In this document: positions 1 through 64,000 of the stretch, piece after piece
Numbering within the stretch: position 1 is the stretch's first letter
Layout of the letters: every line of letters starts with the position of its first letter
Origin: an uncultured Spartobacteria bacterium
Lineage (GTDB): Bacteria > Verrucomicrobiota > Verrucomicrobiia > Chthoniobacterales > Chthoniobacteraceae
Direction: 5' to 3'
Assembly: GCA_903882875.1 (NCBI GenBank)
Contig: CAIRYQ010000091.1
Location: 1-64,000, forward strand
Length of the DNA stretch: 64,000 bases
The notes under the pieces: model-generated
What the model was told of the DNA's origin: nothing
Database searches by the model: none
The model's input: only the letters and a program-made list of their open reading frames with translations
Program-made: the position numbers and the translations under genes

Positions 1-1
1 A

Positions 2-358
2 CCATCCGGGGTTGACCCCCGACCATCCGGGGTTGACCCCCGACCATCCGGGGTTGACCCCCGACCATCCGGGGTTGACCCCCGACCATCCGGGGTTGAC
101 CCCCAACCATCCGGGGTCGGCCCCCGGCCATCCGGGGTCGTCGGCGAGCCGTCCATCCGCAGGGATGAGCCGTCCAGCCGTGAGGATGAGCCGTCCAGCC
201 GTGAGGATGAGCCGTCCAGCCGTGAGGATGAGCCGTCCAGCCGCGAGGTTGAGCCGTCCAGCCGCGAGGTTGAGCCGTCCAGCCGCGAGGTTGGGACGTT
301 CAGCCGTGAGGCGGAAGTGTCCAGCACCGTCGGCGAGCCGTCCATCTTTGCGGAACGG
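2..358. repeat. 21-bp minisatellite, about 17 units in constant phase
   Basis: About seventeen consecutive 21-bp units start at 2, 23, 44 and so on to 338. The first seven carry CCATCCGGGGTTGACCCC or a close variant, which contains the palindrome GGGGT-TG-ACCCC. Later units carry CCGTCCAGCCGTGAGGATGA, then CCGCGAGGTT variants, and the last three are degenerate. The phase never slips although the sequence changes almost completely, so the two blocks look like one array that diverged. Five of six frames stay open across the units, so an open frame here is no evidence of coding. The array begins at or before the window edge. It may be non-coding or part of a repeat protein. Confidence 0.9.
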
Positions 359-368
359 CTCCGACGGC

Positions 369-548
369 CTACGGCTTGCCGGCAGCGTGCGCCGGCCCAG
401 GTGGCGGAGTGCCGCCGGGGCTCCGGTTGCCGAGTAGTCCGGTGCGCAGGCCGCGCAGCTTCACGGTGAGGTCGTGGTCCTTGCCGAGGAGGCCCTCGGC
501 GACCTTGCCGGTGTAGCTGTCCTTCAGTGGATCATTCAGGTCAGGCAT
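369..548 (-). CDS. Small hypothetical protein, 59 aa
   Basis: The ORF starts MPDLNDPLKDSYTGKVAEGL and ends in a Pro/Gly-rich tail. GC at third codon positions is high, as in the neighbouring genes. AAAGGAAC lies about 6 nt before the ATG and is a plausible ribosome-binding site, one of the better ones in this window. No signal peptide or membrane segment is visible, and I recognise no family. The minisatellite lies directly downstream. It could be the remnant of a longer gene, but codon bias and the ribosome-binding site favour a real small gene. Confidence 0.5.
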   Translation of the reverse strand: MPDLNDPLKDSYTGKVAEGLLGKDHDLTVKLRGLRTGLLGNRSPGGTPPPGPAHAAGKP

Positions 549-637
549 GACTGTTCCTTTCGCCTTCTGGGTTGGGTTTCCCTGCTCCGGACGCCGGGCG
601 GTGCATCCGACACGACACCTCGCCGGGACTTCGTGAT

Positions 638-657
638 GGGAACAAGACCATGTTCCC
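638..657. other. Short hairpin between two minus-strand genes
   Basis: GGGAACA and TGTTCCC form a perfect 7-bp inverted repeat with a 6-nt loop. It lies downstream of the phosphodiesterase gene and upstream of the small gene at 369-548. No T-run follows on the minus strand, so it is a weak terminator candidate and could equally be an operator. Confidence 0.3.
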
Positions 658-715
658 TTTGCATCCCCGCAATCCCTGAAAAAATGCGCGGCACGACTGC
701 CAAATTCCGGCGCGG

Positions 716-1720
716 CTACTTCGCCGGAGGCAGGAGCGGAGTCTTGTCCCAGCCCCACGCGGGATCGATCGCGAGGCCGAGATGCTTGAAAATCGTGGGC
801 GGCACGATGCTGTGGCCGCATTTTTGATCGAGCACCGCTCCGCCGCGGAACGGCCCGCCGTGTGCGAGCAGCCAGATGTTCCGTTCGTCGGGCGTTTGTT
901 TGCCGTGGTCGGTGTGGATGCCGCCGTGATCCGTCGTCGCGAGGATGAGCCAGTCCTCCTCGGCGAAGTGCGGGCGCGCGCGCAGCGCGGCGAGCACGTC
1001 TGCCGTGAGCGCGTCCACGCGGCCGATGGCGTCGAGGTAGGGCACGTTGTCGGCGGAGAATTTCCCCGCGCGATCCACTTCGGCGTGGCCGGTCTCGTCC
1101 ACCTGGCCGAAGTACACGAAGAGCGCGTCGGGATTTTTGTCGCGGAGCAGCGCGACGGCGCGGTCGCGGATCATCGCGTCGAATTCCGGCCAGTCGCTTG
1201 CGTGCTTCGCCGGGTCGGGGCGCAGCGAGACCTTTGCATCGAGGAACTCCGCGCCGTCCGCGCGCGACGGGTCGGCGATGAAGTCGTGGATCTGCACCCA
1301 GTTCACGAGCGATGCGCAGAATGCCGAGGGCTTTGCGTCCTTGATGCGGCGCATGAAGTGCGGGTTCTGCGCGATGCGGTGCTGCTCGAATTTGTTGCTG
1401 CCCACGCCGTGCCGGTCGCGCCACACGCCGGTGAGCACCGTGCTCCAGCCCGGCCCGCTCTTCGTCGCCTGCTCGGTCGCGCCGCCGATTTCCCCGCCCG
1501 CGAAAACGCTCCAGTCCGCGCAGCCTTCTTTCGCGAGACTGCGAAAGGCCGGCGCCCTGCCGGATTCCATCGCGGCGCGCAGCGCGTCGGCGCGGCAGCC
1601 GTCCACGCCGATGAGCAGCACGCGTTTCCCGCCGAAGTCGTTTTCCTTTCCCGGCCCGCTGGCGGAGGCGGTGGAGAGTGTCGTGAAGATTGCGGCGGCG
1701 AGAAGGGAGAGAGTGCGCAT
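716..1720 (-). CDS. Secreted alkaline-phosphatase-superfamily phosphodiesterase
   Basis: 334 aa with an N-terminal signal peptide (about residues 1-20, ending STASA). The metal-binding core of the alkaline phosphatase / type I phosphodiesterase superfamily is visible. LLIGVDGCRADAL (about 36-47) gives the first metal-binding Asp. GWSTVLTG (about 91-98) holds the likely Ser/Thr nucleophile. VDETGH (about 205) and TTDHGGIHTDHG (about 260) give the remaining Asp/His ligands. The family hydrolyses phosphate mono- or diesters, or pyrophosphate bonds, outside the cytoplasm. The substrate cannot be told from sequence. The gene diverges from the double esterase gene at 1838 across about 117 bp that must hold both promoters. 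Confidence 0.82.
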   Translation of the reverse strand: MRTLSLLAAAIFTTLSTASASGPGKENDFGGKRVLLIGVDGCRADALRAAMESGRAPAFRSLAKEGCADWSVFAGGEIGGATEQATKSGPGWSTVLTGVWRDRHGVGSNKFEQHRIAQNPHFMRRIKDAKPSAFCASLVNWVQIHDFIADPSRADGAEFLDAKVSLRPDPAKHASDWPEFDAMIRDRAVALLRDKNPDALFVYFGQVDETGHAEVDRAGKFSADNVPYLDAIGRVDALTADVLAALRARPHFAEEDWLILATTDHGGIHTDHGKQTPDERNIWLLAHGGPFRGGAVLDQKCGHSIVPPTIFKHLGLAIDPAWGWDKTPLLPPAK

Positions 1721-1837
1721 GGGGAGTGGCGTGCATTCGTAGGTGCTGCGGCACGGCGATGTCGAGTGGCTGGAATGTCATCGGCATGTCAAAGCGCGCG
1801 CTTGATCGTCCGCGGAAACCCGGCCCACACTTCGCGC

Positions 1838-3289
1838 ATGAAACTCCGGCTCCTTCTCCTCAGCCTGTTCTGTTCATTGTTTGCGGTGCGCGGTGATGAC
1901 TACGAGGCGCGCACCTTTTCCTCCGCCGACGGCGCGAAGCTGCCGTACCGGCTGCTCCAGCCCGCGGCCGTCGAGGCCGGGAAAAAATATCCGCTCGTGG
2001 TTTTCCTCCACGGTGCGGGCGAACGTGGCGACGACAACGCCGCGCAGCTCAAGCACGGCGCGCCGCTTTTTGCGAAGCCCGAGTCCCGCGAGAAATTCCC
2101 GTGCTTCGTCCTCGCGCCGCAGTGCGCGAAGGACAAGAAGTGGGTCGAGATGGACTGGGGCGGCGCGAGCGGCATCGCGCCCGAGGATCCCGGCGTGATG
2201 CAGAAGCTGCTGCTCGGCGCGGTGGATTCGCTCGCGCAGGAGTTCCCCGTCGATCCCGACCGCATCTACGTCACCGGACTCTCGATGGGCGGCTACGGCA
2301 CATGGGATCTCATCACGCGGCATCCGGAAAAATTTGCCGCCGCGATCCCCGTCTGCGGCGGCGGAGACAAGACGAAGGCCGCCGCCGCGAAGGGCGTGCC
2401 CGTGTGGGCATTCCACGGGCTTGCGGACAACGTCGTGATGCCCGTGCGCACGCAGGACATGGTTGCGGGAGTGCGCGCCGCGGGCGGCAAGGCCGCGCTC
2501 ACCGAGTATCCCGGAGTCGCGCACGATTCGTGGACATTCGCCTACGCCGAGCCAAACCTGCTGCCCTGGCTTTTCGCGCAGCGCCGCGGCCAGCCCGCGC
2601 AGAAGATGGGGCTCGCCGTGAGCCAGTACACGGCGCTCGCGATGCCGCCGGAAAATGTGTTCCCCGGCGCGGGGCCGCTCCAGCTCGCGCCGTGGTTTCA
2701 GAAACTGTGGATGATGCGCCGTGTCGAATTCGCGAAGAACCGCGACCGCGAACAGCGCCCGGTCGTGTTTTTCGGGGACAGCATCACGCAGGGCTGGAAC
2801 GATCTCGCGAAGGACTTCCCAAATTTCGCCGTCGCGAACCGGGGCATCAGCGGCGACACCTCGCGCGGCCTGCGCTACCGCCTGAAGGAGGATGTGTTCG
2901 AACTCCACCCGCGCGCCGTCTGCCTGCTCATCGGCACGAACGATCTCTCGCTCGGCGGCACGCCCGCGCAGGTGATTGACAACATCAAGGCCATCGTCGC
3001 CGAGCTGGAAAAGCAGAACCGCAATGTGCGGATCGTGATCAATCTCGTGATGCCGCGCGGCCCGCAGCCGGGGCTCTTTCCCGACAAGATCCGCGAGCTG
3101 AACGCGCTCATCCAGGACTTCGCAAAGAAGAACGGACGCATCGTGATCTGCGACACCTGGAGCCTTTTCGACGATGGCAAGGGGAGCTGCAAAAAGGCCG
3201 AGTTCCCCGACATGCTGCACCCGAACAAGGCCGGCTACGCAAAGTGGAAGGCCGTGCTCGATGAGATTTTTGAGAAGCTCAACCTGTGA
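1838..3289 (+). CDS. Secreted two-domain esterase: alpha/beta hydrolase + SGNH hydrolase
   Basis: 483 aa with a signal peptide (about 1-19). Residues about 22-250 form an alpha/beta-hydrolase domain of the dienelactone-hydrolase / polyhydroxybutyrate-depolymerase type. Its nucleophile motif is GLSMGG (Ser149), with probable acid Asp197 and His229. Residues about 305-480 form an SGNH/GDSL hydrolase with all blocks: FFGDSITQGW (Ser315), NRGISGD, GTND (Asn368) and DMLHP (Asp458/His461). Both catalytic sets look intact. Each family includes carbohydrate de-esterases such as acetyl-xylan esterases, so a role in deacylating plant or algal polysaccharide is a fair guess. The longer upstream open frame is only the antisense of the phosphodiesterase gene. 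The ATG at 1838 directly precedes the signal peptide. Confidence 0.85.
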   Translation: MKLRLLLLSLFCSLFAVRGDDYEARTFSSADGAKLPYRLLQPAAVEAGKKYPLVVFLHGAGERGDDNAAQLKHGAPLFAKPESREKFPCFVLAPQCAKDKKWVEMDWGGASGIAPEDPGVMQKLLLGAVDSLAQEFPVDPDRIYVTGLSMGGYGTWDLITRHPEKFAAAIPVCGGGDKTKAAAAKGVPVWAFHGLADNVVMPVRTQDMVAGVRAAGGKAALTEYPGVAHDSWTFAYAEPNLLPWLFAQRRGQPAQKMGLAVSQYTALAMPPENVFPGAGPLQLAPWFQKLWMMRRVEFAKNRDREQRPVVFFGDSITQGWNDLAKDFPNFAVANRGISGDTSRGLRYRLKEDVFELHPRAVCLLIGTNDLSLGGTPAQVIDNIKAIVAELEKQNRNVRIVINLVMPRGPQPGLFPDKIRELNALIQDFAKKNGRIVICDTWSLFDDGKGSCKKAEFPDMLHPNKAGYAKWKAVLDEIFEKLNL

Positions 3290-3397
3290 GCGCGGGGAAG
3301 CGGGGCCAATGACGGGCGGCTCGTCTTTCGTCCGACGACGCCGGGCTTCGTCATTCGTGATTTCGCTGGCACGCCTCTTTCTTAGTAGGCCGCCGTC

Positions 3398-6300
3398 TTG
3401 ACCCAGCCCACACAGCCCGCCCTCCGCCGGAAACCCGGCGGCATCCGCACGCACATCATCGCGGGGATCGTCTTCGCGATCCTCTTCATCGTGCTCGTGA
3501 ATGTGCGGCCTTTCTCGCCGTGGTATCCGCCGGGCTCGACGGTTGATTTTGTTGCGGAGATCGCACCGCCCGCCGACTGCGTGATGCAGATCGGCAAGGC
3601 CATCTACGGCGGCATCAGCGTGCATCCCGGGGGCCGCGTCCCGGTCGCGAAATCCGACACGCCGCGCACGGTGCGCATGAAAGTGCGCGTCGAGGAATGC
3701 GATGCGCTGCTCTTCCAGCCAAACGTTTCCGGCGGTGTGATGGAGCTCTGCAATCCGCGCATCGAGGACGCCGACGGACGCGTGCTCCATCGCTACGCGG
3801 TCGAACATGTGAAGCCGATGGCGAGGGAGGTCATCGGGAGCGCCGCGAACGGCGTGATGAAGCTCAAGCTCGTTCCGGGCTTCGAGATGCTTTTTGAAAC
3901 CGAGCGGGATCTCGGACTGCCCGGCGATCTCTGGCCGGGATGGGGCATCGTGCTCGCGGAGTTCTTTGCCGTGGCGATCCTCTTCGGCGGACTGTGCGCG
4001 CTCATGTCGCGGCGTTTCGCCGGCGCGGGTGCGAGGTTCGCCGCGACATTTGCAAAATGGATGCAGGCACGCCCGAAAACCGCGCTGCTCTGCGTCGCGA
4101 TCGCGGGCGTGATCGCGACGTGCCACCCCGTGATTTTCCTCGGTCGCAGCTTCGTCTCGCCGAACAACGGTGCGCGTGCGCTTTACGCCGGCTTTCCGAG
4201 CCTGCCGGGTGAAAGGAAGGCGCCGGTGAAGAATGTGAAGGGCAGCGACCTTGGCGCGATGATGTGGGCGTTTGTGCCGTACTCGGTCATCCAGCACGAT
4301 GCGCTCGCGCATGGCGAATGGCCACTGCGGAACCGCTACGCGGGCTGCGGAGTCGGCCTGCAGGGACAGGGGATCTCGATGTTTGGCGACCCGCTGCACC
4401 TCATCCCCGTCGCCGCGAATGGCGAGGCGTGGGCGTGGGATGTGAAGTTTCTCCTCGCCCGTCTGCTCTTCGCCTGGGGCGTCGGCCTCGTCGTGCTCGC
4501 CGCGGTCCGGCGCACGGGCGTCGCGCTTCTGCTTGCCGCGTCCGCATCGTTCATCGGGCATTTCGCCTACCGTTTCAATCACGGCGCGCACTTCACGATG
4601 TGCTACGCGCCGTGGGTGCTGCTGCCGTGGGTGCATGCGTTGCGTGCGCGCTCCTTCCGTGACGCGCTGCGCTGGATGCCGCTGCACGTTGTCGCGAGCA
4701 TCGCGCTCTTCAGCAGCGGTGCGATGAAGGAGGCGGTCATCCTTCTCGGCACGCTGAATGGCACGGGCCTGCTCGCGCTTCTGCTGCGCCCGCTGCCGTG
4801 GCGGGAACGTCTCGGGCCCGTTTTCGCGATGCTTGCGACGAACGGAATTTTCGCGCTCGTCGCAGCGCCGTTCTGGATGACGTTCGCGGACCTGCTCGCG
4901 AATGCGCGCACGATCTACGATCGGATGGAGGTCTATCAGATCCAGCCTTCGATGCTCGTGGGTCTGTTCGACGATCTTTTCCCGAGGCAGCTTTGCAATG
5001 ACGAGGACTACGCCAATCCGTCCGGGAATTTCCTGCTGCTCCTCGGCGTGCTCTGGTCGCTCGTCCGTGCGCGCTCGCTCGCCCGCGAACCGCTCTGGCT
5101 CGCGTGTGCGATCGCCGCCGCGTGCGCGCTCGCGTTTGCATACGGAGTCGTGCCGCCCTCGTGGATCGCCGCGATGCCCTTCCTCGGAAAGATCTGGCAT
5201 GTGGACAACTGTTTCTCCGTCGCCGCGATCCTGCTCACCTTCGTCCTCGCCGCGTTCGGTCTGCGCGACTGCCTCGATCGGCGCGACGACCCGTCGTGGC
5301 GCGGCGACTGGGTGATGTTCTGCATCGCCGTCGGCGCGCTCTACGCGTCCTATTTTGGCTTCACGCACGCGGTGCATCGTTCGGGACTGTCATTGCTCAC
5401 GGTCGGCAAGACGGTGCCGAAGAGCCCTTTCTTCATGGGCTACGCGCTCGCCCTTGCCGCGGCGGTGATCGCGCTTCCGCTACTGTGGCGGCGGTGCGCG
5501 CGGACCGGCCTCGGCGCCGGCGGATGGCTTGCGATGGGCGCCGCATTTTTCGCGATCCATTTCCGCCATGCGTACTATGCGGAGACAAAATTCGACGCCT
5601 ATGTGTGGAGCCCGCAGGGGCGGCCCGACTTCCATGCAAAGTCCCCGGCGATGGAACAAATCCGCGGCCTCATTGCGGCCTCGCAATCCCCGGCGCGCGT
5701 CATCGGGACGTACATGAATCTTACGCCGGACATCAACGCGCTCTACGGAGTCGAGTCGCCGTTCAGTTGCGACGCCGTGAGCAACCGCTGGCAGTGGGAG
5801 TTTGCGGATGCCGCCGGCTTTGAGCGCGTGTGGTTCTGGCGCGTGCTCATTCCGGAACAGCTCGTCCCGCGGCTCCTGCCGGGGCTCGACGTGTTCGGCG
5901 CGCGATATTTCGTCAGCACGCCGATCACGAATGCGCCGGAAATTCCCGGCCTCGTCTCGCTGGGCCGCACGGACATGTTGGTCCACGAGAACCCGACGGC
6001 ATGGCCGCGTGCATTTTTTACCGACCACATCACGGCCTACTCTCAGCCGCGCGAACTGATCGAAATGGTGAAGGCCATTCGCGGCGTCCCATTCGCGGCG
6101 GTGCAGTCCGGCGCGCCTTTGGAGCCTGGCACGCCCGCACCCACGGCATTGGAAAGTGACCCGACGATCGAGAAGCACACCGTCGTCCCCGCGACGGACT
6201 ACCGCCTCACTCCCAACACCACCGCATTCCGCGTCAACGCCACCGCGCCCGGAGCCGTCGTGCTCGGCGAGGCGTTCGAGCAGGGAAATTACGTCGTGAC

Positions 6301-6490
6301 CGTGGATGGCGCAAAGGCCGAGCCCTTCCGTGTGAACCACGCCTTCCTCGGAGTGCTCGTGAACTCCGCCGGCCCGCACGAGATCGTCTTCACCTATCGC
6401 CCGCGCCTGTGGCGTCTGTCGCTCGGTGTCGCCGCGGCGGGGATTCTCCTCGCGGTGCTCGCGATTTTCATGAGCCGCCGCACCAACTGA
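3398..6490 (+). CDS. YfhO-like polytopic membrane protein
   Basis: 1030 aa. There is one membrane helix near the N-terminus (about 20-38), then about 150 mostly soluble residues. About a dozen hydrophobic helices follow (about 180-760), then a C-terminal soluble domain and a last helix just before the RRTN end. The C-terminal part has YfhO-family features: an FGARYFVS segment, then EAFEQGNYVVTVDG, and AGPHEIVFTYRP before the final helix. In Firmicutes YfhO acts in glycosylation of cell-envelope polymers as a GT-C-like membrane enzyme. The substrate here is unknown. A stop codon lies four codons before the TTG at 3398. Any later start would cut the first helix, so TTG is the best choice. Confidence 0.7.
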   Translation: MTQPTQPALRRKPGGIRTHIIAGIVFAILFIVLVNVRPFSPWYPPGSTVDFVAEIAPPADCVMQIGKAIYGGISVHPGGRVPVAKSDTPRTVRMKVRVEECDALLFQPNVSGGVMELCNPRIEDADGRVLHRYAVEHVKPMAREVIGSAANGVMKLKLVPGFEMLFETERDLGLPGDLWPGWGIVLAEFFAVAILFGGLCALMSRRFAGAGARFAATFAKWMQARPKTALLCVAIAGVIATCHPVIFLGRSFVSPNNGARALYAGFPSLPGERKAPVKNVKGSDLGAMMWAFVPYSVIQHDALAHGEWPLRNRYAGCGVGLQGQGISMFGDPLHLIPVAANGEAWAWDVKFLLARLLFAWGVGLVVLAAVRRTGVALLLAASASFIGHFAYRFNHGAHFTMCYAPWVLLPWVHALRARSFRDALRWMPLHVVASIALFSSGAMKEAVILLGTLNGTGLLALLLRPLPWRERLGPVFAMLATNGIFALVAAPFWMTFADLLANARTIYDRMEVYQIQPSMLVGLFDDLFPRQLCNDEDYANPSGNFLLLLGVLWSLVRARSLAREPLWLACAIAAACALAFAYGVVPPSWIAAMPFLGKIWHVDNCFSVAAILLTFVLAAFGLRDCLDRRDDPSWRGDWVMFCIAVGALYASYFGFTHAVHRSGLSLLTVGKTVPKSPFFMGYALALAAAVIALPLLWRRCARTGLGAGGWLAMGAAFFAIHFRHAYYAETKFDAYVWSPQGRPDFHAKSPAMEQIRGLIAASQSPARVIGTYMNLTPDINALYGVESPFSCDAVSNRWQWEFADAAGFERVWFWRVLIPEQLVPRLLPGLDVFGARYFVSTPITNAPEIPGLVSLGRTDMLVHENPTAWPRAFFTDHITAYSQPRELIEMVKAIRGVPFAAVQSGAPLEPGTPAPTALESDPTIEKHTVVPATDYRLTPNTTAFRVNATAPGAVVLGEAFEQGNYVVTVDGAKAEPFRVNHAFLGVLVNSAGPHEIVFTYRPRLWRLSLGVAAAGILLAVLAIFMSRRTN

Positions 6491-6503
6491 CGGCGGTGCG
6501 CGA

Positions 6504-7406
6504 TCACCAGTTCTCCGTCACGGTCTTGCAAAGGCCGATGAAGGTCTCCTCGACCATGCTCATGCGGCGGCCCTGCCAGTGCAGGATTCCCCACCGGCGC
6601 TTGAGTTTCCTTTTCCCGAGCGGCAGCGCGACCAGCGTCCCTGCTTTGAGTTCCTTCGCCGCCGTCCACGGCGCGAGGATGCTGATGCCGAGGCCGAGTT
6701 TCACGAGTTCCTTGATGGCCTCCATGTTTCCGAGGTCGAGCTGGCTGAAGAGCACGATGTCATCTTCGCGGAAGTATTCCTCGATCATCGCCGACGTGTA
6801 GCTCTTGCGCTTGTACACGATGTAATTCTGCCGCGCGATTTCGCTCCGCTCGACGCGGCCCGCACGTGCCCACGGGTGCTGCGGACTCACGATGAAATGC
6901 AGCTCGTCCGTGAACAGCGGGCGGAAGTCCTGCGGCTCGCCGCGCTTCGGCTCGAGGTTCACCGCGAGATCAATTTTGTGCGCGCGCAGCGCATCAATCA
7001 TCTCCGGCGTGTCGCCCGGCTCGATGGAGATCACGCAGTTCGGGAAGCTCTCCTTGAACTCACGCAGCACTCCGGGGAGCACATGCTGGCACGCCGTCGT
7101 GCTCGCGCCGAGACGCAGCCGGCTCTGTCCCCACTTGCCGAGCCGGCCGAGTTCCGCGCGCGCCTCGGACATCTCGGCGAGCACTCGTGTCGCACGCGCG
7201 AGGAGCTGTTCGCCAGCCTGTGTGAGCACCGCCTTTTTGCCCATCTTGTCCAAAAGGCGACAGCCCACTTCGCGTTCGAGCGCCTTCATCGAGTGGCTCA
7301 CGGCGGATTGTGAAAGGTGAAGCTCGCGCGCGGCCTATGTGAAGCTGCCCGTGCGTGCGAGGATGCTGAATGCTCGAAGCTGTCTGCTGTCCAATGGTTG
7401 CGGCAT
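6504..7406 (-). pseudogene. LysR-family regulator interrupted by an amber codon at codon 24
   Basis: From the ATG at 7406 to the stop at 6504 the reading frame is 300 codons, the normal LysR length. It reads MPQPLDSRQLRAFSILARTG, then SFT, then TAG (7337-7335), then AARELHLSQSAVSHSMKALE and an intact effector domain. The stop replaces a residue that is usually Glu or Gln in the winged-helix motif. A single base change (GAG or CAG to TAG) explains it. The longest stop-free piece (from GTG at 7301) lacks most of the recognition helix. The gene diverges from the nitrate locus and was probably its activator, like NtcB-type regulators. Recent inactivation, a sequencing error or suppression of TAG are all possible. 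The rest of the frame shows no decay. Confidence 0.85.
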
Positions 7407-7408
7407 GT

Positions 7409-7423
7409 ATGAATGCCATTCAT
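7409..7423. promoter_or_regulatory. Perfect palindrome, probable LysR operator
   Basis: ATGAATG-C-CATTCAT is a perfect inverted repeat with a 1-nt centre. It lies 3 bp before the LysR start codon and about 45-50 bp upstream of the expected start of transcription of the nitrate locus. That spacing suits a LysR-type site controlling both directions. The binding protein is inferred from position only. Confidence 0.55.
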
Positions 7424-7431
7424 CATCCATA

Positions 7432-7460
7432 TGAAAAACTCGCAAGCCATTTATGATAAT
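7432..7460 (+). promoter_or_regulatory. Candidate promoter of the nitrate locus
   Basis: GATAAT (7455-7460) matches a -10 hexamer at five of six positions. The hexamer 17 bp upstream (TGAAAA, 7432-7437) is a poor -35 element. A good -10 with a weak -35 is common at promoters that need an activator, and the palindrome at 7409-7423 is well placed for one. Confidence 0.35.
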
Positions 7461-7501
7461 CCGCATGGCACGCTGGCACGCAGTGCGCTAACGGCCCGGT
7501 C

Positions 7502-8578
7502 GTGGCAAATTCATCGTCGGCCAAAACGGGGAAATCCCGGAGCAAAAAGGAAATCATCCGCATCGGCTTTGTCGCGCTGACTGACTGCGCGCCGCTCGTG
7601 ATGGCGCAGGAACTCGGCCTTTTTGAAAAGCACGGGTTGCATGTGGAACTCAGCCGCGAGATCGGTTGGGCGACAGTCCGCGAAAAAATCATCTACAACG
7701 AACTCGACGCTGCGCACGCACCCGCGGGAATGCTCGTCGCCGCCGCCGCCGGCCTCGGCGGAATCCACGCGGACTGCCTCACCGGACTCGTGATGAATCT
7801 CCACGGCAACGCCATCACGCTCTCGCAGCGGCTCTGGCAGGCGGGCGTGCGAGACGGCAAAACTCTGCGCGATTTTGTGCGCAAGCGCGGACGGGCGGTC
7901 ACGCTCGGCACGGTGTATCAATGGTCTTCGCACTCGGTGCTCCTTCGGCTGTGGTTGAAGGGCCACGGTCTGGATTTTGAAAACGACGCGGCGGTGGTGG
8001 TGGTGCCTCCGTCGCAAATGGTGGCCCACCTGCGCGCGGGACATCTCGACGGGTTCTGCGCGGGCGAGCCGTGGAATTCCCTCGCGGTGATGTCCCGCAC
8101 CGGCTGGGTGGTCGCGCGCAGCGCCGAACTCGCGCCGCAGCATCCGGAAAAGGTGCTCATGGTGCGCAGTGATTTTGCCACGCGCCACGACGCACAGCAC
8201 ACCGCACTCATCGCTGCGCTGATCGAGTCGGCACGCTACTGCGACGATCCGGCAAACCGCGAGAAGGTCGCCGACACACTCGCGCACCCGCGCTACGTCG
8301 GCACGGAGGCGGAGGCGATCCGCCGCAGCATGAGGGCCGTGTACGACTACGGCAACGGCCGCACCGAGCCTTGCGCCGGCTTCAACATTTTTGCCCGCGA
8401 CAACGCGAACGAACCCGATGCGCGCAAGGCCGCGTGGGTTTCGCAGTCGCTGATCACAAGCGGCCTTGCCTCTGCCGCGCAGATTCCGCGCGACATTGGC
8501 GAACGGTGTTTTCGCCCGGACATTTTCGCCCGCGCCCTCGCGCTCGTGAAACCCGAACGCATCTCCTCCGCCGCCTGA
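7502..8578 (+). CDS. NrtA/CmpA-type nitrate-binding protein without signal peptide (NasS-like)
   Basis: 358 aa of the NrtA/CmpA periplasmic-binding-protein fold. IIRIGFVALTDCAPLVMAQE (about 19-38) is the typical opening. A HAPAG loop (about 79) and a GEPWNSLAV segment (about 183) follow. There is no signal peptide, only a short basic leader. No ABC permease or ATPase gene is next to it. Both points fit a cytoplasmic sensor such as NasS, which binds nitrate or nitrite and controls the antiterminator NasT, better than a transport subunit. No NasT/ANTAR gene is present in the window. The start is GTG at 7502; an in-frame stop at 7457 rules out a longer protein with a signal peptide. Confidence 0.75.
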   Translation: MANSSSAKTGKSRSKKEIIRIGFVALTDCAPLVMAQELGLFEKHGLHVELSREIGWATVREKIIYNELDAAHAPAGMLVAAAAGLGGIHADCLTGLVMNLHGNAITLSQRLWQAGVRDGKTLRDFVRKRGRAVTLGTVYQWSSHSVLLRLWLKGHGLDFENDAAVVVVPPSQMVAHLRAGHLDGFCAGEPWNSLAVMSRTGWVVARSAELAPQHPEKVLMVRSDFATRHDAQHTALIAALIESARYCDDPANREKVADTLAHPRYVGTEAEAIRRSMRAVYDYGNGRTEPCAGFNIFARDNANEPDARKAAWVSQSLITSGLASAAQIPRDIGERCFRPDIFARALALVKPERISSAA

Positions 8579-8631
8579 AACCAACCATCCTTGCAGTAGA
8601 CCACCAACACCGATCACCAACGAAAACACCC

Positions 8632-10059
8632 ATGAAACCACGCATCACCACCTTGTTCGCCGCCGCACTTCTCGCCGGTCGCGTCGTCGCAGGAACCCAA
8701 GTTACGCCGTCGCCGCCACCGCCCTCCGATCCGCAACCGTTGCTCAGCTTTGCGGGTGGCAAAGTCGTCTTCGACGTGGAGGAGCGCATCCGCTGGGAAA
8801 TGCTAGACAACATGTACGACTTCAACAGCGGCAAGAACGCCACGACCGACGGCAATTTTGTGCAGCAGCGGCTGCGCATCGGCATGATGCTGAAGCCGAC
8901 GGACTGGCTGAAGATCTACGCGCAGGCGCAGGACAGTCGCGAATTTTTCGGCGGCCGCCCGGAGTATCCCGGATTGTCCGGCGCGGAGGGCAACGACGCG
9001 TTCAACCTCCGCCAAGCGTACATCGAAATCAGCGACTACGCGAAATGCCCGTGGGGTCTGAAACTCGGTCGCCAGGAACTTACCTTCGGCGACGAACGAC
9101 TCGTCGGCACATTCGACTGGAACAACATCGGCCGCACCTTCGACGCGGCAAAGCTCAGCTTCAAAAAGCCGGGCTTCACGCTCGACGTTTTCAGCGGGAC
9201 GCCTGTCGTCGTCACCGCGAAGAATTTCGATCAGTCCGATCTTTTCAATGGCGACGAGCAGAACCGTGGCCTCGTGTTCAGCGGCATCTATGCGTCGCTC
9301 ACGGATCTGACGTTCGGCTCCGCGGACTTCTACACATTCATGGTGGACGAAGCGCGCGGCAACACGTCGAACGCGCAGGGAGGCCTCGCCGCGGCGGTCA
9401 ATGCCGGCTCGGGCTCGCTCAAGGCGCACAGCGACTTCGCGACCATCGGCACGCGTGTCAAGGGCGATCCGAAAAAGCTGAATGGCTGGGAATTCAGCGG
9501 CGAATTCGCCTACCAGGTCGGCGATCTGCGCGGGCTGAGTCTGAACGCCTTCGCGGGAACCTTCGGCCTCGGCTACAACTTTGACGCGCCGTGGAAGCCG
9601 CGCATTTACGCGGAATACAATTACGCCTCGGGTGACGGAAATTCCGGCGACAGGAAAATCGGCACATTCCAGAACCTCTTCCCGACGAACCATCCGTTCT
9701 ACGGAATCATGGATCTCTTCTCGTGGCAGAACCTGCAAAACACGATGCTCAGTTTCAAGGTGACGCCGGTGAAGGATGTGACGATGCAGGTGGACTACAA
9801 CGCCTTCTGGCTCGCGAATACCAACGACACTTGGTACCGCGCGAACGGTCTCACCGCCGTGCGTCCGCTGAACAATGCCGCAAGGGGCGCAGGCAACTAT
9901 TGCGGGTCCGAAGTGGACTTCATCGTGAAGTGGAAGGTGAACCGCTTCCTCTCGATGCAGGGCGGCTGCAGCCGTTTCTTCGCCGGAGACTATCTCAAAA
10001 GCACGGGATTCAGCAGCGACGCGAACTTCGCCTACGTGCAGGCGACGATCAAATTCTAG
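8632..10059 (+). CDS. Outer-membrane porin, alginate-export (AlgE-like) family
   Basis: 475 aa with a signal peptide (about 1-20). After a proline-rich spacer come alternating amphipathic strands. FNLRQAYIEISDY and LKLGRQELTFGDERLVGTFD are hallmarks of the alginate-export domain family. The protein ends in VQATIKF with a terminal Phe, as expected for a beta-barrel inserted by BamA. Its place between the nitrate-binding protein and the nitrate transporter suggests it lets nitrate or nitrite through the outer membrane. The family name does not imply alginate here. A strong terminator follows at 10089-10130. Confidence 0.8.
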   Translation: MKPRITTLFAAALLAGRVVAGTQVTPSPPPPSDPQPLLSFAGGKVVFDVEERIRWEMLDNMYDFNSGKNATTDGNFVQQRLRIGMMLKPTDWLKIYAQAQDSREFFGGRPEYPGLSGAEGNDAFNLRQAYIEISDYAKCPWGLKLGRQELTFGDERLVGTFDWNNIGRTFDAAKLSFKKPGFTLDVFSGTPVVVTAKNFDQSDLFNGDEQNRGLVFSGIYASLTDLTFGSADFYTFMVDEARGNTSNAQGGLAAAVNAGSGSLKAHSDFATIGTRVKGDPKKLNGWEFSGEFAYQVGDLRGLSLNAFAGTFGLGYNFDAPWKPRIYAEYNYASGDGNSGDRKIGTFQNLFPTNHPFYGIMDLFSWQNLQNTMLSFKVTPVKDVTMQVDYNAFWLANTNDTWYRANGLTAVRPLNNAARGAGNYCGSEVDFIVKWKVNRFLSMQGGCSRFFAGDYLKSTGFSSDANFAYVQATIKF

Positions 10060-10088
10060 CACGGCATTCTTCGCAGTTGGAAAATGTG

Positions 10089-10130
10089 TGCGGACGGCTC
10101 CGGCAGCGGGGCCGTCCGCATCGTTTGTTT
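10089..10130 (+). terminator. Rho-independent terminator after the porin gene
   Basis: TGCGGACGGC (10089-10098) pairs perfectly with GCCGTCCGCA (10111-10120). TCGTTTGTTT follows. It separates the sensor-porin pair from the transporter-reductase genes, so the nitrate genes are probably at least two transcription units. Confidence 0.8.
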
Positions 10131-10226
10131 GGAGGCGGTTGCCTCGTGGAGCGCAGGAATTTTAGCCGGCAGCATTGAAAACTGCGCATCTCTCCGTCGC
10201 GCCGCACGGTGTTTCTTGCGCACGCG

Positions 10227-10371
10227 TTTGCGCAGGCTGCGCAAATGCAAACACACGTGCCGAGGCTTGCTGAGGCATTGCGAAAAGAAAGTTTGCGGGA
10301 TGCGGCATCCGAATCGGCAGGTTCCTGCTGCGCATCCCTCATCCGCAGCTCTCTGTCAGACAGTGGCAGAG
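10227..10371 (+). promoter_or_regulatory. Structured leader upstream of the nitrate transporter
   Basis: The 366-bp gap 10060-10425 holds, after the terminator, several hairpins in a row. TTTGCGCA-ggc-TGCGCAAA lies at 10227-10245. GGGATGCG (10297-10304) pairs with CGCATCCC (10331-10338), enclosing a smaller GGCAG/CTGCT stem. CTCTGTC (10351-10357) pairs with GGCAGAG (10365-10371), using one G-T pair. Assimilatory nitrate operons are often controlled by leader RNA antitermination (NasR, or NasS-NasT). A NasS-like gene lies upstream, so this could be such a leader. I could not find clear ANTAR-type hexaloops or a downstream T-run, so the mechanism is open. Confidence 0.35.
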
Positions 10372-10425
10372 GGATCACATGAATCAATTTCATGGTTCTT
10401 ATGAAAAGTTTGAGACCTGTTCATC

Positions 10426-11745
10426 GTGTCGAAACGCTTTGCTGGCATCATAGCAGCTAAAGGGAGCGCGCACCTTTCGGGGTGGATCGAAAACAACCAA
10501 CAACCCACACACTTGAACCTCTCCACGCTCAAAAAGGCAGGCCACTTTCCGACGCTCGTCACGGCGTTCCTTTACTTCGACTACAGCTTCATGGTATGGA
10601 CGCTCCTCGGCGTGCTCGCGAACCAGATCGCCGCGCCGGAGTCACTCAATCTCAGCGCGCAGCAGCGGTTCTTCATGGTCTCGGTGCCGATCCTTTTCGG
10701 AGGCGCGTTCCGACTCGCGCTCGGGCTGCTCGTGGATCGCATCGGCGCGAAGCGCACCGGAATCATCGCGCAGCTCGTGGTGATGAGCGGCCTGGCTGTG
10801 GCGTGGTTTTTCGGGCTTAATAATTACGAGGCCACGCTCGCGATGGGCGCGGTGCTCGGTGTCGCGGGCGCGGTGCTCGGTGTCGCGGGCGCGGTGCTCG
10901 GTGTCGCGATGCCGCAGGCCGGGCGCTGGTATCCGCCGAACATGCAGGGTCTCGTGATGGGCCTCGCGGGTGCGGGCAACATTGGCGTGGTGATTGACTC
11001 CCTGCTCGCACCGCGACTCGCGGCGGCTTACGGCTGGCAGTCAGTTTTTGGCTTCGCACTCATCCCCGCGTTCTTCGTGCTCGCGATCTACATCATCTTT
11101 TCCAAGGAGCCGCCGAATCCTGCGACGCCGAAGAAACTGGGCGACTACTTCCGCATGTTCCGCGACAAGGATGTCCACTGGTTCTGCTTTTTTTACACGG
11201 TCACGTTCGGCGGCTTCGTCGGCCTCGCGTATTCGCTCGGCATGTATTTCAAGGATCGCTTCCACCTTTCGCCTTCGCAGGCCGGCGACCTCGTCGCGCT
11301 CTGCACGGCCATCGGTGCGCTCGGGCGGCCGATTGGCGGCGCGATCTCGGATCGCATCGGCGGCATCCGCTCGCTGCATGTCTATTATTCCGTCGCGTGC
11401 GGTGCGCTCATCCTCGGCGGAATCGTGGAAAATCTATACCTCAATGTCGCCGCGTTCTTCATCGCGTGTGCCGCGTTCGGCATGGGCAACGGCTCAGTCT
11501 TTCAACTCCTCCCGCAGCGATTCGGAAAAGAGTTGGGCCTGATGACCGGCCTCGTCGGCTGCGGCGGCGGCCTCGGCGGCTTCCTCCTCGCAAACATGAT
11601 GGGCCAGAGCAAGCAGCACTTCGGCACTTACCTCACCGGCCTACTCGTCTTCGCGAGCCTCTGCATTTTTGCACTGATCGGATTGAAGCTCGTGAAAACC
11701 CGCTGGCGCACGACTTGGGGCGCGGTTTCCGCGGCACGCATCTGA
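10426..11745 (+). CDS. nasA: NarK/NasA-type nitrate/nitrite transporter (MFS)
   Basis: 439 aa by the GTG at 10426, with about 12 membrane helices. It has the NarK/NasA features: an AGHFPTLVTAFLYFDYSFMVW opening region, RWYPPNMQGLVMGLAGAGN (the glycine-rich nitrate signature) and GRPIGGAISDRIGG between helices 8 and 9. It would import nitrate for assimilation. The first 29 residues are hydrophilic and unlike the family. The TTG at 10513, giving an N-terminus of LNLSTLKKAGHFPTL, may be the true start. A 21-bp triplication near residue 145 adds residues to a membrane helix (see the repeat at 10849-10911). Confidence 0.88.
   Translation: MSKRFAGIIAAKGSAHLSGWIENNQQPTHLNLSTLKKAGHFPTLVTAFLYFDYSFMVWTLLGVLANQIAAPESLNLSAQQRFFMVSVPILFGGAFRLALGLLVDRIGAKRTGIIAQLVVMSGLAVAWFFGLNNYEATLAMGAVLGVAGAVLGVAGAVLGVAMPQAGRWYPPNMQGLVMGLAGAGNIGVVIDSLLAPRLAAAYGWQSVFGFALIPAFFVLAIYIIFSKEPPNPATPKKLGDYFRMFRDKDVHWFCFFYTVTFGGFVGLAYSLGMYFKDRFHLSPSQAGDLVALCTAIGALGRPIGGAISDRIGGIRSLHVYYSVACGALILGGIVENLYLNVAAFFIACAAFGMGNGSVFQLLPQRFGKELGLMTGLVGCGGGLGGFLLANMMGQSKQHFGTYLTGLLVFASLCIFALIGLKLVKTRWRTTWGAVSAARI
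10849..10911 (+). repeat. 21-bp tandem triplication inside the nitrate transporter gene
   Basis: Three in-frame copies of a 21-bp unit encode AVLGVAG, AVLGVAG and AVLGVAM. The first two copies are identical in DNA and the third differs only at its end. Family members have one LGVAG segment just before PQAGRWYPP, so this protein appears to carry one extra heptad (two helical turns) in a membrane helix next to the nitrate signature. The identical units suggest recent slippage. Confidence 0.85.
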
Positions 11746-11762
11746 TTCCACTTATTTTGAAA

Positions 11763-13400
11763 GTGACCTGCACCAGCTACGGCCTCGCAAAAAGCGAACA
11801 TGCGGAATCCGACGACGCATTCGCCGTGAAGTCGTGGGACGAAACCGTGGTCGCCGTGCTCGCCGACGGCGCGGGTGCGGCACGCGACGCGCGCGAGGCG
11901 GCGACGCGGATCGTGAAATCGCTCATGACCAATTACGCCGTGCGCCCGGTGAGCTGGACGCCACAGCGCGCGCTCACAGAGTTCACAAAAATCATCAACC
12001 AAACGCTGCACCACGAATCGCTCGTGCGACACTCCGCGCCGGAGATGATCTCGACGCTATCGGTAGCAGTCATCGAGGGCAACCGGCTCTTCGGTCTCAA
12101 TGTCGGAGATTCGCGCGTGTATCTCTCTCGCGGGGGCCGGCTCTCGCAGCTCTCGCACGATCACGTCATTAACGACCGCTCCTTCTCCCACGTGCTCCAG
12201 CGCGCCATCGGCCTCGCGCCGGAAGTCGAGCCTCACTGCTTCGAGACCGAGTTGCGTGACGGCGACATCGCATTCCTCTGCTCCGACGGCGTCTCGAACG
12301 TGCTGAGCGACGACGTCCTTTCAAAACAGCTCGCCCATCGCACCGCCGCGCGCGCCATCGTGCAGCACTCGCGCGAACTCGCGACCGAGGAGACGCTCGA
12401 TGATGCGAGTGCGATCGTGATTGATATCATCCGAACTGGTATGCTGCGCGCCGTGAGCCAGCTCCCGCTCCGAATTCCCGACACGCTCCGCAAGGGCGAG
12501 GTGATTGACGGTTACGAACTCGTCCGTCCCTTCCAGTACAGCGACCGCGTGTGGCTCGCGACGAAGGACGACCAGCGATGGACGATCAAATTCGCGCCAC
12601 TCGAAGCGCGCACCGACGAGGAAATCCTCGCGCGTTTCATCAAGGAGGAATGGAACGCGCAACGTGCCGCCGAAGCCGCGCCCGAGCCGTTCGTCACGGC
12701 GTTCACACCCGAGCGTGCGACGGCGCGCTATTACGTCCAGGAGTTCGTTGAGGCCCCGAGTCTGAAAAGTGTGCTGAAGGGGCGTGCGCTCGGCTCGGAT
12801 GAAGCCGTCGCACTCGGCAGAATGCTTTGCTCCGCGGGCCAGCGCCTCCTCGGGCTCGACCTCGTGCATGGCGATCTGAAGCCGGAAAACGTGCTCGTGA
12901 TTTCCGATTACGACCGGCTGCGCTTCAAGGTCATTGACTTCGGCAGCGCCGCGGAAATTTTCAGCGTCACGTCGCGCGCCGGGACTGCGAGCTACCTTGC
13001 GCCCGAGCGTTTTCACGGCGAGCCAATCTCCGAGCGCACGGAGATTTTTGCCATCGGCGTCACCCTCTACGAATCGCTTACGCGCACGTTTCCATTCGGC
13101 GAAATCGAACGCTTCCAGACGCCCGCCTTTCATCCGCCGAAGCGCCCGAGCGCGCTGAATACAAACGTCCCGCCGTGGCTCGATCACGTCATCCTTCGTG
13201 CGATCAGCATCGAACCAGAACGCCGCTACCGGCATTTCAGCGAGCTGACTTTTGATCTCGAACACCCCGAACGCGTCGAACCGTTTTTCCAAAAAGGCGC
13301 GTCGCTCATCGAGCGCAACCCGCTCGTATTTTACCGCACCGGCTTCTGGCTGCTGCTCGCCGCGTGCATCGCGCTCATTTTGAAACTCGTGACTTCGTGA
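11763..13400 (+). CDS. Bifunctional PP2C phosphatase / Ser-Thr kinase, membrane anchored
   Basis: 545 aa. Residues about 1-235 are a PP2C-type phosphatase, with LADGAG, NVGDSRVYL, LCSDGVSN and DDAS supplying the metal-binding Asp residues. Residues about 240-500 are a Hanks-type kinase, with an IKF lysine, VHGDLKPENV (catalytic loop with Gly in place of Arg of HRD, about 368) and DFGSA (about 391). One C-terminal helix (about 525-543) anchors it. Genes of this kind occur inside nitrate assimilation clusters of Pseudomonas and other proteobacteria, but their targets are not firmly known. The fusion could switch transporter or reductase activity by reversible phosphorylation. The start is GTG at 11763, 17 nt after the transporter stop; the TTG two codons earlier is possible. 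Confidence 0.82.
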   Translation: MTCTSYGLAKSEHAESDDAFAVKSWDETVVAVLADGAGAARDAREAATRIVKSLMTNYAVRPVSWTPQRALTEFTKIINQTLHHESLVRHSAPEMISTLSVAVIEGNRLFGLNVGDSRVYLSRGGRLSQLSHDHVINDRSFSHVLQRAIGLAPEVEPHCFETELRDGDIAFLCSDGVSNVLSDDVLSKQLAHRTAARAIVQHSRELATEETLDDASAIVIDIIRTGMLRAVSQLPLRIPDTLRKGEVIDGYELVRPFQYSDRVWLATKDDQRWTIKFAPLEARTDEEILARFIKEEWNAQRAAEAAPEPFVTAFTPERATARYYVQEFVEAPSLKSVLKGRALGSDEAVALGRMLCSAGQRLLGLDLVHGDLKPENVLVISDYDRLRFKVIDFGSAAEIFSVTSRAGTASYLAPERFHGEPISERTEIFAIGVTLYESLTRTFPFGEIERFQTPAFHPPKRPSALNTNVPPWLDHVILRAISIEPERRYRHFSELTFDLEHPERVEPFFQKGASLIERNPLVFYRTGFWLLLAACIALILKLVTS

Positions 13401-13402
13401 CG

Positions 13403-15181
13403 ATGAACCGCATTCCTTTCATCCCCGAAAACGCACCCTTCACCGCCGAGCAGCGGATGTGGCTGAACGGTTTTCTCGCCGGCGTTTTTTCAAATGCCAA
13501 TCCGCCCGGCGCTTCCGCGCTCGCCTCGACGCTCGGCCTCATCGCCGGGCCGAAGACGCCGCTCGTGCTCCTCTACGGCAGCCAGACCGGCACCGCCGAG
13601 GGCCTCGCAAAAAAGACCGCGAAGGTCGCCGAGACGCGCGGCTTCGCACCGAAGCTCGTGAGCATGGACAAGTATTCCGACGTGGATCTCACGAAGGAGC
13701 AAAACGTCCTCATCATCACGAGTACGTACGGCGACGGCGATCCGCCAGACATGGCGCAGGCATTCTGGAACTGGCTGAAGGCCGACACCGCGCCGAAGCT
13801 CGACCACCTGCGCTACAGCGTGCTCGCGCTCGGCGACACGAACTATTCGGCGTTTTGCGAGTTCGGGAAAAAATGCGACGAGCGTTTCGCTGCACTCGGC
13901 GCAAAGCGCGTCACGGATCGCAAGGACTGCGACACGGACTACGAGACGCCCGCAGCGGAGTGGACCACGAGCGTCTTCGATGTGCTCGGCACTGCGACGC
14001 AGCAGCATCCTGGAACGAACGGATCGAACGGCAGCGCAACCGAAGTGGCGGCGGACACCGCGACGTGGTCGCGGAAAAACCCGTTCCTTGCGCGGTTGAT
14101 TACGAATCGCCGATTGAGCGCCGAAGGCTCCGGCAAGGATGTGCGGCATTTTGAAATCAGCCTCGCAGGCAGCGGGCTCACGTACGAAGTCGGCGACGCG
14201 CTCGGCGTTGTTCCGAGCAATTGCCCGCAACTCGTTGGCGAGATTCTTTCCGCGCTTGGCTGCGATGGCGAGGAGTGCGTGAAAACAGCCGATGGCGAGA
14301 TGCCGCTGCGCCTCGCGCTCGCGCAACATTTTGACATCACCAAGCCATCGCACGAATTGCTTGCCGCAGTGGCGCAGCGTTCATCCGGCGCGGAGTTCGC
14401 ACCGTTGCTTGAAGCTTCGCGCAAGGAGGAGCTGAAGAAGTGGCTCTACGGACGCGAAATCATTGATGTGCTCGCCGGTCTCACAACGCCTTTCGCCGCG
14501 CAGGAATTCGTCGCGCTGCTGAAGAAGATTGCACCGCGCCTGTATTCGATTTCATCAAGCATCAAGGCGCATCCGGACGAGGTGCATCTGACGATCGCCG
14601 CCGTCCGCTATGAAGCGCATGGCCGCAGCCGGCGTGGCGTCGCCTCGACATTCCTCGCGGATCGCGTCGGCGAGACCGGCACTGTGCCCGTGTATGTGCA
14701 GGCATCGCACGGCTTCAAGCCGCCGACCAATGGTGACACGCCGATGATCATGGTCGGTCCCGGCACCGGCATCGCGCCGTTCCGCGCATTCCTCGAGGAA
14801 CGCCTCGCGACCTGTGCGAAGGGCCGCAACTGGCTGTTCTTCGGCGATCAGAAACGCGCGACGGATTTTCTGTATCAGGATCAACTCGAAGGCTGGGTGA
14901 AGGACGGCCACCTTACGCGGCTCGATCTCGCATTCAGCCGCGATCGGGCGGAAAAGATCTACGTGCAGTCGCGGATGCTCGAAGCGGCCGCCGAATTGTG
15001 GTCGTGGCTCGAAGCCGGCGCGCACTTTTACGTCTGCGGCGATGCGTCGCGCATGGCGAAAGACGTGGACGCCGCGCTGCACACAGTGATCGAAAATGCC
15101 GGTGGAAAATCCGGCGATGAGGCGAAGGCCTACGTCGAGCGACTCAAGAGCGAGAAGCGCTACCAGCGCGATGTTTACTGA
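13403..15181 (+). CDS. CysJ-like NADPH flavoprotein (FMN/FAD diflavin reductase)
   Basis: 592 aa. The flavodoxin domain (about 50-200) has SQTGTAEGLA and STYGDGDPPD for FMN. The FAD-binding domain (about 225-440) has RLYSISSS and GVASTFLAD. The NADPH-binding domain has VGPGTGIAPFRAFLEE (about 452), LFFGDQKRATDF and a C-terminal YQRDVY. This is the layout of sulfite reductase flavoprotein CysJ and cytochrome P450 reductase. The gene directly precedes nirA with 3 bp between, so it probably feeds NADPH electrons to the siroheme enzyme. It may also feed the nitrate reductase. Residues 13-27 (FTAEQRMWLNGFLAG) form a motif repeated at the start of NirA. Confidence 0.87.
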   Translation: MNRIPFIPENAPFTAEQRMWLNGFLAGVFSNANPPGASALASTLGLIAGPKTPLVLLYGSQTGTAEGLAKKTAKVAETRGFAPKLVSMDKYSDVDLTKEQNVLIITSTYGDGDPPDMAQAFWNWLKADTAPKLDHLRYSVLALGDTNYSAFCEFGKKCDERFAALGAKRVTDRKDCDTDYETPAAEWTTSVFDVLGTATQQHPGTNGSNGSATEVAADTATWSRKNPFLARLITNRRLSAEGSGKDVRHFEISLAGSGLTYEVGDALGVVPSNCPQLVGEILSALGCDGEECVKTADGEMPLRLALAQHFDITKPSHELLAAVAQRSSGAEFAPLLEASRKEELKKWLYGREIIDVLAGLTTPFAAQEFVALLKKIAPRLYSISSSIKAHPDEVHLTIAAVRYEAHGRSRRGVASTFLADRVGETGTVPVYVQASHGFKPPTNGDTPMIMVGPGTGIAPFRAFLEERLATCAKGRNWLFFGDQKRATDFLYQDQLEGWVKDGHLTRLDLAFSRDRAEKIYVQSRMLEAAAELWSWLEAGAHFYVCGDASRMAKDVDAALHTVIENAGGKSGDEAKAYVERLKSEKRYQRDVY

Positions 15182-15184
15182 CCC

Positions 15185-16894
15185 ATGAGCAACGCCACAC
15201 TCGAAGGACAAGCATTCAGCCCCGAGCAGAAGGAATATCTCACCGGCCTGTTCGCGGGCATCGCGGTGCGTGGTGTCGGCTTTGGCGATGTCGCTCCGAA
15301 CCCTGCGGAAGCAAAGCCTGCGCTCGATGATCTCATCTTCGAGGAGCGCGTGAAGAGCGAACTGCATCCGCTCGACGCGTATCAGCAGCTCGTCGAGAAC
15401 GCCGTGACGAACAAGGCTCCCGACAAAGAGGAGATCTTCCGCTTCAAATGGAACGGCCTCTTTTTCCTCACGCCGGTGAAGGATGCGTTCATGGCGCGGC
15501 TGCGGATTCCCGGCGGCGTGCTGCGGACTTTCCAGCTTCGCGAGCTGGCGCACATCGCAAAGGATCTCACGACCGGCTACGTGCAGATCACCACGCGGGC
15601 GAATTTCCAGATGCGGCTGATCGCCCCGAAGGACACGCCGGAATTTCTGCGCCGCGTGCAGAGCGTCGGCCTGCACACGCGTGGCTCGGGTGCGGACAAC
15701 ATCCGCAACCTCACGGCGAACCCGACCTCGGGGATCGATCCCGTCGAGCTGATTGATGTGATGCCGTTCGTGCAGGACATCGCGCAGGTGATCATCAACG
15801 ACCGCGCGTTTTATGACATGCCGCGGAAGTTCAACATCGCCTACGACGGCGGCGGGCTCATCGGCTCGGTGGAGGACACGAACGATATCGGCGTGAAGGC
15901 GGTGAAGGTCGGCGACGAGGTGTTCTTCCGCATCGCGCTCGGCGGCGCGACGGGACACAAGGCGTTCGCACGCGACCTCGGGGTGATCGTGCCGCCCGCG
16001 CAGATCAACAAGGTCGTCGCCGCGCTCGTGCGCGTCTTCATCGCGAACGGAAACCGCGGCGACCGCAAGAAGGCGCGGCTCAAGCATCTCCTCGAAAAGT
16101 GGACGCTCGATCAATACATCGGCGAGACGGAGAAGCTGCTCGGCTTCACGCTCACGCGCGCGCCATTCGACGCGGCACAGATGCTCTACCCGAGCCAGAC
16201 GCTGCCGCACACGCACGTTGGCGACTACCCGCAGAAGCAGCGCGGGCTGAACTACGTCGGCGTCACGATTCCCGTCGGGCAGATCACGCCGAAGCAGATG
16301 ATCCGCCTCGCCGAAATCGCCGACCTCTACGGCTCCGGCGAAGTGCGGCTCACCGTCTGGCAAAATCTGATCATCCCAAACGTGCCGGACGCATTTGTGC
16401 CGACGGTGAAGCGCGCGCTCGACAAGGCGGGCCTCGGTTGGCGGCAGTCGAACATCACGAGCGGCATCATCGCCTGCACGGGGAACAGCTACTGCAAATT
16501 CGCGCAGTCCTGCACGAAGGAGCACGCGCTCGCGCTCGGCAAATATCTTGAACGCAAACTGGAGCTGGATCAGCCCGTGAACATCCACCTCACCGGCTGC
16601 CCGAATTCCTGCGCACAGCACTACATGGGCGACATCGGGCTGCTCGGCACGAAAGTTAAAATCGGCGGCGAGAGCGTGGACGGATACCATGTGTTCGTCG
16701 GCGGCGGATTCGGGAAGCATCAGGCCGTGGGCCGGCAGATTTTCACCGGCGTGGCCGCGGGCGACCTGTCGGTCACGATCGAAAAAATGCTGCGCGCGTA
16801 TCTGCGTCACCGCGAGAAGCACGAGAGCTTCCAGTCGTTCACTGCGCGGCACGAGGTGGGCGCCCTGCAGGGGTTCTTCTCCAACGGGGAGTGA
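15185..16894 (+). CDS. nirA: NirA-type assimilatory nitrite reductase (siroheme, 4Fe-4S)
   Basis: 569 aa with the tandem ferredoxin-like and siroheme half-domains of the nitrite/sulfite reductase family. The cofactor-binding cysteines lie in CTGNSYC (about 431-437) and TGCPNSC (about 470). The protein reduces nitrite to ammonium with six electrons in the cytoplasm. In plants and cyanobacteria the donor is ferredoxin. Here the adjacent diflavin protein suggests NADPH instead. Residues 11-25 (FSPEQKEYLTGLFAG) match the flavoprotein's N-terminal motif and precede the catalytic fold. A sulfite reductase cannot be fully excluded by sequence alone, but the nitrate context argues for nitrite. Confidence 0.88.
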   Translation: MSNATLEGQAFSPEQKEYLTGLFAGIAVRGVGFGDVAPNPAEAKPALDDLIFEERVKSELHPLDAYQQLVENAVTNKAPDKEEIFRFKWNGLFFLTPVKDAFMARLRIPGGVLRTFQLRELAHIAKDLTTGYVQITTRANFQMRLIAPKDTPEFLRRVQSVGLHTRGSGADNIRNLTANPTSGIDPVELIDVMPFVQDIAQVIINDRAFYDMPRKFNIAYDGGGLIGSVEDTNDIGVKAVKVGDEVFFRIALGGATGHKAFARDLGVIVPPAQINKVVAALVRVFIANGNRGDRKKARLKHLLEKWTLDQYIGETEKLLGFTLTRAPFDAAQMLYPSQTLPHTHVGDYPQKQRGLNYVGVTIPVGQITPKQMIRLAEIADLYGSGEVRLTVWQNLIIPNVPDAFVPTVKRALDKAGLGWRQSNITSGIIACTGNSYCKFAQSCTKEHALALGKYLERKLELDQPVNIHLTGCPNSCAQHYMGDIGLLGTKVKIGGESVDGYHVFVGGGFGKHQAVGRQIFTGVAAGDLSVTIEKMLRAYLRHREKHESFQSFTARHEVGALQGFFSNGE

Positions 16895-16900
16895 CGCGCG

Positions 16901-18420
16901 ATGAGCGACCCGGAACTGCGCACGCTGGTGGACGCCCTGCTCGAGGAGCAGCGCACGCTCACGGCGGTCGAGCGTTTCGCGCGGGCGCACGAGCGGCATG
17001 AGTTTCCCACGCAGCAGAAGCACTACCGCGATCTCATTCCGCTGAATGCGCCGCAGTCTGGAGAGCAGTATGCCTTTGCCGTGAACCTCGACACTTGCAC
17101 CGGCTGCAAGGCGTGTGTCAGCGCGTGCCATTCGCTGAACGGCCTCGAAGATGGCGAGCTGTGGCGCGAGGTGGGACTGCTCCACGGCGGCACTGCGCGT
17201 GCGCCTTTCCAGCAGACGATCACGACCGCGTGCCACCACTGCGCGGACCCTGCGTGCGCGAACGGCTGCCCGGTGCTCGCCTATGAAAAGGAGGCCGCGA
17301 CGGGCATCGTGAGGCATCTCGATGACCAGTGCATCGGCTGCCAGTATTGCGTGCTGAAGTGCCCCTACGATGTGCCGAAGTATTCCGAAAAGCTGGGCAT
17401 CGTGCGGAAGTGCGACATGTGCCACAGCCGTCTCGCCGACGGAGAGGCGCCCGCGTGCGTGCAGGCGTGCCCGAACGAGGCCATCCGCATCGAGGTGGTA
17501 AAAAGCGAGGCCGTCGCGAGCGAGGGACGCATGCTGCCGGGCGTATTCGAGAGCAGCTACACGCGGCCCACGACGACCTACAAAACGTCGCGCGACATGC
17601 CGGCAGCAGTGCGCGACGGTGCGGAAAAGCTCCGACTGGAGCACGCACATTGGCCGCTCATTTTCATGCTCGTGCTCACGCAGGCCGCGGCTGGCGCGTA
17701 TGGCGCGGCGTCTGCACTCGGCGGTGTCTTGCCGGTGACTTTTGCGACCGCACTGCTCCACGGGGGGCTCGCGGTGAGCATTCTGCACCTCGGCCGTCCG
17801 CTCGGCGCGTGGCGCTTTTTTCTCGGTCTTCGGAAATCATGGATGAGCCGCGAGATTCTCGCGTTCGGAATGTTCGCCGGTTGCGGCACCGCGTTTGCGG
17901 CGGTGGTGTGGCTGGGCTGGAAAATGGAACGCCCACTCGCAATCGCGACTCTCGTGCTGGCGGCGGCGGGTGTTGCTTGCTCCGCGATGATTTACGTGGA
18001 TACGCGGCGGGCGGCGTGGAGCGGGCGGCGGACATTCCTCAAGTTTTTCGGAACCGCGATTGTGCTCGGCCTGCACGCGTACGCGATGTTTGCGGCGATG
18101 CCGCAGTGGCTCGTCATCGCTGTTGCGGTGCAGTGGATTTTTGCCGGCATTGAGACGCGATACCATTTGTGCGCGCTCAGTGATGATGATCATCCCGCGC
18201 ATCGTTCCGCGCTCATCACGAAGCGCCTGCTCGGCGCTGTCGAGGATGCGCGCACCATCGCAATGCTGCTCGGTGCCGCGTGCGCGGCGTGCGCGTTCAT
18301 CACGCCTTCGCGCTGGCCGGCGGCGGTGGCATTCGGCTTCGCGGCGATTGCGGCCATCGCGGAGCGCTACGCCTTTTTTGCCGGTGCATGCGCGCCGCGG
18401 ATGCCCGGAGGGACTGCACG

Positions 18421-18424
<4 letters not shown>
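16901..18424 (+). CDS. DmsB-DmsC fusion: four-cluster ferredoxin plus quinol-oxidising membrane anchor
   Basis: 507 aa. After about 60 N-terminal residues of unknown role come 16 cysteines in four groups: 66/69/72/76, 111/114/119/123, 144/147/150/154 and 171/174/186/190. This is the DmsB pattern for four [4Fe-4S] clusters. From about residue 235 the protein becomes a DmsC-like anchor with about eight helices. In DMSO reductase these are separate subunits that pass electrons from quinol to a molybdenum enzyme. Here they are fused and overlap by 4 bp (ATGA) with the nitrate reductase gene, so the two products probably form a complex. GGGGAG at the nirA stop may act as the ribosome-binding site. 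Confidence 0.85.
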
Positions 18425-20628
<2,204 letters not shown>

Positions 20629-20666
20629 GTGCGGGAATCGCGCGGAAAAATCCGCCGGGATTGTGG

Positions 20667-21083
20667 CTACACCGAACGCCGGCGGCGCTTGACGTGGAGC
20701 TGAGCGAGGGATTTGGCGATGGCAGCCTGCACGAGAGCGGCTTCCTCGTCGCCGACGTGCTCTTCCTTGAGCCGGGCTTCGGCGCGCTTCACGGCTTCCT
20801 CGGCGGCTTTCTCGTCAATGGCTTCCTCGGTGAGGGCCATGTCCACGAGGACGCTCACTTTCTGCGCGGTGATTTCAACGAAGCCTTCGCCGACGGCGAG
20901 ATGCGTGGTCTTTCCGCCCTTCGTGACGACGAGTTCGCCGGGCTTGATCGCGGTGATGAGCGGGACGTGCTGCGGATAGACGCCAATCTCGCCCTCGATG
21001 GCGGGAAGCACGACCAGCTCGACGTCGTCGCTGTAAGCGCACGATTCGGGAGTGACGATTTCGAGGCGGAGAGTGGAGGCCAT
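20667..21083 (-). CDS. atpC: ATP synthase F1 epsilon subunit
   Basis: 138 aa. The N-terminal beta-sandwich has LEIVTPESCAYSDDVELVVL and the epsilon hallmark EGEIGVYPQHVPLI. The C-terminal part is a helical hairpin rich in Ala, Glu and Lys (AEEAVKRAEARLKEE). The subunit sits on the central stalk and can inhibit ATP hydrolysis. It is the last gene of the atp operon and is separated from atpD by 111 bp holding a repeat. Confidence 0.93.
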   Translation of the reverse strand: MASTLRLEIVTPESCAYSDDVELVVLPAIEGEIGVYPQHVPLITAIKPGELVVTKGGKTTHLAVGEGFVEITAQKVSVLVDMALTEEAIDEKAAEEAVKRAEARLKEEHVGDEEAALVQAAIAKSLAQLHVKRRRRSV

Positions 21084-21084
21084 G

Positions 21085-21190
21085 AATTTAGGATTTAGGA
21101 TTTAGGATTTAAGATTTGGGGCTGCTGCCGTCCCGAAGTTCCGCGTTTGATTGGGCGAAAAATCCTAAATCTTAAATCTGAATTCTGAAA
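21085..21190. repeat. AT-rich heptamer repeats with an inverted copy, between atpD and atpC
   Basis: Four to five copies of a seven-base unit (ATTTAGG and variants) run from 21087 to about 21117. A second AT-rich arm at about 21159-21190 carries the reverse orientation. GATTTAAGATTT in the left arm pairs perfectly over 12 bp with AAATCTTAAATC (21167-21178). The middle is GC-rich. In the atp transcript this can form a long hairpin just before the atpC start, where it might stop part of the transcripts or protect them. The AT-rich composition is foreign to the surrounding genes. Confidence 0.75.
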
Positions 21191-21194
21191 TTGC

Positions 21195-22622
<1,428 letters not shown>

Positions 22623-23498
22623 TTAGCCGAGCGCCATTTGCGCCGTGGTGATTTCGAGAAGTTCGGTGGTGATGCCGGCCTGACGGACCTTGTTGTATTC
22701 GAGCGTGAGGTCCTTGATGAGCTGCTTCGCGTTGTCGGTCGCGTTCTTCATCGCGACCATGCGCGCGCTGTGCTCGGAAGCGCGGCTTTCGAGAACCATC
22801 TGATAGACTGCAAAATGGATGTAGTGCGGCACGAGATGCTCCAGCACGCCGCTCGCGCTTGGTTCAAAAAGATATTCGGTCGTATTCGCTGCGGCTTCGG
22901 TCTTAGTGCCGCCCATCTCGGTAATGTCGAAGTTTTGCACGGGCAAAATCACCTTCAGCGTCGGCTCCTGCCGCAGCGTGGATTTGAAGTCTGTGAAGGC
23001 CACGGTGACTTTGTCCACATCGCCCGAAACGAACTTCTCGATGCAGAACTTCGACGCCTGCTTGCATTCGAGAAACGTGAACGCCTCCTTCAGCTCAAAC
23101 TCCGCGGCGAGGTCGCGCTTGAGCCGTCCGAGATATTGCGCGCCCTTGCGCCCGACGGCAACGAAGGTGGTTTTCGCCGCGTCGAATTGGTTCAGTTCGC
23201 GGAGAAGGTTCGTATTCAGCGCGCCGCAGAGGCCCTTGTCGGTGGTGATGACGAGCACGAGTTCGCGCTTCACTTCCTTGCGCTCCTGCAGGAGCGGGTG
23301 CAGTTCCTCGCTGCCGCCGGCCTGTGCGAGAGCGCCCAAAATTTTCGCGAGTTCTTCGGCGTAAGGACGGCCGCTGAGCGCGCGCATCTGCGCCTTGCGC
23401 ATCTTCGAGGCAGCGACCATCTGCATCGCCTTCGTGATTTGCGATGTGTTCTTTACCGACTTGATACGTCGGCGGATGTCGCGGGTGTTCGCGGCCAT
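22623..23498 (-). CDS. atpG: ATP synthase F1 gamma subunit
   Basis: 291 aa. The N-terminal helix DIRRRIKSVKNTSQITKAMQ and the C-terminal helix NATDNAKQLIKDLTLEYNKV form the rotating coiled-coil shaft. VITTDKGLCGALNTNLLRE is the conserved central segment. It links the c-ring to catalysis in the alpha-beta head. Only 12 bp separate it from atpA upstream. Confidence 0.95.
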   Translation of the reverse strand: MAANTRDIRRRIKSVKNTSQITKAMQMVAASKMRKAQMRALSGRPYAEELAKILGALAQAGGSEELHPLLQERKEVKRELVLVITTDKGLCGALNTNLLRELNQFDAAKTTFVAVGRKGAQYLGRLKRDLAAEFELKEAFTFLECKQASKFCIEKFVSGDVDKVTVAFTDFKSTLRQEPTLKVILPVQNFDITEMGGTKTEAAANTTEYLFEPSASGVLEHLVPHYIHFAVYQMVLESRASEHSARMVAMKNATDNAKQLIKDLTLEYNKVRQAGITTELLEITTAQMALG

Positions 23499-23510
23499 GG
23501 TCGGTTTCGG

Positions 23511-25037
23511 TTAGCGCCAGCCCTGCTTGAATTCCGCGACGGCATCCTTGAGCGCGGCCGCGTTTGCGTCGTTGATTTCCGGCTTGTCGCGCAGGCCCGC
23601 GAGCACGGCTTCCTTGCGCGTGCTGAGGTAGTCTTGGAATTTCATCTGGAATTCCTTCACGCGATCCACGGGCACGTCGTCGAAGTGGTTGTTCATCACC
23701 GCCCACAGCGTCGCGCACTGGAGTTCGACGGGCAGCGGGTTGTATTGCTGCTGCTTGAAAATTTCCACGATGCGCTGGCCGCGGTCGAGCAGTGCCTTGG
23801 TTGCCGCGTCGAGGTCGCTGCCGAACTGCGCGAACGCCGCGAGTTCGCGGTATTGCGCCAACATACCTTTGATTTTTCCGGCGACCTGCTTCATCGCCTT
23901 CACCTGCGCGGCGGAACCCACGCGGCTGACGGAGAGACCGACGGACACTGCCGGGCGGATGCCTTGGTAGAAGAGATCCGTTTCGAGGTAAATCTGGCCG
24001 TCGGTGATCGAAATCACGTTTGTCGGAATGTAGGCCGAAACGTCGCCGGCCTGCGTCTCGATGATCGGCAGTGCGGTGAGCGAGCCGTTGCCGCTCGCCT
24101 CGTTCACACGCGCGCTGCGTTCGAGCAGGCGGCTGTGAAGATAGAAAACGTCGCCGGGATACGCCTCACGGCCCGAGGGGCGCTTGAGGAGCAATGAGAC
24201 TTGGCGGTAGGCGACGGCCTGCTTCGAGAGATCGTCGAACACGATCAGCGCGTCCATGCCGTTGTCCATGAACCATTCGCCCATCGAGGCTCCCGCGAAC
24301 GGCGCGAGATACTGCATGGACGCGGTGTCCGAGGCCGTGGCAACGACGACGATGGTGTATTGCATCGCGCCGGTTTCTTCGAGCACCGCGATGTTGCGCG
24401 CGACGTTCGACTGCTTCTGGCCGATGGCGACGTAGATCGAATAAAGCGGACGGAAGCCAGCCTTGCCTTCGTTGGCCTTGTTGATGCGGCCCTGGTTGAT
24501 GATGGCGTCAATCGCGATGGTCGTCTTGCCCGTCGCACGGTCGCCGATGATCAGTTCGCGCTGGCCGCGGCCAATCGGGATCATCGCGTCAATCGCCATG
24601 ATGCCCGTCTGCACGGGCTGGCTCACCGATTTGCGTTTGATGATGCCGGGCGCGATTTTTTCCACCGGGTAATGCGCGGTAGCCTCGATGGGGCCCTTGC
24701 CGTCCACCGGCTGACCGAGCGTGTTCACCGCGCGACCGAGCAGGCCTTTGCCGACCGGCACGGAAAGCAGACGGCCTGTGGTCTTCACCTCAGAACCTTC
24801 GACGACGCCCTTGTCGTCGCCGAGAAGCACTGCGCCGACTTCGTTTTCTTCGAGGTTGAGCGCGAGGCCATAGACGCCGCCGGGGAATTCCAGCATTTCG
24901 TTGAGCATCACGTCGCTCAGCCCTTCGATTTTCGCGACGCCGTCGCCGACTTCACGGACGGTGCCGACGTTGGACTTGGCGGTGCTGGTTTTGAGGCCGG
25001 CGATTTTGGATTCGAGGTCTTGCAGGATGCTGCTCAT
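23511..25037 (-). CDS. atpA: ATP synthase F1 alpha subunit
   Basis: 508 aa, usual length. The nucleotide-binding loop is GDRATGKT (about 170), where most homologues have GDRQTGKT, a minor change outside the key Lys and Thr. [20 protein letters not shown] and [10 protein letters not shown], with the catalytic arginine finger, are present. It forms the non-catalytic sites of the F1 head. It follows atpH by 36 bp. Confidence 0.96.
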
Positions 25038-25073
25038 GGCTTTGGTAGATTTGGAAAAGGTTGGGGTGAAAAA

Positions 25074-25472
25074 TTACGCGGCGAGGTCATTCGCGAGTCG
25101 GTCGAGGCGGCTGCGGACGCTGGCGTCCACGACATCGCTGCCGACCTGGATGCGGAGCCCGCCGATGAGCGCGGGGTTCGTCTTGAATTCAGTCGTCACA
25201 TCAGCGCCGTATTTTGCGCGGATCGTGTTGGTGGTCGCCGTCTTTTCCGCAGCTTCGAGTTCCGACGCGCTCTCGATGATCGCATGGCGGCGCGCCGTTT
25301 CGAGACGGATGAGGCGGGCGAACTCCTTCAACACGCCGATGTATTGGCGGGGCTTCGCGCGGATGACGGTGTCCGTGACAGTGCCCACCTTCGCAGCGTC
25401 CAGCGCGCCATTTGTGAAGCTCTCACGGAATAGCTGCTTGGAAAGTTTGCGGGCTTCTTTGTTCAGTTTCAT
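25074..25472 (-). CDS. atpH: ATP synthase F1 delta subunit, unusually short
   Basis: 132 aa against the usual 175-185. The C-terminal delta signature is clear (NPALIGGLRIQVGSDVVDAS then VRSRLDRLANDL). The N-terminal helical bundle is shortened by about 45 residues; it starts MKLNKEARKLSKQLFRESFT and lacks the typical segment that follows. Position between atpF and atpA and the C-terminal motif make the identity firm. Delta joins the peripheral stalk to the top of the alpha-beta head through the part that is shortened here. Confidence 0.88.
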   Translation of the reverse strand: MKLNKEARKLSKQLFRESFTNGALDAAKVGTVTDTVIRAKPRQYIGVLKEFARLIRLETARRHAIIESASELEAAEKTATTNTIRAKYGADVTTEFKTNPALIGGLRIQVGSDVVDASVRSRLDRLANDLAA

Positions 25473-25511
25473 CGCGGACGGATGGAGAAATTGAGCGGAT
25501 TGCGAATGCGG

Positions 25512-26069
25512 TTACGCGGCGAGTTCCTTGTTCGCGTCGGCCGTGATCTTCTGCTGGTCGGCGGAAGTGAGCACCTTGCCCGTGACCTTCGCCGTGGTGT
25601 CCACGATGAGGCGGGAAAGTTCTTTCTTCAGCTCGGCCATGAGGCGCTTCTGCTCGGCCTCGCCAGCTTCGCGGGCCTTGGCGATGATCTCGGCGACCTG
25701 CTGCACGGCGCGCTGATTTTCACGTTCGGAAACCTGCTTTGCCGCAGCGCGCGTCTCCTCGATGATCTTCGTCGCGTCGGCATTCGCCTTCGCAAGAATC
25801 GTCTCGGCGCTCTTCTGCGCATCGGCGAGCTGGCTCTTGATTTTATCCGCATTCTCCAGCCCCTCGGCGATGCGCTTGCGGCGCTCTTCGAGCATGGCGA
25901 GCACCGGCTTGTAGGCAAAGCGGTTCAGCAGGAACGCGACGATCGAGAAGCTGATGACCTGGCAGAGAAATGCCCACGGGTTCCAGCCAAACTGTTCGAG
26001 CGTTTCCTTGACGCCACCTTTCTCCGCAGCGGCAGGCGCTGCATTGGCGAGCAGAAGATAGAGGTTCAT
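25512..26069 (-). CDS. atpF: ATP synthase F0 b subunit
   Basis: 185 aa. One membrane helix lies near the N-terminus (about 33-52, WAFLCQVISFSIVAFLLNRF). A long charged helix rich in Ala, Glu and Lys follows and would dimerise as the peripheral stalk. A short hydrophobic stretch (MNLYLLLANAAPAAAEKGG) precedes the membrane helix and could be a signal-like leader. The family is variable in sequence, so identity also rests on gene order. Confidence 0.93.
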   Translation of the reverse strand: MNLYLLLANAAPAAAEKGGVKETLEQFGWNPWAFLCQVISFSIVAFLLNRFAYKPVLAMLEERRKRIAEGLENADKIKSQLADAQKSAETILAKANADATKIIEETRAAAKQVSERENQRAVQQVAEIIAKAREAGEAEQKRLMAELKKELSRLIVDTTAKVTGKVLTSADQQKITADANKELAA

Positions 26070-26135
26070 TTTTTGGGAATCAGAAATCTTTCGGCGCGGA
26101 GCCAGCGAGGTCGCGAACCCCGCGCCGGAATAGGG

Positions 26136-26342
26136 TTACTTGGCGAGGTAGATCGCGAAGAACACGATGCCTTCCGCGAGCGCCGCGAGGATGATCGCGA
26201 TGTTGCGGATGTCGCCTGCGGCACCGGGATTGCGGCCCGTTGCCTCGGCGGCCTTGGAGCCGATGAGACCCACGCCGATTGCCGCGCCGAGCGCAGCGAG
26301 ACCGATGTGGAAGTTACCAGCGAGTTCAGCCAGGATGTTCAT
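26136..26342 (-). CDS. atpE: ATP synthase F0 c subunit (c-ring, proton type)
   Basis: 68 aa with two membrane helices. The first has the small-residue packing pattern of c-rings (GLAALGAAIGVGLIG). GRNPGA marks the polar loop, and the ion-binding glutamate lies in LAALAEGIVFF of the second helix. Na+-type rings carry a Gln in helix 1 and Ser/Thr after the Glu. Here the aligned positions are Val and Gly, so proton coupling is expected. Confidence 0.93.
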   Translation of the reverse strand: MNILAELAGNFHIGLAALGAAIGVGLIGSKAAEATGRNPGAAGDIRNIAIILAALAEGIVFFAIYLAK

Positions 26343-26415
26343 GTGTTTGTTTGGTTTTGGTTTTCCCGCCGGCGCCCGCTCACTTTGGACGGTCCCGCCG
26401 GCGAAATCTTTTTGG

Positions 26416-27411
26416 TCAGTGGGCGTGGCCCTCGTCTCCGTGTTCGCCGTGTTCCTCGTGATGCTCGCAGATGAGCAGCGTGAAGACCGAGGTCAGCAGC
26501 ATGAAGACGAGCGCCTGCACGAGGCCGACGAGGAGTTCGAGAAAGTAGAATGGCACGGGAATCAGCCACCCGAGCGAAGGCACGAGCTGCTGCATGGATT
26601 CCAGCGTGGTCTCACCGGCGAAGATGTTGCCGAAAAGACGGAAGCTCAATGACACCGGACGGAATGCGATCGAGATCAGTTCCAGCACGCCGACCATCGC
26701 GAAAATCACGATCATGAACACTTTCATGAAGCCCTGCGACTCGCCCTTCGGCGCGAAGATGTGCTTCACCACGCCGACCGGGCCGTTTTCCTTCAGCGCC
26801 CAGATGATCCACCACACAAAGAATGTCAGCGCCATCGCCGAGGTCATGTTCAGGTCGGCATTGCCGCCGCGCAGCAGTGGGCGCTCGACGTGCGTGAATG
26901 CGTGCGGTGCCGACGGGTCGTAGTGCGAACTCCAGCCGATGGTGCCCACGCCGGGCAGCAGGCCGAACCAGTTCGTCGCGACGATGAAAATGAAGATGGT
27001 CGCGAAGAACCAGAACATGTGCTTCACGAGCTTCGGCCCGAGGATGCCTCCGAGGAAATTTTCCAGCCCCTCGACGACGAACTCCCAGAAATTCTGCCCG
27101 CCCGACGGCACTGCCTTCGCGTTGCGCATCGCTGCGCGCGCGCCCCAGATGATCAGCAGCGCGACGACCCACGTGACGATCATCGAGTTGTTGATCACAC
27201 CGCCCCAAATCTTTGGCGCTGCCGTCGGCAAGCCGTGTTCCTCTGCATGTGCGGCAGGAGCCGCGCCGTGGCCCGTCGCAGCAGATCCGGCGTGATCGCT
27301 TGCAAATGCTTCCGGAGCGGCGAATGCGAGCACCATTCCGAGCAGCACGACGAACACCGCCGCGAGGGAGCCGTGGTTTTTTCCGAGTGTGCTGAAAGAT
27401 GATGGTTTCAT
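26416..27411 (-). CDS. atpB: ATP synthase F0 a subunit with N-terminal leader and His-rich tail
   Basis: 331 aa from the ATG at 27411, which gives MKPSSFSTLGKNHGS before a hydrophobic signal-like helix. An Ala/His-rich linker follows (about 40-65). The usual five-helix core then begins. SLSFRLFGN carries the essential arginine that faces the c-ring glutamate. The C-terminus ends in about 16 residues that are mostly His, Glu and Gly. Long N-terminal extensions occur in several Gram-negative groups; the His-rich tail is less common. It is the first gene of the operon. No atpI precedes it. Confidence 0.93.
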   Translation of the reverse strand: MKPSSFSTLGKNHGSLAAVFVVLLGMVLAFAAPEAFASDHAGSAATGHGAAPAAHAEEHGLPTAAPKIWGGVINNSMIVTWVVALLIIWGARAAMRNAKAVPSGGQNFWEFVVEGLENFLGGILGPKLVKHMFWFFATIFIFIVATNWFGLLPGVGTIGWSSHYDPSAPHAFTHVERPLLRGGNADLNMTSAMALTFFVWWIIWALKENGPVGVVKHIFAPKGESQGFMKVFMIVIFAMVGVLELISIAFRPVSLSFRLFGNIFAGETTLESMQQLVPSLGWLIPVPFYFLELLVGLVQALVFMLLTSVFTLLICEHHEEHGEHGDEGHAH

Positions 27412-27556
27412 TGCGTGCGCTTCACCCGCAGACGATCGCATGACACACAGCTGCACATTTTGCGAAACGGGGAGACGCAAATGCGCGCGGTGTCAGACCG
27501 CTCACAGGGCGAAAATGGGCGCACAGAAAAGGCCACGATTCGGCATCACGCAAGAA

Positions 27557-27578
27557 CTTTGTGAAATTTTTCACAAAG
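27557..27578. promoter_or_regulatory. Perfect CRP/FNR-type palindrome upstream of the atp operon
   Basis: A perfect 10+2+10 palindrome contains TGTGA-N6-TCACA (27560-27575), the consensus half-sites of the CRP/FNR family. It lies about 150-165 bp upstream of atpB in a 210-bp gap. It also lies downstream of the response-regulator gene, where on the minus strand it is followed by TTCTT, so a terminator role is possible. The exact match to both half-sites and the spacing favours an operator. Confidence 0.6.
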
Positions 27579-27621
27579 TCCGAATCACCACTCCCAAGCG
27601 ACGTGCTGTCCGCCCTTCGCG

Positions 27622-28077
27622 CTACGTGCCGTCCGATGGCAATTCCACGATTTGGATCCAGTGCTTCTCCAACGTCTGAAGCGTGCCCACGATTGCCTCG
27701 AAGGTCACCGGCTTCACGATGTAGCTGTTCACGCCGAGGTCGTAGCTGCGGTAAACGTCCGCATCGTCCTTGGATGTGGTGAGCACGGCGATTGGGATGC
27801 GGCTGAGCGACGGCGTGTTCTTGATTTCTTTCAACACGGTGCGCCCGTCTTTCTTCGGCATGTTCAGGTCGAGAAGGATGAGCCCCGGACGCGGTGCCTG
27901 GGCAGGCGGCGCAAATTTTCCGCGAGCTAGCAAATAATCCATGAGATCTTCGCCGTTTTCGACAAAACGCAGTTCGTTCAGCAGCCTCGCGTCCTTGAGT
28001 GCTTCGGCAGCGAGCAGGCGGTCGCTGGGAGCGTCGTCGGCCATGAGGATGGTGATGGGATTGGGTGCATTGTTCAT
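27622..28077 (-). CDS. Single-domain response regulator (Rcp1/CheY-like)
   Basis: 151 aa from the ATG at 28077. It is only a receiver domain. Asp14/Asp15 form the acidic pocket, Asp70 in LILLDLNMPKKDG is the phosphate acceptor, Thr101 follows AVLT, and Lys122 lies in IVKP. The LNMPKKDG form is typical of the Rcp1 group, which often pairs with phytochrome-like or hybrid kinases. No output domain and no kinase gene are nearby, so the partner is elsewhere. An ATG nine codons upstream (28104) is possible but less likely. Confidence 0.85.
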   Translation of the reverse strand: MNNAPNPITILMADDAPSDRLLAAEALKDARLLNELRFVENGEDLMDYLLARGKFAPPAQAPRPGLILLDLNMPKKDGRTVLKEIKNTPSLSRIPIAVLTTSKDDADVYRSYDLGVNSYIVKPVTFEAIVGTLQTLEKHWIQIVELPSDGT

Positions 28078-28104
28078 CGCGGAGATAGGGTGGAAAAGAT
28101 CCAC

Positions 28105-28453
28105 TTAGAGTGCAGCCTGCGCATTTGTATTCAAACTGACAATCAAGTTCGTTGTCTAACTGTCACGGACTCGCGAATCGCGCGCGCGGCGGTGCCCGGT
28201 AGGCGGGACTGTGGGGTTCCGAGTTGAGGATGAATTTCGGAAGCTCTTCTGCGAACTGAAAGATCGCGAATCAGCCCGATGGAGAAAGCAAACTAAGATG
28301 CAAGAGAAGCGATGCCGCGATATAAAACCTGCCCCCTGGTTCCTGCGCTGATTCCAGAAAGAACGCTTTTCATCAAACGTCGGTGCGGCGATAGGATTCC
28401 CCCTTTTCCCGGAACACCCGCAGCACACACACCACCACTTTTAGAAATCACGA
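28105..28453. other. Intergenic region, divergent promoters expected
   Basis: About 350 bp lie between the response-regulator gene (minus) and the haem-binding protein gene (plus). Its GC content is lower than the flanks near 28110-28160 and 28230-28380. No ORF with gene-like codon use, no RNA gene and no clear hexamer pair was found. Confidence 0.5.
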
Positions 28454-31069
28454 ATGAACACCATGCACACTCCGTCGCTCGCGCTGGCCGCGATGCTGGC
28501 AGCCACACCAGCATTTTCCGCAAATCCTCCGGCGCCCGATGCCGCGCCGATGCCGGCGAAAGGTGAGGCGACTCCGCTGATGAAGCAGACGCCGATGCTC
28601 TCGCCTGCGGATGAGCTGAAGACGATCCAATTGCCCGCGGGCTACCGGCTCGAACTCGTGCTGAGCGAGCCGGACATCAAGGAGCCGATGGCGATCGCGT
28701 TCGACGGCAACGGGCGGATGTATGTCGTCGAGATGCGGACGTACATGCAGGACATTGACGGCACGGGCGAACTCGATCCGAAGAGCCGTGTATCGCGTCA
28801 CGAGAGCACGAAGGGTGATGGCGTTTTCGACAAGCACACTGTTTTCGCCGACAACCTCGTCGTGCCGCGCATGGTGCTGCCGCTGCAGGATTCGGTGCTC
28901 ATCGGCGAGACGAACACGAATGACGTGAATGAATTTCGCGATACGAAGCACGACGGCGTGTCGGATCAAAAGAAGCCGTGGTATGAGGGCGGACCGCGTG
29001 GCGGAAACATGGAGCATCAGCCGAGCGGGCTCGTGTGGGCGATGGATAATTGGATCTACACGACGTACAACGCGTATCGGCTGCGGTGGAATCCGAAGGG
29101 CTCGACTTTGAAGGAACCGACTGCGCCGAACGGCGGGCAGTGGGGACTTTGCCAGGATGATTTTGGCAAGCCGTGGTTCTCGAACGCGGGCGGCGAAAAG
29201 GGCGTTTGGAATTTTCAGACGCATGTCGCGTACGGTGCGATCAATGTGCCGAGCCAGTGGGACGACTCGTGGATGACGGTGTGGCCGGCGGTCGGGATGT
29301 TCGACGTGCAGGGCGGCAAGAACCGGCATCGCGAGGACGGGACGCTGAATCATTTCACCGCGTCGTGCGGGCAGGAGATTTTCCGCGGCGACCGCCTGCC
29401 GGCGGAATTGCGCGGCAATGTGTTTTTGCCGGAGCCGGTCGGACGCATGATCCGGCGCGGCATCGTCGAGGTGAAGGACGGCGTCACCACGCTGAAAAAT
29501 CCGTATCCGGAGTCGGAGTTCATCCGCAGCATAGACCCGAATTTCCGTCCCGTGGACATGAAGACCGGGCCGGACGGCTGCCTCTACATCGTGGATGCGT
29601 ATCGCGGGATCATTCAGGAGGGGAACTGGGTGCGCGCGGGATCGTATTTGCGCCCGCAGGTCGAGCGATGGGGTCTGCAGAACAACACCAACCACGGGCG
29701 CGTGTGGCGGCTCGTGCACAAGGATTTCACACCCGGCCCGCAGCCGAAGATGCTCGATGAAAAATCCGAGCAGCTCGTCGCGCACCTTGAACATCCGAAT
29801 GGTTTCTGGCGCGACACCGCGCAGAAATTGCTCGTCGTGCGGCAGGATCAGTCGGTCGTCCCTGCGCTGCAAACAATGGCGCGCACGAGCAAAAATCCGC
29901 TCGCGCGGATGCACGCGATGTGGACGCTCGAAGGCCTCGGCGCGCTCGACGCGACGCTCGCGCGCGAAAAGCTGAAGGATGAAAATCCGCGCGTCCGCGA
30001 GAATGCGATTCGCGCGACGGAGACGCTGATCAAGGCGGGCGACAAGTCGCTCATCGCGGACATCACCGCGCTGGCGAACGATGCGGATCCGAACGTCGTC
30101 ATCCAGGTGATCGGCACGGCGAAGGTGCAGAATTTTCCCGACTGGGAAAAACTCGCGCAGCTCACGATCACCGCGAGCAAGTCGGCGGGCGTGCAGGAAA
30201 TCGGCAAGGCGCTCATCACCGTGCCGAAGCCGATGGACACGAATGTCTTCAGCAAGGAGCAGATCGTCGTGCTGAAAAAGGGCGAGGCCATTTACAAGGA
30301 GCTGTGCTTCGCGTGCCACGGGTTCGACGGCAAGGGCATGCCGATGCAGGGCAAGCCGGGCGTGACGATGGCGCCGCCATTCGCCGGATCGAAGACGATC
30401 GCCGGCCATCGCGACGGCCCGGTGCTCGTGCTGCTGCACGGCCTTGCGGGGCCGGTGAACGGCAAGACCTACGAGGCGCAGATGGTCTCGATGGCCACGA
30501 ACTCGGACGACTGGATCGCGTCCGTCGCGAGCTATGTGCGCAACAGCTTTGGCAACAGCGGAGCATTCGTGACGCCGGACGAAGTGAAACGCCTCCGCGT
30601 CGCGACGAAGGATCGCACGCAGCCTTGGACGCAGCAGGAACTCATGGACGCGCTGCCGAAGCCGCTGGGTGATTCCAAAAAGTGGAAGCTCACCGCGAGC
30701 GTGAATTCCGCCGGGTGCAGCGCCGCGATTGATGGCAACGCGACGACGCGCTGGGACACGCATGGCTCGCAGACGCCCGGCCAGTGGTTCCAGATCGAGC
30801 TGCCCGCCGAGACGGAAGTCGCCGGCGTGCGCCTCGACGCGGGCAAGTCCGCCAATGACTTTCCGCGCGGCTACAAGGTCGAGTTGAGCGCGGACGGCAC
30901 GACGTGGGGCAAGCCCGTCGCCGAGGGCAAGGGTGGCGGGACGATCACGGACATCCCGTTTGCGCCGGCGAAGGCGAAGTTCATCCGCATCACGCAGACC
31001 GGCGCGGTGCAGGGAAAATTCTGGAGCATCCACGAACTCTCGGTGCTGAAGTCGGGCGGGAAGCTGTGA
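28454..31069 (+). CDS. PVC-type haem-binding propeller protein with F5/8C domain
   Basis: 871 aa. A signal peptide (about 1-22) precedes a six-bladed propeller-like region related to sugar dehydrogenases (about 55-430; PAGYRLELVLSEPDIKEPMA at its start). Next come HEAT-type helical repeats (about 440-600), a cytochrome c motif CFACH (about 617) with MAPPF beyond it, and a C-terminal discoidin-like (F5/8 type C) domain (about 730-870). These modular proteins are typical of Planctomycetes and Verrucomicrobia and are thought to take part in periplasmic oxidation of carbohydrates. The F5/8C domain may bind glycans. It starts an 11-kb same-strand cluster of secreted PVC proteins. Confidence 0.87.
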   Translation: MNTMHTPSLALAAMLAATPAFSANPPAPDAAPMPAKGEATPLMKQTPMLSPADELKTIQLPAGYRLELVLSEPDIKEPMAIAFDGNGRMYVVEMRTYMQDIDGTGELDPKSRVSRHESTKGDGVFDKHTVFADNLVVPRMVLPLQDSVLIGETNTNDVNEFRDTKHDGVSDQKKPWYEGGPRGGNMEHQPSGLVWAMDNWIYTTYNAYRLRWNPKGSTLKEPTAPNGGQWGLCQDDFGKPWFSNAGGEKGVWNFQTHVAYGAINVPSQWDDSWMTVWPAVGMFDVQGGKNRHREDGTLNHFTASCGQEIFRGDRLPAELRGNVFLPEPVGRMIRRGIVEVKDGVTTLKNPYPESEFIRSIDPNFRPVDMKTGPDGCLYIVDAYRGIIQEGNWVRAGSYLRPQVERWGLQNNTNHGRVWRLVHKDFTPGPQPKMLDEKSEQLVAHLEHPNGFWRDTAQKLLVVRQDQSVVPALQTMARTSKNPLARMHAMWTLEGLGALDATLAREKLKDENPRVRENAIRATETLIKAGDKSLIADITALANDADPNVVIQVIGTAKVQNFPDWEKLAQLTITASKSAGVQEIGKALITVPKPMDTNVFSKEQIVVLKKGEAIYKELCFACHGFDGKGMPMQGKPGVTMAPPFAGSKTIAGHRDGPVLVLLHGLAGPVNGKTYEAQMVSMATNSDDWIASVASYVRNSFGNSGAFVTPDEVKRLRVATKDRTQPWTQQELMDALPKPLGDSKKWKLTASVNSAGCSAAIDGNATTRWDTHGSQTPGQWFQIELPAETEVAGVRLDAGKSANDFPRGYKVELSADGTTWGKPVAEGKGGGTITDIPFAPAKAKFIRITQTGAVQGKFWSIHELSVLKSGGKL

Positions 31070-31109
31070 TCTAAGCTGAGCGGCAATCGCCGCTACACTC
31101 CATGAAGCC

Positions 31110-34100
31110 ATGAAAGTCCGACAGACCTCCTCGTTTCTGAGTGCCGTGCTCGCCGCGGCAGCGGGCGCTGCGCCGGTTCCACCGGATCACGCGGAGCGGA
31201 TGACGAAGGGGCTGGTGATTTTTCAAAAGGAGATCGCGCCGCTGTTGAAGGAGCATTGCGTGAAGTGCCACGGCGGCGAGAAGACTAAGGCCGACCTGGA
31301 TCTCGTGACGCGAGAGGGGCTGCTCAAGGGCGGCGCGGACGGCGTGGATGTCGTGCCGTTCAGCGCCGCGGAGAGCAAGGTGATGAAGATGCTGCGGCAC
31401 GAGGAGGAGCCGCACATGCCGGAGAAAAAGCCGCGCCTGCCCGATGCGGCGATTGCGAAGTTTGCCGAGTGGATTGATGCGGGGGCGCCGTATTCCGAAC
31501 CGCTGATTGAAGGCCGCAAGCCCGCACGGGATCGCAGCGTGGTGACGGCGGAGGACCGGCAGTGGTGGGCGTTTCAGCCGCTGGCGAAGGTCGCGGTGCC
31601 GAGTGCTCGGGTCTCAGTGCTCAGTGCTCAGTCAAAGCAGCCACATCTGAGCACTACGCGCTGGGCAACGAGCACTAATCCTATTGACGCCTTTCTCGCC
31701 GTGAAGGCGGCGGAGAAAAAGCTCGCGCTCGCCGCGCCCGCGGATGCAGCGACGCTCGTGCGCCGCGCATTTCTCACGATTCACGGCGTGCCTCCGACGC
31801 CGGAGCAGATTGCGGCTTTTGAAAAGGACTTCGCCGTGAATCCGCAGTCCGCGATGGCTAAGCTTGCCGACGAATTGCTCGCCTCGCCGCGCTACGGCGA
31901 GCGGTGGGCGCGGCACTGGCTTGATGTCGCGCGCTTTGCGGAGTCGAGCGGCTTCGAGCACGACTATGATCGCGAGGGCGCGTTCCATTTCCGCGACTTC
32001 GTGATCAAGGCGTTGAACAGCGACATGCCTTACGATCAGTTTGTGCGCTGGCAGCTCGCTGGCGATGAGTTTGCGCCGGGCGATCCGCTCGCGCTCACGG
32101 CGACGGGATTCCTCGGTGCGGGAGTTTTTCCGACGCAGATCACGGCGAACGAAGTCGAGCGCACGCGCTACGACGCGATGGACGACATGCTTTCGACGAC
32201 CAGCTCGGCATTCCTCGGGCTGACGGTCGGCTGCGCGCGCTGCCACGATCACAAATACGATCCGATCCCGACGCGCGACTACTACCGGATGCTGAGCACG
32301 TTCACGACGACGACGCGCAGCGTGATCGATCTCGATCTCGATTCCGAGAAGAATGCGCCGAAGCTGCGCGAGTGGATGGTGCTGCGCGAACCGCTCGCGG
32401 CGGATCTCGCGAAGCATGAAAAGGAGCTGCACGGGAAATTCGACGACTGGCTCACGTCTGGCGCGGAGATGCCGAAGGGCGCGACGTGGAGCGTGCTCAC
32501 GATGAGCGACACGAAGTCGAAAGCGGGCGCGACATTTACGCGGCTCGATGACGGTTCGTATCTCGCAGGCGGCACGAACGGCGGCGAGGACACCTACACA
32601 TTCACCGCGAAGACGCCGCTGCGGCGTATCACGGGGCTGCGACTCGATGCGCTCGCTCATCCCTCGATGAAAAAGGGCGGGCCGGGACGCGCGGACAACG
32701 GCAATTTTGCGTTGAGCAAAATCCGCGTGTTCGCAAAGGCGGCATCCGGCGGAGAGGAGACGGAGGTGAAGCTCGCGAAGGCGGTCGCGGACTTCGAGCA
32801 GAACAAGGCGAGCCTGAGCATCGCGTCGTCACTCGACGACAATCCGAAGACGGGCTGGGCGGTGGATCCGCAGTTTGGGAAGGATCACTCGGCGGTGTTC
32901 ACGTTCGCGCAGCCGGTGGATTTCGAGGGCGGTGCGACGCTGCGCGTGGTGCTGGAGTTTGCGGTGAACAGGCAGCATAACATCGGGCGTCCGCGACTGT
33001 CGGTGATCGTGGACGTGGAGCCGCGGGTCGGTGGCGAGACGCTGCCTGCGGCCGTGGTCGCGGCATTTGATGCGTTGCAAAAAAAGAATGCGCTCAACGA
33101 GAAACAGCGCGTCGCACTTTTCGACTGGTGGAAGCGGCGCGACGTAGGCTGGCGCGCGCTCGATGCGAAACTCGCCGCGCACGACGCGAAGAGGCCGGTG
33201 AACACGACAAAAGTCCTCGTGTGCGCGGAGGGCTACAAGCCGCTCGTGATGCACTCGCAGGGTGCGAATTTTTTCGAGGAGACGTTTGTGCTGAAGCGCG
33301 GCAACACGGAACTGAAGGACGGCGTGGCGACGCAGAGTTTCCTGCAGGTGCTCATGCCGTCGGCGGATGCAACGCAGCAGTGGCTTTGGAAACCGCAGCC
33401 GGGCGCGCAGTATTCCGGACGCAGGCGTTCGCTGGCGAACTGGATCACGGATGTCGAGCACGGCGCGGGTGCGCTCGCGGCGCGCGTGATCGTGAACCGC
33501 GTGTGGCAGCATCACTTCGGGCGCGGGCTGGTCGCGACGCCGAATGACTTCGGGCGCACGGGCACGCTGCCGTCGAATCCGGAATTGCTCGACTGGCTCG
33601 CCGGCGAGCTCATCCGCGGCGGCTGGAAGCTCAAGCCGCTGCACAAGCTGATCATGACAAGCGCCGCGTGGCAGCAGAGCAGCGCGCGCGACGCTGCGAA
33701 GGAAGCGGCGGATCCCGCTAATGACACTTTCTCGCGACGCGTGCCGCAGCGACTCGAGGGCGAGGCATTGCGCGACTCGATGCTCGCGGTCAGCGGCGTG
33801 CTGGATGCGACGATGTTCGGCCCTGGCACGAAGGATGAGCGCAGCAAACGGCGGAGCATTTATTTCACGATCAAGCGCAGCCAGCTCATCGGCTCGATGG
33901 TGGCATTTGATCTGCCTGAGCCGCTCGTGAGCCAGGGCGCGCGCCCGACGACGACGGTCGCGCCGCAGGCGCTGATGCTGATGAACGGGCCGCAGGTGCA
34001 CGAGTGGGCGGAGGCCTTTGCAGCGCGAATGGAAACGGAGACGGGCGACGATGCGCGGATCGCGCGTGCGTATCTGATCGCGCTCGGCCGTGCGCCGCGC

Positions 34101-34247
34101 GCGCAGGAAGCGGAGTCGGCGCGTGCTTTCGTCGCGGCGCAGACGGCGAGTTACACCGCCGAGGGAAAACCGAACGCCGCGCACCTCGCGCTCGCGGATT
34201 TTGCGCAGGTGATTTTCGGGCTGAATGATTTCGCGTATGCGCAATAG
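31110..34247 (+). CDS. PSD1-DUF1549-DUF1553 protein (Planctomycete cytochrome C)
   Basis: 1045 aa with a signal peptide. A PSD1 cytochrome c domain has CVKCHGG (about 50-56). DUF1549 follows (about 190-400; SPRYGERWARHWLDVARFAE and CARCHDHKYDPI, a second CxxCH). A beta-rich insert lies at about 430-640 and DUF1553 at about 770-1020 (RVWQHHFGRGLVATPNDFGR). The family is PVC-specific and nearly always sits next to a DUF1501 gene, as here (30 bp downstream). The pair is believed to act in polysaccharide use, but the chemistry is unknown. At about residues 164-190 a short repeat element is inserted in frame (31601-31676). Confidence 0.88.
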   Translation: MKVRQTSSFLSAVLAAAAGAAPVPPDHAERMTKGLVIFQKEIAPLLKEHCVKCHGGEKTKADLDLVTREGLLKGGADGVDVVPFSAAESKVMKMLRHEEEPHMPEKKPRLPDAAIAKFAEWIDAGAPYSEPLIEGRKPARDRSVVTAEDRQWWAFQPLAKVAVPSARVSVLSAQSKQPHLSTTRWATSTNPIDAFLAVKAAEKKLALAAPADAATLVRRAFLTIHGVPPTPEQIAAFEKDFAVNPQSAMAKLADELLASPRYGERWARHWLDVARFAESSGFEHDYDREGAFHFRDFVIKALNSDMPYDQFVRWQLAGDEFAPGDPLALTATGFLGAGVFPTQITANEVERTRYDAMDDMLSTTSSAFLGLTVGCARCHDHKYDPIPTRDYYRMLSTFTTTTRSVIDLDLDSEKNAPKLREWMVLREPLAADLAKHEKELHGKFDDWLTSGAEMPKGATWSVLTMSDTKSKAGATFTRLDDGSYLAGGTNGGEDTYTFTAKTPLRRITGLRLDALAHPSMKKGGPGRADNGNFALSKIRVFAKAASGGEETEVKLAKAVADFEQNKASLSIASSLDDNPKTGWAVDPQFGKDHSAVFTFAQPVDFEGGATLRVVLEFAVNRQHNIGRPRLSVIVDVEPRVGGETLPAAVVAAFDALQKKNALNEKQRVALFDWWKRRDVGWRALDAKLAAHDAKRPVNTTKVLVCAEGYKPLVMHSQGANFFEETFVLKRGNTELKDGVATQSFLQVLMPSADATQQWLWKPQPGAQYSGRRRSLANWITDVEHGAGALAARVIVNRVWQHHFGRGLVATPNDFGRTGTLPSNPELLDWLAGELIRGGWKLKPLHKLIMTSAAWQQSSARDAAKEAADPANDTFSRRVPQRLEGEALRDSMLAVSGVLDATMFGPGTKDERSKRRSIYFTIKRSQLIGSMVAFDLPEPLVSQGARPTTTVAPQALMLMNGPQVHEWAEAFAARMETETGDDARIARAYLIALGRAPRAQEAESARAFVAAQTASYTAEGKPNAAHLALADFAQVIFGLNDFAYAQ
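31601..31676. repeat. Nested inverted-repeat element inside the PSD1 gene
   Basis: AGTGCTCG (31602-31609) pairs with CGAGCACT (31669-31676). Inside these, AGTGCTCAG occurs twice in overlap (31616-31631) and pairs with CTGAGCACT (31647-31655). The element is in frame and encodes a Ser/Thr-rich stretch between the PSD1 and DUF1549 domains, where family members have only a short linker before NPIDAF. It looks like a small palindromic element accepted by a tolerant linker. Confidence 0.75.
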
Positions 34248-34277
34248 CGGACGCAGCGCACTAACTTCCATCCGAAC

Positions 34278-35708
34278 ATGAACTCCTTTCAACACCCTCT
34301 ATCACGTCGCCAGCTTCTCCAGCGTGCGGGCGGCGGATTTGGAATGCTTGCGCTCACGTCGTTGCTCGATCGTGCGGGCGCGGCTTCGCTGAATCCGCTC
34401 GCGCCGAAATCACCGCCGCTGCGTGCGCGGGCGAAATCTGTGATCTGGATTTTCACGAATGGCGGGCCGAGCCAGGTGGACACTTGGGACTACAAGCCGG
34501 AGCTCGCGAAGCGCGACGGGCAGCCGCTCGAGGGCTTTGACACGAAGACGGGATTTTTCCCCGCGTCGGTCGGGCCGCTGATGAAGTCACCGTTCGAGTG
34601 GCAGCAGCACGGCAAGAGCGGGACTTGGACGAGCGGGCTCTTCCCGCATCTCTCGCAGCATGTGGACAAGATGGCGTTCATCCACTCGTGCTGGACGCAG
34701 TCGAACAACCACTCGCCCGCGCTTTTCATGATCAATACGGGACAGACGCGCATGGGCTATCCGTGCGTCGGGTCGTGGGTGACATACGGTCTCGGCTCGA
34801 CGAGCGATTCGCTGCCGGCATTTGTCGTGATGAGCGATCCGAAAAATCGCGGCCTGCCCAAAGGGACCGCGCTGAACTGGGGCGCGGGATTTTTGCCGAG
34901 CGTGTATCAGGGCACGTGGCTGCGTCCGCAAGGCGAGCCGATTGATAATTTGAGGCGCCTGTCAAATCTCAACGATGAGCGCCAGCGCGCGCAGCTCGAC
35001 CTTCTCGCGAAGTTGAACCGCGCATCGCTCGGCGACAGCGCGGTGGAGAGCGAACTGTCGGCGCGTATCGAGAGCTTCGAGCTGGCGTATCGGATGCAGA
35101 CGGCGGCGCCGGAGGCGTTCGATGTGTCGAAGGAGCCAGAGCATGTGAAGAAACTCTACGGCCTGGATCAGCCGCACTGCGCGCACATCGCTTCGCAGTG
35201 CATGATGGCGCGGCGCATGGTCGAGCGCGGCGTGCGCTTTGTGCAAATCTACAGCGGCGGGATGGAAAACCAGCAGTCGTGGGACTGCCACGCGGATCTC
35301 GTGGGCAACCACACCGGCTTCGCATCCGAGACCGATCAACCGGTCGCCGCGCTGCTCGCGGACCTCGAACAGCGCGGGCTTTTGAAAGACACGCTTGTCG
35401 TGTGGGGCGGAGAATTCGGACGGCTGCCCGTGTCGCAGAAGGGCGGCAAGCCGGGGCGCGATCACAATCCGCACGCATTCACGGTGTGGCTCGCGGGCGG
35501 CGGCGTGAAGGGCGGCTTCCACTACGGCGAGACGGACGAGATCGGGCACAAGGCCGTGGTGGATCGTGTGGGTGTCCACGATTTGCACGCGACTTTGCTG
35601 CACGCACTCGGGCTCGATCACGAGAAGCTGACGTTCAAATTCCAAGGGCTCGACCAGCGGCTCACGGGTGTGGAGAAGTCGCGCGTGGTGCAGGAAGTTT
35701 TTGCGTAG
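34278..35708 (+). CDS. DUF1501 protein, Tat-exported
   Basis: 476 aa. The N-terminus carries SRRQLLQRAGGGFGMLAL, a twin-arginine signal. The DUF1501 core is of the alkaline-phosphatase/sulfatase fold: WIFTNGGPSQVDTWDYKP, DHNPHAFTVWLAGGGVKGG and a terminal GLDQRLTGV segment are typical. The catalytic state of the family is not established. It follows its PSD1 partner by 30 bp and is probably co-transcribed. Confidence 0.87.
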   Translation: MNSFQHPLSRRQLLQRAGGGFGMLALTSLLDRAGAASLNPLAPKSPPLRARAKSVIWIFTNGGPSQVDTWDYKPELAKRDGQPLEGFDTKTGFFPASVGPLMKSPFEWQQHGKSGTWTSGLFPHLSQHVDKMAFIHSCWTQSNNHSPALFMINTGQTRMGYPCVGSWVTYGLGSTSDSLPAFVVMSDPKNRGLPKGTALNWGAGFLPSVYQGTWLRPQGEPIDNLRRLSNLNDERQRAQLDLLAKLNRASLGDSAVESELSARIESFELAYRMQTAAPEAFDVSKEPEHVKKLYGLDQPHCAHIASQCMMARRMVERGVRFVQIYSGGMENQQSWDCHADLVGNHTGFASETDQPVAALLADLEQRGLLKDTLVVWGGEFGRLPVSQKGGKPGRDHNPHAFTVWLAGGGVKGGFHYGETDEIGHKAVVDRVGVHDLHATLLHALGLDHEKLTFKFQGLDQRLTGVEKSRVVQEVFA

Positions 35709-35852
35709 CAATCAAGGTTGGCGCGGCGAGACGTGGATGTCCTCGTTTGTCGCGATCATATGTGACGGAGAATTCAGGTCGCATTCGCCCCTTTTGGCGC
35801 TATTCCTTCTGCAACGGCCTGCCTCACAGTCCGCCCAATCATCCCCGAAGCC

Positions 35853-38018
35853 ATGAAACGTCTCATCCTTTCCGCCTCGATCGCAGCCTGCTCCATCCTC
35901 GTGTGGACGCACCCGGCCTCCGGTGCGAAGCCCAACAAGAAACAGCAGTCCCCGACACCTGCGCCCGTGGCGGCAAACAATGCAAGCCAGCCCGATGCGA
36001 CGCCGCTGAAGTCCGAGCTGCCTTCGCCGTGGCGCACTTGGAGCGATCCGCAGGGGAACAAGATCGAGGCCGCATTTTGCTCGCTCTACGGAAATATCCT
36101 CACGGTGCAGACGCGCGACGGGAAGACGGTGCAGATGTATCTCATGAACCTCGTGCCCGAGGATCGCGTGTTCGCCGCGGACTACATGAAGCGGCAGCGC
36201 GCGAATTCATTTGCGGACGACTACGTGAAGAAGGCGGCGTATCAGATTGATTACCTCATCGGTTCGACACTGGTGGCGAACAAGCAGAAGTTCAATGGCA
36301 ACGCGACGGAGGAGCAGTATGTGCGGCGCATCTACCTCGACGCCGTGGGCCGCATTCCGACCGCGGAGGAGTCGTCCGCATTTCTCGCCGACAAGGCACC
36401 GGACAAGCGCGCGAAGCTTGTGGACAAGCTGCTCTATTCGCCGGGCTACACGATGCACATGTACAATTGGATGGGCGACATGCTGCGGCTGAAGGACACG
36501 TTTGGCAAAGGCGTGCCTGCCTTCACATTTCAGGACTGGCTGAAGGATCAGCTGCACGCGGACCGTCCGTGGGATTCGCTCGTGCGCACGATGCTCACCG
36601 CGCAGGGCAAGGTGTGCGAAAACGGCGCGACCGGCTTCCTGCTCTACGACGCGCAGATGCCGCTCGACGGGGTGTCGAACCTGCTCACGACTTTCCTCGG
36701 CGCGAATGTCGCGTGCGCGCAGTGCCACGACCACCCGCTCGCGGACTGGAAGCAGCGCGAATTTTACCAGATGGCCGCGTTCTTCGGCGCGAGCGACGGC
36801 ATTGATGAAAAGATGCTCGGAGCCGGCAAGAAGCTCGCGAAAAATGGAGGCAAGGGAACGCCGGGACTGAACAAGGGGCTGGTGCAAAAAATCGCGAGTG
36901 CAAACGCGTATCGTCTGGAGGATACGAACAAGCAGCACCTCACTTTTCCAAAGGACTTCAAGGGCAACGATTCCAGTGTGAAGCCCGGCGCGCCGGTCAC
37001 GCCCACGCTCATCTCGTGGAGCAAGGCGGACGCGAAGAACCCCGCCTACAAAATCAACACTGCGAACCCGGCGCAGCTCCGCGAGGAGTTCGCGAGGTGG
37101 ATGACGCATCCGAACAACCCGCGCTTTGCCGAGAACATCGCGAACCGCGTGTGGAAAAAGGTGTTCGGCCTCGCGGTGCAGGAGCCGGTGTCGGACATTG
37201 ACGATCTCTCGAAGGCGAGCAACCCCGCGCTGCTCGCGCACCTCGCGACGATTATCAAGGCCGGGCGTTTCGACCTGCGCGAGTTCCAGCGCGTGCTGTT
37301 CAATTCGCAGACTTACCAGCGTGCCGCAAGCGCGTCGCCGGATTTGGAAAAAGGGCCGTATCTTTTCCCCGGTCCGCTCGTGCGTCGGCTGACGGCCGAG
37401 CAGGTGTGGGATAGCCTCGTGGTGCTCAGCGTCGGTCCGGATGTGGACAACATGATCCTGCGCCGCGGCGAAGACGAGAAGCTCATGTCGCTGCCTGGAA
37501 ATTCGCCGACGGCTGAGAATTTCAAATACGTGATTGACCGGCTGGGATCTTCCGGTGCGGCGATGGGCGGCGGGAAAAAAGGCGGCGGCGGCTCGGAAAA
37601 GGGCCTGCTCGCCGAATACCAGGGCGGCAAGCCGCAGCAGCGTTTCGGCATGATCCTCGCGCGTGCGAGCGAGCTGCCGCAGCCCGCGGCGGAGACACAT
37701 TTTCTGCGGCTCTTCGGCCAGAGCGACCGTCTCGTCGCCGATTCAAACACGACCGACGGCAGCGTGCCTCAGGCGCTCATGCTGATGAATGGCGGCGCGA
37801 GCAAGCTCATCACCGACACGAATTGCGCCGCAGTCGCCGCCGCTGAAAAGGCCGCTTCCACCGATGCAAAAGTGGACTCGCTCTACCTCGCATTCCTCGG
37901 CCGCAAGCCGACCGACGAGGAGCGCCCCGTCGCGACGCAGGCGATGACGACCGGCCTCGGCATGAGCGACCTCGCATGGGCGCTCGTGAACACGCGCGAG
38001 TTTCTTTTTGTGCAATGA
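35853..38018 (+). CDS. SHD1-DUF1549-DUF1553 secreted protein
   Basis: 721 aa with a signal peptide (about 1-24). After a Pro/Ala-rich linker an SHD1-like domain (about 60-110; RTWSDPQGNKIEAAFCS) takes the place of the PSD1 cytochrome. DUF1549 (about 125-310) retains CAQCHDHPLADW, a CxxCH haem-type site. DUF1553 covers about 410-720 (FAENIANRVWKKVFGLAV). A Gly/Lys-rich stretch near 570 is low in complexity. It lies upstream of the second DUF1501 gene (51 bp gap) and repeats the pair arrangement at 31110-35708. Confidence 0.86.
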   Translation: MKRLILSASIAACSILVWTHPASGAKPNKKQQSPTPAPVAANNASQPDATPLKSELPSPWRTWSDPQGNKIEAAFCSLYGNILTVQTRDGKTVQMYLMNLVPEDRVFAADYMKRQRANSFADDYVKKAAYQIDYLIGSTLVANKQKFNGNATEEQYVRRIYLDAVGRIPTAEESSAFLADKAPDKRAKLVDKLLYSPGYTMHMYNWMGDMLRLKDTFGKGVPAFTFQDWLKDQLHADRPWDSLVRTMLTAQGKVCENGATGFLLYDAQMPLDGVSNLLTTFLGANVACAQCHDHPLADWKQREFYQMAAFFGASDGIDEKMLGAGKKLAKNGGKGTPGLNKGLVQKIASANAYRLEDTNKQHLTFPKDFKGNDSSVKPGAPVTPTLISWSKADAKNPAYKINTANPAQLREEFARWMTHPNNPRFAENIANRVWKKVFGLAVQEPVSDIDDLSKASNPALLAHLATIIKAGRFDLREFQRVLFNSQTYQRAASASPDLEKGPYLFPGPLVRRLTAEQVWDSLVVLSVGPDVDNMILRRGEDEKLMSLPGNSPTAENFKYVIDRLGSSGAAMGGGKKGGGGSEKGLLAEYQGGKPQQRFGMILARASELPQPAAETHFLRLFGQSDRLVADSNTTDGSVPQALMLMNGGASKLITDTNCAAVAAAEKAASTDAKVDSLYLAFLGRKPTDEERPVATQAMTTGLGMSDLAWALVNTREFLFVQ

Positions 38019-38069
38019 CCGCAGCGCGCCAACCAAGAACCACGAACTAAGAACCCAAAAACCTCCGCC

Positions 38070-39362
38070 ATGAACAACGACCTCCTCCGCGATCCCATCG
38101 AACGCCGCTCCTTCGTCGAGCGCTGCGCACGCTACGCATTCGGCCTCACCGTGCTGCCCGCGCTCGCAGGCAAGCTCTCCGCCGCCGAGAAGGCCGTGCA
38201 GGTCTCCGCGGCCGCACGCAGCGCGGGCTTCGGCAAGGCGAAGCGCATCATCTTCCTCGAGCTGCAGGGCGGCCTCAGCCACATTGACTCGTTCGATCCG
38301 AAGACCGGCGACACGAAGGGCCCCGGTGCCGCGATTTCGACGAAGGCGGACTTCCAGCTCACCGAATATCTCCCGGAGACCGCGAAGATCGCGGACAAGA
38401 TAACCGTCATCCGCTCGATGAGCGCGAAGGTCGGCGTCCACGCCAGCGCGCAGTATCTCATGCGGACAGGCTATGAAAAACGCAGCACCATCGTGCATCC
38501 GATGCTCGGCGCGTGGGCGCAGCACTACCTCGGATCGAGCAGCAAGACGCTGCCCTCGACCGTCTGCGTGAACCGCTCGGCAAACCACGGCAACGGGTAC
38601 TTTCCCGCGGCATTTTCGCCGCTGCCGATTCTCGATCCGGATCAGGGCCTCACAAATTCCGCCTCGGCGGTCTCGCAGGACGTGCAGCAGAAGCGCATCG
38701 GCCTGCTCGAGCAGCTCGATGCGACTTTCGGCAAAAAGATGGCCGATGAAAATGTGAAGGCCTACGGCGATTTCTACGAGTCCACGTTGCAGCTCATGAA
38801 GAGCAGCGACCTGAAAGCATTTGACCTCGCCGCGGAGCCTGCGGAGCTGCGCGACAAATATGGGCGGAATAAATTCGGCCAGGGCGTCCTGCTCGCGCGC
38901 CGGCTCGTGGAGAGCGGCGTGCGTTTCGTCGAAGTGTCGAGCGGCGGATGGGACATGCACAAGCAGCTTGCCGACGGCATGGAAGATCGCGGCGGCGATT
39001 TCGACCGCGCATTCGCGGCGCTGGTGAGCGATCTCGATTCGCGCGGGATGCTCGACTCGACGCTCGTCGCGGTGACGACGGAATTCGGACGCAAGCCGCA
39101 GTTCGACGGCGGCGGACGCGGGCATCACCCGCTCGTGTTCAGCACCGCACTCGCAGGCGGCGGCGTGAAGCGCGGCTACGTCCACGGCAAGAGCGACGCG
39201 AAAGGCTACGAGCCGGAGGAAAAGCCGGTGAGTGTAGGCTCATTCCACGCGACGATTGCCTATGCCGCGGGACTGCCGATCGAGCAGGAAGTGACGACGC
39301 CAAGCGGTCGCCCGATGACTGTCGGGAACAAGGGCAAGCCGGCGATGGAAGTGTTTGCGTGA
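38070..39362 (+). CDS. DUF1501 protein
   Basis: 430 aa. The N-terminal region RRSFVERCARYAFGLTVLPA is signal-like, with two arginines that may use the Tat route. Conserved DUF1501 parts follow: IIFLELQGGLSHIDSFDPK, VRFVEVSSGGWDMHKQLADG and HHPLVFSTALAGGGVKRG. It is the partner of the DUF1549/1553 protein just upstream and a paralogue of 34278-35708 and 46943-48346. It closes the PVC cluster. Confidence 0.87.
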   Translation: MNNDLLRDPIERRSFVERCARYAFGLTVLPALAGKLSAAEKAVQVSAAARSAGFGKAKRIIFLELQGGLSHIDSFDPKTGDTKGPGAAISTKADFQLTEYLPETAKIADKITVIRSMSAKVGVHASAQYLMRTGYEKRSTIVHPMLGAWAQHYLGSSSKTLPSTVCVNRSANHGNGYFPAAFSPLPILDPDQGLTNSASAVSQDVQQKRIGLLEQLDATFGKKMADENVKAYGDFYESTLQLMKSSDLKAFDLAAEPAELRDKYGRNKFGQGVLLARRLVESGVRFVEVSSGGWDMHKQLADGMEDRGGDFDRAFAALVSDLDSRGMLDSTLVAVTTEFGRKPQFDGGGRGHHPLVFSTALAGGGVKRGYVHGKSDAKGYEPEEKPVSVGSFHATIAYAAGLPIEQEVTTPSGRPMTVGNKGKPAMEVFA

Positions 39363-39673
39363 TTCCGCCTGGCGCGCATTTTTGCGTTCAAGTCTTTTCG
39401 TGCAATGATCCGGACGGAACGATCCAAATGAATTGGTCGCCGGGCCGAACTCCTGGCGTCAGGGCTCGCATCGCAACGACTCTCCGTGTTCCCCCGATGC
39501 GGTTGTCAACTTTTACATTTCGCCGGTGATGAAACGCTGTGCGGGGGATTTTTCCCAATGAGGGAAATGAATCTCGCCAGGGGCCGTTTGGGGAGCGGAC
39601 AATCATGTTGCATTCCCGGCGGGCGATTCCACGGATGATGCCGCGTGAATTTTCAACCCAACCGCTGAAATCT
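39363..39673. other. Intergenic region before the gluconokinase gene
   Basis: About 310 bp with no supported gene. Reading frames here lack family features and continue into the gluconokinase frame. An ATG at 39605 with GGAG about 13 nt upstream could extend the kinase by 23 residues. Confidence 0.5.
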
Positions 39674-40261
39674 ATGTCCGAACTTCTCGTCAGGGATCGC
39701 TGGTATGCGCTCATCGTCGCCGGGCCGAGCGGCTCGGGAAAGAGTGTCGTGGCGGAGGAGATCGCGAGGGAGCTGAGCCTGCCGGTGATTGACGCGGATG
39801 ACTATCACAGTCGGGAAGCCGTGGAGCGCATGAAGAGCGGCACGCCGCTGACGGATGATTACCGGCAGAATTGGGCGGAGCGGATCCTCGGCGGGATGAT
39901 TGCCTGGCGCCGGCGCGGGGAGAGCGTGGTGATTGCGTGTTCGTGCATCCGTCGCCGGACGCGGGATCGTTTCCGCACTTATGTGAACGAGGCGCGGATC
40001 GTGGGCGGGCAGGTGGTGATCGCATGGCTGGATGTGTCGCCGGATTTGCTGAAGGCGCGGCTGCTGAACCGGGAGGAGCAGCACACGCATTTTTTCCCGG
40101 CGTCGCTTCTGCCGTCGCAACTGGGATCGGTGGAGAAGCCGGATCCGGCGACGGAGCCCGGCGTGGTGAATGTCGAGGTGCGGACTGATCCGCCGGATGT
40201 GGTCGCGCGGAGAGTTTGGGAGTCGGTGCCTGCACTGCACCCTTTCGTCTCGCGGGTGTGA
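39674..40261 (+). CDS. gntK: Gluconokinase-type carbohydrate kinase
   Basis: 195 aa. The P-loop GPSGSGKS spans residues 17-24. DADDYHSREAVERMKSGTPL matches the gluconokinase substrate region (usually DGDDxHP, then M..G.PL.D.DR). VVIACSCIRRRTRDRFR and FFPASLLPSQLGSVEKP are the other GntK hallmarks. It would phosphorylate gluconate to 6-phosphogluconate. The extra N-terminal residues from the ATG at 39605 have no counterpart in the family, so 39674 is preferred. No gluconate transporter is adjacent. Confidence 0.8.
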   Translation: MSELLVRDRWYALIVAGPSGSGKSVVAEEIARELSLPVIDADDYHSREAVERMKSGTPLTDDYRQNWAERILGGMIAWRRRGESVVIACSCIRRRTRDRFRTYVNEARIVGGQVVIAWLDVSPDLLKARLLNREEQHTHFFPASLLPSQLGSVEKPDPATEPGVVNVEVRTDPPDVVARRVWESVPALHPFVSRV

Positions 40262-40699
40262 GGGTTGGACGGCGCGGTTGTCGAACACACGCGATGTCCG
40301 AAGCGACGCTACGAGAAACCGAGGTGAGAGAGAGATCGCGCGAACGACTCAGCAAACGTGCGATTCTGCGAATAGGATCCGCGGATGCAAACTCAAGGCC
40401 CTGCTCCGCGCCGCAGAGCCGTGCACTTGGGAAGATCTCCTCCCACCATCGCCGCCGCACTGGCCAGAGTCGCCGCCAAGGACGCTCTCAGATGGCTTGC
40501 CCCGTTCGGCTATAGTTTAGTTTGAAATGCTCCAGTGCAGGACTCAGCCGAAAGTTTCGCGTGATGAGCAGTTGGGGTTGCTGTTCATCGGCCCGAGCCT
40601 CCGGCATGAGCACGCGAGGAGGCAAAATAACCCGGCCTGGAGAAGACTGCTTTTCATGCGCCAAACCTTATCTTATGTGACGGGTTTTGGCGCTAGTGG
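40262..40699. other. Intergenic region with one doubtful small ORF
   Basis: About 440 bp between a plus-strand and a minus-strand gene that converge. One ORF at 40385-40525 (plus, 46 codons) ends in KDALRWLAPFGYSLV and has fair codon use, but no recognised family and no ribosome-binding site. It may be the tail of a lost gene. The rest has no clear structure. Confidence 0.35.
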
Positions 40700-42532
40700 C
40701 TAATCCAACAGCTTCCCCGGCTGGTAACGGTAGAGGAGGAAGACGTTCACCTTCCGCAGAGGGAGGTCGAATTTGGCGTAATCGAAGACGGTTTTGAACT
40801 CCCACTTCGCGAAGGTACGCAGAACCCAGGTGCCGTCAGGGAGCTGGAAGCACAACTGGGACATGGGAAGATTCTCCAGCGGGTTGTCGGTGACGTAGAT
40901 GGCGGTGCGCCCAGCAAAGCGGTTGATGCCGTATTCGGCGGAGTCGGCCTGGTCATTTAAGACGGGTGCGGCGCGAGCCTCGAATTCGTCGTAGCGGCCC
41001 CAGAAGTGGAACTGGTTCTCCGCGACGGGCGACTCGGCGACATACACGGCGGGATGGCCGGGCGCCTCGATGCGCTTCTGATTTTCCGGGAGATAAAAGC
41101 ACAGTTCCGCGGCGGTGCCGTAGCTGTTTGCGATGAGGAAAGTCTTCTGCCCGCTCTCGCGCTCGATCGTGTCGCGGAACACGGCCACGTCTTTCGCGAC
41201 CTCACGCCAGCCCACCATCCGCGCACCGGGATCGCGCTTGTAGGGCAGCGGGATTCCGATGATGCGCAACGCGTCGGTGTTCACCATCACAATGCTCATG
41301 ACTGCGCCGAGCGCGAATGCCGCCACGGTGAATTTGCGCGCGCCCTGCACGCCGCGCAGCACGCGGTCGAGGCCGTAGGAAGTGGTGAGGATGGCGAGCG
41401 AGACGATGGCGGGCGCAGTCCAGTTGGGCTGCGTCTTGTGATGCAGCGCGATCCAAGTGTATGAGAGCAGCAGCGGCAGCGCGAAGGCGGCGAGGAAGCG
41501 CGACTTCCACTGGATGTTGGTGGCGTCCTTGTGCGCGCCGATGAAGAGGATTGCGGCGACCACGGCCACGATTTTCGCCGTGAGGTAAAATCCGGTGCGC
41601 TCGAAAAAATTTCCCGCCATCCACAGCCCGAGCAGCAGCACCGCGAGCACAGCCCAGCCGATCCACGAGGTGCGCAGGCTCGACGGAAATTTTGAGACGG
41701 ACCGAGCAACCGCAGCAAACCAGCGCCCGAACGACGGCGCGACCGTCGCGACGAGTGCCATCATCATCGTGAAAAAAATCAGTGGCGAATGGACGCCGAA
41801 CTGGAATGCCACAAATTCGACAAATGCACCGAAGTCGAAATTCCACCACGCCGCATCGAGCCCGCCGCGCGCGGCGAGGTGCGTGGTGGTCGGCCAGCCG
41901 TGGGACTGGTTCCACAGCACCGCCGGCACGACAAACGGGATGAACACGAACAGCATCGCCCAGAATCCGCGGCCGATGAGTTCGCCGCGGTAGCGCGGTG
42001 TCATGATGAGCAGCAGGAACACGGACGCGAAGAACGCGGTGTTCGTCATTTTGCACAGGAAGCCGACGCCGGTGAGCAGGCCGGTGAGCACCCACCACCA
42101 CGAGAAGGCCGGGCTTTTTTCCAGCGCGAGCCAGAGCGTGCAGAGCGATGCGGCCCAGAAAAAAATCGAGGGCGCATCAATCGTCATCAGCAGCGCGCCG
42201 GCGTTGAAGATGGGCGAGACGCACATCACCACGACGGTCCAGAATGCCACGCGAGCGTCGTAGATCCGCTTCGCGAGCCAGTGGACGAGCAGCGTCGTGC
42301 CGAGGCCGAAGACCGGCGCGAAAAAGCGGATGCCAAATTCCGTGTGGCCGAAGAGCGTTGTGCCCGCGCGGATGATGAATGCGATGCCGGGGCCCTTGCT
42401 GAAATACCACCAGTCGAGCCGCTGGCTCCATTCGTGATAGTAGGCTTCGTCGGGCATGAGGCCGACATTGCCGATGTACACGAGCCGCAGGACTGTGAGG
42501 ACGATGAGCGAGGCGAAGAGGCGGAAATTCAT
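40700..42532 (-). CDS. GT-C glycosyltransferase of the ArnT/PMT type
   Basis: 610 aa with about 12 membrane helices in the first 450 residues. GLMPDEAYYHEW (Asp28-Glu29) is the catalytic motif in the first outer loop of GT-C enzymes such as ArnT and dolichol-phosphate mannosyltransferases. FSKGPGIAFIIRAGTTLFG is the next conserved block. A soluble C-terminal region (about 470-610) follows. It would transfer a sugar from a polyprenyl-phosphate donor to a lipid or protein outside the membrane. Its start overlaps the PAP2 gene by 4 bp (ATGA), so the two are translationally coupled. The donor and acceptor are unknown. Confidence 0.83.
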   Translation of the reverse strand: MNFRLFASLIVLTVLRLVYIGNVGLMPDEAYYHEWSQRLDWWYFSKGPGIAFIIRAGTTLFGHTEFGIRFFAPVFGLGTTLLVHWLAKRIYDARVAFWTVVVMCVSPIFNAGALLMTIDAPSIFFWAASLCTLWLALEKSPAFSWWWVLTGLLTGVGFLCKMTNTAFFASVFLLLIMTPRYRGELIGRGFWAMLFVFIPFVVPAVLWNQSHGWPTTTHLAARGGLDAAWWNFDFGAFVEFVAFQFGVHSPLIFFTMMMALVATVAPSFGRWFAAVARSVSKFPSSLRTSWIGWAVLAVLLLGLWMAGNFFERTGFYLTAKIVAVVAAILFIGAHKDATNIQWKSRFLAAFALPLLLSYTWIALHHKTQPNWTAPAIVSLAILTTSYGLDRVLRGVQGARKFTVAAFALGAVMSIVMVNTDALRIIGIPLPYKRDPGARMVGWREVAKDVAVFRDTIERESGQKTFLIANSYGTAAELCFYLPENQKRIEAPGHPAVYVAESPVAENQFHFWGRYDEFEARAAPVLNDQADSAEYGINRFAGRTAIYVTDNPLENLPMSQLCFQLPDGTWVLRTFAKWEFKTVFDYAKFDLPLRKVNVFLLYRYQPGKLLD

Positions 42533-43176
42533 GCGGTGATCGAAAGCAGCGACGGATGGCGTACGGCGAGCGCGGGTGCGATGCGCACAGCGAAGCGGCG
42601 CCAGAGCGATTCCGCGATCAGCAGCGTGAGCAACGCCATGCCGAGGCCGAGCGCGATCCCGCCGAGCACATCGCTCGGCCAGTGCGAGCCCGTGTACACG
42701 CGCGAGTAAGCGACGAGCAGCGCGGGGAAAAAAGCGAGCCACCCGAGACGGCGAAAAAAGATCGCCGCGAGCAGCGCGACGCACGCGGTGTTCGCCGAAT
42801 GATTCGAAGGGAACGAGCGCCCCGCGGATTTGGTCGTGTCGCCGAGCGAGGTCTCCTCCTGCACCGGTTGGAAAATCCCGTGCCACGGCGGATACGCGAG
42901 CGTGAGCTTCCTCACGCCGAATTCGCTCTCATGCGGACGCAGCCGGCCCACCGTCCTTTTGATCCCGTAGCCCGCCACGGAATCGCACAGCAGCACGGCG
43001 AGCAGCGCGACACCGGTGAAGGCCCGCGCACGAAACCCGCCCCGCACGAGCACGGCGACCAGCAGCACGATCAGCGGCCATTTCCACAGCGCCGCGCTCG
43101 AAGCCGCCGCCATCACCCGGTCGAGCACCGGGCCGGTCCATTCATGGTTGATGAGAAAAAGTAGCTTTTGATCCAT
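42529..43176 (-). CDS. PAP2-family membrane phosphatase
   Basis: 215 aa with about five membrane helices. All three PAP2 motifs are present: KRTVGRLRP (73-81), PSNHS (Ser124-His126, with Asn where Gly is usual) and SRVYTGSHWPSD (Arg159, His165, Asp169). These enzymes remove phosphate from lipid or polyprenyl pyrophosphates. Coupling to the GT-C gene suggests recycling of the polyprenyl carrier or trimming of the lipid acceptor. The start is ATG at 43176; a divergent gene begins 27 bp away. Confidence 0.87.
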   Translation of the reverse strand: MDQKLLFLINHEWTGPVLDRVMAAASSAALWKWPLIVLLVAVLVRGGFRARAFTGVALLAVLLCDSVAGYGIKRTVGRLRPHESEFGVRKLTLAYPPWHGIFQPVQEETSLGDTTKSAGRSFPSNHSANTACVALLAAIFFRRLGWLAFFPALLVAYSRVYTGSHWPSDVLGGIALGLGMALLTLLIAESLWRRFAVRIAPALAVRHPSLLSITA

Positions 43177-43203
43177 CCGGCGTTGGCGAAGATTCGCGAG
43201 CCT

Positions 43204-43917
43204 ATGGTCACACTCCCTCGTGTAAAGAGCATCCTCGCCGCCGCGTGCCTTGCATTCGTCGCCGCTCTCACGCCGTCGCCTTCCGTTGCGGCGGACGAGC
43301 CGCCGTCCGCGCAGGAACTGCTGAAGTCCGTCCGCATCGCACAGTCGTCGCAGGACTGGAAGCTCACGGGCCGCATCCGCACCGGGAGCAAAAAAATTCC
43401 GTTCAAGCTGACGCTGGAGAAAGGCGCGATCCGCTACCTTTTCACCGACAACGGCGACGCGCTCACGCTGCGCCTCGGGGAAAAATCCTCCACGCTCGAG
43501 GAGACAAAGAACGGAAAGACCGGGCGCATCTCCGCGGCGAAACTCGCCGAGCCGGTCCACGACACGGAGATTACCTACGAGGACATCGCGCTGCGCTTCA
43601 TCTACTGGCACGACGCGCAGGTGATCGGCAGCGACATGATCTCCGCGCACCGCTGCTGGAAAGTGGAGGCGCGTCCGGCATCGGCAAACGACTCGCAATA
43701 CACGCGCGTCGTGCTCTGGATCGGACGCGAGGACGGCGCGCTGATGAAGGCCGAGAGCTACGATGCCGCGGGAAAATGGGTGCGGCGTTTCATGGTCACC
43801 GAAGTGATGAAGCGGGAGGGCTTCTGGATGCTGAAGAAAATGCGCATCGAGAGTTCGCACGGCAGGAGCGCGGATCCGAAGCCCTCCTATCTCGAGATCG
43901 AGGACGTGGAAAAGTAG
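43204..43917 (+). CDS. Secreted LolA/RseB-like outer-membrane lipoprotein-sorting protein
   Basis: 237 aa with a signal peptide (about 1-30). The rest is mostly beta-structure: ITYEDIALRFIYWHDAQVIG, then CWKVEARPA, VVLWIGREDGALMKAESYDA and FWMLKKMRIE. This is the pattern of the LolA/LolB/RseB superfamily branch annotated as lipoprotein-sorting proteins. Such proteins bind lipids in the periplasm. It is divergent from the PAP2-GT-C pair, across only 27 bp. Confidence 0.7.
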   Translation: MVTLPRVKSILAAACLAFVAALTPSPSVAADEPPSAQELLKSVRIAQSSQDWKLTGRIRTGSKKIPFKLTLEKGAIRYLFTDNGDALTLRLGEKSSTLEETKNGKTGRISAAKLAEPVHDTEITYEDIALRFIYWHDAQVIGSDMISAHRCWKVEARPASANDSQYTRVVLWIGREDGALMKAESYDAAGKWVRRFMVTEVMKREGFWMLKKMRIESSHGRSADPKPSYLEIEDVEK

Positions 43918-43922
43918 GCGAG

Positions 43923-43988
43923 GTTCCTGTTTCTTCGCTTTTGGATTCCGGCGATCGGTTCTGAAACGAAGAACCAAGAAACAGAAAC
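43923..43988. repeat. Hairpin-forming repeat between convergent genes
   Basis: GTTCCTGTTTCTT (43923-43935) pairs with AAGAAACAGAAAC (43976-43988) with one mismatch, and GGTTCT (43957-43962) pairs with AGAACC (43970-43975) inside. It fills the space between two convergent stop codons and may stop transcripts from both sides. Related words such as AAGAACC also occur at about 38033-38055. Confidence 0.65.
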
Positions 43989-43998
43989 CAAGACCCCG

Positions 43999-44895
43999 TC
44001 ACTTCACCGGCGTCGCCGAGATGTCGCTTGCGACACGGCGATCGATCCTCACGGCGATCGCGATTTTTTTCCCGTCGAACTCCTCGGTGCCCTCGGCCTC
44101 CACCTCCATTTTTGCCAGTCCCTTTGTGCGTCCGGCGGTCGAGGCGGGATCCACGGGGACTTCCATCTCCACGGTGTACTCCGAGTGGAATTTTTTCCCC
44201 GTCACGTTTTCCGGGAGGTTCGAGAGCTTCACGCCCTTGCCGTCAATCTTCGCCTCCATGTGGACGGAAAGCGCGGGCTGCTTCTCGAATTCGCCGAGCG
44301 TCACGAGCTTCGCGCTGCCGCTCACGCCCTTCGGGTCGAGGCCCGTCACGCCGCTGCGCTCGAGCGATGCGACCGCGGCCTTCGCATTCACCGGCCACGC
44401 CGCGCCGAGGGCAACCCTGTCCTTCGTCCCGAAAATGTCTTCGTCGCTCACCTCGTCCTCGGCCTGCACGCTCAGCAGCGATTCGATGATCTGCGCCTGT
44501 ACATCCTCCGCGGCCTCGCCATTCACCTGCGTCTCATTTTCCGGCTCGTCGCGGCGGAGGGAAAGTTCGTCGCCTTCCTTGAAAAATTCCGCGGGCTGCC
44601 CGGCATTCACGCACTCGACCGTTTTCACCTTCAGCTTCAGCGCGCTCGGGAGGCCCTTTGTCGTCACGGCCACGACGGTGAGCGATCCAGTCATGCGGCA
44701 CGCCACGATCGTCTCGTCGGACTCGACTTCCTTGCCGTCGAAAGTCGTCTTCATCTTGTCCTCGTATGCGACCTTCGCGGAGATCTCGAAGCGGTCGCCC
44801 GCCTTCACCGGGCGCAGCAGCCGGATCTCATGCAGATCCGCCGCGGCAAGTGTGGAGACGAACAGACAGAGGACGAGTAGCGCGTGCTTAAACAT
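43999..44895 (-). CDS. Secreted hypothetical protein
   Basis: 298 aa with a signal peptide (MFKHALLVLCLFVSTLAAA). The mature part is acidic and beta-rich, with segments such as VKAGDRFEISAKVAYEDKM and GAAWPVNAKAAVASLE. No cysteine motif or catalytic signature is visible and I recognise no family. The start at 44895 places the signal peptide first. The longer frame upstream is antisense to nothing and has no ribosome-binding site. It converges with the LolA-like gene. Confidence 0.7.
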   Translation of the reverse strand: MFKHALLVLCLFVSTLAAADLHEIRLLRPVKAGDRFEISAKVAYEDKMKTTFDGKEVESDETIVACRMTGSLTVVAVTTKGLPSALKLKVKTVECVNAGQPAEFFKEGDELSLRRDEPENETQVNGEAAEDVQAQIIESLLSVQAEDEVSDEDIFGTKDRVALGAAWPVNAKAAVASLERSGVTGLDPKGVSGSAKLVTLGEFEKQPALSVHMEAKIDGKGVKLSNLPENVTGKKFHSEYTVEMEVPVDPASTAGRTKGLAKMEVEAEGTEEFDGKKIAIAVRIDRRVASDISATPVK

Positions 44896-44923
44896 GCGCC
44901 CTCCTTCGCAGAATCTACGCCAC

Positions 44924-44938
44924 ATTCCAGCGTGGAAT
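44924..44938. promoter_or_regulatory. Short palindrome upstream of the secreted hypothetical gene
   Basis: ATTCCA-GCG-TGGAAT is a perfect 6-bp inverted repeat with a 3-nt centre, 29 bp before the ATG at 44895. Size and place suit an operator. The binding protein is unknown. Confidence 0.35.
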
Positions 44939-44965
44939 CTATCCGGAAGACCCGCGGCGATCCGC

Positions 44966-46081
44966 TTACGCCAATGCCGGTTCCGCCGCCGCGTATTTTG
45001 CGAGCCACTCGCGATGCACCCTCGGCGAGATTTCGCTCGGCTTGATTTCGCTGCGGCCGCCCCAGAACACATTTGTGTAGTCCACCGGGATGCCGATGCT
45101 CGCGAGGTGTGCGTCAATCGCCGCCTTGTGCGCGAAGACGCGCTCCTTCTCCGTGCCGTGGCAGACGGCCATGATGTTCACGTTGTTGAAATCCGGCCCG
45201 CCCTCGCGCCAGTAGCAGTGCGTGAGGATCGGGTGCCGCCCGACTTCGCCGCCCGCCTCGATCTCGCGGCCCGCGGGCACGCGCCAATGGAAGAGCGCGT
45301 TGAACTTTGTCACGCGCTGCCCGGTCGCGCTCGGCTTCACGTGTTCGAGGAATGTCGAGAAACGTCCGATGACCTGGCGCTGGTTCAGATCCTCCGCCAC
45401 GCGGCAGAACGTCTCCAAATCCACGCCCGCCTCCGCAGCGCGCGATGCCCACAGGCCGGTGCGGATTTCGTCGATCGTGAGTTCGCGTTTCAACGCGAGC
45501 AGGATTTCCCATTCGAGATCCGTCAGCTTCACGATGCCGACGCGGATCATTTTTGCCGGCTCGTCCGACTTGTCGCCGGGCTCGATCACCTTGCGCCGCA
45601 CATGCCCTACGCCGAGCGCGAAGATCCCCTTCGCCGGCATGAGCTTGAATTTCGTGCAGCCCGTGTGCCGCATCAGCACGCGCGCGTGCTCCTCCATGTT
45701 TGTGCCGGTCGGCGTTTTCAAAGTCGTCCACAGCCGATAGGCGCTGCCCGTCGTCTGATTGTCCGTGCTGCGCACGACGACGTGGCCGCTGAACGGATCA
45801 TTCTTGAACATCCAGTCGAACGCGTCGTTCAGCTTTTCCTCCGGCACCTGCCACGCCACAAGCGCGCCCTCGGCGAGATTGCTCGCGACGAGCGTCTGCC
45901 GCACACGGCGGATTGTACCCGCGGCGAGCATCGTCTTGATCCGATCAAGGACGGTCTCCAGCGGCAGCCCGCATTTCTCCGCGATGGCAACGAAAGGCTC
46001 GCGCACAAAACCAGAGATCTTGTCCTCCGATACGGCAAGGATCTGTGCGTTGACGGGGTCTGTGTGTTCGATGCTGGACAT
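44966..46081 (-). CDS. Fused AhbA/AhbB-type siroheme-decarboxylase-like protein (Lrp/AsnC fold)
   Basis: 371 aa made of two Lrp/AsnC-like units, each a winged helix plus an alpha-beta ligand domain (about 1-165 and about 175-371). This is the arrangement of siroheme decarboxylases AhbA/AhbB and NirDL/NirGH. The conserved block GHVVVRSTDNQTTGSAYRLW appears in the first half and HPILTHCYWREGGPDFNNVN in the second. The enzymes make 12,18-didecarboxysiroheme for alternative haem or haem d1 synthesis. Usual annotation as a transcription regulator may mislead. The heterodimer subunits appear joined into one chain. No other haem gene is adjacent. Confidence 0.65.
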   Translation of the reverse strand: MSSIEHTDPVNAQILAVSEDKISGFVREPFVAIAEKCGLPLETVLDRIKTMLAAGTIRRVRQTLVASNLAEGALVAWQVPEEKLNDAFDWMFKNDPFSGHVVVRSTDNQTTGSAYRLWTTLKTPTGTNMEEHARVLMRHTGCTKFKLMPAKGIFALGVGHVRRKVIEPGDKSDEPAKMIRVGIVKLTDLEWEILLALKRELTIDEIRTGLWASRAAEAGVDLETFCRVAEDLNQRQVIGRFSTFLEHVKPSATGQRVTKFNALFHWRVPAGREIEAGGEVGRHPILTHCYWREGGPDFNNVNIMAVCHGTEKERVFAHKAAIDAHLASIGIPVDYTNVFWGGRSEIKPSEISPRVHREWLAKYAAAEPALA

Positions 46082-46176
46082 GGGTCGTGAGGATTAAACC
46101 ACCGCGGCCCTGCGCGCCACTTAGGAATTGCGCCATGCTGCCCGCATCTTGGGAAAGCCGTCGTCGAAAAACAGAA

Positions 46177-46210
46177 AGCCGGGAAGCAGGAGATCGTCCC
46201 GCTTCCCGGC
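46177..46210 (-). terminator. Rho-independent terminator of the HMA protein gene
   Basis: GCCGGGAAGC (46178-46187) pairs perfectly with GCTTCCCGGC (46201-46210). On the minus strand it is followed by TTTCTGTTTTT. It lies 28 bp after the stop of the HMA gene and separates it from the siroheme-decarboxylase-like gene. Confidence 0.85.
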
Positions 46211-46237
46211 TGAGATTTTCTGCGGATGCAGCGATGC

Positions 46238-46753
46238 TTACTTCGCCTTGCCCGTGAGGCCGGCGGCCTGAAGCGCGGCGATGACTTCCTTCGGGCTGAA
46301 GTTGCCCGTCACCTCGAACGAGGTAACTTTCTTTGCGGCGGTGTCGCCGGTCACGCCCTTCACGGAAGCGACGGCCTTCTTGGCGGCATTCGCGCACTTG
46401 TCGCAGCAGAGATGCACGTCGTCCACTTTCATCGAGGAGACCTTGCCGTCCTTCGCGCCGCTGATGTCCTTGAGCGTGATGTCGGAGCTGCTGCTCTTGC
46501 CATAGTAGCCGTCCGCGACGAGCGCGTCCACGGCGGCCTGCACGGTGGCCTTGTCCGCGCCGGAGATGGTCACGGTGCCGCCGTCCTTATCCACGGTCGC
46601 AGTCGCGCCCTTGGCCTTTGCGACGGCCTTCTCGGCGCCGACGACGCAGCTCTTGCAGCAGAGATGCACGTCGGAAATTTTCACGGTGGTCTCGGCGCTG
46701 GCGAATGCGGCAAGTGCGCCAGTGGCGATGAGGGCGAGGATGGAAGTTTTCAT
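46238..46753 (-). CDS. Secreted protein with two HMA-like metal-binding domains
   Basis: 171 aa with a signal peptide (about 1-20, ending FASA). Two ferredoxin-like HMA domains follow (about 22-88 and 107-168). Each opens with the same motif: VHLCCKSC (Cys32, 33, 36) and VHLCCDKC (Cys116, 117, 120). The classic HMA site is MxCxxC; here it is CCxxC without the Met. Such exported double domains are seen in PVC bacteria and may bind Cu or another thiophilic metal in the periplasm. It ends at a strong terminator and diverges from the DUF1501 gene at 46943. Confidence 0.75.
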   Translation of the reverse strand: MKTSILALIATGALAAFASAETTVKISDVHLCCKSCVVGAEKAVAKAKGATATVDKDGGTVTISGADKATVQAAVDALVADGYYGKSSSSDITLKDISGAKDGKVSSMKVDDVHLCCDKCANAAKKAVASVKGVTGDTAAKKVTSFEVTGNFSPKEVIAALQAAGLTGKAK

Positions 46754-46897
46754 GGTATTGGTGTCGTTGTTTGGAGTGTTGAAATGGGAACGGATTGTCC
46801 CCGTGTCAACAACCTCGGCGGCGCGCGGAACTTTGCCTGCTTCCCTATGCGCAAGCTGCCACTGCTAAGAAAACACCTGGGCGGGCGGTGAACACCC

Positions 46898-46927
46898 AAA
46901 CGCAGCCCGTCAAAAGCGGCTGCGTTT
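46898..46927 (+). other. Perfect hairpin 15 bp upstream of a DUF1501 start codon
   Basis: AAACGCAGCC (46898-46907) pairs perfectly with GGCTGCGTTT (46918-46927), loop of 10 nt, followed by CTTCCCC. It ends 15 bp before the ATG at 46943, where the ribosome would bind. It looks like a terminator stem but no plus-strand gene precedes it, so it may control translation or attenuate the DUF1501 message. Confidence 0.5.
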
Positions 46928-46942
46928 CTTCCCCGACACGCA

Positions 46943-48346
46943 ATGCTCTCCTACCACGACACCGTCCGCACCGGCGCACAGATGCGGCGCCGCGAATTCC
47001 TCCGCGTCGGCGGGCTCGGGCTCGGCGGACTTTCGCTCACCGATCTTCTTGCCGCGCGTGCCGCCGCAAAATCCGCGAAGCTCCCCGTCACGGACAAGTC
47101 GGTGATCTTCCTTTTCATGCACGGCGGGCCGTCGCAGTTCGAGACGTTCGACCCGAAAATGGACGCGCCCGACAGCACGCGCAGCGCGACGGGCGAGGTG
47201 AAGACCACGATCCCAGGCATCACCTTCGGTTCCACTTTTCCGAAGCTCGCGAAACTTGCGCACAAGTTCAGCGTCGTGCGTTCATTCGTGCCGGGCGACG
47301 CGAATCACGACATCAAGAGCATCGTCGGCAAGGCCACGCTCGGCGCAAACATGGGCTCGCTCTACGCGCGCGTCGCCGGTCCGCTGCGGCCCGAGACCAC
47401 GATGCCCACGAATGTCGCGCTCTTCCCGCGCGCCGTGAGCGCCGATGCCGGACCGGCCATCACGCAGTTTGGCAACATCGTTTCCTCCGGCGATCTCGGC
47501 GCGGCTTACGCGCCGTTCGTCCCCGGTGCGGGCGGCGGCATGCAGGCGGACCTTTCCATGAACCTCCCGCAGGGTCGGGTGAACGATCGCCGCGGCCTCC
47601 TCGCATCGCTCGACAACTGGCGCAGGCGCGTGGACACCGCCAACGTCATGGAAGGTTACAGCGCGATCCAGCAGCAGGCGTTCGACACGCTCTTCGGCGG
47701 CGTCTCCGGCGCCTTCGATCTCTCGCGCGAGGATGCAAAACTCATCGAACGCTACGACACCGCGCCGCTCGTCCCGCGCGACCGCATCAGCAAAAAGTGG
47801 AACAACCACCAGCACTACGGCGACCACGCCGCGACGCTCGGCAAGCTGCTGCTCATGGCGCGCCGGCTCTGCGAACGCGGCGCGGGCTTCGTCACGCTCA
47901 CCACGAGCTTCGTGTGGGACATGCACGCGGACAACAACAACGCCACGCTCACCGAGGGCATGGGCTATGTCGGCACGCCGTTCGACCACGCGGTCTCCAC
48001 ATTCATCGAGGATGTCGAGTCGCGCGGGCTGAGTGAAAAAATCCTGCTCGTGTGTTGCGGCGAGATGGGCCGTTCGCCGACGATCAACAAAAAGGGCGGC
48101 CGCGATCACTGGGGCAACCTCGGCCCGCTCATGCTCTATGGTGGCGGATTGAAAATGGGCCGCATCATCGGCCAGTCCTCGCGCAACGGCGGCGAACCCG
48201 CATCCGACCCCGTGACGATTCCCGACCTCATGGCGACCATCATGCACACGCTCCTCGACACCGGCGAAGTGCGCCTCATGGACGGCCTTCCCAAAAATCT
48301 CGTGGACGCTGTGACGGGCGGTCTGCCGATCCGGGGGCTGATCTGA
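46943..48346 (+). CDS. DUF1501 protein, Tat-exported, without a PSD1 partner nearby
   Basis: 467 aa. RRREFLRVGGLGLGGLSLTD (about 15-34) is a twin-arginine signal. FLFMHGGPSQFETFDPKMD and GRSPTINKKGGRDHWGN are DUF1501 hallmarks. Unlike the other two copies it has no DUF1549/1553 gene beside it, so its partner, if any, lies outside the window. The upstream ORF in another frame that covers the same DNA is a shadow. Confidence 0.87.
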   Translation: MLSYHDTVRTGAQMRRREFLRVGGLGLGGLSLTDLLAARAAAKSAKLPVTDKSVIFLFMHGGPSQFETFDPKMDAPDSTRSATGEVKTTIPGITFGSTFPKLAKLAHKFSVVRSFVPGDANHDIKSIVGKATLGANMGSLYARVAGPLRPETTMPTNVALFPRAVSADAGPAITQFGNIVSSGDLGAAYAPFVPGAGGGMQADLSMNLPQGRVNDRRGLLASLDNWRRRVDTANVMEGYSAIQQQAFDTLFGGVSGAFDLSREDAKLIERYDTAPLVPRDRISKKWNNHQHYGDHAATLGKLLLMARRLCERGAGFVTLTTSFVWDMHADNNNATLTEGMGYVGTPFDHAVSTFIEDVESRGLSEKILLVCCGEMGRSPTINKKGGRDHWGNLGPLMLYGGGLKMGRIIGQSSRNGGEPASDPVTIPDLMATIMHTLLDTGEVRLMDGLPKNLVDAVTGGLPIRGLI

Positions 48347-48353
48347 ATCAACC

Positions 48354-48451
48354 GTAGCCGCCGACGGCAGGAGGCGGGCTGATCTTTCTTCCCGCGTTTC
48401 GCAATCTGCGTTCCGTCTTCAAAGTGCCCGCCTCCTTCCGTCGGTGGCTAC
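48354..48451. repeat. Palindromic element with 26-bp arms between convergent genes
   Basis: The left arm (48354-48379, starting GTAGCCGCCGACGG) and right arm (48426-48451, ending CCGTCGGTGGCTAC) are inverted copies with 24 of 26 positions matching. They enclose 46 bp. CTTTTTCC follows the right arm. The arms begin at GTAGCC and are much longer than needed for a terminator. The structure resembles MITE- or REP-like palindromes that spread through genomes; it may also terminate both convergent genes. Confidence 0.8.
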
Positions 48452-48462
48452 TTTTTCCACGT

Positions 48463-49059
48463 CTACGGCAGCTCTTTGATCTGGATGTGCCGGTATTCCA
48501 TCTGATCGCGATCCGCTTCGAGACCGATGGGGCCGGTCTCGGGAATCTTCAGCGCGTCCTCAAGAATCTCTCCGTTGCACTCGCAGTGCGCGACGTTGTC
48601 CTTCACCGTCACGATGATCGTGTTCCAGTCCTGCGCCTTGTATTTCTTGAGCTGCTTGTAAGGACCTGCCACGAGGTAATCGCGGCACTGGAGCTGCGGC
48701 TTGCGCAGGAAGATCCCGCTGTCCGCATTCACCGCCGCGCGGAACTCGATCTTCAAAATGAAATTCTTCGGGAACACCTGCGTCGTCCAGAGCTGCCGGA
48801 TGCGCGGCCCTTTCTCCGCGTTGTGAGCGTTCACCACGAGGATGCCCGGCTTCGCCGTGTAGCGTCCGTCGCTCGCCTCGGTCTTGCCGTCGAAAGTCTC
48901 AAGGACTTTCTGTTCCTTGTCGCGATAGCCCCAGCCTGTGAGATCCTTCCCGTTGTAAAGCGAGATGAAGCCGGGCTCCGGCGTCCAGTCCTCGGCCCGT
49001 GCGGGCAGGACGGCGAAAATGGCGGCGGCAAGGACGGCGGAGATGCGGAGGGATTTCAT
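48463..49059 (-). CDS. Secreted DUF1080 (3-keto-disaccharide hydrolase-like) protein
   Basis: 198 aa from MKSLRISAVLAAAIFAVLPA, a clear signal peptide; an ATG three codons upstream is possible. The mature part is the DUF1080 concanavalin-like sandwich: GFISLYNGKDLTGWGYRD, then FILKIEFRAAVNADSGIFLR and WNTIIVTVKDNVAHCECNGE, ending GPIGLEADRDQMEYRHIQIK. The family includes 3-keto-glycoside hydrolases and is expanded in PVC and Bacteroidota. A role in glycan breakdown with the secreted haem and DUF1501 proteins is plausible. Confidence 0.85.
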   Translation of the reverse strand: MKSLRISAVLAAAIFAVLPARAEDWTPEPGFISLYNGKDLTGWGYRDKEQKVLETFDGKTEASDGRYTAKPGILVVNAHNAEKGPRIRQLWTTQVFPKNFILKIEFRAAVNADSGIFLRKPQLQCRDYLVAGPYKQLKKYKAQDWNTIIVTVKDNVAHCECNGEILEDALKIPETGPIGLEADRDQMEYRHIQIKELP

Positions 49060-49177
49060 GGCTCGCATCGTTGCCGGGAAAAATTTTTCGCGGCAAGCGG
49101 GAACTCACACCCGGAGGGCCGCCCCATCGCGAAACGTTTGCTCCCCGGACCACCATCCGCTTTTCTGCGCGCTGCAC

Positions 49178-50212
49178 ATGAAAGCCATCCAACTCGAGAA
49201 GCCGCAGACGTTCCGGAAAATAGAAATCGAAGAACCCGGCACGCCCGGTCCCGGCGATGCCATCGTTACCATTCACCGTATCGGCATCTGCGGCACGGAC
49301 TACTCAGGCTACCTCGGCAAAATGCCGTTCTTCAGCTATCCGCGCATCCCCGGCCACGAACTCGGCGTGGAAGTTCTCTCCGTCGGCGAAGGCGTGACGA
49401 ACGTGAAGCCCGGCGACAAGTGCTCCGTCGAGCCGTACATCAACTGCCAGAAGTGCTATTCGTGCCGCCGCGGCCACTCGAACTGCTGCGAGGCGCACAA
49501 GACGCTCGGCGTGATGTGCGACGGCGGAATGTGCGAACGCTTCCTCATCCCAGCGCGCAAGCTGCACGTCTCGCGCAAGCTCACCTTTGATCAGCTCGCG
49601 CTCGTCGAGACGCTCGCCATCGGCTGCCACGCGATCAACCGCGGCAACCCGCAGCCCGGCGAGCACGTGCTCGTCATCGGCGCGGGACCGATCGGACTTT
49701 CCACGATCGAGTTCGCAAAGCTCAGCGGCGCGCGAACCATCGTGATGGACATGAATGAGGCGCGGCTGCAATTCGTCCACGAGAAAATGGGCGTGCCCGA
49801 CACGATCCTCCTCACACTCGGCGGCGAGGCGCAGGCCGCCGGGCAACTCTCCGCAATCACGAACGGCCAGCTCGCCGACGTCGTCGTGGACGCGACCGGC
49901 AGCAACAAGAGCATGGCCGCCGCACTCGGCTACTGCGCGTACGCCGCGCGGCTCGTGTATGTCGGCATCACGCAGCAGGAGATCAGTTTTTTCCAGGCGC
50001 CCGTGCTGCATCGCCGCGAAGTCACCATCCTCGCCTCGCGCAACGCGCTGCCGCCGGATTTCACGCGCATCATCTCGCTCATCGAGGACGGCAAAATCAA
50101 CACCGACCCGTGGATCACGCACCACGCGAAATTCGACGACATGATTGATGTCTTCCCGACGTGGCTGAAGCCCGAGAGCGGAGTGATCAAGGCCGTCGTC
50201 GCGCTGACGTAG
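49178..50212 (+). CDS. Zinc-binding medium-chain alcohol/sugar dehydrogenase
   Basis: 344 aa. The catalytic zinc site is formed by CGTD (about 37-40) and GHE (about 60-62). Four clustered cysteines in CQKCYSCRRGHSNCC (about 90-104) hold a structural zinc. VIGAGPIGL (about 167) is the NAD(P)-binding loop. The protein is of the sorbitol/threonine/galactitol dehydrogenase branch; the substrate is not evident. The ATG at 49178 gives the usual MKAIQLEKP start. It is divergent from the DUF1080 gene, so the two may share a promoter region. Confidence 0.87.
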   Translation: MKAIQLEKPQTFRKIEIEEPGTPGPGDAIVTIHRIGICGTDYSGYLGKMPFFSYPRIPGHELGVEVLSVGEGVTNVKPGDKCSVEPYINCQKCYSCRRGHSNCCEAHKTLGVMCDGGMCERFLIPARKLHVSRKLTFDQLALVETLAIGCHAINRGNPQPGEHVLVIGAGPIGLSTIEFAKLSGARTIVMDMNEARLQFVHEKMGVPDTILLTLGGEAQAAGQLSAITNGQLADVVVDATGSNKSMAAALGYCAYAARLVYVGITQQEISFFQAPVLHRREVTILASRNALPPDFTRIISLIEDGKINTDPWITHHAKFDDMIDVFPTWLKPESGVIKAVVALT

Positions 50213-50278
50213 CGCGATTGCAAAACGCGCCGCCTTCATCATTGCCCGTCGTGCTGCATGGTTCAGAATCCGCGCATC

Positions 50279-50680
50279 ATGAAAGCCATCTGGACCCTCA
50301 TCTTCCTCGCAATCATCGCCTCGACCGTGGGCATTACGATGCTCTTCGTGCCGCAGTCGCAGTGGACGCCGACATTCTGGCTGAGCCTCGGCACGGTCGC
50401 GGCGGCGGAGTTTTTCCTGTGGATCGCGTTCACCTTCTCCGGAACCTCGCGCGGCGAACAGGCGGGTGGGTTTTCAAAACTTTCGATCATCGCCACGACG
50501 CTGATCTACTTTTTCGTCACCACGGTGCTTGCGCTCGTTGCGATTTTTGTGCCGCTGCCGTTCAAGGTGCTGCTCGCGATCCACATTGTCGCGTTGCTTG
50601 GCTTTGTGATCACCGCCGGCCTCGCCGCTATCGGTACCCGCGTGCTTCAGGGCACGAATGAGGCGCAGCGCCCGCGCTAA
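50279..50680 (+). CDS. Small integral membrane protein, unknown function
   Basis: 133 aa with four predicted membrane helices (about 3-22, 32-55, 70-92, 97-120) and short polar loops. No motif is recognised. The ATG at 50279 is chosen because the first helix begins at once; an ATG seven codons upstream is possible. The stop overlaps the miaB stop on the other strand. Confidence 0.65.
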   Translation: MKAIWTLIFLAIIASTVGITMLFVPQSQWTPTFWLSLGTVAAAEFFLWIAFTFSGTSRGEQAGGFSKLSIIATTLIYFFVTTVLALVAIFVPLPFKVLLAIHIVALLGFVITAGLAAIGTRVLQGTNEAQRPR

Positions 50681-52044
50681 AGCACAGCAGGGTTTCCGTA
50701 GAGACTGAAGCCGCTCGCGCGTTCGATCTGCACGTCGAAGACTTCGCCGATGTGGCGCTCGCCGCCCTCGAAGATCACGACCTTGTTCCCCGGCGAACGG
50801 CCCGAGAGCGTCGCGGGATTCGTCTTGCTCGGCCCTTCGCACAAAATCTTCACGCGCTTTCCGACCAGCTCCTCGTTCTTCGCCTTCGCGATTTCGTCCA
50901 CGAGATTCAGCAGCACGCGGTTGCGTTCGTCGCGAATTTCCTCGGGCACCTGATCGCTCATCAACGCAGCGGGCGTGTCGCGGCGCGTGCTGTATTTGAA
51001 GACGAATGCGTTGTCGAAACCGACGCGGCGATACAGTTCGCACGAAGCCTCGAAGTCCGCATCGGTCTCACCGGGAAAGCCGACGATGACATCCGTGGTG
51101 ACAGCGATGTCGGGCAGCGCCACGCGCAGTGACTCGACGAGCCGCAGATATTTCTCCGCAGTGTAAGTGCGGTGCATCGCTTTCAAAATGCGATCGCTGC
51201 CGCTCTGCACGGGCAGATGCACATGCGCCATGAGCTTCGGCAGCCGCGCGTAGCACTCGACGAGATCGGCGCGGAAGCCAATCGGGTGCGGTGACGTGAA
51301 ACGCAGCCGCTGCAATCCCTCGACGGCATGGACGGCTTCGAGCAACTGCACGAACGGCGACTTCTCCCCGACGCGCGGGAACTCGTGGCGTCCGTACAAA
51401 TTCACGATCTGTCCGAGCAAAGTCACCTCGCGCACACCGCGCGCGACGAGTCCCTCGACCTCCTGCACGATGTCCGCAATCGTGCGCGAACGCTCCGAGC
51501 CGCGCGTGCTCGGCACGATGCAAAATGTGCAGTGCATGTTGCACCCCTGCATGATGCTCACGAACGCCGTGACCTGCCGCTCCTCCAGCATGTGTTCGCG
51601 GATCGTCGCCTGTGATCCAGATTCTTCGGCGATGTCCACGATGCTGAAGCGCGCGTCGTCCATGAGCCGCTCGCCGAGCGCGGCCTTGCGCTGTACGAGC
51701 TGCTCCACGTAGTCGGCGACCTTGTGAAATTTCTGCGTCCCCACGACGAGGTCCACATGCGCGATGTCGCGGACGAGTTCGCCGCCGCGGCTCTGCGCCA
51801 TGCAGCCGAGAAAGCCGAAGACCATCTCGGGCTTGTTCGCGCGCAGCCTGCCGAGCAGTCCCATTTTCCCCAGCGCTTTCTGCTCCGCGAGATCGCGCAC
51901 GCTGCATGTGTTGATGAGCACGACATCCGCGGCCTTCTCCTCCGTGGTCAACTCATAGCCACGGCCGATGAGATCGCGCGCGACCTGCTCGGAGTCGCGT
52001 TCGTTCATCTGGCACCCATAGGTCTTGAGAAATACTTTCGGCAT
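50677..52044 (-). CDS. miaB: tRNA-2-methylthio-N6-dimethylallyladenosine synthase
   Basis: 455 aa. The N-terminal UPF0004 domain has KTYGCQMNERDSE, NTCSVRDLAEQKA and LGCMAQSRG, whose cysteines bind an auxiliary [4Fe-4S] cluster. The radical-SAM motif is CNMHCTFCIVPSTRGSERSR, which binds the second cluster. A TRAM domain ends the protein. MiaB adds the methylthio group to i6A37 in tRNAs reading UNN codons. The gene converges with the small membrane protein and diverges from the TPR gene. Confidence 0.95.
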   Translation of the reverse strand: MPKVFLKTYGCQMNERDSEQVARDLIGRGYELTTEEKAADVVLINTCSVRDLAEQKALGKMGLLGRLRANKPEMVFGFLGCMAQSRGGELVRDIAHVDLVVGTQKFHKVADYVEQLVQRKAALGERLMDDARFSIVDIAEESGSQATIREHMLEERQVTAFVSIMQGCNMHCTFCIVPSTRGSERSRTIADIVQEVEGLVARGVREVTLLGQIVNLYGRHEFPRVGEKSPFVQLLEAVHAVEGLQRLRFTSPHPIGFRADLVECYARLPKLMAHVHLPVQSGSDRILKAMHRTYTAEKYLRLVESLRVALPDIAVTTDVIVGFPGETDADFEASCELYRRVGFDNAFVFKYSTRRDTPAALMSDQVPEEIRDERNRVLLNLVDEIAKAKNEELVGKRVKILCEGPSKTNPATLSGRSPGNKVVIFEGGERHIGEVFDVQIERASGFSLYGNPAVL

Positions 52045-52240
52045 CGAAGGGCGCGGAAACTAACCGAGCACGCGGTGCTCGTAAATGGGGAGTATGTGCG
52101 GCGCAGATGCCCAGACGTCGTAAAAAGGATGCGTCGTCGCGCGGAGCCGTGTGAAGGTGCCCGACAGCCAAAGTTGGCATCCGGATTGGGAACGGCGGCG
52201 GGGTTGTCTTTTCAACCGTGCCACGGATAGTGCGCGCACG

Positions 52241-55200
52241 ATGCGAGTCCCACGCATTTTCACCGCCGCAATGTTCGCCGCCGCGTTTGCGCGTGCGGAG
52301 CCGCTTTCGCCCCGTGTGACGGAGCGGTACCGGCAGATGCTCGCGGCAAATCCGAGCGAGGGCATCGTGCTCGACCGTCTGTGGAAAGGCGCGCTCGACG
52401 GCGGCACGACGGAAGATCTGCTCGCGGCGTACGCAAAGGCGGAGGATTTTTCCGGGCGCATGATTTCCGGTCTGCTGCTGCGCAAGGCGGGCCGCGACGA
52501 CGGCGCGCACGCGGCGTTCGAGGCTGCGCAAAAATTGGACGCTGCGAATCCATTGCCGCTGCTCGCGCTGGCGCGGATGGAAAATGACGGCGGGCATCCC
52601 GCGAAGGCGGCGGTGCTTTTTGAAAAGGCGCTCGAGGTTTTCCAAAAGGACGACGCACGCGTGCAGGACACGCTGATGCAGCTCGGTGCGGCATGGAGCG
52701 TCGCGGGTGAACCGGCAAAATCCGCGCAGGCGTGGGAGCGTGCGCTCGCGCTCGCGCCGGACGATCCCGAATTGCGCCGCCGTCTCGCGCAGGCGGGCGC
52801 AGATGCGGGTCAGCCGGAGGTTGCACTGAAGCACCTTGAGTTTCTCTCCACGCACGCCGAGCCGTCCGAACGCGCGAAGGCGTTGCAGCAGATCGCCGCG
52901 ATTCACTCCGCCGCCTCGCGCAATGACGATGCGATGCAGGCGCTGGAGCGTGCGGTGCGCGGCACCGCGCCGGCGAGCTGGATGCGCGCGGAACTGCTCG
53001 GGCAGATCATCCGGCTGGCGATTCGCACGCATTCGGAAGCTGCGCTGGAAAAGAAATGGCTCGCGCAGGTGGAGGCGAATCCGCGCGATCTCGGCGGGTA
53101 TCTGCAAGTCGTGGAGTTTTACGATCGCACCGGGAATTTCGAGCAGGAGCGTGTGTGGCTGGAGAAGGTCACGGCGCTCGTGCCGGGAAATGCGGATCAC
53201 GCGCTCCGGCTTGCGCGGTTGCTTGCGCAGATGGACCAGCTCGATGCCGCCGCCGCGCAGTTCAATAAGGTGATGGCCGCACAGCCGAAGAACACCGATC
53301 TGGTGTTCGAGCGCGCGCGGATTGACGTGCGGCGCGAGGACGGTGCAGCCGCGCGGCTGCGGATCGCGGCGATGCTCGGCGCGCACACGGACGACGACAT
53401 GCTGCGCACCGTGGCGCTCGCATTTTTCCAGGAGCACCGGATGTCCGATGCGATCGAGCGGCACCTGTCGGAAGACGCGCGGGCAGGTGCGGAGAATGCG
53501 CTGCTGGCGCTAGCGGAGTTTTATTTTTCACAGCGAAAGGCGGACGAGGGCCGCGCGGCACTGGCGCGTCTCGTGCGCAGCGGCGATGCGCCCGCGGAGG
53601 AGGCGCGACGCAGGATGCTCGTCGCGCAGCATCTGAAGGGTCACGGCGAACTCACCGCCGCGGTCGCGGAGGCGGAGGCCGCGGTGCGCCTTGTCCCGGA
53701 TTCGCGCGAGGCGCTGATGATGCTTGGTGAACTGCGCGCTGCGCTTTCACATCGTGCGGAGGCGAGGGCCGCGTTCCTGCGCGCCTATGCTGCGAGCGGC
53801 ACTGATGCCGAGCGGCTGGAGGTGGACGGGAAACTTTTCGAGAGCATCCGTGCCGAGGTCGCGCCTGCGGTGGCCGGACGTCCGCAGGGCGAGTCCGCGG
53901 CGGCGGTGGTCGAGGGGTTCATCCGCGATCTCATGCGCGGGGCAAACGATGCGAAGTCGCCCGCGGGCTGGCTGCGCGTGGCGCGGTGGAAGGCGTGGAA
54001 TGGCGACAAGTCGAGCGCGGTCACATTCGCCGCGAAGGCCGCTGACATGGAGCCGGGGAATCCCGCGGCGCGCGAATTCCTCGCACGGCATGCGGTGACG
54101 AACGGCGAGGGCTCGTATGCGGTCGCATACCTGCGCGAACTCATCGGGATCAACCCTGCGGGGCGCGACGGTTATTTGCGCGAAATCGCACAAGTCGAAT
54201 TGCAGCGCGGCGATCGCGCGGATGCGCTGGAAATTTTCGCACAGCTTGTGAAGGCGAACCCCGGCAGTATGGACGCGCTCGCGGATCTCGCGAACGCGCA
54301 GGAACGCGCGGAGAAAATGAACGAGGCGGCGGACTCGTGGAGAAAGGTGCTCGCGCTCGCACCCGCGCCGCGCCGGAGCGAGGCTGCGACCTCCCTTCTG
54401 CGTGTGTTGGAAAAAGACGGCGCACACGGGGAGGCGACGGAGCTGATGCTGCGCCGCGCGGACGATGCGCCCGACGAGCGCACGCGCTTCGCGCGGCTCG
54501 ACGAGATGCTGCTCTACTGCCAGCGGCACGGGCGGCTGCCGTGGGCGCGCGACATTTTCGAAAAGCGGCACAAGGCGAAGGCCGATGATTACGTGGCGGG
54601 GATCGTGATGGGCCGTGTGCTGAAGCTCATGGGGGAAAAGGCCGCGGCATCCGGGCTGTTCACGGATGCCGCGCTGTCCGTGCCGAACGATGCGGACGTG
54701 CTGCCGGAGCTGGTGCGCGAGGCGGAGGAGCTTCACAAACTCGACCTCGCGGTGCGGCTCCAGGAGCAGCTCGTGCGCGCGTCGAAGGCGAGCGGATCGG
54801 ACGGCTGGCTGCGGCTTGCCGACTTGCAGCAAGGCCGCGGGGACCTCGAGGCTGTGGAGCGCACATGGGCGCAGGCGGTCGCGAAATTTCCGCGCGATGC
54901 GGATGTGCTGCGCAAGGCCGCGGACTTCCATCTGCAATGGGGTGATCGCGCGACGGCGGCGAACCTCCTCGGCAAAATCTTCGCGCTGGATGTGGAGGAT
55001 GTGCGTGCGGCGTCCGAACTCGGCGAGCTGAGATTTTCCGCGGGAAAATTGCAGGAAGCGCGTGCGGCCTTCGAGCGTGTGATGAAACTCACTTCCCCGG
55101 TGATGCAGCTCGCGTATCCGGCGGAACGAACCGGACGGGCGCCGGTGCCGCGGAATTCATCCGGCACCGTGCGCAGGCCGGGCGGGTTGCGGAGTGTTGC

Positions 55201-58200
55201 GGCGACCGAGCGTTCCGGCGGTGTGACGGGATCCGAACTGCGACGCGATGGCGAAACTCAGATGCGGCTCGATGCGCTGCGCAGGCTCGCGGAGATCGCG
55301 CGGAGCACGGGTGGCGCGGTGTTGGAGAAATGGATCGCGGACTGGGTGCCTTCGGGATCGGATGCGACGATCGAGGCGCTTTGGGCGCTGTATTTTTCCG
55401 GCGCGCATGATGCGGTGCTCACGATTGCGGAGAAGAATGCAGCGGCCGATCCGACGGATGGCGCGCACAGGCGGGCATTCATCCGGGTTGCGTTTGAGAG
55501 CGGGGCGTTTGCGCGGCTCGGCGAATGGCTGAATGCGGACGCGCGCACTGCCGCGGAGGAGGAGCTGTTTGCACAGGCATTTGAAGAGGTGCTGTGGTTG
55601 CGTCCTGAAATCGTGTCGCTGGCGATGATGCAGCGCGTGTTCCCCGAGGGCGGGCGCGCGGAGCTGTGGGCGAGCGCGGAGGCGCTTGCGCGGACGCATC
55701 ACATGCGCGAGGCGATCACGCTGGGCAGGCGAGTTTTTGCAAACACGCCGCAGCGCGTGGCCACGGGGCGTGAGCTGGCGCGCTGGCATCTTGCGCTTGG
55801 CGAGGCGGACGCCGCGCGCGCGGTGCTCGCGGCGGCGAGCGAGGGTGAGGGCGGGTCGCTGGAGTCGCCGGTGTATGGTGCGATGCGCGATCTGTATTTT
55901 CTGCTGCCGCAGGATCAGCGCGGGGCATTCGTGCGCGAGCGGCTGCGCGCGGCGGACGAAGGAACAGTGCATGGGCTGCAAGTGAGGCTGCTGCTTTTCG
56001 CGCTCGAAGGAATGAGCGATGACGCGGATGACGCGCTGGTGCGGCTGATCGGGCGGCGGCCTGTCGGTCCGGCGACCGCGGAGGATGGAAACTCCGCGAT
56101 GCGCGAGTGGAATTTTGCCAATGCCACGGTGGGGCAGCTTCTGGAGTGGGATATGCCTGTGCTCGCGCGTCGTGCGTTGGAAATGGCGCTGGCCGATGCG
56201 GGACTGCGTGGATTGCAGGAGGAGCAGCGCGTGCGCGCGGGTGCGCCGGGGATCGAATCGGCTGGCAGAGCGTGGAGCGGACGCTCGGTTTTCCACGAGG
56301 CGCTCGGGAGGGGGCGTGCGCAACGGGACGCGCTCGCGTTTCTGGCGGGCGGCGCAATCGAACGTGCGGCGATGATTGCGAAAATGCGCGCTGCCGGGGA
56401 TGCGGGTTTGAGGTCGCGATTTGCCGAGGCGCTCGCGTCGGTCGGCGGAGGCGCCCATGCGGTGGCGATCTGGAAGATCGGATGGGAACACGATCTGCGG
56501 AATCCGGGTGCGCTGCGGCAGCTCGTGGATGCGTCGCGCGCCGCTGGCGATGTGGCCGCGGACGAGGCCGTGCGGCGGCGCTGCGTCGAGGAGATCATCA
56601 ATCCCGGCAACGACACAACGCTGCGCGAATTTGCGCTGGAGCTTTCGGAACTGCTCGAACAACGCGGTGCGGCGGATGAGGCGCTCGCGGTGATCGAGAA
56701 GGCGGTCGAGCGAAATCCCGAGGAACTGCGGCTGCTGATGCGCGAGGCGCTGCTTCTTGAAAGATGCAGCAGGGCGGACGAGGCCGCGGCAGTGTGGAAA
56801 AAGGTGGTCGGCAGCGACGCTGGGAGCGCGCCGGCGAGGCGCGTGCTCGCGACCATTTTCGAGGGACGGGGAAAATTCGCGGAGGCGATCGAGGTGCGGA
56901 ACCGTTCGGGGCCATCGGGTGACACGGCGTTGCCGGAGCTTTTTTGCAAGGCCGGGCGCCCGGATGACGCCCTCGTGGCGCTCTCGCGCCTCACGGGCAG
57001 CGGCGCGGTGCAGTCGGCGATGGCGGCTGCGGAGGTGCTGGCGCTGAATGGCGACGGGACGTCAGCGCGCAGCGTGCTCATCGCGGCGGCGGCGAAAACG
57101 ACGGAGCCGACCGGGCTGATTCAGTTGCGCGCGAAGCTGCTGACGATCCCCGGATTCCCGCCACCGGAACTTTTCCGGACGCGAATGCAGGAGCGGATGC
57201 GCCATGCGGCGCACGCTCACCCCGAACTTGCGGGCGGCTATTTTGATTTCTTCGAGCGGTACGCGAAGCGTCTCGGGATCGCGGAGGAGTGGGGACGCGA
57301 ACTCGATGAGGCGTGGCACGGGGGCACGGGTGCGACGACGGCCGGGCTTACGCTGTTGCGACGCGCGTGCGCCGATGGCGACGCGGATGCGGTGCGGCGC
57401 ATTTCCGCGGCGCTGTTGTCGCGCGCGGACGCCGTCGATTCGTTGCTCGATGAGATGGGCGGCATCGTGCGCCGTGCGGGCCGCGCGGATTTGCAGTTGC
57501 TCGTGGCCGAGCGTGTGGCGCGGCGCGCGTGGCCGTCGGCGGATGGGATGTTCGCATGGGTCCGGCTGCTCGCTGCGAATGGTGCACGCGAACGTGCGGC
57601 GGAGGTGCTCTCGCGACACGCGTGGCTTGCGGGATTCGGCGGAGGTGCGGAGTCGCTGGGACGTGCATGGCTTGCGGCCGGTGAGACGGAAAAGGCGCGG
57701 GATTTTCTCTCGTTCGCGATGAGGCAGGGCGGGCCGTCGCCTGCGCCGTCGGTCCTCGCTGCGATGGCGGGCGTGCATGTGGCGGCGAACAATTTCCGGG
57801 CGGCGAGGCTGCTGCTCCGGCGGGCGTTCGCGGAGCCGGTGTGCCACGAGTATGCGGCGCTTGCGGAATATCTCGACGCGGCGGGCGACATTGCACGCTG
57901 GCGTGATGTCGCGGCGGAATTTGGGCTCGCGCCGCGCGCGGTGCATGAGCTGGCGCTCGCGATTTTTTCCCTCCATGAAAAGCGCGGACGTGTTCATGAG
58001 GCGCTGGCTCTCGTGACTGCGAACCCGTCGCTCGTGAGTGCCACTGACGAAATGGCAGCGGAGAGCGGTGGCGTTCCGCGCCTGGATCTTGCGCGGCTCC
58101 GGCGTGCGGCGGTGAAGGCGGGGGAGTTTGAAAAATGCACGCGGCTTTTCGAGCAGCCGATGCTGTTGCGTCTGCCGGATGCGCCGGTGGAATCCGAGGC

Positions 58201-58450
58201 ACTGCACGCGGCGTGGGCGGAGCGGCGTGGCGATGCGGACGGAAGCCTGCGCAGTGCGGAGCGTGCGGCGGAACTGCGGCCATCATCGTGGGAGTTCTCG
58301 CGGCGCGCGGCGGAACTGCTGCTGGCGCGGAATGAACCGGCAAAGGCGAAGGCGGTGCTCGGACGGTTTCTCTCGGTGTCGCCGGTGGCCGCAGAGCGCG
58401 AGGCTGCGTTCGAGCTTTGGGAAAAGGCCGGCGATGCGGCGCGGCGCTGA
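52241..58450 (+). CDS. Giant secreted TPR protein
   Basis: 2069 aa with a signal peptide (MRVPRIFTAAMFAAAFARA). The rest is mostly helical hairpins with TPR-type Ala/Leu spacing, for example NPGSMDALADLANAQERAEK and PDDPELRRRLAQAGADAG. No catalytic domain is visible. Such proteins act as scaffolds in the periplasm or at the outer membrane. A non-helical Arg/Gly/Ser/Pro-rich insert of about 45 residues (near 965-1005) interrupts a TPR. The long frame is uninterrupted with strong GC3 bias, so it is real. A small secreted protein gene follows. Confidence 0.82.
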   Translation: MRVPRIFTAAMFAAAFARAEPLSPRVTERYRQMLAANPSEGIVLDRLWKGALDGGTTEDLLAAYAKAEDFSGRMISGLLLRKAGRDDGAHAAFEAAQKLDAANPLPLLALARMENDGGHPAKAAVLFEKALEVFQKDDARVQDTLMQLGAAWSVAGEPAKSAQAWERALALAPDDPELRRRLAQAGADAGQPEVALKHLEFLSTHAEPSERAKALQQIAAIHSAASRNDDAMQALERAVRGTAPASWMRAELLGQIIRLAIRTHSEAALEKKWLAQVEANPRDLGGYLQVVEFYDRTGNFEQERVWLEKVTALVPGNADHALRLARLLAQMDQLDAAAAQFNKVMAAQPKNTDLVFERARIDVRREDGAAARLRIAAMLGAHTDDDMLRTVALAFFQEHRMSDAIERHLSEDARAGAENALLALAEFYFSQRKADEGRAALARLVRSGDAPAEEARRRMLVAQHLKGHGELTAAVAEAEAAVRLVPDSREALMMLGELRAALSHRAEARAAFLRAYAASGTDAERLEVDGKLFESIRAEVAPAVAGRPQGESAAAVVEGFIRDLMRGANDAKSPAGWLRVARWKAWNGDKSSAVTFAAKAADMEPGNPAAREFLARHAVTNGEGSYAVAYLRELIGINPAGRDGYLREIAQVELQRGDRADALEIFAQLVKANPGSMDALADLANAQERAEKMNEAADSWRKVLALAPAPRRSEAATSLLRVLEKDGAHGEATELMLRRADDAPDERTRFARLDEMLLYCQRHGRLPWARDIFEKRHKAKADDYVAGIVMGRVLKLMGEKAAASGLFTDAALSVPNDADVLPELVREAEELHKLDLAVRLQEQLVRASKASGSDGWLRLADLQQGRGDLEAVERTWAQAVAKFPRDADVLRKAADFHLQWGDRATAANLLGKIFALDVEDVRAASELGELRFSAGKLQEARAAFERVMKLTSPVMQLAYPAERTGRAPVPRNSSGTVRRPGGLRSVAATERSGGVTGSELRRDGETQMRLDALRRLAEIARSTGGAVLEKWIADWVPSGSDATIEALWALYFSGAHDAVLTIAEKNAAADPTDGAHRRAFIRVAFESGAFARLGEWLNADARTAAEEELFAQAFEEVLWLRPEIVSLAMMQRVFPEGGRAELWASAEALARTHHMREAITLGRRVFANTPQRVATGRELARWHLALGEADAARAVLAAASEGEGGSLESPVYGAMRDLYFLLPQDQRGAFVRERLRAADEGTVHGLQVRLLLFALEGMSDDADDALVRLIGRRPVGPATAEDGNSAMREWNFANATVGQLLEWDMPVLARRALEMALADAGLRGLQEEQRVRAGAPGIESAGRAWSGRSVFHEALGRGRAQRDALAFLAGGAIERAAMIAKMRAAGDAGLRSRFAEALASVGGGAHAVAIWKIGWEHDLRNPGALRQLVDASRAAGDVAADEAVRRRCVEEIINPGNDTTLREFALELSELLEQRGAADEALAVIEKAVERNPEELRLLMREALLLERCSRADEAAAVWKKVVGSDAGSAPARRVLATIFEGRGKFAEAIEVRNRSGPSGDTALPELFCKAGRPDDALVALSRLTGSGAVQSAMAAAEVLALNGDGTSARSVLIAAAAKTTEPTGLIQLRAKLLTIPGFPPPELFRTRMQERMRHAAHAHPELAGGYFDFFERYAKRLGIAEEWGRELDEAWHGGTGATTAGLTLLRRACADGDADAVRRISAALLSRADAVDSLLDEMGGIVRRAGRADLQLLVAERVARRAWPSADGMFAWVRLLAANGARERAAEVLSRHAWLAGFGGGAESLGRAWLAAGETEKARDFLSFAMRQGGPSPAPSVLAAMAGVHVAANNFRAARLLLRRAFAEPVCHEYAALAEYLDAAGDIARWRDVAAEFGLAPRAVHELALAIFSLHEKRGRVHEALALVTANPSLVSATDEMAAESGGVPRLDLARLRRAAVKAGEFEKCTRLFEQPMLLRLPDAPVESEALHAAWAERRGDADGSLRSAERAAELRPSSWEFSRRAAELLLARNEPAKAKAVLGRFLSVSPVAAEREAAFELWEKAGDAARR
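55115..55250. repeat. Insert with palindromes inside the giant TPR gene
   Basis: The segment encodes ERTGRAPVPRNSSG and GLRSVAATERSGG, unlike the flanking helical repeats. CGGTGCCG (55143-55150) pairs perfectly with CGGCACCG (55162-55169). The segment is in frame and splits a helical hairpin between FERVMKLTSPV and QMRLDALRRLAEI. It looks like a small palindromic element that entered coding DNA without breaking the frame. Exact ends are uncertain. Confidence 0.6.
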
Positions 58451-58502
58451 CTGCGGGAACTTCATCTTGCCAGTGCGGGGGAGCGGTGGCATCGGTCTGC
58501 GA

Positions 58503-59195
58503 ATGCGACTTCCCCTGCTGCTTGTGGCGATGGCTGCGTGCTCCGTGTGTGCGGAGGCGCAGGCGTTTTTTCACTGGCCGTGGAGCCGCACGCCGGAGCA
58601 GAAGGAGCAGCAGACGGAGCAGAAAAAGATACGGCGCTTCCCGCTGTTTTCGAACAGCCGCTCAAGGGAGCAGCAGCGGCTGAATGCGGCGATGTCACCG
58701 AAGCCGACGACGCGCGAGGAGCAGGTGATGAAGCCGGATCTCACGAAGGAGTTCAATCCGAGCACGGCGAACTTCGGGAGCGGACGCACACTCACCGGGA
58801 AGCCGGCGGCGACGAACGCGTTTCAATTTGAAAACAGGATGCGGACGAAGCCGTTTGAGACGGGGATGTTTGCGACGAAGCAGGCGTGGGGCGCGGATTC
58901 AAAATTCGCGACGAAGAGCGTGCCGACGAAGCCGTCGTGGTTTTCGCGGATGACCGCGCCGACGAAGACGTATACGACGCGCGAGAGCCGCGATGCGAAC
59001 CGCGGGATGGTCGGGGCGGCGCTGCCGGGATCAGACAAGAAATTTGTCGCGATCGGGCGCAGGCAGGCGGAACTCGACAAGCACGGCGCGTCCATGCTGC
59101 CGATGGGCGCTGATCGCGACAGTGGGCAGAGCTGGTCGGGCGAGGTGAAGCCGTTGAGCATCCAGGACGTGAAGGCGCTTCTAAACAAAAACTGA
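58503..59195 (+). CDS. Secreted hypothetical protein, basic and low in hydrophobics
   Basis: 230 aa with a signal peptide (MRLPLLLVAMAACSVCAEAQA). The mature part is rich in Lys, Arg, Thr, Ser and Pro, with little predicted secondary structure until SGEVKPLSIQDVKALLNKN at the C-terminus, which looks helical. No family is recognised. The start at 58503 lies 53 bp after the TPR gene and the two may be one transcript. Confidence 0.65.
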   Translation: MRLPLLLVAMAACSVCAEAQAFFHWPWSRTPEQKEQQTEQKKIRRFPLFSNSRSREQQRLNAAMSPKPTTREEQVMKPDLTKEFNPSTANFGSGRTLTGKPAATNAFQFENRMRTKPFETGMFATKQAWGADSKFATKSVPTKPSWFSRMTAPTKTYTTRESRDANRGMVGAALPGSDKKFVAIGRRQAELDKHGASMLPMGADRDSGQSWSGEVKPLSIQDVKALLNKN

Positions 59196-59270
59196 CTTGT
59201 GGCTGATTCGTGGGATTCCAGCCTTGCAGTCGCGTGTGCCGCGTCTATCTAGGCGCGCTCATTTCCGCTG

Positions 59271-60443
59271 ATGACATCGCCCGAAGAACAACTCGCCATC
59301 CTGAAGCGCGGTGCCGCGCAGATCATCTCCGAGGAGAAGTTGCTGGCGAAGCTGCGGCTCGGGCGTGCGCTGAATGTGAAGCTCGGCGTGGACCCGACGG
59401 CGCCGGACATCCATCTCGGTTTCACGGTGGGGCTGACGAAGCTGCGGCAATTTCAGGATCTCGGGCACCAGGCGATTTTGATCATCGGCGATTTCACTGC
59501 GATGATCGGCGATCCGTCCGGGCGGTCGAAGACGCGGCGTCAGCTCACGCACGACGAGGTGATGGCGAACGCGACGACTTTCAAGCAGCAGGCGTTCAAG
59601 ATTCTCGACGCGGCGCGGACGAGGGTGGTGTTCAACGGCGAGTGGTTTGAGTTGATGACGTTCGACGATGTGATGAAGCTGAACGCGCGCGTGACGCTGC
59701 AGCAGATGCTCCAGCGCGAGGACTTCAAGGCGCGGATCGGGAACGGCGAGCCGGTGCATCTGCACGAGATCCAGTATCCGATCATGCAGGGCTGGGATTC
59801 TGTGATGGTGAAGGCGGACGTGGAACTCGGCGGCACGGATCAGCTCTTGAACTGCCATGTGGGGCGCAACCTCCAGCGGGAGGAAGGGCAACGCGAGCAG
59901 GTGATATTCTTGCTGCCACTGCTCGAAGGTCTCGACGGTGTGAACAAAATGTCGAAGAGCCTCGGGAACTACGTCGGCGTGGCGGAGGCGCCGGAGATGA
60001 TGTTCGGAAAGCTGATGAGCATCGGCGACGCGCTGATGGCGCGTTACTACGAGCTGCTGCTGTGCGAGACGGTGCCGGACATTCACCCGATGGAGGCGAA
60101 GAAGCAGCTCGCTGCGCGCATCGTGGCGCGCTACCATAGTGAGGAAGCGTCGCAGGCGGCGCGGGCGGAGTTTGACACGCGCTTCTCGAAGAAGGATCTC
60201 GATCACGCGGAGCTGCCGACTCTCTCGCTTGCGGGCTTGCAGCCGGACATCGTGAGCGTGGTGGTCGCGGCGTATGCGCAGTGTTTTCAAATCACGAAGT
60301 CGCGCGGCGATGCGCGGCGGCTCGTGGAGCAGGGGAGCATCCAGCTCGGCGGCGGGAAGGTGAGCGATGCAAAGGCGACGCCTGCGATGAATGCGGGCGA
60401 TGTGCTGAAGCTGGACAAGACGCGCGCGGTGCGGCTGGCGTAA
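59271..60443 (+). CDS. tyrS: Tyrosyl-tRNA synthetase
   Basis: 390 aa class I synthetase. The HIGH-type motif is HLGF (about 44-47), in DPTAPDIHLGFTVGLTKLRQ. KMSKSLGN (about 226) is the second catalytic motif. The C-terminal S4 domain (SRGDARRLVEQGSIQLGGGK) binds tRNA. HLGF and the following LRQFQDLGHQ-type sequence place it with the TyrZ-like branch. It converges with the PHP gene, only 4 bp away. Confidence 0.95.
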   Translation: MTSPEEQLAILKRGAAQIISEEKLLAKLRLGRALNVKLGVDPTAPDIHLGFTVGLTKLRQFQDLGHQAILIIGDFTAMIGDPSGRSKTRRQLTHDEVMANATTFKQQAFKILDAARTRVVFNGEWFELMTFDDVMKLNARVTLQQMLQREDFKARIGNGEPVHLHEIQYPIMQGWDSVMVKADVELGGTDQLLNCHVGRNLQREEGQREQVIFLLPLLEGLDGVNKMSKSLGNYVGVAEAPEMMFGKLMSIGDALMARYYELLLCETVPDIHPMEAKKQLAARIVARYHSEEASQAARAEFDTRFSKKDLDHAELPTLSLAGLQPDIVSVVVAAYAQCFQITKSRGDARRLVEQGSIQLGGGKVSDAKATPAMNAGDVLKLDKTRAVRLA

Positions 60444-60447
60444 CGCG

Positions 60448-61149
60448 TCAGGTTTTTGGCGTGAAGGTGTGGCGGCGGCGGAAGCGGAACCAGTTGTTGA
60501 GCGTCTTGCGCAGCTTGTTGCGGAAGGAGAGCGGCTGTTCGTGCCGTTTCGCATCCCGCACGATTTCGCGCAGGATTCCGCGGACGGTGAAATCTTCCGT
60601 CTCGAAAATCATGCGGCTCGTGCCGATGGCGGCCTCGTGGTGCGCGTCGCTCGCGGCGATCATCGGCAGGCCGCGCCGCACGGCGTAGTCGTGCGCCTTT
60701 GCGTTGAAGCTGCGGATCGAGATTGCGGCGTTGAAGACTTCGATGGCGTCCACCTTCAGCGTGTCGAGCACGCCCTCGCGGATGCCTGCGCGCAGGCGGT
60801 CGTACGGATGTGCAGGAATCGCGAGTCCGCCCGCGGATTGCACTGCGCGCGTGACCTCGGCGGCGGGCCTTCCTTTCATCTGCGGGAGCACTGCGCCGAT
60901 GCAGAGCAGGTGGCCCTCCGCCGTGGAGACTTCGACGCCGGGGATGACGAGGAAGCCGTCCACCGGCGTGCCGTCGGTACGTGCGAGGCCGCGGTCCACC
61001 ATGTAGTGAAATGCGTCGCAGGTGTTGTGATCGGTGATGGCGAAGCCGTGCAGTCCCTTGCTGCGCGCGCTGGCGATCAGCGATTCCGGGCTGCTCACGC
61101 CGTCGCCTGAGAACCACGAGTGGCAATGGAGATCGAATTCGAGGGGCAC
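60448..61149 (-). CDS. PHP-domain metal-dependent phosphoesterase
   Basis: 233 aa from the GTG at 61149, giving an N-terminus followed by LEFDLHCHSWFSGDGVSSPE. DLHCHSWFSGDG and ITDHN are PHP metal-binding motifs. PGVEVST, IPAHPYDR and ASDAHH supply the remaining ligands. The family includes 3',5'-nucleotide phosphatases and histidinol phosphatase; the group with a C-terminal basic tail, as here (RRRHTFTPK), is poorly known. A TTG twelve codons upstream is an alternative start. Confidence 0.82.
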   Translation of the reverse strand: MPLEFDLHCHSWFSGDGVSSPESLIASARSKGLHGFAITDHNTCDAFHYMVDRGLARTDGTPVDGFLVIPGVEVSTAEGHLLCIGAVLPQMKGRPAAEVTRAVQSAGGLAIPAHPYDRLRAGIREGVLDTLKVDAIEVFNAAISIRSFNAKAHDYAVRRGLPMIAASDAHHEAAIGTSRMIFETEDFTVRGILREIVRDAKRHEQPLSFRNKLRKTLNNWFRFRRRHTFTPKT

Positions 61150-61250
61150 TCTTGCAACATGTCCGTGAAACGGCCCGCGATGCAAGTGGCGCGTGTGTGT
61201 GCGTGCGGCGGATCTTGCGCAGGTGGCGGCGCATCCGTTACGTGAGGCGC

Positions 61251-61829
61251 ATGAGCATTGGTTTCAAAGAATGGACGCTGGTGTGCGATGCGCTCGGCGG
61301 CGGTGCGCAGAGCATCATCATCCGCAAGGGCGGTATCGCCGAGGGGCGCGCGGGGTTCCGCTTTGAGCATCCGGAGTTTTATCTTTTTCCGACGCTGTTT
61401 CACGAGCAGGCCGCGAAGCTGAAGCTGCCGCCGGACACCGCGCTGCCTGCGCCGCGTGCGGACGGGCAGCATGAGGTCACGCTGCGCGTCCGTGTGGAAT
61501 GGACGCAGGATGTCGCCGACCCCGCGGTCGTGCGCAGGCTTGCGCCATTCCACATCTGGCAGGACTCGGAGATCGAGAAGCGATTCCAGTATGAGCTGCC
61601 GTCGGCGAAAAGCGCCGCTGCGGAGAGCGGGAAGCACGGCGTGAGCGTCGCATTTGTGCGCGTGGAAAAACTGAGCGCGCCGTTTGTGTTCGCTGATTCG
61701 CCAAAGTACGGCGGGTGCCGTTCATGGATTCAGCTTCCAGATCTTCCGGCGGGGATCACGGGAATTCCGGTGATAGATGAGAACGTCCATCGCTCGCGGG
61801 AGGCCGAGATCCGGGCGCTGCTCGGCTAG
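61251..61829 (+). CDS. DUF1802 family protein
   Basis: 192 aa. FKEWTLVCDALGGGAQSIII and RKGGIAEG form the typical start of DUF1802. FRFEHPEFYLFPTLFHEQA and RVEWTQDVADPAVVRRLAP are the other conserved parts. It is a cytoplasmic protein of unknown function. It diverges from the PHP gene across about 100 bp. Confidence 0.82.
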   Translation: MSIGFKEWTLVCDALGGGAQSIIIRKGGIAEGRAGFRFEHPEFYLFPTLFHEQAAKLKLPPDTALPAPRADGQHEVTLRVRVEWTQDVADPAVVRRLAPFHIWQDSEIEKRFQYELPSAKSAAAESGKHGVSVAFVRVEKLSAPFVFADSPKYGGCRSWIQLPDLPAGITGIPVIDENVHRSREAEIRALLG

Positions 61830-61929
61830 GGCTGTTCAAAAGGTGCCGCGGCCTTTGCTCAGTGAGGCCGCTGAGGATCTCGGAACGGAGACGACGCGGA
61901 CAGAAGTGTGCGTGCCACAAGGGAGAGCC

Positions 61930-62742
61930 TTACGCAGCCTTCCGTTCCCGCCTGCGCCTCAGGCCGACGAGTGCCGTGCCCGCCGCCAAAAGGACGACGC
62001 TGGAGGGCTCCGGTGTCGGCGTAACGTCCACGAGATCCACGGCGTCCACCGCAGTCGCGTTGTTGTTGTTCTGCGCGGAGATAGTGAGGTTCGTCGTCGC
62101 ACCGGCGCTCGCCGCCTGGCTCGAAATTACCACGAGCGTCCAGTTGCCAGTCGCGGCGAGAACGTAGGTGCCCGCGGGACCGGGGAGTTCGACGGCGTTG
62201 GGGTTCGACGGATTTGGTGTGGCAAAATGCACGGGATCCACGGCGGACAAGTCAATGAGCGTCCCATTCCACATCACCGAGAAGAGATTCTCTCGCGCAC
62301 TCGGGTCAGGCAGGCCGCCCACAGTCGTGGGGATGTTCGCGACCCAGAGGCGGATATCATAATAATGGCCCGGCGTGGTGCTCACGTTTTGCGAGATGCT
62401 TCCCATGGAGATCTGATTACTGACTGGTGACGTGGCAAATGTCGCAGAAATGGAGCCTCCCGGCGTGCCACCGCCTGCACTGATGAGCGAATGGAAGTCG
62501 CTGTTGTAGTAGTTCGGATCGGTTCCTTGCACCAAGGTGTAAGTTGAACTCGTCGGCGACCAAGCGGGCATCGTGGCGGTGGGGATCGGACCGGAGAAAT
62601 CGGCAGAGGCCTCGAAGTCGCCGTCCACAATCGCAGCCTCCGTTTTCGACACGCAGAGGATGACGATCATGCTGAAAAGCATGAAAATAAAACCCACGCG
62701 GAAATCTGGGGCGGCTTTGTTCAATGAGGTTATCGTTAACAT
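61930..62742 (-). CDS. PEP-CTERM secreted protein
   Basis: 270 aa. A long N-terminal signal (about 15-36) precedes AAIVDGDFEASADFSGPIPT, a DUF642-like start. The middle is beta-rich with many Asn, Ser and Thr residues. The C-terminus has the sorting signal: PTPEPSS, a hydrophobic helix (VVLLAAGTALVGL) and RRRRERK. PEP-CTERM proteins are cut and anchored by an exosortase and often go to an exopolysaccharide matrix. No exosortase gene lies in the window. An internal Met (MLFSMIVIL) is a possible shorter start. Confidence 0.87.
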   Translation of the reverse strand: MLTITSLNKAAPDFRVGFIFMLFSMIVILCVSKTEAAIVDGDFEASADFSGPIPTATMPAWSPTSSTYTLVQGTDPNYYNSDFHSLISAGGGTPGGSISATFATSPVSNQISMGSISQNVSTTPGHYYDIRLWVANIPTTVGGLPDPSARENLFSVMWNGTLIDLSAVDPVHFATPNPSNPNAVELPGPAGTYVLAATGNWTLVVISSQAASAGATTNLTISAQNNNNATAVDAVDLVDVTPTPEPSSVVLLAAGTALVGLRRRRERKAA

Positions 62743-63191
62743 CCGGCTCTTGGATTGTAAAGTCGAAATCAGGTGTGGATCAGGCCGAATGATTGCACAT
62801 TTTCTTCGTGGAAAACAGGGGCAGAGGCAAGGGCTTTTCGGGTTGTTTCCACAAATCCTTAAGTAATGTCGGAGTGTAACATATGACGCACGGCTGTCGC
62901 TTCCGGGTCTGTGGGGTTTCCTTTTGCTGTTTGGGATGGAGTGTCGGTCTGGATGCTGGGTGTAGCTTGGTCAACGCTGCTTCAGAGCGTTTGCACATTT
63001 CAAAACCGTCTGGAAAAAATTTTATCGGATCCCGAAAGCTCAGACAGACGGCAGGCTCAATGCGGGAAAGTTCCGTGTCCCGTGTGCGGCTCGTCCGGCA
63101 GTTTCCGGTTTGTGGGAGCAGCGGGATAAGCATGTTGGGATTATGGGATCCCGTGACGGGAAGTCTGCACGGCAGAAGTTGCCGTTCGTCG
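62743..63191. other. Intergenic region, lower GC, no supported gene
   Basis: About 450 bp between the PEP-CTERM gene and the aldo/keto reductase gene, both on the minus strand. GC content is clearly below the flanks from 62750 to 63050. ORFs of 72-117 codons here have no gene-like codon bias and no family features. The PEP-CTERM promoter should lie near 62760-62900. Confidence 0.5.
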
Positions 63192-64000
63192 CTATGCGGC
63201 CCGACCGTGCGTGCAGGTGAGGTCGCGTGCGGGTTCGATTTTCCAACGCGCGGCGATTTCGAGCAATTCGTCGTTCAGCGGCCAGCGGTCGGGAAGTGGC
63301 TCGCCGGCATGAGCGGGGTTGCCGCCTTTGAGTTCCATGCAGCCCTTGTTATTGCCGATTTCAAACATGCGTTCGACTTCGTCTGCGGTGAGCGTGATGG
63401 ACGGCAGCGCGGCGAGTTCGTCAATTTTCGCCTCGATGGTCTTTGGCGTGACGCCGTTCACCTGCGCAGTCTCCTGCATGAGCGTGGGGATGACGCTTTT
63501 CACCGGAGCCTGGGAAAGATTCCATGCACACGCGAGCTGGAGCATCGTGAGGCCGTGCTTTTCCGCGATGGGACGCATGGCGTTGATTTTTGCGGCGCCC
63601 GCATCCACCCAGCCTGCGGGACGGAATGTGCGGTGATCGCGCGGGCCGAAGGTATGGCCGGGCCGCACATCGTCGTGGAAAAGCCCGCCGTAGTCCACGA
63701 CGCGTGTGATGAGGCTGATGTCGTTTTTCACCGCGGCGGGCAGCGCCATGTTGCCGGGCCAGGGCTCGAGCGGGTTGAGGATGATCATCGCCCAGTCGAT
63801 CAGCGGGCCGAATCGCTCGAAGCACAGGATTAAATCGAGCGTGAAGCCGTTCGCGGGTCCTGGAGCGACGCCGATCCGTTCGGCCATTTTTTCCTCTTGC
63901 GCGCGTGCCATCGCTTTCCACACCGAGTCCTGCGAGTAGCCGATGCTGTCGGGATTGTGCAGCATGAGGCAGTCGAAATGATCCGTGCGGCAGCGCGTGA
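63192..64000 (-). CDS. Aldo/keto reductase, N-terminal part outside the window
   Basis: Only the C-terminal 269 residues are in the window; the frame continues past position 64000. TDHFDCLMLHNPDS is the region around the catalytic barrel strand. PIAEKHGLTMLQLACAWNLS and SVIPTLMQETAQVNGV are the usual C-terminal aldo/keto reductase motifs. The family reduces sugars or other carbonyls with NAD(P)H. The segment FGPRDHRTFRPAGWVDAG suits the YajO/YhdN-type subgroup. The catalytic Asp-Tyr-Lys part lies upstream, beyond the window. Confidence 0.83.
   Translation of the reverse strand, partial: TRCRTDHFDCLMLHNPDSIGYSQDSVWKAMARAQEEKMAERIGVAPGPANGFTLDLILCFERFGPLIDWAMIILNPLEPWPGNMALPAAVKNDISLITRVVDYGGLFHDDVRPGHTFGPRDHRTFRPAGWVDAGAAKINAMRPIAEKHGLTMLQLACAWNLSQAPVKSVIPTLMQETAQVNGVTPKTIEAKIDELAALPSITLTADEVERMFEIGNNKGCMELKGGNPAHAGEPLPDRWPLNDELLEIAARWKIEPARDLTCTHGRAA

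Follow-up and report, generated by a model that had tools for sequence, protein, structure and literature searches.

A putative operator of the NADH-sensing protein Rex upstream of the ATP synthase operon in an uncultured Spartobacteria bacterium

Which regulator, if any, acts on the palindrome that precedes the ATP synthase operon of an uncultured, Chthoniobacter-like Spartobacteria bacterium? The palindrome lies in a 64,000-nucleotide stretch of contig CAIRYQ010000091.1 (the window; all unprefixed coordinates refer to it). It was originally predicted to be the binding site of a CRP/FNR-family protein: a TGTGA-N6-TCACA motif inside a perfect 22-bp palindrome, through which the operon would come under cAMP-, oxygen- or redox-dependent control.

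The palindrome sits ~148 bp upstream of the start of atpB (ATG 27411–27409, minus strand), the operon's first gene, encoding F0 subunit a (26419..27411, minus strand). The minus-strand genes that follow (21195..26069) are, judging by their translations, presumably atpF (25512–26069), atpH (25074–25472), atpA (23511–25037), atpG (22623–23498) and atpD (21195–22601). A pattern search of the window finds TGTGA-N6-TCACA exactly where it was predicted, as the 16-mer TGTGAAATTTTTCACA at 27560–27575. The perfection of the 22-mer (27557–27578) needs some revision: there is indeed an inverted repeat, with 11-bp arms (ACTTTGTGAAA at 27556–27566 and TTTCACAAAGT at 27569–27579) and a 2-nt centre, but the central TT (27567–27568) breaks the symmetry, and 20 of the 22 positions are symmetric. 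Within the repeat lies the palindromic 18-mer TTGTGAAAAATTTCACAA (27559..27576, minus strand), which matches TTGTGAA-N4-TTCACAA with 0 mismatches and is the predicted Rex operator (ROP) of the minus-strand atp operon. Two further features of the region were recorded. A second inverted repeat (GATTCGG at 27537–27543, CCGAATC at 27580–27586) is placed unevenly around the ROP, and is not apparent in the flanks of relatives. Beside the atp region, positions 28454–38018 hold a run of what we take, from translations only, to be Planctomycete/Verrucomicrobia-type PSD1/DUF1501-like and cytochrome c-like secreted proteins.

The source genome (G000) comprises 5.78 Mb and is 96% complete. At the 63% GC of the window, a genome of this size is expected to contain ~0.0025–0.003 copies of the full 18-mer TTGTGAA-N4-TTCACAA; five perfect copies were observed. 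The copy before atpB is widely kept: it is perfect at 26 of 30 related loci, and three of the four loci that lack it belong to genomes without Rex (G042, G044, G052). In a partly overlapping set of 79 GTDB atpB loci, the best match within the 500 bp upstream of atpB has a bimodal distribution, with 18 loci showing a perfect site, 23 one mismatch, one two mismatches, and 37 at least four; these counts retain a handful of records whose titles name other phyla (e.g., L154, L163, L172, L189, L191), picked up by the atpB search. A reversed control pattern never scored fewer than three mismatches at the same 79 loci. The 2.0 bits reached by the half-site in the alignment are partly a product of construction (rows were picked by pattern), while the 30- and 79-locus counts are unbiased. 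Given the low expectation, the five perfect copies and the retention of the site before atpB in most relatives, the palindrome is real and not a product of chance.

The gene upstream encodes a response-regulator receiver protein (27622..28104, minus strand), and the palindrome, which begins 42 nt past its stop codon and could form an RNA hairpin (z = -2.55), might be its transcription terminator. However, the stem is A+T-rich, a U run is absent, and a terminator scan of the region reports none there. Moreover, the response regulator is found at this place only in close relatives and lies upstream of atpB in only four loci; at the others the upstream gene differs and may have either orientation, yet the palindrome stays before atpB. 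Since the response-regulator gene is not conserved there, we give its termination at the palindrome next to no credence. Binding by an activator or repressor of the CRP/FNR family at TGTGA-N6-TCACA has in its favor that the CRP core is literally present. Yet the conserved sequence exceeds that core (TTGTGAA/TTCACAA) and tracks Rex, and the site reads as a CRP site because the Rex operator TTGTGAA-N4-TTCACAA happens to contain TGTGA-N6-TCACA. The genome itself also speaks against CRP/FNR: no match to the CRP-type helix-turn-helix PF13545 passes the Pfam cut-off in this 96%-complete genome (the one weak match is a GntR/UTRA protein), and the cNMP-binding domains fall in kinases (one histidine kinase, two protein kinases), an MscS-type channel and an Fe-S protein, with no CRP/FNR transcription factor detected. 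We therefore regard a CRP/FNR regulator as very improbable. (A protein encoded at L118, G000:C3:24415–25008, has an unusual combination of two cNMP-binding domains, several 4Fe-4S domains and one 2Fe-2S domain.)

What the genome does contain is a single clear Rex gene, detected by profile search (PF06971, 3e-17, at C18:63960). Its product carries, beside the PF06971 winged helix, the NAD(H)-binding Rossmann domain PF02629 above cut-off; it exceeds the cut-offs of NCBIfam Rex models, aligns at ~1e-40 with solved Rex chains (PDB), and keeps the LRKDL and GxGxxG motifs. The site before atpB is an exact match to TTGTGAANNNNTTCACAA, the consensus of S. avermitilis and S. aureus Rex. These sequence data indicate that the protein recognizing the palindrome is almost certainly the NADH-sensing Rex and not CRP/FNR. 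The original prediction thus stands in so far as it proposed an operator through which the atp operon is placed under redox control, and gives way on the protein, for which a Rex-type regulator is substituted.

Site and regulator also occur together across genomes. Of the 42 genomes that carry the site before atpB, 41 have a detected Rex; of the 37 that lack it, five do and 32 do not (Fisher p 1e-15, a value that ignores ancestry; the AtpB tree provides only three well-supported independent contrasts, none of them contrary). The exceptions are thus five genomes with Rex and no atpB site, and one with the site and no detected Rex; incomplete drafts may be behind some of them. Among 57 relatives, there are 190 sites with at most one mismatch, versus eight for the control pattern. 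All 41 Rex-bearing genomes in this set have at least two sites, and 12 of the 16 genomes without Rex have at most one (rows summed by hand).

A scan for the same site elsewhere in the source genome, a check raised with the original prediction, was fruitful. Five perfect sites and one single-mismatch site were found, while the reversed control pattern gave none with one mismatch or fewer. Besides the site before atpB, perfect sites precede (i) a run of nuo genes (a fused nuoEF, then G, H, I, J, L, M and N) headed by a small lipoprotein-like gene, (ii) an alternative complex III operon, (iii) a polyprenyl diphosphate synthase gene, and (iv) a short non-coding gene on contig C78, which looked like an orphan at first. 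The alternative complex III operon encodes a multihaem ActA, ActB, an NrfD-like ActC, ActD (PF11821) and an ActE cytochrome, and continues with proteins without Pfam matches, two COX1 proteins, and FixO-like and cytochrome c subunits. The single-mismatch site, on contig C47, lies before a non-coding element that is near-identical to that on C78. Gene order suggests that each target operon forms one transcript. A further site, with two mismatches and within a coding region on contig C34, was discounted as chance. Much the same set is seen in the type strain Chthoniobacter flavus Ellin428, apparently of the same family as the source genome, where perfect sites lie before atpB, nuoB, nuoD, the nuoEF unit, actA and polyprenyl synthase (genes named from translations).

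Alignment of the atpB upstream regions points to a promoter immediately beyond the ROP. In all 26 family loci, the site is followed by TTG (TTGC in 24), 17 bp, and a hexamer rich in T, often TTTTCT or TTTTAT. The 17-bp spacing stays constant while the distance from the operator to the putative -35 varies between 5, 7, 16 and 17 nt, and it is on this account that we read TTG-N17-hexamer as a promoter. In the window, the predicted -35 is TTGCGT (27548..27553, minus strand; 5 nt downstream of the ROP) and the predicted -10 is TTTTCT (27525..27530, minus strand; 17-bp spacer), from which transcription would start near 27518 with a leader of ~107 nt. A search of the region for sigma-70 promoters came up empty, since the conserved elements (TTGCNN-N17-TTTTNT) are far from consensus; it was the comparison across genomes that exposed the promoter. 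On these coordinates the operator would span approximately -58 to -41, with its center near -49.5, just upstream of the -35. Most other targets likewise show the arrangement operator-N5/7-TTGC, the exception being the polyprenyl synthase, where the operator lies near the start codon. Upstream of atpB at L051 and L054, 17 and 16 nt, respectively, separate the operator from the promoter instead of 5–7, which places the operator 11–12 bp, or about one helical turn, farther away. The size of this shift hints at a dependence on helical phase.

How would Rex act from such a position? We propose a mechanism in which sequence supplies the site, its recurrence before respiratory operons, its retention upstream of atpB, the gene for Rex and the co-occurrence of site and regulator, and characterized Rex proteins supply binding, release by NADH and repression. 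At a low NADH/NAD+ ratio, a Rex dimer would bind the operator beside the -35 of the atp promoter and keep the operon repressed. Once NADH builds up, Rex would bind it and leave the DNA, as characterized Rex proteins do on NADH binding (PMC5419742, PMC5355995), and ATP synthase would be expressed. Derepression would extend at the same time to complex I, to alternative complex III and cytochrome oxidase, and to the prenyl synthase, which probably makes the quinone tail; the cell would thereby build respiratory capacity, and NADH would be re-oxidized. That the palindrome is a Rex operator through which Rex represses the atp operon at low NADH/NAD+, with relief by NADH and jointly with the other respiratory targets, is in our judgment highly probable.

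The direction of control deserves separate consideration, given that a site upstream of the -35, shifted by 11–12 bp in places, suits occlusion less well than overlap with the core promoter would. Where the operator stands a fixed distance upstream of the -35, Rex might bind and yet serve as an activator, or act in both directions. The 5 or 7 nt between operator and TTGC at the atpB, nuo and act promoters, and the addition of about one helical turn (11–12 nt) in two relatives, agree with such a role. On the other hand, expression of atpI, nuoA and cydA is higher in an S. avermitilis rex mutant (PMC5355995), the polyprenyl synthase has its operator near the start codon, a position typical of repressors, and activation at low NADH would, by our reasoning, run in the wrong direction for NADH homeostasis. 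Activation is accordingly a reading to which we assign a low probability. On the strength of the S. avermitilis mutant data, repression is the favored direction, with a contact-based or activating role possible.

The non-coding elements on C78 and C47 appear to be members of a small-RNA family. They are near-identical and consist of the operator, a TTGC promoter, GUUCUGGGGGGAAC, a 15-bp G+C-rich hairpin and a U run; GUUCUGGGGGGAAC itself forms a nearly invariant hairpin with a 5-bp stem and a GGGG loop. The predicted RNA of ~60 nt on C78 lies at L249:247–304 (G000:C78:44146–44203, plus strand), and its counterpart at L250:398–455 (G000:C47:45297–45354, minus strand), both with a Rex site; further copies in the source genome occur at G000:C37:6891, C78:19713 and C80:3646. 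In 14 aligned sequences, 12 of the 15 pairs of the terminator hairpin are changed on both sides and 100% of cells are paired, far above shuffled and slid controls, although the choice of rows with equal geometry favors the pairing percentage. A small ORF (~46 codons) running across the element was rejected because of this base-pair covariation in the terminator stem. A covariance model finds the family in 53 of 57 relatives, with one to nine copies each; it is missing from two 0.9-Mb genomes and two others. Some copies are in tandem (e.g., three ~320 bp apart at G002:C6). The small RNA matches no Rfam 15 family above the gathering threshold, with chance-like matches to other families only, and the 64-kb window contains neither a copy of it nor any Rfam match. 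Separately, ~40 nt beside the C78 copy (L020:5425–5470) match many places in relatives and resemble part of a tRNA gene, possibly as the remnant of an integration event.

Rex sites accompany few members of this family. Among the 87 copies with enough upstream sequence, seven have a site with at most two mismatches (L249, L250, L251, L253, L254, L255 and L257), in each case just upstream of the -35; they come from six genomes, all of the window's genus. The best site of the remaining copies has at least three mismatches, and in nearly all at least five. It is somewhat more probable than an even chance that, in the window's genus, Rex controls the whole oxidative-phosphorylation chain plus one or two small-RNA copies, and that NADH status in this way reaches further mRNAs.

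The proposed switch is of a known kind, here in a new lineage and with new predicted targets: ordinary in type, useful in detail. In the open-access literature, we found nothing relevant on Rex in combination with Verrucomicrobia or with alternative complex III. What looked like a puzzling "CRP site" becomes a testable switch by which NADH would govern almost all of the respiratory chain, alternative complex III joins the predicted Rex targets, and the small-RNA family, which nearly all examined genomes of the order carry, would add a second regulatory layer. Chthoniobacter flavus, which is cultured and has the same sites, would allow the hypothesis to be tested.

The closest known system is that of Streptomyces avermitilis, in which Rex control of the atp operon (atpIBEFHAGDC) is proven (Liu et al. 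2017, PMC5355995), a precedent for the redox-type control originally suggested for the present operon. The two systems share the consensus TTGTGAANNNNTTCACAA, a Rex-type regulator, ATP synthase and complex I as targets, and a site in the atp promoter. They differ in phylum and in that the S. avermitilis atpI site, TTGTGATACGGTTCACGA, is imperfect, whereas the atpB site of the window is perfect and lies just upstream of the -35; the source genome also adds alternative complex III, an oxidase, the polyprenyl synthase and a small RNA as predicted targets. The Rex operator of Staphylococcus aureus, TTGTGAAW4TTCACAA (Pagels et al. 2010, PMC2883068), is identical in form, down to the A/T spacer of the window's atpB site, but precedes anaerobically induced genes rather than respiratory ones. 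CRP/FNR sites share the core pentamers and their spacing, and differ in the outer conserved bases, which here are of the Rex type. Finally, a small RNA under Rex repression is known from Bacillus subtilis (RoxS/RsaE; Durand et al. 2017, PMC5419742). Like the new family, RoxS has a Rex operator at its promoter, which gives Rex post-transcriptional reach; it is nevertheless unrelated, with C-rich regions in place of the invariant G-rich hairpin, and its operator lies downstream of the transcription start, while that of the new small RNA lies upstream of the -35.
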